27,302 nucleotides of DNA from a virus, in the IMG/VR virus record IMGVR_UViG_3300035698_003188, positions 1-27,302 of that record, one strand, 5' to 3'. The notes beneath the pieces were generated by a model. The model made no database searches, had not been told where the DNA came from, and was given only the letters and a program-made list of their open reading frames with translations. Shown here piece by piece: positions 1 through 27,302 of this stretch. Positions within the stretch are counted from its first letter, which is position 1; every line of letters begins with the position of its first letter. Made by a program: the position numbers and the translations under genes.

Positions 1-2
1 TG

Positions 3-638
3 AAGGTAAAAGACATTCTTAACAAGTACGGATTTAAAAGAATTTCAGAAAAAAACGATGTTCAATCATTAGTTGAGTATTTAGATGACGAAAGATTAAA
101 TGATTTTAGTTCTTTTATAGTTAGAATCGAGGGTAATGAATATGCTGATGTTTTCGGTGTAACAGGTTCCAGGTTTGATGAAGAAAGAGAAGCTATTAGT
201 GTAGTAGAAAATGGTAATCTTGTTTATACTGGTGGTGCCACAGGTCTCATAGAGAATTTTACCGCTGGCGAGTTAGTTAATATAGATATGAGTGCTGTTG
301 CTCCTGAATATGTTAGCCAAGTGTATACTCTAATTAGAAAAACAAAAGGTTATGCTATGGTAGAATCGTTTGAAGATAGTAAGATAATTAGAATCGTTGA
401 AAACGAACATAAGGCTAGATTGAAAAAGAGTATTCCTGTTAACAGAGAAGCTGTAATCAAGATAGATACATTAAAAGATGCCTGTGTTGTATATGAAGAC
501 AAAGAAGCTATTGCTGATTATAAAAAACTTTTTGCTGAAGCAACTGAGAAAACAATCAAACATAGAGAACAACTTCAAGAAAAAAATGATACCGATGAAA
601 TATCTGAGGATGTTATGAATGGTAGTTTTTCAAATTAA
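3..638 (+). CDS. Hypothetical protein, cut by the left edge
   Basis: The frame is open from the first complete codon at position 3. Because the window begins with TG followed by AAG, the true ATG probably starts one base before the window, giving about 212 aa. A shorter start at ATG 288 is possible but would discard 95 well-formed codons and has no ribosome binding site. I do not recognise the family. The protein is soluble, mixed alpha/beta in appearance, and ends in a charged, Lys/Glu-rich helical tail. It is followed by a 74-base gap holding a strong promoter, so it is probably the last gene of an upstream transcript. No function is proposed. Confidence 0.75.
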   Translation, partial: KVKDILNKYGFKRISEKNDVQSLVEYLDDERLNDFSSFIVRIEGNEYADVFGVTGSRFDEEREAISVVENGNLVYTGGATGLIENFTAGELVNIDMSAVAPEYVSQVYTLIRKTKGYAMVESFEDSKIIRIVENEHKARLKKSIPVNREAVIKIDTLKDACVVYEDKEAIADYKKLFAEATEKTIKHREQLQEKNDTDEISEDVMNGSFSN

Positions 639-651
639 TTCAAAATAAAAC

Positions 652-679
652 TTGACAAATTCTTAAAATAAGATATAAT
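652..679 (+). promoter_or_regulatory. Sigma70-like promoter for the transglycosylase operon
   Basis: A perfect TTGACA (652-657) lies 16 bases before a perfect TATAAT (674-679). Transcription should start near 686, just upstream of the small gene that precedes the lytic transglycosylase. The ATG at 689 would be almost leaderless on this transcript, which supports the downstream GTG start at 713. No T4-type late box is seen here. Confidence 0.75.
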
Positions 680-712
680 ATTATAGTTATGTTGAATTAT
701 ATGAGGTGTTAC

Positions 713-1015
713 GTGGATATTAAAAATGAAGTATTAAACGTAGAAAAAATAAAATTATTTAAAGCTGGTGAAGAACTTGGTTTAATAAACGGTAAGAAGA
801 TAGTTTTAAATAATATCTTAACGTTTATGGAAGAAGATATTGAATATATTAATAATAAAATGGATGTTACTAATATGGACGAAAGTAATAAAGAAGTATT
901 TAACGGGATAAAAATGGCGTATGCTAAAATAAAGAAAATGGTAGATGAAGGTTTATTTGATGTCGAATTAGATGATTTAGAAAGAAAAAATTTAATGTCA
1001 AAAGGAGTTTCATAA
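713..1015 (+). CDS. Small hypothetical protein upstream of lytic transglycosylase
   Basis: A 100-aa protein starting at GTG 713, preceded by GAGG (703-706) with six bases of spacing. An in-frame ATG at 689 would add eight residues, but it lies about three bases from the predicted transcription start and lacks a ribosome binding site. The protein is acidic, mostly helical, with no membrane segment or recognised motif. Its TAA stop overlaps the ATG of the next gene (TAATG), so the two are translationally coupled. Function unknown. Its place before a muralytic enzyme makes a regulator or partner of that enzyme possible, but nothing in the sequence shows it. Confidence 0.7.
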   Translation: MDIKNEVLNVEKIKLFKAGEELGLINGKKIVLNNILTFMEEDIEYINNKMDVTNMDESNKEVFNGIKMAYAKIKKMVDEGLFDVELDDLERKNLMSKGVS

Positions 1016-1587
1016 TGAAAAGGTTTATAGTATTTTGTTTTATATTAACAATGTTTCTAATTATAAAAGGGGAAGGTTTTGATGAATATTCTTTTATGAA
1101 GAGTGTTAATCCAAAAATAACAAAAAGAACAATGAGAATAATTAAGGAATCTGTTGATAAAAATTATCATATGGTTTCAAACACTATTAGTAAAAAACAT
1201 ATTTATATGATAATGGCTGGTGAAAGTAGATTTTATCAGAAAGCTACTGGTGTTAGTAAGAATGGAAGTAAAGATAGAGGTCTGTTTCAAGTAAATAGTG
1301 ATACATATAAACACCTGGTAGACAAGGGTATTGTAAAAAATAATTATAATAGACTTTATCAAATAAGATATAATGTATATATAGGGTTGTTTCTACTAAG
1401 GTCTAAAATAAGAACAATAAAAAGAAAAATTGATTATTCTGATGATGTAGAAACACTGGCAATGATGGTTCTGATAGCATATAATAAAGGTGTTGGGGGT
1501 CTAATTAGAGATATAAAAGATGGTCGCGAAGATTTTCATAATTTTAAATATATAAAACATTTAAATAAATTTGAGAAATATATTTAA
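1015..1587 (+). CDS. Lytic transglycosylase (SLT/lysozyme-like) with N-terminal membrane or signal segment
   Basis: The 190-aa protein opens with a Lys-Arg pair and a hydrophobic stretch at residues 4-17, a signal peptide or signal-arrest-release anchor. The rest matches the goose-lysozyme/SLT fold: catalytic Glu70 in an ES motif (AGESRF, 68-73), the GLFQVN motif at 89-94 and an AYNKG motif at 155-159. Such enzymes cleave the MurNAc-GlcNAc bond of peptidoglycan non-hydrolytically. AAGGAG (1001-1006) lies eight bases before the ATG. The export signal implies action in the periplasm, as an endolysin or an entry enzyme. Its sigma70-like promoter two genes upstream sets it apart from the late-box structural genes. 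The fold is fairly certain; the role is inferred. Confidence 0.85.
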   Translation: MKRFIVFCFILTMFLIIKGEGFDEYSFMKSVNPKITKRTMRIIKESVDKNYHMVSNTISKKHIYMIMAGESRFYQKATGVSKNGSKDRGLFQVNSDTYKHLVDKGIVKNNYNRLYQIRYNVYIGLFLLRSKIRTIKRKIDYSDDVETLAMMVLIAYNKGVGGLIRDIKDGREDFHNFKYIKHLNKFEKYI

Positions 1588-1601
1588 TAAATTTTATTTT
1601 A

Positions 1602-1610
1602 TGATATATT
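1602..1610 (+). promoter_or_regulatory. Possible extended -10 promoter
   Basis: TG (1602-1603), one base, then TATATT (1605-1610), upstream of the gene at 1647. The -35 region is poor. The element resembles the TGATATAAT boxes in front of both homing endonuclease genes. In DNA this AT-rich the match is weak evidence. Confidence 0.35.
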
Positions 1611-1646
1611 GTTTATGTTGTTATTATTATTATATGGAGATATATT

Positions 1647-2036
1647 ATGGTTAAAGTTAATGGTGAGTTATTAGAAGATATGAAAACATATAAAGGTCAA
1701 GACCATGTTTTAGAGGTTATAGGTATAATGAACAATGAATTGTTACTAGAATTAAATTCTTATATTAACAATGATGTTCCAGAAGTTTTTATTATGTTTA
1801 GTTCTTCTTATATAGACAAAGAAACTAAAAAAGATGTTCAACTTGCTTTCGATAAGATTTTTGTGTTAAATATTAAAGCATATAAAGAAGAATGTGGTAT
1901 ATTATATGAATATAAACAATCAACTGAAAATTATATTTCAACTATTGTTAGAAATAGAATGTTGAGTGATATCCTTAAATATGGTGGATTTTGCGAAGTT
2001 GGTTTTGATATTACTATAGAAGTTAATCAAATTTAA
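1647..2036 (+). CDS. Hypothetical protein
   Basis: A 129-aa soluble protein, mixed alpha/beta, with no motif I recognise. The ATG is preceded by a short GGAG (1636-1639), giving normal spacing. It has alternating hydrophobic strands in the middle (VFIMFSS) and at the C-terminus, suggesting a compact single domain. It follows the transglycosylase after 59 bases that hold a possible extended -10 promoter. Codon use matches the neighbours. It could be a regulatory or accessory protein; no function is proposed. Confidence 0.7.
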   Translation: MVKVNGELLEDMKTYKGQDHVLEVIGIMNNELLLELNSYINNDVPEVFIMFSSSYIDKETKKDVQLAFDKIFVLNIKAYKEECGILYEYKQSTENYISTIVRNRMLSDILKYGGFCEVGFDITIEVNQI

Positions 2037-2047
2037 ATATCTAAAAA

Positions 2048-2055
2048 AATAAATA
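2048..2055 (+). promoter_or_regulatory. T4-type late promoter box (AATAAATA)
   Basis: AATAAATA, a one-base variant of the T4 late box TATAAATA, lies 31 bases before the ATG of the gene at 2087. Orientation and distance fit a late promoter read by a gp55-type sigma factor. A short AT box can arise by chance in this DNA. Confidence 0.45.
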
Positions 2056-2082
2056 CTACATATGATAATTATTATGTGTAGT
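2055..2082 (+). repeat. 28-bp near-perfect palindrome before the ATG at 2087
   Basis: The nine bases 2055-2063 (ACTACATAT) pair with 2074-2082 (ATGTGTAGT) with a single G-T mismatch, around a core that is itself self-complementary (ATAATTAT). There is no T-run, so it is not a standard terminator. It sits between the late box and the start codon. Confidence 0.6.
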
Positions 2083-2086
2083 TGGT

Positions 2087-2500
2087 ATGAAAAAATTCAA
2101 AGATTTCCTTAAAGAAAACGTCGATTCAGATAATTTACAAAAAACAATTGAAAGATTCAGTACAATAGAAGGTATTAAGACCACAGAATATTACCTTAAG
2201 GCTGGTTCTACTATATTTGCGTTAGCATTATTTAATTTAATCAATAAAAAAGGTAATTTATTTTTATTATCGGACGAAGAAACACAAATTTTACATGTGG
2301 TAGTAAAAATAGATGATGAGTTTTGGGATATAAATGGTGGTAACGACTTAGAAAGAAAGGAAGAATTCATTACAATAGTTGGAAAAAAAGAATGGAAGCC
2401 AACCACATATGAATATCTAGTTAAAGAGATTGATAACCCCAATGAAATATTAAAAGTTTATAAAAAACTTAAAAATATTTATGTTGAGAAACAGTATTAA
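2087..2500 (+). CDS. Putative internal head protein with capsid-targeting leader and papain-like fold
   Basis: The 137-aa protein begins MKKFKDFLKE. This resembles the ten-residue capsid-targeting sequence of T4 internal proteins (MKTYQEFIAE) and ends in an LxE site of the type cut by the T4 gp21 prohead protease. The remainder recalls, from memory, a family of small papain-like domains: a nucleophile helix (STIFALALFN, 41-50), then HVVVKIDDEFW with His70, then Asp81. In that pattern the nucleophile is normally Cys, whereas here the aligned residue appears to be Ser41. No strong ribosome binding site is visible, and a palindrome lies just upstream. The leader is the stronger claim; the fold is an inference. 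If right, the protein is packed in the head and injected with the DNA. Confidence 0.5.
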   Translation: MKKFKDFLKENVDSDNLQKTIERFSTIEGIKTTEYYLKAGSTIFALALFNLINKKGNLFLLSDEETQILHVVVKIDDEFWDINGGNDLERKEEFITIVGKKEWKPTTYEYLVKEIDNPNEILKVYKKLKNIYVEKQY

Positions 2501-2558
2501 ATAATCTTTTCTTTTTAAAATCATAAATAATTGTATATAAATTTTAGTATTTTATTTT

Positions 2559-2566
2559 TATAAATA
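2559..2566 (+). promoter_or_regulatory. T4-type late promoter (TATAAATA) for tail sheath
   Basis: A perfect TATAAATA lies 39 bases before the sheath ATG. A perfect ribosome binding site, AAGGAGGT (2592-2599), follows six bases before the ATG, as expected for one of the most abundant virion proteins. Confidence 0.7.
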
Positions 2567-2605
2567 GCTGAAAGTAAATAATAGATTTTTTAAGGAGGTC
2601 GAAAA

Positions 2606-5600
2606 ATGGCTAATACACTACAAAGCCCAGGAGTTAAGGTTAATGAAATTGATAAATCCTTGGGTATTAATTTAATTGGTAGCGGTGGTATTGGTATTGC
2701 CGTGAAATTAAATAAGGGACAAATCGGAGTACCATTGAACATCGTTAGTGAAGATGATTTAATTGGAAAGGGTGGTTTTCCTATTACAAACTTCAACCTT
2801 ATGGGTTGGCATTCAGTAAGCAATATTTTAAGATATGCCGAGAACGTAACCGCTTCTCGTGTTGAGGGTCTAACTTATGAAGCTAAACATAACACATCTA
2901 AACAAAAGTTCCAGATACCAACAAATAATGCTCAAATAGGTGTTTGTATGAGTGGTAATGGTGTTACATTTAATTTTGATTCTGAGCTTCAAGATATGCT
3001 TAAGAATAGAGAAGTATTTAAGACAGCAAACGAACAGAATACTTTTGATATTTTAAATCCAGATTTGGGTGTAGATATTGACGATGTTGATGGTGCTATG
3101 CTTATTGATAATGATGATAATTTAGAAGAATATGTTAAGAGCAATTCTTTTAATACTAAAGCAAAAAGCTTGAAGTATTTACCAAAACTTGGTTTTAAAA
3201 CAGTTACTAAAGATAATTATGTTCCTGAATTAGAAGCTGGTCAAGTATATAACCATAATGGTAAAATAGTTGAAATTGGTAATAATGTTTACGATAATCA
3301 TATTTTATTAGAAATTACTAATGGAACTAAAAAAGCTGGTACAGGTACATTTTTACTTAATGCCGATGGTGTTACAATAGATGGTACTGGTACAAGTTTC
3401 TTAACTGAGTTAAAACCTGGTTCTGTTTTTATTGCGACATCTTATGGTGCTTTAGTTACAAATGCAATAGCTGGTGCTGTTCTAACAAGAGATAGTGGTG
3501 ATTATAAAAAAGTTTTAACTGTTGTCGATGTAAGTGGTGTTGTTTCAGAGGGTGATAAAATTGTTGTTGAAGGTGTAGAAAGAATAATTTATTCGGTTAC
3601 TGGAACATATATGTTATTAACTGTTGACGCTCCAGCGTGGAGTGGTGTAGTATATAATGGCTGGGGTTATAAAACATTAACAACGGTTACAGATAAAACA
3701 GTTGTATCTATAACAGATGATGTTACTATGATTATAGCAACTGGTTCTACTATTTCACCAACATATGAATCTACTTTTACATATGAATTAGAAGATTCTA
3801 CTTCATTAGACGATGGTATTGATGCTACAGTTGAGACTATATATAGAGACGAAACAGATACAACAAATAAAACAATAATTGGTTTAAATGCTAATTTCCA
3901 CACTCTCTTAAGAGTTGGTTCAAAAATTGTTGTTGATTTTGGTGGAGCTGATGTACAAGACGTATATGTTGCTTCTATTCCAACAACTGGGATAAATAAG
4001 GTAATACTAACAGAGGCTTTTGATACTTTACCTATTGATAGTGCTGATGCAAAACCTTTTAAATACGCTAATTTTTATTTCAACACTGATTGTGCAACTG
4101 ATGGTAGAATGGTTTATACTGAAAATGGTATTGGTGAAATAGTTTCATCTGATGAATTATCTTCACCAACATCAACCACTTTAAGATATATTGTTAAGAT
4201 TATTAGTGGAACTTTTAGTAATGGTGAGCAATGTGCTCTTGCTAAACTTAATGATGATGAATGGAATTATTTTTCTAATCCAATATCAAGAAAAACAGTA
4301 GCATCAAGAGAGAGTAATATTTATTTAGTTAAATATGAAGATGCTCCATCACCATATGCATTAGACTTGAATAGTGGCGATGTTATTTATTTTAATCAAA
4401 CTGGTTCTGGTGTTTATACAGCTAAAGCAACCGTTCTAATGGCATCTGATGAAGCCACAGGTGATGTAAGTACATTATTAATAGAAATAGAATCTGATGT
4501 ATTAGGTGAAACTATAAATATTGATGATAAATTTACAAATACTATAACTGAATATGACCCAGAAGACCAAGCAACACTTAAATTCATACACGGATACGAA
4601 GATGTTGTTATCTATGAGATAGAAGACATGACTGGTGATATGGTAATGGTAAATGAAGAAATTGTTGGTTTAACAGCAACACTTAAAAACAGATATACTT
4701 ATACATATGCATACGATACACCAACAACAGATAAACAAAGTTATGTTGTTGAAGATACTGTAACTGGAAATAACGTAGCAAGTACAGAATTCATGAGAGT
4801 TTTTGCTGTGTCCCCAGGTGCTTGGATAAATGATGCAGATGTTACTGTTGCTGTTTGTGATATGGGCCATTATAAAGCAAATGATACTGTTGATGGTTCA
4901 ACAAAATTTAGCTCACTCTTTGAGTTTGCTCCTGATACTAGCGATAACACACTTTTTTGTGTTGTTGTAATTAGAGATGACCTAGTTGTTGAAAAGTATG
5001 TTGTTTCAACAGACCCAACATCAAAAGATAGTCAGAATGCTAGTCAATATGTACCAGATGTTATTAACAAGAAATCATCTTATATTAGAATGATTCTTAA
5101 TACAAGTGTTTTCACACCTAATGTTGCTGGTGGTTATGATATTCATTTTAACACAATGACTGTAACAGACCTTAATGGTGGTTATTCTAGTAAACTAATT
5201 GAAGTTTATAGAAATGCTTATTATAATGATAGTTCTACTCTTACAGAAGAGATAGAGAATGGATATGTTTCAAGTTCAGATATTTTTGATGCTTACGAGA
5301 TTTTCGAAAACGTTGATGATATTGCTCTTGCTTATCTTGTTGATGGTGAATGGGCTGGAAATGCAGTAGTTGCTAACAAGCTTATTGAGATTTGTGAATC
5401 TAGAGGTGATAGTGTAGCTATATTAGGGCCAGACGTTAACGACATCGTTGGATATAGAGATACTGATGCTATTACTACCAATATGCTTAATTACATCAAT
5501 GACAACAGTTTACTTGGTGGAAATAGATATAACCAGTTTGGTGGTTTCTTTGCTAACTGTAAACAAGTTTATGATGTATATAATGAAACTTATGTTTGGT

Positions 5601-6169
5601 TACCAATATCTGTAGATGTTGTTGGACTTAATTATAACGTAGATAGTTTTTTTGAAGTTTGGTATGCAGTTGCTGGTATTAACCGCGGTGTTATAAGAAA
5701 CATTGTTAAACTAGGTTGGAATCCAACTAGAACACAAAGAGATATATTGTATCCTAATAGAATTAACCCTGTAGTTTACTTTAAGGGTGAAGGTACATAT
5801 GTTTATGGTGTAAGAACACTTTGTTCTATTAAATCAGATTTAGCTGATATGTATAATCGTAAGACTCTTAATCATATCTCTAAGAACCTTTCAAAGTTCA
5901 TGAGACAAGTTCTTTTTGAATTCAATGATGGTATTACTAGAGGTCAAGTTGTTAATAATATTGAGCCTTTCTTAAGAAATATAACAGCTAAACGTGGACT
6001 TATTGATTATAAGATTGTGTGTGATGAGACAAATAATCCAGCAACTGTTGTTGAACAAAACAAGCTAGTTTGTACTATTTATTTGAAGATGGCTCATGTT
6101 ATTGAGACAATTGAACTTAATTTTGTTATTACAAAAGCGTCCGTTTCATTTGATGAAGCTACGTTATAA
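2606..6169 (+). CDS. Tail sheath protein, gp18-like, strongly enlarged
   Basis: The 1187-aa product is the contractile tail sheath subunit. The N-terminus (LQSPGVKVNEID) matches the opening of T4 gp18. The last 250 residues follow gp18 closely: the YNxVNxW-like segment (YDVYNETYVWLP), AGINRGVIRN, the QRDxLYxxxINPV element, the ITRGQ segment, an FRNITAKRG-like stretch and the VCDETNNPATV element near the end. T4 gp18 is 659 aa. The extra 500 or so residues lie between the conserved N-terminal arm and the C-terminal core, rich in Thr, Val, Asp and Gly, like stacked beta domains that would project from the tail surface. It has a perfect ribosome binding site and late promoter, and a terminator follows. 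gp19 (tail tube), its usual neighbour, is absent. Confidence 0.95.
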   Translation: MANTLQSPGVKVNEIDKSLGINLIGSGGIGIAVKLNKGQIGVPLNIVSEDDLIGKGGFPITNFNLMGWHSVSNILRYAENVTASRVEGLTYEAKHNTSKQKFQIPTNNAQIGVCMSGNGVTFNFDSELQDMLKNREVFKTANEQNTFDILNPDLGVDIDDVDGAMLIDNDDNLEEYVKSNSFNTKAKSLKYLPKLGFKTVTKDNYVPELEAGQVYNHNGKIVEIGNNVYDNHILLEITNGTKKAGTGTFLLNADGVTIDGTGTSFLTELKPGSVFIATSYGALVTNAIAGAVLTRDSGDYKKVLTVVDVSGVVSEGDKIVVEGVERIIYSVTGTYMLLTVDAPAWSGVVYNGWGYKTLTTVTDKTVVSITDDVTMIIATGSTISPTYESTFTYELEDSTSLDDGIDATVETIYRDETDTTNKTIIGLNANFHTLLRVGSKIVVDFGGADVQDVYVASIPTTGINKVILTEAFDTLPIDSADAKPFKYANFYFNTDCATDGRMVYTENGIGEIVSSDELSSPTSTTLRYIVKIISGTFSNGEQCALAKLNDDEWNYFSNPISRKTVASRESNIYLVKYEDAPSPYALDLNSGDVIYFNQTGSGVYTAKATVLMASDEATGDVSTLLIEIESDVLGETINIDDKFTNTITEYDPEDQATLKFIHGYEDVVIYEIEDMTGDMVMVNEEIVGLTATLKNRYTYTYAYDTPTTDKQSYVVEDTVTGNNVASTEFMRVFAVSPGAWINDADVTVAVCDMGHYKANDTVDGSTKFSSLFEFAPDTSDNTLFCVVVIRDDLVVEKYVVSTDPTSKDSQNASQYVPDVINKKSSYIRMILNTSVFTPNVAGGYDIHFNTMTVTDLNGGYSSKLIEVYRNAYYNDSSTLTEEIENGYVSSSDIFDAYEIFENVDDIALAYLVDGEWAGNAVVANKLIEICESRGDSVAILGPDVNDIVGYRDTDAITTNMLNYINDNSLLGGNRYNQFGGFFANCKQVYDVYNETYVWLPISVDVVGLNYNVDSFFEVWYAVAGINRGVIRNIVKLGWNPTRTQRDILYPNRINPVVYFKGEGTYVYGVRTLCSIKSDLADMYNRKTLNHISKNLSKFMRQVLFEFNDGITRGQVVNNIEPFLRNITAKRGLIDYKIVCDETNNPATVVEQNKLVCTIYLKMAHVIETIELNFVITKASVSFDEATL

Positions 6170-6191
6170 ATAATAACCAACTCACTTATAT

Positions 6192-6218
6192 GAAGCCCCT
6201 TTTTGGGGCTTCTTTTTT
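6192..6218 (+). terminator. Rho-independent terminator after tail sheath
   Basis: A perfect eight-base stem (GAAGCCCC, 6192-6199, with GGGGCTTC, 6205-6212), a five-T loop and a T-run at 6213-6218. The stem is strikingly GC-rich for this genome. It insulates the sheath gene from the endonuclease gene. Confidence 0.93.
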
Positions 6219-6223
6219 ATTAT

Positions 6224-6252
6224 TTGATTTTTATTAAAAAATATGATATAAT
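6224..6252 (+). promoter_or_regulatory. Extended -10 promoter for homing endonuclease 1
   Basis: TTGATT (6224-6229), 17 bases, then TATAAT (6247-6252) preceded by TGA, giving the extended form TGATATAAT. The same TATGATATAAT block occurs before the second endonuclease gene (19336-19345). Confidence 0.6.
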
Positions 6253-6289
6253 ATATTTGTTGTATTATTAATTGACGTATGATATTTAT

Positions 6290-8299
6290 ATGAAAAAAAG
6301 AATTGAAGAAAAATTAAAGAAGATACAAGGTAAAAATAATATAAAATTATGGTTAGATAATTTTTTAGATATAGAATTAGAGTACATTCAAAATGTTGTA
6401 AAACATTTAAATATTTATAAATATAAAAACTTTAGTGAAATACGGGCATGTTTTTTAAATAATATATCTATTCAACATTATTGTCCTGTGTGTAAAAAGA
6501 AAAGCATATACGATAGACACGCTAATAATGTATATAGATTGTTTTGTTCGAGGGAGTGTAAATTTTCAAAGAAAGGACAAGAGATAGAAAAAAATAAAAT
6601 AAAAAAAACTTGTTTAGAGCGATATGGTGTTGAGAATCCATCACAATTAGAAAAAATAAAAAAACAAAAAATACAAACATGTTTAAAAAATAATGGTGTT
6701 GAACACCCATCGCAATCTAAAGAAGTTCAAGAAAAAATAAAAAAGAGTGTTAAAGAACATTATGGTGTTGAACACATATCTCAATCTGAGGAAATAAAAG
6801 AACAAAAAATAGAAACATGTAAAGAAAAATATGGTGCTGGGCATCATATGCAAAATAAAGATATTATTGATAAAAAAAATAAAACAAATTTAGAGCAATA
6901 TGGTGTTGAGAATCCAATGCAGAATGATTCTGTTAAAGAAAATGTTAAAAAAACTAACCTTGAAAAATATGATGTAGAATATTATGTTTTATCTAGTGAT
7001 TTTCAAGATAAATCAGGGGCAACTTGTTTAAAAAATTATGGAGTAAAAAATGCTTCACAATCAGAAGAAATAAAAGAACAAAAAATAGAAACTTGTTTAG
7101 AAAATTATGGAGTTAAAAATCCAACACAATCATCTGAAATTCAAAAAATAATTAAATCAAATAATTTAAAAAAATATGGTGTAACAAGTCCATCACAGTT
7201 AAAATGGGTTCAAAATAAAGTTATAGATAGTAGAAGAAGTAATTATTGGAATACTTTCGTATTAATGATGAAGCAAAAAAGATTAGAACCATTGTTTAAT
7301 AAAGATGATTATATTGGTTATAGAGTTGGTGATGTTATTTTGTTTAAATGTACTCGTTGTCAAAAAACAATAAAGTATAAGATAACAAAAGAAAAGAGTA
7401 TTGAGGTTAAAAATATTATATGTTATAATCATAAGTATGGTTCATTAGCCGAATTAGAGTTAAAAGAGTGGTTATTGAGTATTAATCCAAATATAAATAT
7501 TGAAATGAATAAAAGATTTTTTCATAATGGTAAACAATATGAATGTGATTTATATTTACCAGATTATAATTTTGGTATTGAATATCATGGCTTATACTGG
7601 CATTCTGATATACATAAAGATAAGAAATATCATAAAGACAAATATTTGTATTTTAAAGAATTAGGAATAGAGTTAATACAAGTGTTTGAATCTGAGTGGA
7701 TAAACAAACAAGAAATAATAAAGTCTATTATAACGTCCAAACTTGGTCTTATAACACAAAAGTATTATGGAAGGGGTCTTACTATTAGAGAGGTTAAAAA
7801 CAACGATTATATGCAATTCTGTGAGCTAAATCATATACAAGGATATTGCGTGGCTAAAGTTCGTTTAGGTTTATATAATGATAATGAATTAGTTCAAATT
7901 ATGTCTTTTTCTAAACCCAGGTATAATAAGAATTATGATTGGGAAAATATTAGAACATGTAGTAAAATAAATACGATAGTTGTTGGTGGAATGTCGAAGA
8001 TTTTAAAATATTTTAACCAAAATTATGGTGGTTCTATTATTTCTTATGTAGATGTTAGATTATTTTCTGGGGGTGGTTATATTAAAAATGGTTTTATTAT
8101 TAATAAACATACTAATCCCAATTATTATTATTTTAAGAGGGGTGCTATTATATTAGAAACTAGAAATAAATATCAAAAACATAAGTTAGAGAAAATTTTT
8201 AGTAATTTTGACTCAAATATGACTGAATATGAGAACATGTTAATGAATAATTATATAAGAATATATGACGCTGGTAATTTAGTTTTAACATATAATTAG
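6290..8299 (+). CDS. Free-standing homing endonuclease 1 (Vsr-like nuclease with nine YGV repeats)
   Basis: A 669-aa protein. Order of parts: an N-terminal zinc finger (CPVC at 65-68, FCSREC near 85-90); nine repeats of about 20-29 residues centred on YGVENPSQ-like motifs (about 106-306); a second Cys/His cluster (CTRC, then CYNH); a nuclease domain at about 385-470; and a conserved C-terminal domain. The nuclease carries Asp420 in CDLYLPDY, then GIEYHGLYWHSD with Glu431, His433 and His438, the arrangement of Vsr repair nucleases and EDxHD homing endonucleases. An upstream in-frame TTG (6272) is possible, but ATG 6290 aligns better with the paralogue. No strong ribosome binding site is seen. 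It stands alone between tail sheath and neck genes and is probably a selfish mobile gene. Confidence 0.85.
   Translation: MKKRIEEKLKKIQGKNNIKLWLDNFLDIELEYIQNVVKHLNIYKYKNFSEIRACFLNNISIQHYCPVCKKKSIYDRHANNVYRLFCSRECKFSKKGQEIEKNKIKKTCLERYGVENPSQLEKIKKQKIQTCLKNNGVEHPSQSKEVQEKIKKSVKEHYGVEHISQSEEIKEQKIETCKEKYGAGHHMQNKDIIDKKNKTNLEQYGVENPMQNDSVKENVKKTNLEKYDVEYYVLSSDFQDKSGATCLKNYGVKNASQSEEIKEQKIETCLENYGVKNPTQSSEIQKIIKSNNLKKYGVTSPSQLKWVQNKVIDSRRSNYWNTFVLMMKQKRLEPLFNKDDYIGYRVGDVILFKCTRCQKTIKYKITKEKSIEVKNIICYNHKYGSLAELELKEWLLSINPNINIEMNKRFFHNGKQYECDLYLPDYNFGIEYHGLYWHSDIHKDKKYHKDKYLYFKELGIELIQVFESEWINKQEIIKSIITSKLGLITQKYYGRGLTIREVKNNDYMQFCELNHIQGYCVAKVRLGLYNDNELVQIMSFSKPRYNKNYDWENIRTCSKINTIVVGGMSKILKYFNQNYGGSIISYVDVRLFSGGGYIKNGFIINKHTNPNYYYFKRGAIILETRNKYQKHKLEKIFSNFDSNMTEYENMLMNNYIRIYDAGNLVLTYN
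6605..7208 (+). repeat. Coding tandem repeats: nine YGV-type modules
   Basis: Nine modules keyed on YGVENPSQ, NGVEHPSQ, YGVEHISQ, YGAGHHMQ, YGVENPMQ, YDVEYYVL, YGVKNASQ, YGVKNPTQ and YGVTSPSQ, each followed by a lysine-rich helix. The fourth and sixth are degenerate. They are probably DNA-binding modules. Confidence 0.8.
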
Positions 8300-8300
8300 A

Positions 8301-8432
8301 TTAATAACTTAGTAGTTTTCTAATTAGAGTTCTAATTATAGTTTCTGTGTTATCTTGATTTTCTTTTATTTCTTTAATAGCTTGTTTGAATAATTCAGAG
8401 CAATTTTTATTGTTCAAAGTATTAACCCACAA
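8301..8432 (-). CDS. Possible 43-aa ORF downstream of gp13
   Basis: On the minus strand a TTG at 8432 opens a 43-codon frame that overlaps the end of the gp13-like gene by 11 bases and stops at 8301, two bases from the stop of the convergent endonuclease gene. The product is lysine-rich and would form an amphipathic helix (ELFKQAIKEIKENQ). The start is weak: the nearest GGAG is 16 bases upstream. It fills the only otherwise empty stretch here (8300-8421). It may instead be a remnant left when the endonuclease inserted. Confidence 0.35.
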   Translation of the reverse strand: MWVNTLNNKNCSELFKQAIKEIKENQDNTETIIRTLIRKLLSY

Positions 8433-9186
8433 AGAATGATACTGGGTTACTCCATTTGGTTTCTAATTCTTCCTCAAGTTCACGAAGTCTAGTATTAGCT
8501 TCATCATACATTTCTTGTGAATTTAATGTAACACCAGCTGGAAGGTTAGGCATCCCAAATTTCTTTAAATTTTGTGCCCACTGTTCTTTTAATAAATTAA
8601 AACTATATTCTTTTAACCACATATCTTGCCATAAGTCGGTTTCACCTTCGGTGTTTTCTAATACATTACACACTAAAGCAACACTACCCCATAAATCATT
8701 TATTGGTGTTAGTAGATTTATTTCATGTGTCAGTTCATTGAAGGTATAATTAAATTTCTTACCAACCTTCATATCAACCATCTTCAACCATTCATATGCT
8801 AATTCGACTGTTACCAAATCAAATCCACCCATTTTACCATAGTTCATACCCATAGATTGTCTCATTTGATAATCGAATGAGAACATTGTTGATTTATCGT
8901 TCAATTTTAAATAATATAAAACAGATATAACTTCTTTTGGTAATTTGTATGTTGTTGTGGTGTTATTAAGGTCTAATATAATACCCATTTCGCGATAACC
9001 ATTGTAATGTGTGTGGTTAAATTTATAGACAGCTTCTGTCATTCTATCTAATATTTGTTGTTTAGATACATTTACATATACTAAACCACCAACTGGTCTT
9101 TGAAAAACATTATCACCACCAAGTTTTCGTAGACACCAATCGGCCAACTCCAACATTGATTCTGGTTTTTCCATTACTTTAGTCAT
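8422..9186 (-). CDS. Neck protein, gp13-like
   Basis: A 254-aa protein. The N-terminal part reads LADWCLRKLGG, then VYVNVSKQQILDRMTEAVYKF and a nearby HYNG motif. This is the pattern of T4-family gp13 neck proteins (xDxCLRxLGxPVIxVNVxxxQxxDRIxEALxxFxEYHxDG), with an insertion of about ten residues after LGG. The C-terminal VSFFVG ending is also like my recollection of that family. gp13 sits at the portal vertex and with gp14 closes the filled head for tail attachment. T4 gp13 is 309 aa, so this copy is shorter. It is the last clear gene of a leftward block and meets endonuclease 1 tail to tail. In T4 gene 13 lies next to 14 and 15; here 14 is 12 kb away. Confidence 0.65.
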   Translation of the reverse strand: MTKVMEKPESMLELADWCLRKLGGDNVFQRPVGGLVYVNVSKQQILDRMTEAVYKFNHTHYNGYREMGIILDLNNTTTTYKLPKEVISVLYYLKLNDKSTMFSFDYQMRQSMGMNYGKMGGFDLVTVELAYEWLKMVDMKVGKKFNYTFNELTHEINLLTPINDLWGSVALVCNVLENTEGETDLWQDMWLKEYSFNLLKEQWAQNLKKFGMPNLPAGVTLNSQEMYDEANTRLRELEEELETKWSNPVSFFVG

Positions 9187-9197
9187 TATAATACCTA

Positions 9198-9476
9198 TTA
9201 TTTTTTAGTATATTGTTTAACCCATTTGTCAACATTTTTTATCAATTTTGATGCTGTTTTTACATTCAAATTATCCCAATCAACATCTTTCAATGTTTTG
9301 TAAAGAGAACTTTTAACAGACTCAATTATTTTTGTTTCTGCCTTTTGTTTCTTTTCTTCAAATAATTTTTTTTCTTTCTTGGTTTTTCTTTCTTTTTTAC
9401 GTTCATCAAGAATTTTATCTATTTTAGTTTCTAAAAATTCTCTAATCTCTTTGTCTGTTGATACTATCTTTGTCAT
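9198..9476 (-). CDS. Small lysine-rich hypothetical protein
   Basis: A 92-aa basic protein with a strong charged helix at about residues 12-50 (KERKTKKEKKLFEEKKQKAE), likely coiled coil, and a C-terminal helix with VDWDNLNVKTA. AAGGAG sits six bases before the ATG. It lies 12 bases upstream of the gp13-like gene and 12 downstream of the next gene in a leftward operon of virion genes, so a small structural or assembly role is plausible. Not recognised. Confidence 0.75.
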   Translation of the reverse strand: MTKIVSTDKEIREFLETKIDKILDERKKERKTKKEKKLFEEKKQKAETKIIESVKSSLYKTLKDVDWDNLNVKTASKLIKNVDKWVKQYTKK

Positions 9477-9488
9477 TTTAAACTCCTT

Positions 9489-10007
9489 TTATTTATCACT
9501 ATCTTTCTTTTTAGGTGATTTTTTTGTTGTTTTTTTAGCTGTTTTTTTAGGTTTAGATTTTTTCTTATCTTCACCATCTAAGTCTATTTTTGTTTTCTTA
9601 ATAGGTTTACTTAATTGTATTGTTTCTTTACCTTCTACAATACCATCAATGTCAGATTCTTTTCTAATTACAGTTTCTTTCTGTGCAATAACAATACTAT
9701 CTTTTGTAGTATAATCTGCTGTTGGTGATTCTTCTGGTACTTTAACTATATTTTCTTTTGCTTTCTCAATAATATCTGATAATTGGTTTGAGTTACCTCT
9801 ATTAGAGTTTTCAATTGTTTCTTCTATTTTCTTAACCGCTTTCTTCTTATTTGGTTTGAATATAAGAAATCCATACTTACTAGCTAAATCAATCTCATCT
9901 TTTTCACTTAAGTGTCTTGTTAAATTTTTGGTCTCAAAAGGTGCGAACCCAATTTCAAGCCCTTTGTGAGAGACATTTAATCTCAACATCGAATTATTAA
10001 AAATCAT
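9489..10007 (-). CDS. Hypothetical protein with lysine-rich tail
   Basis: A 172-aa protein starting at ATG 10007, five bases after a perfect GGAGG (10013-10017 on the minus strand). A longer reading from TTG 10019 would place the ribosome binding site inside the coding region, so I reject it. The first 55 residues look like a small folded domain. The remainder is low complexity, ending in a Lys/Pro/Thr tail (KKTAKKTTKKSPKKK) reminiscent of DNA-binding tails. It is the first gene of the gp13 block and has a late box upstream. The family is not recognised; the tail might contact packaged DNA near the neck, which is speculation. Confidence 0.75.
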   Translation of the reverse strand: MIFNNSMLRLNVSHKGLEIGFAPFETKNLTRHLSEKDEIDLASKYGFLIFKPNKKKAVKKIEETIENSNRGNSNQLSDIIEKAKENIVKVPEESPTADYTTKDSIVIAQKETVIRKESDIDGIVEGKETIQLSKPIKKTKIDLDGEDKKKSKPKKTAKKTTKKSPKKKDSDK

Positions 10008-10017
10008 AATTTCCTCC

Positions 10018-10025
10018 AATAAATA
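10018..10025 (+). promoter_or_regulatory. Late promoter box (AATAAATA) for gp15 block
   Basis: AATAAATA in rightward orientation, 59 bases before the ATG of the gp15-like gene. It faces the leftward box at 10056-10063. Confidence 0.45.
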
Positions 10026-10055
10026 TAAAAAACTAAATAATTGATAACACGTTTT

Positions 10056-10063
10056 TATTTATT
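10056..10063 (-). promoter_or_regulatory. Late promoter box (AATAAATA) for gp13 block
   Basis: TATTTATT on the plus strand is AATAAATA on the minus strand, 48 bases before the ATG at 10007. With the rightward box at 10018-10025 it forms a face-to-face pair. Confidence 0.45.
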
Positions 10064-10084
10064 ATTTTGAAAAAAGGAGATATT

Positions 10085-10807
10085 ATGTATTTTTTTAATG
10101 ATGTAATTTCTACATACACTATATCTATAGGGAGTTTATTTAATAATTTTAAGGTACAAAGAATTAATAAAAAAGTTAAACCATCTCAAATAAAAGAAAT
10201 AGACGTTCCATTAGAGTATTCTAGTAAGACACATTGGTATTTAAAAACAAATAAAAATGTATCAGATAAATATAATATCAATAAAATATTGCCTAGAATG
10301 TCATTCTCATTAGAATCATTAGAATTAGATGATAAAAGACAAACAAATAAATTTAATACTTTGAAATTTGATGGTGATATGTCAGCTGGTGTTAGAAAAT
10401 GGTGTCAAACTTGTGTTCCATATACCTTTCATTATAAATTAGATATATATACTAGATATCAATCTGAATTAAATCAGATAATCGAACAGATTCTACCATT
10501 TTTTCCTGCTAATAGTAGAGATTTACATATTAAAGAAGTACCAATATTGAACATATATCGTAGTTCTAGGGTGCAATTAGATGGTATATCTCAATCAATA
10601 AATGTAGATTACCAGGATAATGGAGATAGAGTTATTAATATGAGTTTAGATTTTTCTTTAGATGGTTATATATACCCACCAATTACAGAAGATTCTATAA
10701 TTAAAGAAATAGACGTTAAATTATATTTAGATTTACTAGAAGTGAAATATGTTAAAGAAGAGGATATTGTTATTATTGAAACTGAAACGGAGACTGAAAA
10801 TGGATAA
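10085..10807 (+). CDS. Tail sheath stabilizer and completion protein, gp15-like
   Basis: A 240-aa protein that aligns along most of its length with T4 gp15 (272 aa), the hexameric ring terminating the tail and joining it to the neck. Matching blocks are the opening MYFFNDVISTYT (T4 MFGYFYNSSFRRY), the VPLEYSSKTH segment, LPRMSFSLESL (T4 LPRINLHLVDF), IYTRYQSELNQIIEQILPFF (T4 IFTRYEDDMFQIVEQILPYF) and MSLDFSLDGYIYPP (T4 WSLTFEVNGWMYPP). The start is ATG 10085, behind AAAAGGAG; a TTG at 10067 lies upstream of that site and is rejected. Its stop overlaps the next start. Confidence 0.93.
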   Translation: MYFFNDVISTYTISIGSLFNNFKVQRINKKVKPSQIKEIDVPLEYSSKTHWYLKTNKNVSDKYNINKILPRMSFSLESLELDDKRQTNKFNTLKFDGDMSAGVRKWCQTCVPYTFHYKLDIYTRYQSELNQIIEQILPFFPANSRDLHIKEVPILNIYRSSRVQLDGISQSINVDYQDNGDRVINMSLDFSLDGYIYPPITEDSIIKEIDVKLYLDLLEVKYVKEEDIVIIETETETENG

Positions 10808-11264
10808 TTTCTTACTGGAACTGCTTAAAACTGGGAACATATATATTATTGTTGTTGCCATATTATTATTAATATTATATCTTTTTATTAAATTTTTCTT
10901 TTGTGATTATAATAAAACCAAAATTAAAAATAAAATTAATATAGAATCTATAAAAGATAAAATATCTGATGAATCGACTAAAATCGAGAAAACTGTTACA
11001 GATAATGATAGGGTTTTTTATAAAAATATAAAACAGATAATCGTAACCTTAGATAGAATAAGTGGTGAAATAGAAAAATTAAATTTAGATAATAAAGAAA
11101 GAATAAAAGAAATAGAGCATCGTCAAGAAAAAATAACAGATAAGGTGCTTGATAGTTTTAAAACATTAACAGAAATTAAAGACGAAGTAATAAATTTAAA
11201 ATATAAGGTTGAGCTGATGGTTGTTCAAAGAGATAACTCAACTAGGTTAAATAAGGGACTCTAG
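10800..11264 (+). CDS. Membrane-anchored coiled-coil protein
   Basis: A 154-aa protein with an N-terminal hydrophobic segment at about residues 12-33 (IYIIVVAILLLILYLFIKFF), then a long polar helical region with heptad-like spacing. The ATG overlaps the gp15 stop (ATGGATAA), indicating translational coupling; a longer frame from 10749 lies inside gp15 and is rejected. The topology, short N-terminus out and long C-terminal coiled coil inside, could belong to a membrane-attached assembly or lysis factor. Not recognised. Its neighbours are gp15 and an unknown gene followed by the terminase. Confidence 0.75.
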   Translation: MDNFLLELLKTGNIYIIVVAILLLILYLFIKFFFCDYNKTKIKNKINIESIKDKISDESTKIEKTVTDNDRVFYKNIKQIIVTLDRISGEIEKLNLDNKERIKEIEHRQEKITDKVLDSFKTLTEIKDEVINLKYKVELMVVQRDNSTRLNKGL

Positions 11265-11273
11265 GAGGGTGGT

Positions 11274-12074
11274 ATGATAAAATATGTTAATAACTATAAA
11301 ATATCTGAACTCGATTTTTCTGATATTTATATAATTGAAAGATGGATTAAAAAATATATTTATGAGATAAAAGAGATAAAAGGCGAGTTATGTGAGTGTA
11401 AATATAATATTCTTAGAGCTAAGTGGCATGAAATTATTTATTGGTATTCTCTTACTTGTAATAAAATAATTAAAGATGAAACAGTTTCTGTTGAAAATTT
11501 TATATCGACCCTGCAATCAGTTATCATAAATTATGAAGCAATATTATCAAAAAATGAATCAAGTTCTGTTAAAACATATGCTATTTTTAGAGAATTACAT
11601 AAGGTAACAACAAATGAATTTATTTCTAATTTTGAAGAAGATATATTAAAATTTAAAAATAATGAAATGAATGTTGCCAGTTTATTAAATAAATTAGGTG
11701 AGTCATTATATTCTGTGTTAATAAATACAATATTTGAATTACATGAAATTTCAATAAAATGTGAAAGATATGGTGTTTGTCCATATTCTACAGTTGTTGA
11801 TGATGAATCTGTTAGGTTTCTAATAAATGACTTATATAATATGAATAGTTATTCTTTAATAAAAATAAAAAAGTTTATTGAGATTTTAGATGTAGATGTG
11901 AGAACAATAGATTTTATTTGTGATTTTAAATATTTTGAGTCTAAGTCTATTAATCCAAATATAATTAAGATGTTAGACATAATCGAAAGTAATTTTAAAA
12001 ATCTTATAATTACAAACGTTACTAAAGATATTATGTACTTGTTTCCAGATAGATTCATAAAGAAAATTGTTTAA
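11274..12074 (+). CDS. Hypothetical helical protein
   Basis: A 266-aa, mostly alpha-helical protein starting behind a strong ribosome binding site (AGGAGG). No membrane segment and no catalytic motif is visible. Several cysteines (CECKYN, CERYGVC) occur but are not arranged as a clear zinc site. It lies nine bases after the membrane coiled-coil gene and before gp16, within a late block, so a structural or assembly role is plausible. Not recognised. Confidence 0.75.
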   Translation: MIKYVNNYKISELDFSDIYIIERWIKKYIYEIKEIKGELCECKYNILRAKWHEIIYWYSLTCNKIIKDETVSVENFISTLQSVIINYEAILSKNESSSVKTYAIFRELHKVTTNEFISNFEEDILKFKNNEMNVASLLNKLGESLYSVLINTIFELHEISIKCERYGVCPYSTVVDDESVRFLINDLYNMNSYSLIKIKKFIEILDVDVRTIDFICDFKYFESKSINPNIIKMLDIIESNFKNLIITNVTKDIMYLFPDRFIKKIV

Positions 12075-12076
12075 AT

Positions 12077-12084
12077 GATAAATA
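12077..12084 (+). promoter_or_regulatory. Late promoter box (GATAAATA) for terminase genes
   Basis: GATAAATA, 34 bases before the small terminase ATG. It lies within a short palindrome (AATGATAAATATCATT, 12074-12089). A one-base variant of the T4 late box. Confidence 0.45.
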
Positions 12085-12118
12085 TCATTGATGAAAAACT
12101 TTTTAATGGAGATTTAAA

Positions 12119-12730
12119 ATGTCAGATAAAAACAAAGACAAGGCAATAGATGATATATTAGCAAATGCAACAGATAAAACATTCAATAAATCAGACAATG
12201 TTGTAGACACACCAGATACAGCAAAAAAACATAAACTTATATTAGGCGATGATGAAATAGAATTATCAGAAGAAGAAGTAGAGGAATCTAGAAAAAAAAT
12301 ATTAGATATAGTAGATAATCATATCAGCAAAATAAAGAAAGAGATGGATAAAGATAACTTAGCTAACTATATGTTGGAAAATAGAATTGAATTATTAGAA
12401 AAAAGCAAATACATGTTAAATGAATATATGGTTACAATATTAACACAATTATCATCATCTAGTAGAGCTTTTGAAGTGTTAGCAAAATTTATTGAAACAG
12501 TGGCTGGTATCAATGATAGCGTTGTTAATGTGGCTGAAGATAAGAAAAAAACGAAAACAAGTAAAGATGATAAAGAAATTATAATGCAATCTAATGAGCT
12601 TATTAACACTCTTGTTAAGAAAAATATTGATGGTTTTATGACCGAAGTTGATTTTAGAAATAAAAATAAAGAAAATATAAAAGTATCTGGTGGTAAAAAA
12701 ACACCCATAAAAAAGGTTTCTAATGACTAA
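12119..12730 (+). CDS. Small terminase subunit, gp16-like
   Basis: A 203-aa protein immediately before the large terminase, with which it overlaps by eight bases. The central helical region ends in SSSRAFEVLAKFIETVAGIND, matching the T4-family gp16 pattern (SPRxxEVxAxLxxxxxxxN) followed by a charged helix. The first 60 and last 40 residues are acidic or basic low-complexity tails, so it is longer than T4 gp16 (164 aa). gp16 forms a ring that recognises concatemeric DNA and stimulates the gp17 ATPase. GGAG precedes the ATG. Gene position and the central motif both support the call. Confidence 0.8.
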   Translation: MSDKNKDKAIDDILANATDKTFNKSDNVVDTPDTAKKHKLILGDDEIELSEEEVEESRKKILDIVDNHISKIKKEMDKDNLANYMLENRIELLEKSKYMLNEYMVTILTQLSSSSRAFEVLAKFIETVAGINDSVVNVAEDKKKTKTSKDDKEIIMQSNELINTLVKKNIDGFMTEVDFRNKNKENIKVSGGKKTPIKKVSND

Positions 12731-14729
12731 AAAGAAACAAACTACTGAAGAATACGAAGAAATTCGTAAGAAAGAACGGGAACTAGCTATTTTAGCTGGA
12801 CATAAACGTAAAGAAGATAGAAAAATACAATTAGAAAAAGATTTAGAAAAACAAACAGAAGAAGAAGCTAAGATAACAGCAAAAGAAATTAAAGAATATG
12901 ATATATTTATGGCTATGTTGGCTAATGAAGTCGTCAATGAATCTTTTCTTAGAAAAAAACCAGAATTAGATAATTTAAATTATGACGCGAACGGTAATGA
13001 TGTTTCATACGAACGTAGTCTAGTTAGAAAACCACCTGGTGTTGAATTAATATATACCGAAGAACATATTAAAGAAATAAATTACTGTTATTCACATCCA
13101 ATATATACAATCAAAAATTATATTAAGATTATTTCCCAGGATATTGGTTTAACAGATTTTAAGTTATATCCATATCAGGCTAAATTTATTCAAGACTGTT
13201 TTGCTAATAAAAGACTCATTGCTAATTGGGCTAGACAGATGGGTAAAACAACGTCATCCGCTGCTTTTATGCTGATATTTACCATATTTAACAAATCTAA
13301 GACGGTTGCAATAGTAGCAAATAAACAGAATACCGCGAAGGAAATTTTAGATAGAATTAAATTAATGTATGATTATTTACCAATGTGGTTGAAGCCTGGT
13401 ATACTTGAGTGGAATAAGGGTTCTATTAAATTTGATAATGGTTGTAAAATAATCGCATCTGCTACATCAGCTGACTCAATTCGTGGACTTTCAATTTCAT
13501 TATTGTATCTTGATGAGTTCGCGTTCATTCCAAAGAATTTAGTTAATGAATTTATTGAATCAACTTTTCCTGTTATTTCAGCGTCATTATTATCTAGAAT
13601 TATAATTACGTCTACACCAAACGGTAAGAACCATTTCTATAAATTTTATGAAGAAGCTCGTCTGGGTAAATCATCATTTATACATTCACATATTAGATGG
13701 GATGCTATGCCTGGTCGTACCGATGATTGGAAAGAGGAAAGAATTAAAGAATTGGGTTCTATTGAAAAGTTTAATCAGGAATATGGTGCTGAGTTTGCTA
13801 ATGCTTCAGATATGGCATTTAAACCTGAGACTATTGACCATATAAATAAGATACAAGTTCAAGACCCATTATATGAGAATGTTAAACAAGTCGAGGGTCT
13901 AAGAGTATTTGAAAGACCATATAAGGGTAGAAAATATTTAATTGCTTGTGATGTTGCTGGTGGTAAGGGTAGAGATGCTTCAACAATGCTTGTTATAGAT
14001 ATAACTACAAATGATTTTACAATAGTTGCAACATATAAAAATGATGAAGTACATACAATAGATTATCCATCTGTTATATATAATGTTGCATTGTATTATT
14101 ATGAAGCATTTGTTATAATAGAGAATAATGGTCTTGGTGATGGTGTTGCTAATGATTTATGGTATAACTATGAATATTCTAATATATTTAATGCAGATTT
14201 CACAAAAGAAAATAAAACTAAAAAGGGTAATAATTATGATATTGGTATTAAAACTAATAAGAAAAATAAAAAAGCTGGTGTATTATACTTAAATTCAATG
14301 TTAGATAAATATCAAATATATGTACCAGATATTAGAGTAGTAGAGGAATTATATACTTTTGTTAAAAATACTAATGAAACATATTCTGCTTCAACTGGTA
14401 ATCACGATGATTTCGTAATGAATTTAGTGATATTTGCTTACCTTGTTAAAACTAGAGAGACTTTTGAAGTATTGAGGTCATCATATCAAGACACAGAAGA
14501 CGCTGACGCTATGACAGACAACGTTATATACAACGAGGGTGGTTTAGCCCAAGATAGATATAATAAAGACGCTGAGGGCGAACGTATGGACGATGTTCTA
14601 TATAGTTTACTAGTATCAGACAATTCAACCGATTTTAATGAAGTAAATAAATTCAAGGAATGTACTAATCCTTTTGTTAGAGAAAATCCACTTAGAGATA
14701 TAGATATATTATTATCATATTTTAATTAA
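12723..14729 (+). CDS. Large terminase subunit (packaging ATPase/nuclease), gp17-like
   Basis: A 668-aa protein. The ATPase domain has Walker A ARQMGKTT at 170-177 (T4 SRQLGKTT), Walker B LLYLDEFAF at 260-268 with Asp264-Glu265, and a coupling motif TSTPNG at 296-301. The RNase H-like nuclease domain carries Asp410 (ACDVAGGKGRD), Glu467 (IIENNGLG) and an Asp pair at 562-563 (GNHDDFVMN), the three expected metal ligands. The length is near T4 gp17 (610 aa), with a longer charged N-terminal region. It pumps DNA into the prohead at the portal and cuts concatemers headful-style. Its start overlaps gp16. Confidence 0.96.
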   Translation: MTKKKQTTEEYEEIRKKERELAILAGHKRKEDRKIQLEKDLEKQTEEEAKITAKEIKEYDIFMAMLANEVVNESFLRKKPELDNLNYDANGNDVSYERSLVRKPPGVELIYTEEHIKEINYCYSHPIYTIKNYIKIISQDIGLTDFKLYPYQAKFIQDCFANKRLIANWARQMGKTTSSAAFMLIFTIFNKSKTVAIVANKQNTAKEILDRIKLMYDYLPMWLKPGILEWNKGSIKFDNGCKIIASATSADSIRGLSISLLYLDEFAFIPKNLVNEFIESTFPVISASLLSRIIITSTPNGKNHFYKFYEEARLGKSSFIHSHIRWDAMPGRTDDWKEERIKELGSIEKFNQEYGAEFANASDMAFKPETIDHINKIQVQDPLYENVKQVEGLRVFERPYKGRKYLIACDVAGGKGRDASTMLVIDITTNDFTIVATYKNDEVHTIDYPSVIYNVALYYYEAFVIIENNGLGDGVANDLWYNYEYSNIFNADFTKENKTKKGNNYDIGIKTNKKNKKAGVLYLNSMLDKYQIYVPDIRVVEELYTFVKNTNETYSASTGNHDDFVMNLVIFAYLVKTRETFEVLRSSYQDTEDADAMTDNVIYNEGGLAQDRYNKDAEGERMDDVLYSLLVSDNSTDFNEVNKFKECTNPFVRENPLRDIDILLSYFN

Positions 14730-14740
14730 TTATAAAAAAC

Positions 14741-14769
14741 TTGACAATCACATTGTTTTATGTTATATT
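14741..14769 (+). promoter_or_regulatory. Strong sigma70-like promoter with extended -10
   Basis: Perfect TTGACA (14741-14746), 17 bases, then TATATT (14764-14769) preceded by TGT, an extended -10. It lies between the terminase stop and the peptidase candidate. The longest frame of the next gene begins at the TTG of this -35 box, so that start is not used. Confidence 0.75.
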
Positions 14770-14806
14770 TGACTTGTATATTGTTATTTATATGTGGAGA
14801 GTTGAG

Positions 14807-15604
14807 ATGGAAAAAAATGGAAAGCAAGGTAGTAATTTTCTTTTAATTGTAGTTCTAGGCTTATTCATTTGTCTTATGTACTATGGTTTTGATTTTGAAC
14901 CACAAGAGTGGCTTATTATAGGGTCACATAAATTTATATATATTCCAATGCAAGAATTACAATGTGATGATAACACTCCATATGAAAATGAAAATGAAAT
15001 ATGTAGAGAAATTAAAACCAAAAAGATAAATAAACTACTGGTTGTTATAAATGAAACATATGAAGAAAGAAGATTAAGAATTGTCAATAGAGATAGAAAA
15101 AGGACACCAGATGAAATACGTAAATGGAAAGAATGTTTTGGTCTTATTAAAGCAAAAGAAGAAGTTAATCCAAATATAGTTAATAATATGTTAGTTAATT
15201 TAAGGGATGTTGTTAAGGATTATAAAAACATTAAATTTAAAAAAGCAAATAGAAAATATAATATTAATAAGAACATGGTTAATAGTAATTTTAAGAAAGC
15301 ACTAAAAGAAATAGATAAAACAATGTCAATGACTATTACAGAAACAACTGAGGGTAACCATGAACCTGGTAAATTTTCACATGAGAATGGGTATAAGATA
15401 GATATTAGAACAAAAGATATGTCATATGATGAGATAGTCAACGTGATGACTGTTTTTAAAAAACATGGTTTTAGGGTTGCTTTTGAACATGAAAATAACG
15501 AAGAAAGTTTAGAAATAGCAAATAAAATCAAAAAAGAAGAAAAATATCTCGTTAGAAAATCATATAACGGTGAACACGTAGATATTAACCTAGCCAAAAA
15601 ATAG
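14807..15604 (+). CDS. Membrane-anchored zinc peptidase candidate (M15-like)
   Basis: A 265-aa protein starting at ATG 14807, seven bases after GGAG (14796-14799). Residues 11-27 are hydrophobic (FLLIVVLGLFICLMYYG), a membrane anchor or signal. The C-terminal 90 residues resemble M15-type peptidoglycan peptidases: a TTEGNHEPGKFSHENGYKID block giving HxxGxxxD (His192, Asp199), and a distal GEHVDIN with His257 as third zinc ligand. The middle region (45-150) is basic and unassigned. M15 enzymes cut peptide stems of peptidoglycan. The isolated sigma70-like promoter suggests a separate expression programme, perhaps lysis. The metal-site reading is from motif pattern only; the usual SxH spacing and the catalytic acid near the last His are not clear, so it may be a related non-catalytic domain. 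Confidence 0.5.
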   Translation: MEKNGKQGSNFLLIVVLGLFICLMYYGFDFEPQEWLIIGSHKFIYIPMQELQCDDNTPYENENEICREIKTKKINKLLVVINETYEERRLRIVNRDRKRTPDEIRKWKECFGLIKAKEEVNPNIVNNMLVNLRDVVKDYKNIKFKKANRKYNINKNMVNSNFKKALKEIDKTMSMTITETTEGNHEPGKFSHENGYKIDIRTKDMSYDEIVNVMTVFKKHGFRVAFEHENNEESLEIANKIKKEEKYLVRKSYNGEHVDINLAKK

Positions 15605-15632
15605 AAAGTATTCTTTATAATTCATTTTAAAT

Positions 15633-15640
15633 AATAAATA
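15633..15640 (+). promoter_or_regulatory. Late promoter box (AATAAATA)
   Basis: AATAAATA, 40 bases before the ATG of the 733-aa protein. GGAG lies between box and start. Confidence 0.45.
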
Positions 15641-15680
15641 AAATATATAGTATTTAAAACTTGATTGGAGTTTTTATAGA

Positions 15681-17882
15681 ATGGCAAAGAAAAATAAAAT
15701 AAACCCAGAAGTTTCAGAAGCGTTTGAAAATTTTAATGAAAACATGAGAGATACTTTAAACGCGTTTAATAAAAATTTGGGAATGAGTGAAAAAGAATTA
15801 AAAAAAATTACTGTAAAAGAATTACCTAATCTTATTGGACAACTTAGAGATATAAACGCAATAAAATTAGCTAATATGGATATATCCCATAATAGGGAAA
15901 TGAAATTAGAAGAAGAAAGACATCATAAAGAATTAGAAAATAGTGAAGAACGATTAAAAAAATTGAACGAAGAGGGTATTAAATCAGTTCAATTAAGTAA
16001 ATTATTAGACGAAGATAGAAAAAGAAACAAAATAGAAATTATACAATTTAATGACCAAATATCTAAATTAAATAAAAAGAAACATTCACAAGAAATAGCA
16101 GAAATAGAGCGTAAAAGAACTTTATTAGAAAATAATAATAAACAAAAGGCTTTAGATATTACAAAAGAATTTGATAAAAGAGAGAAACTAAGACCAGAAA
16201 GAAATGATGTTATGGCTGACATGATAATTCAACGGGAGATGTATAAAGAGCTTACAGATGAAATAACTAAAAGATATGCAACCGAGAAGAAATTAGAACA
16301 AAAAAAAGCTATAAATGACTTACGAACCGCCTCGTTAGCGAATAGACAAAGTAAACTTATGACTAAAAAAGATGATGATGATAACAAACCTGGTATTATG
16401 TCAAAAATAGGTGGTGGTTTACTTGAGGGATTGGGGAACGGTTTGTCTGACGTATTTGGTGGAAAACATGCTATAATAACAGATATGTTATCTTTTGGTA
16501 TTAAAAAATCATACGGTGCTATTACAAATAAAGATAATAAAAAAAATGATACTAAAGTAAGTAAATTAACTAAAAAGAATGATAATGTTGACGAATATAA
16601 TAATGAACAAGATGATAATACAAATACAGAGGAAGAACCTAAAGAAAAATCTAACAAAAGTAATAATACACCAAATTTCTTTGATAAAATAAAAGATATA
16701 TTTAACAGAAAAAAAGAAGAAAAAATTGTTGATGAAAAAAAACCAAAAATAGAAAAAGATGTTGAAAATGAAAGTAATGAAATAAAAATAGAAAAAGATG
16801 TTGAAAATGAAAGTAATGAAATAAGGGTAGAACAACCAACACTACAAACAACAATATCTAAAAAAGAAAAAAGATTTAACGATACTAATACTGCTTTTCA
16901 AAATATAATGAATAAAAAAAAGAGTAATCCATTATTAAAGAAAGAAAATAATTTAGAAAAAATAAAATTAAAAGAATTATCAAAATTAACAAAAAATAGT
17001 AAAAACCAATTAGATATATTAAATAAAACATCAAAAGACACAAAAAATATTAAATTTGGTATCGAAGATTTAATTAAAAAAACAAATAGTGGTAGTTCGG
17101 GTGGTTCAAGTGGTGGTGGAATACCAAGAGTATCACCAGGACTTGTAGGTGCTGTAGTGAAAGGAGCTGGTTTAGTTGCAGTAACAGCTTTTACTGTGTA
17201 TCAACTACATAAATTAGTTAAGACCCACCAAGAACATCAAAAAGTTGTCGAAGCAAATGATAAGCAAAAAGATTTTAGAAGAAAAAATGGAGAAAAAAGA
17301 GATAAAGAATTAGATGATTATGGTAAAACTTTGGGTGGAAATAAAAATGTTACTACTAAAGAAAAAATAGAATATGAAAAACAATTAAAAAAATATAATA
17401 CCTCTGTTGAAATAAATAAATTAAGTGAAGACCATTGGTATGTACCTGATAATGAAAAAGCTAAGAAAGCTGAGAATGAAAGTTTTATAAAATTAGTTGA
17501 AATGAGAGGTGAGTTTAACCGAAGAGATATTAGTACAGTTGAGCGTAAAAATATTACAAAAAAATTAGAAGATACAACAAAAATAGCTGTTAAAAATATA
17601 GATGTGTCAAAAAAAATAACAGAGGAACAAAAGAAAATTAATAACAATGATACTGTAAATAAGAAAATTAGTGATGATAAACAATTAATGAAAGCAAATG
17701 AACAACTTATTGCAACGAATAACGCTAATAACACACCACCACAAATGTTACAACGACCAGGCGATGGTGGTGGTAATAATACAGATGAAACACAAACAGT
17801 GTCTATATTAAATAAAATACTTAATGGAATTATGGATATAAATGAGAAAACAAAAGATGTTGATTCAACAATAACATCTTAA
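15681..17882 (+). CDS. Large coiled-coil structural protein with glycine hinge and hydrophobic segment
   Basis: A 733-aa protein. Residues 1-220 are highly charged coiled coil. Residues 230-270 are glycine-rich and hydrophobic. Residues 285-400 are Lys/Glu/Asn-rich low complexity that includes a perfect 13-residue tandem repeat. A Gly/Ser hinge at about 469-477 leads to a hydrophobic segment (VGAVVKGAGLVAVTAFTVYQ, about 487-506), then another charged helical region ending in an acidic tail. Long helices with internal hydrophobic segments are typical of tape-measure proteins or virion proteins that enter the membrane, but I see no specific homology to T4 gp29. It could be a tape measure, an ejected protein or a large head protein. 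The late box and gene context support a virion role. Confidence 0.7.
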   Translation: MAKKNKINPEVSEAFENFNENMRDTLNAFNKNLGMSEKELKKITVKELPNLIGQLRDINAIKLANMDISHNREMKLEEERHHKELENSEERLKKLNEEGIKSVQLSKLLDEDRKRNKIEIIQFNDQISKLNKKKHSQEIAEIERKRTLLENNNKQKALDITKEFDKREKLRPERNDVMADMIIQREMYKELTDEITKRYATEKKLEQKKAINDLRTASLANRQSKLMTKKDDDDNKPGIMSKIGGGLLEGLGNGLSDVFGGKHAIITDMLSFGIKKSYGAITNKDNKKNDTKVSKLTKKNDNVDEYNNEQDDNTNTEEEPKEKSNKSNNTPNFFDKIKDIFNRKKEEKIVDEKKPKIEKDVENESNEIKIEKDVENESNEIRVEQPTLQTTISKKEKRFNDTNTAFQNIMNKKKSNPLLKKENNLEKIKLKELSKLTKNSKNQLDILNKTSKDTKNIKFGIEDLIKKTNSGSSGGSSGGGIPRVSPGLVGAVVKGAGLVAVTAFTVYQLHKLVKTHQEHQKVVEANDKQKDFRRKNGEKRDKELDDYGKTLGGNKNVTTKEKIEYEKQLKKYNTSVEINKLSEDHWYVPDNEKAKKAENESFIKLVEMRGEFNRRDISTVERKNITKKLEDTTKIAVKNIDVSKKITEEQKKINNNDTVNKKISDDKQLMKANEQLIATNNANNTPPQMLQRPGDGGGNNTDETQTVSILNKILNGIMDINEKTKDVDSTITS
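16746..16823 (+). repeat. 39-bp perfect tandem duplication
   Basis: Two in-frame copies (16746-16784 and 16785-16823) encode KIEKDVENESNEI twice within the low-complexity part of the 733-aa protein. Identity at the DNA level points to a recent slippage duplication. Confidence 0.92.
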
Positions 17883-17895
17883 TAGGGGGATTATT

Positions 17896-18246
17896 ATGAC
17901 AATACTATTTTCAGTGGAATTTATTATTATGGCACTTTTTATAAATGTTATTATTTTCATTATCTTTAATGGTATAAAAAATATTATAACTAAAGGTAAG
18001 GGAGATAATGTAGATAAAGGGTGGCCCGAAGTTATTATTAGAAACATAATGATGATTGCTGTATTTATTATAGCATTTTTATTAACATGGTTCCTTGTAA
18101 CAACAGGTCAAATAATATTAATATTAAATTCTATTTTTTTAACATCTGCCTGGTGTGCTACATTATCTACAATAACATATAATGTGGGTATTAAAGATAT
18201 TATGGGTTGGTTCACAGAAATTATAAGGAAAAAATTAGAAAAATAA
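17896..18246 (+). CDS. Small three-helix membrane protein (holin candidate)
   Basis: A 116-aa protein with three hydrophobic segments at about residues 4-26, 48-70 and 73-96, joined by short charged loops, and a basic C-terminus (EIIRKKLEK). An AGGGGG ribosome binding site lies seven bases before the ATG, and the gene follows the 733-aa protein by 13 bases. Size, three membrane helices and charged tail fit a class I holin, but holins are too diverse to call from topology, and T4 holin itself has one segment. It could also be a membrane partner of the upstream protein. Confidence 0.7.
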   Translation: MTILFSVEFIIMALFINVIIFIIFNGIKNIITKGKGDNVDKGWPEVIIRNIMMIAVFIIAFLLTWFLVTTGQIILILNSIFLTSAWCATLSTITYNVGIKDIMGWFTEIIRKKLEK

Positions 18247-18252
18247 TAAATA
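18245..18252 (+). promoter_or_regulatory. Late promoter box (AATAAATA)
   Basis: AATAAATA, 31 bases before the ATG at 18284, overlapping the stop of the membrane protein gene. TAGGAG follows as ribosome binding site. Confidence 0.45.
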
Positions 18253-18283
18253 TATTCATATATTTTTAAATAGGAGTGAGATT

Positions 18284-18889
18284 ATGGACAAACGTAAATT
18301 GATAAAAGAAAATTTAAACAACAGAGATTTATTTATTGTTAACATTCAACCAGCAATGGAGAATAGAATATACTTTGATTTAGAAGATTATTCTAAGTGG
18401 ATAAAAGCTAATAGTGAAGATTTCAAAAGAGTATTTTATTTCTATAATGGTGAGAGTAATGAGGATAATTCTGAAACTATAAGTGAACTAAGAAAATGGG
18501 TTCCAGAAAAACTAGGTTTAAATAGAAAATATTATGTTCAAAATATAACAGAATTAAAGAAATATTTTGATGGTATTTTAGAAAGCGATTATCTTGATGA
18601 AGATATTATTACCCTGGGTAAATATATGCTTCATAAAAATTATGATAAGATAACAAACACAATGTCTCCAGATGAAATTGATTCTATGGAAATTAGTGAA
18701 GAATTTAAAGAAGATTTAAAAAATAAAAAATTTAAGTTCAAAATTCCATATCAATTTATAGAATCATTTAAAACAATGAATAATCCATATGTCTGTGGTG
18801 GGTTAGACCATTCAACATTACGTATGTTTAGAATACTTCTAGGTATAACTAATACAGATTATACACAATCACATAAGTGGGTTTTCTAA
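18284..18889 (+). CDS. Hypothetical protein
   Basis: A 201-aa soluble protein. The opening LFIVNIQPAMENRIYFDL, a following FYFYNG, and a C-terminal YVCGGLDHSTLRMFRILL resemble a widespread, uncharacterised family of phage proteins as I recall it (xVDVQP at the start, YNG, and a CGGG block near the end). I cannot name it or assign a reaction. It has its own late box and TAGGAG. Three bases separate its stop from the next start. Confidence 0.7.
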   Translation: MDKRKLIKENLNNRDLFIVNIQPAMENRIYFDLEDYSKWIKANSEDFKRVFYFYNGESNEDNSETISELRKWVPEKLGLNRKYYVQNITELKKYFDGILESDYLDEDIITLGKYMLHKNYDKITNTMSPDEIDSMEISEEFKEDLKNKKFKFKIPYQFIESFKTMNNPYVCGGLDHSTLRMFRILLGITNTDYTQSHKWVF

Positions 18890-18891
18890 TT

Positions 18892-19257
18892 ATGATAAAA
18901 AACTTTAAATTATTCTTATTAGAAGATATCAAATTAAATGATATTACAGATAAAATTGCAAATAAACAAAATGGAATAGACCAAAAGGAAAAAGAATCTG
19001 ATAAATTAGAAAAAGATTTAAAGAATATTATAGATACAGGGATAAACACACCCTCTGATGAAAATAGAACAGATAGAATTGAACAACAATTAGATAGTCT
19101 ATCTGATAAGATATCTAAAGACACCGAAGAAATGAATAGTATATATAATACATATACAAAGAGTGCAACCAGTAATGCACCAATTCTAGGAAAAACAATA
19201 GGAAACATGGATAATCTTGAATCACAAGATGATGATAAAAAGGGTTATGTTAGATAG
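18892..19257 (+). CDS. Putative internal head protein with capsid-targeting leader
   Basis: A 121-aa protein starting at ATG 18892. A GTG at 18877 would overlap the previous gene and bury the leader, so it is rejected. The N-terminus MIKNFKLFLLE resembles the T4 capsid-targeting sequence MKTYQEFIAE and ends in LLE, an LxE site of the gp21 prohead protease type. The remainder is charged, helical and coiled coil, then Ser/Thr/Asn-rich, without a recognised domain. No clear ribosome binding site is present, so translation may be coupled to the preceding gene. The leader parallels that of the gene at 2087. Confidence 0.55.
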   Translation: MIKNFKLFLLEDIKLNDITDKIANKQNGIDQKEKESDKLEKDLKNIIDTGINTPSDENRTDRIEQQLDSLSDKISKDTEEMNSIYNTYTKSATSNAPILGKTIGNMDNLESQDDDKKGYVR

Positions 19258-19311
19258 TTTTTCGAATTATTATATTATATTATAATCATATAAATATTTT
19301 TATTTTTAGAA

Positions 19312-19337
19312 ATAAATTAATATTTTTGTTAATTTAT
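19312..19337. repeat. Inverted repeat overlapping the endonuclease 2 promoter
   Basis: Nine-base arms ATAAATTAA (19312-19320) and TTAATTTAT (19329-19337) with an eight-base loop. It covers the position of the -35 and ends at the TG of the extended -10. It could be a weak terminator for the upstream gene or an operator. Confidence 0.6.
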
Positions 19338-19345
19338 GATATAAT
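19336..19345 (+). promoter_or_regulatory. Extended -10 promoter for homing endonuclease 2
   Basis: TGA followed by TATAAT (19340-19345), identical over the TATGATATAAT block to that of endonuclease 1. The -35 position (TTAATA) is poor. Confidence 0.55.
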
Positions 19346-19383
19346 AGATTTAGGTTGATATAAATAATTGTTTGGGTTGAAAA

Positions 19384-21186
19384 ATGACAAAAAATAAACC
19401 AGACCAAAATATCATTAAAAAGCTAAATAATATTAGTACTAATAAAATAATACAATGGAAGGAAAAATTTACCAGTTATGAATTAAACAATATTAATTTA
19501 ATAGTTGCACATTTAAACATTTTTGATTATAGTGATTTTCTTGAAATAAGATATTGTTATAAAAATAATATAAATGATTTTATTTATTGTCCTGTTTGTG
19601 GTAATATTTGTTATTATAATAAAAGTAAAAGAAAATATAATATATTTTGCTCTATTGAATGTAGAAAAAGCAAACAAGGAAAGAATATAATTAAAGAAAA
19701 AATAAGTAACACAATATTAGAAAAATATGGTGTCAAAAATGCGTCTCAGGTCGAGTTATTTAAAGAAAAAAGAACTAATACAATATTAGAAAAATATGGT
19801 GTTGAAAATGCGTTTCAATCAGGTGAGATTAAAGAAAAAATAAGTAACACAATATTAAAAAAATATGGTGTTGAAAATATTTCACAATCAGAAAAAATAA
19901 AAAATAAAAAATATACTACAAGTTATAAAAATTATGGTAAAAAATGTTATTTAGAAACGCACGAATGTATAAAAAATAGAGCAATTTTCTACTTAGATAA
20001 ATATAATGTAATGTATTATACACAAACGGTGGAATGTCAACAGAAAATTAAAGAAACTTGTAATAAAAAATATGGAACATCATCTTATACACAAACAGAC
20101 GAGTGCAAAAAGAAACAAGAAAAAACAAGAAAAATAAATTATTGGCCAAGTTTTTTAACACTTCTTAAAGAACAACACATAGAACCTTGTTTTACTATTA
20201 ACGACTACTTAGAATATGATTATGATAAACAAAATAAAATATATAAATGTTTACTATGTAATAAAAAATTTAATAATGCTCATTTGAAAGTACAATCAAT
20301 TCATTGTCCTTATCATATATATAGGTCTCTTGGTGAACGTGAAATTGAGAGTTTCTTATTACAAGAAAAATCTTCATTAAAAATAGAAACAAATAAAAAA
20401 TTTCATTATAATGGTAAATGTTTTGAGTGTGATATATATTTACCAGATTATAATTTAGGGATTGAATATCATGGATTATACTGGCATTCAGATATACATA
20501 AAAATAAAGAATATCATAAAGATAAATATATTTTTTTTAAAAATCAAAATATACGGGTTATTCAAGTATTTGAGAATGAATGGGTATATAAACAAAATTT
20601 AGTTAAATCAATAATAAAACTTAATATAAATTTAATAAAAGAAAAATATTACGCCCGTAATTGTGTTATTAAAGAGTTAAGCAATACCGAGTATAAACAA
20701 TTTTGTGAAATAAATCATTTACAAGGATATGGTATAGCTAAAATTCGTTTGGGTTTATATAATAAAAATGGTGACCTGGTTCAACTTATGAGTTTCAGTA
20801 AATCAAGATTTAATAAAAATTATGACTGGGAAAATATTAGAACATGTTCTAAAAAGAATATTATTGTTGTTGGTGGGTTTTCTAAATTATTAAAATATTT
20901 TAAAAATAATTATAATGGTTCTATTATTTCTTATGTTGATGTTCGATATTTTTCTGGTAATGGTTATTTAAATAATGGTTTTAAACAAATAAATCATTCA
21001 ACGCCAAATTATTTTTATTTTAAAAAAAATAGTATTATATTAGAATCCCGTAATAAATATCAAAAACATAAATTAAAAGATATATTACAATCGTTTGATG
21101 AAAATTTAACAGAGTATGAAAATATGCTTATTAATAATTATATTAGAATATTTGATGGTGGTAATTTAGTTTTAACATATAATTAA
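19384..21186 (+). CDS. Free-standing homing endonuclease 2 (Vsr-like nuclease with six YGV repeats)
   Basis: A 600-aa paralogue of the endonuclease at 6290-8299. N-terminal zinc finger (CPVC at 69-72, FCSIEC near 89-93); six repeats at about 109-245 (YGVKNASQ, YGVENAFQ, YGVENISQ, YGKKCYLE, YNVMYYTQ, YGTSSYTQ), against nine in the other copy; a Cys/His cluster (CLLC, then CPYH); a nuclease domain with Asp350 (CDIYLPDY), Glu361, His363 and His368 (GIEYHGLYWHSD); and the same C-terminal domain ending in GNLVLTYN. The start ATG has only a weak ribosome binding site. Its stop overlaps the stop of the convergent gp14-like gene by four bases. Likely a mobile gene cutting a nearby target. Confidence 0.85.
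   Translation: MTKNKPDQNIIKKLNNISTNKIIQWKEKFTSYELNNINLIVAHLNIFDYSDFLEIRYCYKNNINDFIYCPVCGNICYYNKSKRKYNIFCSIECRKSKQGKNIIKEKISNTILEKYGVKNASQVELFKEKRTNTILEKYGVENAFQSGEIKEKISNTILKKYGVENISQSEKIKNKKYTTSYKNYGKKCYLETHECIKNRAIFYLDKYNVMYYTQTVECQQKIKETCNKKYGTSSYTQTDECKKKQEKTRKINYWPSFLTLLKEQHIEPCFTINDYLEYDYDKQNKIYKCLLCNKKFNNAHLKVQSIHCPYHIYRSLGEREIESFLLQEKSSLKIETNKKFHYNGKCFECDIYLPDYNLGIEYHGLYWHSDIHKNKEYHKDKYIFFKNQNIRVIQVFENEWVYKQNLVKSIIKLNINLIKEKYYARNCVIKELSNTEYKQFCEINHLQGYGIAKIRLGLYNKNGDLVQLMSFSKSRFNKNYDWENIRTCSKKNIIVVGGFSKLLKYFKNNYNGSIISYVDVRYFSGNGYLNNGFKQINHSTPNYFYFKKNSIILESRNKYQKHKLKDILQSFDENLTEYENMLINNYIRIFDGGNLVLTYN
19690..19857 (+). repeat. 30-bp direct repeat inside endonuclease 2 modules
   Basis: Two identical 30-base copies at 19690-19719 and 19828-19857, 138 bases apart, encode the same helix in the first and third YGV modules; a diverged copy lies between. 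This indicates recent module duplication or conversion. Confidence 0.8.
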
Positions 21187-21905
21187 TCAAATTTATCGTT
21201 AAACGGGTCGTTTGGGTCATATCTTGTGACTTCTTCTGATTTTTCCTGAATAACATCATTATCACCAACTTCTTTTCTAATTACATCTGTGTCGATATCT
21301 ATATTTAATCTATCAACATCAGCGTCACCAGTATTAAGAGTCTCATGTGAATATTCCCATAAAGTACAATTAAGAGCAAAAACCATTAATTCACCAAAAG
21401 CAAAATATGAAGCCGATTCATTACAATATTTTATTTCAAATATTTGTGGTTTACCGTTCTTTGCTCTGGCTAAATCAAATAGTATAAGGTCACCTTCCAT
21501 TGGTTTTTGCATATCGTAACCACATCTTTTCATAAGATTACGCCAGGTTTCTATTTCTATGTTTAATGTTATTTCGTCTTCCATACTAAAGCCAAAGTTT
21601 GAAAACATATTATGGACACCATCGTATCCCTCATAATTTTCAAGGGTAGCTTTCATTGGAACACTACCCTCAAATGAAATATTAACATCTTCACCGTATA
21701 TTTGGTTTATACTATCATTACTACGCTCATTTAAATCCTCACCAAAACCTTCATCTGAATTGAAAGGATTTAATTTATCTGTTGCAATTTTTTTTGGAAT
21801 ATATTTAATTGGAACCCCAAAAAGTTCAATGATTTCAGCAACTATCGAACGATACGTTTTTTGTGTGTCTTTATGTTTATAAAGATTTAAGTCAATTAAT
21901 ACCAT
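21183..21905 (-). CDS. Neck protein, gp14-like
   Basis: A 240-aa protein matching T4-family gp14 neck proteins (T4 gp14, 256 aa). Blocks in order: the YIPKKIATDK segment (T4 YYIPREFVEKN), FGED in EGFGEDLNERSN (T4 LFGEDLQSKF), ENYEGYDG, FSNFGFSMEDEITLNI (the SKFGxxxxDExTLxI block), MEGDLILFD (xEGDLIYFP), QIFEIKY and a WEYSHETLNTG ending typical of the family. The C-terminal 40 residues are acidic. gp14 forms a ring with gp13 at the head-tail junction. AGGAT precedes the ATG. It lies 12 kb from the gp13-like gene and in the opposite orientation to gp15, 16 and 17. Confidence 0.8.
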   Translation of the reverse strand: MVLIDLNLYKHKDTQKTYRSIVAEIIELFGVPIKYIPKKIATDKLNPFNSDEGFGEDLNERSNDSINQIYGEDVNISFEGSVPMKATLENYEGYDGVHNMFSNFGFSMEDEITLNIEIETWRNLMKRCGYDMQKPMEGDLILFDLARAKNGKPQIFEIKYCNESASYFAFGELMVFALNCTLWEYSHETLNTGDADVDRLNIDIDTDVIRKEVGDNDVIQEKSEEVTRYDPNDPFNDKFD

Positions 21906-21914
21906 TATTTTATC

Positions 21915-22637
21915 CTAGTTTTCTATTAAACCATGTGTTCTTAATATTTCTAACACGTCATTTAATTTTGTTTTTAAACTATTAATTATAGCTTCTTCAT
22001 TGGAATCATATACACCACTTGCCGTTCCTGTAACATCACTAATAGCGTTTTGCTGTGCCCCAACTACTTTTACACCATTTACTCTATATTCAGAACCTTC
22101 TTGGAGGTCAATATTCTTAACCATAAACTGTCCACTAATAGCAAGCCATCTAGTATCACCAACATCAAAAGTTGTTATTACATGTTTGTTATCAGCGGTG
22201 TAAACAGAACCAAGTGTCAAATAACGATAAACAGTGTCTGTTTCTAAAACATATATTAAATTGAGGTCTTCTGAATTTTCTATTAACTTTACATTAGCAA
22301 CAGTTGTTATTACTTTTATGTTATCTAATTTTAGAAAATGTTTTCTTGTCATGTTTTTATATGTGTTAGTAGATGAATCATATATTACAACATAATCAGC
22401 ATCGTCGTTTACTGTTTCTGTTTCTAATAACGTATAAAACTCGTCATCGTCTGCTGGTGTGAAATAACCTAAATCATTCCAAGCGGTTACACCATCACCA
22501 ATTTTCATTTTTTTTGTGTCGTGTAAAACATCTACTACATCATCTATCTCAACACCAATTTCTCCTTTTGACAAGGTTGGGTTTGTAGCAGTCCATGTAG
22601 CCGAATTATCGTTTCTAATTTTAATTTTTGTTGCCAT
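21915..22637 (-). CDS. Tail fibre or tip protein with Mtd-type N-terminal domain
   Basis: A 240-aa protein. Residues 1-60 carry the phage fibre module KIKIRNDNSATWTATNPTLS, KGEIGVEIDD, then KMKIGDGVTAWNDLGYF, as in the N-terminal domain of major-tropism-determinant-like and other fibre proteins. The middle is beta-rich. The C-terminus (SLKTKLNDVLEILRTHGLI) is a short trimerising helix common in phage tip proteins. AGAAGGAG precedes the ATG and a late box lies 27 bases upstream. It ends nine bases before gp14. Likely a virion-surface adhesin or baseplate accessory; receptor unknown. Confidence 0.75.
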   Translation of the reverse strand: MATKIKIRNDNSATWTATNPTLSKGEIGVEIDDVVDVLHDTKKMKIGDGVTAWNDLGYFTPADDDEFYTLLETETVNDDADYVVIYDSSTNTYKNMTRKHFLKLDNIKVITTVANVKLIENSEDLNLIYVLETDTVYRYLTLGSVYTADNKHVITTFDVGDTRWLAISGQFMVKNIDLQEGSEYRVNGVKVVGAQQNAISDVTGTASGVYDSNEEAIINSLKTKLNDVLEILRTHGLIEN

Positions 22638-22664
22638 TTATTTCTCCTTCTAATTAAGTAATAA

Positions 22665-22672
22665 TATTTATC
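22665..22672 (-). promoter_or_regulatory. Late promoter box (GATAAATA) for the tip-gp14 pair
   Basis: GATAAATA on the minus strand, 27 bases before the ATG at 22637. Confidence 0.45.
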
Positions 22673-22691
22673 ATTTAAAAATAAATTTATT

Positions 22692-23834
22692 CTAATCCAA
22701 TGTAATTTTTGGTTTCCAACTAACCCTCAAAACATCGTTTGGTTTAACAACGATATCGCCTGTTAACCATCTTGATACCATAGTATATGTACCACCAGTA
22801 TATACGGTATCATTATAATTATAAATACCAGCTTCACGTACAGTTACATTAGATGATGAAATATTTTGAAAATCCCTGAAAAATTCACAAGAAGAAAAAT
22901 TTGATGTTGTTTTTGTTTTTAAAAAATTATTAACATATGTGAAACTGTTATAATATAAACCAGTCGAACCGTGAGCAAGTTTAGAACCAAGAGCATAATC
23001 AGTTTCCCAATTTACTGGTGTATCATCAGTTCCTATGACTATTCCTTTTAATGTATCTCCAGCAGAACTATTCCAATATCCACTTGGGTCTGTTATACCC
23101 TTTGAAATATACGTGCCTATTTTATATACTTTTGATGTTCCAGATGTATCTGTCATAGTAAAACCAGTTACTGCAAACAATTGAATTAAATTAAGAAACA
23201 TACTTTTCGTAAAAGCTCGTTCACCACTAACTGGAAAACTTAATTTAAAATCTACACGCAACATGTCTCCAGGTACTACACTTAACGGTGTATCTAGAAC
23301 ATCTCTAACACAAGTATGGAAATAGCTATTATAACCACCATACATGGTAATACCAGTTTCTTTAATTAAATACGAACCGCTCATACTAGCTTCTTTTCTT
23401 ATTATCATTTCAACTGAACTATTTGACGAGTTATAAGTAGGTAATTGAACTATTGTTCCTTTCGTTAAACTTGAACTAATTGTGGTCGTTAATGCATTAT
23501 CTGTTAAAGAAACCGCTGTGTCGCTTGTTCCAACGATAATACCACTTGGTTGGTTATAAACATAAGAAAAAGACGCGGTTTGATTAGTTAATCTTGACCC
23601 TATAGTGTAGGGTGAGTAAGGATATTCCATATCACCAAAATGATTTTGGATAAATGAGCCTAAAAAAGACCTCATTGGTTGCTTCTGTTTAGATATTGTT
23701 TTATTATTTCTAATATTAGAAATTTCGATTTGCCCCTCTACTTCTGGGTTGAATAATTGACTAGATACTAATTTAATATCGTCACCACTTATTATTCTTG
23801 CTTCTGTTTCAAACCCTAAATTATGTTTTCCCAT
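22692..23834 (-). CDS. Virion structural/fibre protein with duplicated GT-DT domain
   Basis: A 380-aa protein containing two copies of a domain widespread in phage fibres. Copy 1 (about 75-200) starts GIIVGTSDTAVSLTD and ends DVLDTPLSVVPGDMLRVDFK. Copy 2 (about 265-380) starts GIVIGTDDTPVNWETDYALG, passes SKLAHGS and VTVREAGIYNY, and ends IVVKPNDVLRVSWK. The N-terminal 70 residues include an NxxxxxMRSFLGSFIQNHFG segment. An AGAGGT ribosome binding site precedes the ATG. The gene lies 16 bases after the 449-aa gene and probably shares its promoter. A decoration or tail-fibre role is likely; the receptor is unknown. Confidence 0.7.
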   Translation of the reverse strand: MGKHNLGFETEARIISGDDIKLVSSQLFNPEVEGQIEISNIRNNKTISKQKQPMRSFLGSFIQNHFGDMEYPYSPYTIGSRLTNQTASFSYVYNQPSGIIVGTSDTAVSLTDNALTTTISSSLTKGTIVQLPTYNSSNSSVEMIIRKEASMSGSYLIKETGITMYGGYNSYFHTCVRDVLDTPLSVVPGDMLRVDFKLSFPVSGERAFTKSMFLNLIQLFAVTGFTMTDTSGTSKVYKIGTYISKGITDPSGYWNSSAGDTLKGIVIGTDDTPVNWETDYALGSKLAHGSTGLYYNSFTYVNNFLKTKTTSNFSSCEFFRDFQNISSSNVTVREAGIYNYNDTVYTGGTYTMVSRWLTGDIVVKPNDVLRVSWKPKITLD

Positions 23835-23850
23835 AACATGTTACCTCTTT

Positions 23851-25200
23851 TTATGATTTTGATATTGTTGAAGTTGCACTTCCTATTTCGTTTCCATCTA
23901 ATTCATTAGTTTTTGATATTGTTGAAGTTGCACTTCCTATTTCGTTTCCATCTAATTCATTAGTTTTTAATATTGTCATTTCTTCATGTGCTACAAAATG
24001 AGTACCGTCTGATGATAATATAACAGTAACATCTGTTCTAATGCCATCTAAGATAAATCCAATGTTTTTAATTGCAGTACTACCTATAATAGAAACATCT
24101 ATACTTGTTGAACCTATCCCTACAATTGATGAAGATATTTCTATCATTCCAGATGCAACGGAGCCATCACTCTCTATAGTGCCTAAAATATTATCATCAC
24201 AATAAATATCAACAGGAGATGATGAATAACATTCACAATAAAAAGCATTATCAGAATATATTATGCTATATTCAGTTGGTGATATAATTTCAAATTCTGC
24301 CATTGGTTCTAATGTTATTGTTACATTTTCTTTATAAATACTGTCTCTAACACTTAGAGTATATTCTAATAGTGTACCAAAATTAACAGTATCAAATATA
24401 ATATCTTGAGTATATACACCAGCAATAACTTCAACATTCTCAGCAAGGGGTATAAAATCACCATTGTTATCTAATGATGTTATATCAACATATTCACCAT
24501 CACTAGTTCCATTTACAGTTAAAGCAGTGTCTAATTTGACTACTTTACCTTCATCTACTGGAGTTGTGATTGTTATAGTTGGTTTAATATATGTTGCATT
24601 GTTAACAGTATCTTTATAAATACCAGAAGTTGCTTCAATTTTAAGGGTTTCATTTGCACTAAACCCATCTACTTCTAATATATCTAGTGTAGCAGTCCAT
24701 TTACGAGAAACAACAGAAACGACTTGTTCTATATAATCTCCAGAAACATTACTTATTTTAACGGTAACATCATTAGGGTTATCATATGTACCAGTTACAA
24801 CCAATTGGGAACCGAAATATAAATTTTGTGTATATGTTAGAATCTCCATTGGGTTTATAACAACAACTTCATTAACAAACAAACCACCGTTTTCAACACC
24901 GATGCCAACATACATTCCAGTTATTGTTTGGTCTGTTGTCATTTTACCAGCTAAATCCATATAATATTTTTGACCATTTATAAATGGATATGGTATAACA
25001 ACCGTGCTAATTGTATCTGAATATGAATCACTACTATCACTTATCTTTCCCATTATATGGTCTGGAAAAGTAATTGTAGATATATTAACAGTTTCTGTTC
25101 CTATATTTTTAATACTATATTTTTCAACAATACTTTGTTTATCTAATTCTGTTGATTTATATGTAATTTTATTAGTGCTTTTTTGTAAAATTAGACTCAT
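23851..25200 (-). CDS. Ig-like repeat virion surface protein
   Basis: A 449-aa, beta-rich protein with an N-terminal domain of about 120 residues and then three or four Ig/Big-like modules of about 80 residues (starts near GSQLVVTGTYDNPNDVTVKI, PTITITTPVDEGK and AEFEIISPTEYSI). These match the way such folds decorate phage capsids and tails and bind weakly to surfaces. The C-terminus is a perfect 18-residue tandem repeat (KTNELDGNEIGSATSTIS, twice). It is the first gene of the leftward block, with a perfect late box 37 bases upstream. A decoration or fibre-support protein is likely, not certain. Confidence 0.7.
   Translation of the reverse strand: MSLILQKSTNKITYKSTELDKQSIVEKYSIKNIGTETVNISTITFPDHIMGKISDSSDSYSDTISTVVIPYPFINGQKYYMDLAGKMTTDQTITGMYVGIGVENGGLFVNEVVVINPMEILTYTQNLYFGSQLVVTGTYDNPNDVTVKISNVSGDYIEQVVSVVSRKWTATLDILEVDGFSANETLKIEATSGIYKDTVNNATYIKPTITITTPVDEGKVVKLDTALTVNGTSDGEYVDITSLDNNGDFIPLAENVEVIAGVYTQDIIFDTVNFGTLLEYTLSVRDSIYKENVTITLEPMAEFEIISPTEYSIIYSDNAFYCECYSSSPVDIYCDDNILGTIESDGSVASGMIEISSSIVGIGSTSIDVSIIGSTAIKNIGFILDGIRTDVTVILSSDGTHFVAHEEMTILKTNELDGNEIGSATSTISKTNELDGNEIGSATSTISKS
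23861..23968 (-). repeat. 54-bp perfect tandem repeat at a gene 3' end
   Basis: Two identical in-frame copies (23861-23914 and 23915-23968) encode the last 36 or so residues of the Ig-like protein. The sequence just upstream in the gene (TILKTNELDG) repeats the boundary, showing where duplication began. Confidence 0.95.
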
Positions 25201-25237
25201 TTTTTTTATTAACCCTTAAAATAAAACATTTCTATTT

Positions 25238-25245
25238 TATTTATA
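25238..25245 (-). promoter_or_regulatory. T4-type late promoter (TATAAATA)
   Basis: A perfect TATAAATA on the minus strand, 37 bases before the ATG of the Ig-like protein, back to back with the rightward box at 25257. Confidence 0.6.
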
Positions 25246-25256
25246 ATTTTTAAACT

Positions 25257-25264
25257 AATAAATA
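25257..25264 (+). promoter_or_regulatory. Late promoter box (AATAAATA)
   Basis: AATAAATA on the plus strand, 29 bases before the tail-fibre ATG at 25294. TAGGAG follows as ribosome binding site. Confidence 0.5.
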
Positions 25265-25293
25265 TTTTTAGGTAATTAATTTTAGGAGATATT

Positions 25294-27108
25294 ATGATTA
25301 CGATTAATAATACGATTTACACTGGCAATAAAATAATATTAACTGGTTTATATGTTGGTGATATTGTAACAATGTCGTCTGATTCAGGTTATGTTACATG
25401 GAAAATAATAAAGAACCCAACAACTGATGAATATGTTAAAGCGACTTTCAATGAAAGTAAAGATAGTATATCAACTATGAATAGTGAAAATTTTCTATTA
25501 AATTTGATTGGTACGTATTATATAAAAGCATTTGAAAGAGATTCAAACGGTAATTATTCCGAAACAAATATATACATACGAAGTAATTCTATCCTCACAC
25601 GAGCTAGTTTGCCGTTCAGTGGCGAAAAAGATGAAATTAATGTTAGTGGTTGGGGTGACCAATTATTACGCTATGTGCTCAAATTAGAAGATTTGGTTGC
25701 TCCATTATTTATATTTGATGTAGACGGTGGTGGTGCTGTTTATTGTGGTAATGAAACAACAATATATGGTGGTGATTCAGTACCAGAGTTTGGTTTTACG
25801 TTAGACGGTGGTAACGCTAGAACGCAATATGGCGAGGCTGTTGATATTTATGGTGGTACAATAAATCAAATTTTAACAAAAGATAGTGATGTTGATTATG
25901 ATTATAGTTGGAAAACAATAACCCAGGATAATATATTAGATGGCTCTACATATGTTCAAACACATAATGATTTTACAGATTTATATATGAATAAATTAAG
26001 TGGAATAGAGGAAGGAGCAGAGGTTAATTCAATAAATTCAGTTAATAGTAAAGTTGGTGCTGTTGTATTAGACCCAGATGATTTAGACGATAGTTCAACA
26101 ACAAATAAATTTGTTACATCTACTGAAAAAACAACTTGGAATGCGAAACAAGAAGCTCTTGTTTCTGAAACAAATATTAAAACAATTAATAGTATTAGCA
26201 TATTAGGTTCTGGAGATATTTCAACGCCAGACACTACTTATACATCTTCTGATTTTGAACTAGCTGACTTAACTGATGTTGGAAATTTAAAAACAGTTTG
26301 GAACGCGAAACAAGAGGCTTTAGGATTTACACCAGAAGACGTCTCGAATAAAGTAACGGCATTTCAAATAACACCAGATAATATAAAATATCCAACCGAA
26401 AAATTAGTAAAAGATAATTTAGATTTAAAAGTAGATAAAATAACAGGTAAATCATTATCTGAAAATGATTTTACAGATTTATATATGAATAAATTAAGTG
26501 GAATAGAGGAAGGAGCAGAGGTTAATATTCAATCCAACTGGAGTGAAACAAACACTGAATCTGATTCTTATATTTTAAATAAACCAAACAATACTAATGC
26601 TATTAGTATTCCTATAGAATTTCCAGAGGACGGTACAATAGCACCTAGTATAAGTGAACTTTATGAAAATGTGAATAAAAAAGTTAGAATTAGAAAATTT
26701 TCTAATTCTACTAATAATGATGTTACATTTGATTGGACAACACCTCATGATATGGATACATCACAACCAATTCAGTTTAGAGTGAAAGGAATAAAAACGG
26801 AAGCTAACGGTGTTGAGGGAAGTGAATCACGGACGGTTAAATTTAGTTTAGCTGGTTATTCCTCTGTTGATTTAAATTCTAGTACACAAACATATGGAGC
26901 ATCACAGGTTGTTACAAAAAGTATTGGTGATATTGGAATAAGTCAACATAGTGTTTTTATAACAGATTGGTCAAATGATATAACTATATCTAATTTGACC
27001 ATAAATACAATAAATCAATTATTATTTATTAGGGATATTAGTGTTGTAAATAATTATGTTCACGATATTAGTGTAATAGAAATAGAAATAAGATATGTAA
27101 CAAGATAA
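25294..27108 (+). CDS. Tail fibre protein
   Basis: A 604-aa protein. The first 125 residues form a beta-rich domain followed by SGWGDQLLRYVLKLEDL, a plausible attachment region. Next comes a short glycine-rich beta segment (VYCGNETTIYGG). The centre has common fibre-shaft elements: NDFTDLYMNKLSGIEEGAEVN twice, VNSKVGAVVLDPDDL, TTWNAKQEAL and VWNAKQEALGFTPEDVSNKV, then FQITPDNIKYPTEKLVKDNL. The C-terminal 170 residues are a separate beta domain, likely the tip. TAGGAG precedes the ATG and a late box lies upstream. The shaft modules are typical of trimeric fibres that touch the host; the receptor is unknown. Confidence 0.85.
   Translation: MITINNTIYTGNKIILTGLYVGDIVTMSSDSGYVTWKIIKNPTTDEYVKATFNESKDSISTMNSENFLLNLIGTYYIKAFERDSNGNYSETNIYIRSNSILTRASLPFSGEKDEINVSGWGDQLLRYVLKLEDLVAPLFIFDVDGGGAVYCGNETTIYGGDSVPEFGFTLDGGNARTQYGEAVDIYGGTINQILTKDSDVDYDYSWKTITQDNILDGSTYVQTHNDFTDLYMNKLSGIEEGAEVNSINSVNSKVGAVVLDPDDLDDSSTTNKFVTSTEKTTWNAKQEALVSETNIKTINSISILGSGDISTPDTTYTSSDFELADLTDVGNLKTVWNAKQEALGFTPEDVSNKVTAFQITPDNIKYPTEKLVKDNLDLKVDKITGKSLSENDFTDLYMNKLSGIEEGAEVNIQSNWSETNTESDSYILNKPNNTNAISIPIEFPEDGTIAPSISELYENVNKKVRIRKFSNSTNNDVTFDWTTPHDMDTSQPIQFRVKGIKTEANGVEGSESRTVKFSLAGYSSVDLNSSTQTYGASQVVTKSIGDIGISQHSVFITDWSNDITISNLTINTINQLLFIRDISVVNNYVHDISVIEIEIRYVTR
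25966..26526 (+). repeat. 63-bp perfect direct repeat within the fibre gene
   Basis: Identical 63-base copies at 25966-26028 and 26464-26526, 498 bases apart start to start, both in frame, encode NDFTDLYMNKLSGIEEGAEVN. Confidence 0.95.
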
Positions 27109-27109
27109 T

Positions 27110-27302
27110 GAGCAAATATATATTAGCAATAGCTCGAAGACGAGTACACACAAGATAGATCATGGAAGTTCAGCAACTCAACTAAGTTATGGAATATTCC
27201 CCGAAGTAAGCACGACAACAGAACCTGCAATATCTGGAGGCAAAACAACGATGAAGCTTGCAAGACGGTTCGAGAATAATTCAGGGGCTTCAATAATCAT
27301 AA
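27110..27302 (+). pseudogene. Broken fragment of a fibre-domain gene, running off the right edge
   Basis: The last 190 bases are about 40 percent GC, far above the rest. The frame of codons starting at 27149 reads HKIDHGSSATQLSYG, later EPAISGGKTTMKLARRFENN and SGASI, open to the edge. This matches the fibre domain seen twice in the 380-aa protein, whose second copy has SKLAHGS and a DFQNISSSNVTVREAGIY segment. No start codon or ribosome binding site belongs to this frame. The fragment LEDEY, expected before the THKIDHG part, lies in another frame, with an ACACAC run (27146-27151) at the switch, so a one-base shift is likely. It may be a decayed, foreign fibre cassette or a sequencing error in a gene that continues to the right. 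Confidence 0.55.

What the first reader, a model, noticed from the sequence alone, without database searches (positions are those of the whole stretch)
6290..8299. Two paralogous Vsr-like homing endonucleases with different numbers of modular repeats (nine and six)
Both proteins share zinc finger, YGV-repeat array, second Cys/His cluster, EDxHD/Vsr-type nuclease and C-terminal domain, but carry nine and six repeats. The repeats in copy 2 include a 30-base identical pair, so the array is evolving by duplication. If each module reads a few bases, repeat number and sequence could set target length and specificity, a modular DNA-recognition scheme. I know of no demonstrated code for these repeats.
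Basis: partly seen in the sequence, partly recalled or inferred. Interest (0 to 1): 0.75.

Follow-up and report, generated by a model that had tools for sequence, protein, structure and literature searches.

The report
Phage cutting enzymes with swappable targeting arrays
This virus of bacteria carries two related selfish DNA-cutting enzymes whose rear halves are much alike but whose front halves carry different numbers of a 23-residue repeat, and relatives show the repeats being swapped, lost and attached to other cutters, as expected of an aiming device whose reading rule is unknown.

Summary
Copy 1 (6272/6290-8299, 675 aa) has nine 23-aa units and copy 2 (19384-21186, 600 aa; outside the given coordinates) has six, with a 30-bp identical pair two periods apart. 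Both are free-standing, Hef-like homing endonucleases: zinc finger, DUF7487 array, second Cys/His cluster, EDxHD nuclease (profile hit to I-Bth0305I; fold Z 12.4). The unnamed C-terminal domain is a GNAT fold close to phage Mu Mom. Across relatives the unit is almost always exactly 23 aa (one 15-residue helix plus a turn), with 0-14 units, and shows no Foldseek match in the PDB. The array is best read as the target-recognition module. It is joined to EDxHD, TnsA-like PD-(D/E)XK, other REase-like and HNH nucleases. Paralogues in one genome keep 74-87% effector identity while their arrays look unrelated. Same-site genes from related phages are ~90-97% identical except for swapped or deleted array blocks. 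No unit-to-base code is shown: no TALE-like hypervariable pair, no mapped target, no evidence that repeat number sets target length. Modular repeats in phage homing endonucleases (T5orf172 type) and Mom-nuclease fusions were already published. This is a new variant of a known kind.

The parts
6192..6212 (+). intrinsic terminator of the tail sheath gene, just upstream of copy 1
   Evidence: stem of 8 pairs plus T run
6224..6252 (+). own promoter of copy 1, extended -10 (TTGATT-17-TATAAT with TG)
   Evidence: the TATGATAT block is also seen upstream of copy 2 and of both genes in relative G006. Consensus match only.
6272..8299 (+). homing endonuclease copy 1, 675 aa (TTG 6272; ATG alternative at 6290)
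6482..6559 (+). copy 1 zinc finger C71 C74 C92 C96
   Evidence: conserved in 46-48 of 50 homologues
6599..7219 (+). copy 1 array, nine 23-aa units (unit 6 degenerate)
   Evidence: AF2 helix plus turn per unit
7349..7432 (+). copy 1 second Cys/His cluster C360 C363 C384 H387
7442..7750 (+). copy 1 EDxHD nuclease domain, residues 391-493
   Evidence: 3r3p E 4.8e-5 by profile; Z 12.4, 94 residues aligned
7772..8296 (+). copy 1 GNAT / Mom-like domain, residues 501-675
   Evidence: Pfam Mom matches 14 of 26 family C-terminal domains
19317..19345 (+). own promoter of copy 2 (TTAATA-17-TATAAT with TG)
   Evidence: Consensus match only.
19384..21186 (+). homing endonuclease copy 2, 600 aa
19588..19662 (+). 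copy 2 zinc finger C69 C72 C89 C93
19690..19719 (+). 30-bp repeat, first member
19828..19857 (+). 30-bp repeat, second member
19702..20115 (+). copy 2 array, six 23-aa units (units 1-3 close, 4-6 divergent)
20248..20316 (+). copy 2 second Cys/His cluster C289 C292 C308 H311
20326..20634 (+). copy 2 EDxHD nuclease domain
   Evidence: alignment to copy 1
20656..21183 (+). copy 2 GNAT / Mom-like domain
   Evidence: 71% identical to copy 1

Best explanation
Both genes are free-standing homing endonucleases of the Hef/EDxHD kind built in two halves. The N-terminal half (helical domain, zinc finger and a rigid array of 23-residue, one-helix units) finds the target. The C-terminal half (zinc ribbon, EDxHD nuclease, Mom-like GNAT domain) acts on it. 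New targets arise when array blocks duplicate, are deleted or are exchanged by recombination while the effector half is kept, so one lineage can colonise many sites in a phage genome. Shown here: architecture, predicted fold, periodicity, portability between nuclease types, array swaps and contraction, lineage expansion, presence/absence at sites in relatives. Inferred: that units contact DNA, that they set specificity, and that these two proteins cut DNA.
For: (1) Nuclease: 3r3p (I-Bth0305I) by profile and fold, catalytic residues intact. (2) Arrays with 832 of about 950 successive unit spacings exactly 23 aa; AF2 pLDDT 94 with identical units. (3) Portability: array plus TnsA-like PD-(D/E)XK, MTES_1575/DUF559 REase, HNH in L282 (PHROG 374, 6e-69), PD-(D/E)XK by motif plus Mom in L326. 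(4) Paralogues form one clade per genome (G002 12 copies, W02 9; the window pair with G006). In G002 the effector is 74-87% identical while arrays are mostly at background; the window pair has effector 66%, array at the 53rd percentile of unrelated arrays. (5) Same-site genes: A221 vs maane 90.5% DNA over nt 1-599 and 91.0% over the effector, but third-position identity 0.20-0.39 in the distal array. F379 vs WX1 likewise. L340 vs L341: effector nearly identical, 103 aa of array missing. (6) Within-array unit DNA identity >=0.75 in 6.0% of pairs against 0.4% between proteins. (7) Presence/absence: gene between sheath and tube in A221, maane and Dickeya phages, absent in Gloob and P46FS4; relative G006 has a copy after its terminase gene that the window lacks. 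(8) Hef-type members include F-LimVIII (PMC3296691), and U5 Hef targets nrdB (PMC2988022).
Against: No DNA contact, target or cleavage was measured. The N-terminal region diverges as much as the array (0.36 vs background 0.30), so array divergence alone is not unique. Two swaps occurred at an unchanged insertion site, so array and insertion site are not tightly coupled. In recently duplicated units pN/pS is 0.46 overall, with no clear positive selection. 35 of 176 relatives with this effector have no recognisable unit, so the array is not obligatory.
Confidence: 0.7

Rival explanations
1. Not mainly homing: a single-chain restriction-modification-like weapon. The Mom-like domain marks the phage's own DNA and the nuclease cuts unmarked DNA of the host or of rival phages, aimed or limited by the array.
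For: C-terminal GNAT fold with Mu Mom among the top matches; Pfam Mom in 14 of 26 family domains, best 1.8e-8; L326 joins array, nuclease and a classical Mom domain; the GNAT domain is the most conserved region (0.80); Iyer et al. 2021 predicted this for jumbo-phage Mom-REase fusions (PMC7824862).
Against: The window's own domain does not hit Pfam Mom on its own and profile-profile comparison with a Mom subset was weak (P 0.11); the position matched to Mom S124 by eye is S in only 22 of 26. Multi-copy, site-specific spread and occupied/empty alleles fit homing better. The two readings are compatible.
Confidence: 0.3
2. The array is a DNA-contacting spacer or ruler (non-specific backbone binding, as in loosely tethered HE linkers); specificity lies in the zinc fingers and nuclease half. 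Repeat number changes are nearly neutral.
For: Conserved lysines at unit positions 2, 21 and 23; great freedom in unit number, 0-14; purifying selection on the core and only relaxed selection elsewhere.
Against: Strict 23-aa register and high-confidence regular fold; whole-block swaps confined to array plus linker; the array travels with unrelated nucleases.
Confidence: 0.25
3. TALE-like code: each unit reads a fixed number of base pairs, so nine and six units give longer and shorter targets.
For: Strict period, regular predicted solenoid, block duplications; positions 1 and 15 are the most variable and change most after duplication.
Against: No hypervariable pair in a constant frame: eight positions are variable and most others only moderately conserved; no target known; a degenerate unit 6 sits inside copy 1.
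Confidence: 0.25
4. The array is a protein-protein or RNA-binding scaffold, not a DNA reader.
For: The only Foldseek PDB neighbours are mostly TPR-type solenoids at E of 2.8 or worse, which is not significant.
Against: The array is found next to zinc fingers and nucleases; viral fold matches are endonuclease-like and zinc-ribbon proteins.
Confidence: 0.07

Closest known systems
Hef-type free-standing phage homing endonucleases (U5 Hef; F-LimVIII of LIMEstone; Campylobacter phage Hef)
   Same: Same protein family by alignment (F-LimVIII and Campylobacter hits), free-standing between late genes, also next to the tail sheath gene
   Different: Published accounts found here do not describe the array, its swaps or the GNAT domain; the targets of the window copies are unknown
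I-Bth0305I, EDxHD homing endonuclease
   Same: Nuclease domain: profile E 4.8e-5, fold Z 12.4
   Different: I-Bth0305I is smaller and intron-encoded; no 23-aa array or GNAT domain is described for it (own knowledge)
T5orf172 homing endonucleases with repeated zinc-finger modules (Barth et al. 2023, PMC10448857)
   Same: Tandem modules in phage HEs, intragenic recombination, proposed rapid retargeting
   Different: Different nuclease and different, separately folded modules; here a strict 23-aa one-helix solenoid
Mom-REase fusions of jumbo phages (Iyer et al. 2021, PMC7824862)
   Same: Nuclease fused to a Mom-family GNAT
   Different: Proposed as restriction-modification; the array and homing behaviour are not treated in the passages read
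TALE / BurrH (BuD) helical repeat DNA readers
   Same: Works like: tandem helical units, possible modular reading
   Different: 23 aa and one helix per unit, no RVD-like pair, no Foldseek match to such structures

Membership tests
EDxHD (I-Bth0305I-like) homing endonucleases | EDxHD catalytic domain homologous to I-Bth0305I | tested here: met
   D426, E437, H444, H454 invariant in 50 of 50
EDxHD (I-Bth0305I-like) homing endonucleases | site-specific cleavage of a long target | not testable with these tools
   no biochemistry possible
Homing endonucleases (free-standing) | presence/absence at a site between otherwise similar genomes | tested here: met
   for relatives A221/maane/Dickeya vs Gloob/P46FS4; for the window group the post-terminase site is occupied in G006 and empty in the window
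Homing endonucleases (free-standing) | promotes its own transfer in mixed infection | not testable with these tools
   needs a mixed-infection experiment
Vsr (Pfam Vsr) | match to the Vsr family model | tested here: not met
   not among Pfam hits up to E 10; related at the level of fold only (own knowledge)
DUF7487 (PF24308) | match over the curated cut-off | tested here: met
   228.9 and 83.3 bits, cut-off 27
NUMOD DNA-binding modules | match to a NUMOD model | tested here: not met
   no NUMOD among Pfam hits up to E 10
Mom family GNAT | sequence match to Pfam Mom | tested here: inconclusive
   14 of 26 family domains match, best 1.8e-8; window copy 1 not individually; fold match 8bv8 Z 13.0, tied with other GNATs
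Mom family GNAT | modifies adenine in DNA | not testable with these tools
   the S575 and D594 positions matched to Mom by eye are not fully conserved
TALE-like coded repeats | hypervariable residue pair in a near-constant unit | tested here: not met
   entropy spread over positions 1, 3, 13-15, 17-19, 22

The most novel reading that the evidence does not exclude
A portable, recombining 23-residue helical solenoid is a new class of modular DNA-reading repeat with its own recognition rule, used by phages to aim many unrelated nucleases; in this family it aims a combined cut-and-mark (EDxHD plus Mom-like) effector.
Probability: 0.25. Interest if true: 0.9.

Novelty: new variant of a known kind. 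Interest (0 to 1): 0.66.

Why it matters
If the array reads DNA unit by unit, it would be a compact (23 aa) modular recognition system shaped by phage competition and already joined in nature to several nuclease types. The swap pairs (A221/maane, WX1/F379, L340/L341) and 12-paralogue genomes are ready-made natural experiments for finding the rule. The GNAT domain raises the further testable idea that some homing endonucleases protect their own DNA.

Tried and rejected
A block duplication of four units in copy 1, suggested by two exact pairs at offset 276, was not supported when unit order was permuted (P 0.997). Positive selection on variable positions: not supported overall, pN/pS 0.46 with only positions 1, 15 and 22 near or above 1. 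NUMOD identity of the repeats: no hit. Solved structural relatives of the array: none by sequence; no significant fold match by Foldseek, and none of 49 re-aligned chains reached Z 2, which does not prove a new fold. Profile-profile link of the C-terminal domain to one Mom subset was weak; the Pfam Mom model was better. Close relatives of the window phage to give an empty site for copy 1: none found by sheath patterns; relatives G006, G007 and G001 are too diverged for base-exact junctions. No literature on DUF7487; the U5 Hef paper is not held. Vsr patch-repair function and intron encoding were set aside: the genes are free-standing.

Full report
What is there. The window holds two paralogous genes, 6272-8299 and 19384-21186. 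Their proteins align almost end to end at 47% identity. Each has a helical N-terminus, a CxxC...CxxxC zinc finger, a tandem array, a second Cys/His cluster, an EDxHD nuclease and a C-terminal domain. The unit is exactly 23 residues: nine copies in the first protein, six in the second. The 30-bp identical pair in copy 2 is real and lies two periods apart.

Identity of the parts. PHROG and Pfam call the proteins homing endonuclease and DUF7487. A profile of the C-terminal part hits I-Bth0305I. In the AlphaFold2 model of copy 1, residues 391-493 match that structure at Z 12.4. Residues 501-675 form a GNAT fold. Phage Mu Mom is third in Foldseek and has the longest alignment among the top VIA-align rows, 144 residues, although its Z ties with many GNATs. 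Fourteen of 26 family members match the Pfam Mom model on their own, best 1.8e-8. Iyer et al. 2021 had already noted Mom domains fused to REase-fold nucleases in jumbo phages and read them as restriction-modification.

The array. From 1112 distinct units, 832 of about 950 spacings are exactly 23 residues. Y9, G10 and T4 are nearly fixed; positions 1, 3, 13-15, 17-19 and 22 vary. An array-only model has pLDDT 94 with a 15-residue helix and a short turn in every unit. No significant Foldseek match exists in the PDB. Viral predicted structures with the same array are called endonuclease-like or zinc-ribbon proteins, including in Marseillevirus and an iridovirus.

Portability. Of 187 complete array proteins, 137 carry the EDxHD domain. 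Others carry TnsA-like PD-(D/E)XK, MTES_1575/DUF559 REase or HNH (L282) nucleases, and L326 joins array, a nuclease with a PD-(D/E)XK-like motif and a classical Mom domain. A module that keeps its form while the nuclease changes is most simply a targeting module.

Change of arrays against constancy of effectors. In phage G002 twelve paralogues form one clade, in W02 nine, and the window pair belongs to one clade with two genes of relative G006. In G002 effectors are 74-87% identical while arrays mostly score within the range of unrelated arrays; the window pair has 66% effector identity and an array score at the 53rd percentile of background. The N-terminal region diverges too. Three sets of close relatives show the process directly. 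A221 and maane, at the same site between sheath and tube, are about 90% identical at the DNA level except for the distal array, where third positions match at only 0.20-0.39; a block was replaced, not slowly mutated. Campylobacter F379 and WX1 show the same with an extra 36 residues. L340 lacks 103 residues of array present in L341 while the effectors are nearly identical. Recently duplicated units are common.

Mobility. The gene between sheath and tube is present in A221, maane, Mutine and Dickeya phages and absent from Gloob and P46FS4. Copy 1 sits downstream of the sheath gene, where family members also sit in Campylobacter and Dickeya phages and in relative G001. Copy 2 lies next to a head-closure gene, as does a homologue in relative G006; G006 also has a copy after its terminase gene where the window has none. 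Both window genes have their own promoter-like sequence.

What is not shown. No target, contact or cleavage is known for these proteins. There is no TALE-like pair of hypervariable residues and no demonstrated link between repeat number and target length. The swaps at unchanged sites show that insertion site and array are not locked together. Whether the GNAT domain modifies DNA is open: Y603 and R561 are invariant, but the residues matched by eye to Mom S124 and to its conserved aspartate are only mostly conserved.

Verdict. The proteins are members of a known group, Hef/EDxHD homing endonucleases, with a recognition module whose behaviour strongly suggests modular targeting. Modular, recombining DNA-binding repeats in phage homing endonucleases were already proposed for the T5orf172 type, so this is a new variant of a known kind.

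Noticed in passing
L326:3752-5728 (and L331-L345): Array plus a nuclease with a PD-(D/E)XK-like motif plus a classical Mom domain in one ORF: a second, separate joining of the array with Mom.
   Followed up: partly
L207-L213, L013, L014 (G002, 236 kb): One phage genome holds 12 copies of this endonuclease family, a single clade, with 1-10 units each.
   Followed up: yes
L169:3560-4909 (Tenacibaculum phage PTm5): An array protein of 450 aa in a stretch with no annotated gene, near baseplate and tail sheath genes.
   Followed up: no
L168, L225, L228, L230 (Prevotella phage Lak-A1): Lak megaphage, read with TAG as Q, carries about a dozen places with this array, several with short Vsr-like C-termini.
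   Followed up: partly
L219/L429 (G001): Four related endonuclease genes lie in a row downstream of the tail sheath gene, interleaved with the head-tail adaptor gene.
   Followed up: partly
window 2606-6169: The tail sheath protein is unusually long (1187 aa); mainly its C-terminal part matches known tail sheaths.
   Followed up: no
BFVD hits D2XAY4, W8W1R2, A0A1V0SKN3: The same array occurs in eukaryotic giant viruses (Marseillevirus, invertebrate iridescent virus 30, Klosneuvirus).
   Followed up: no
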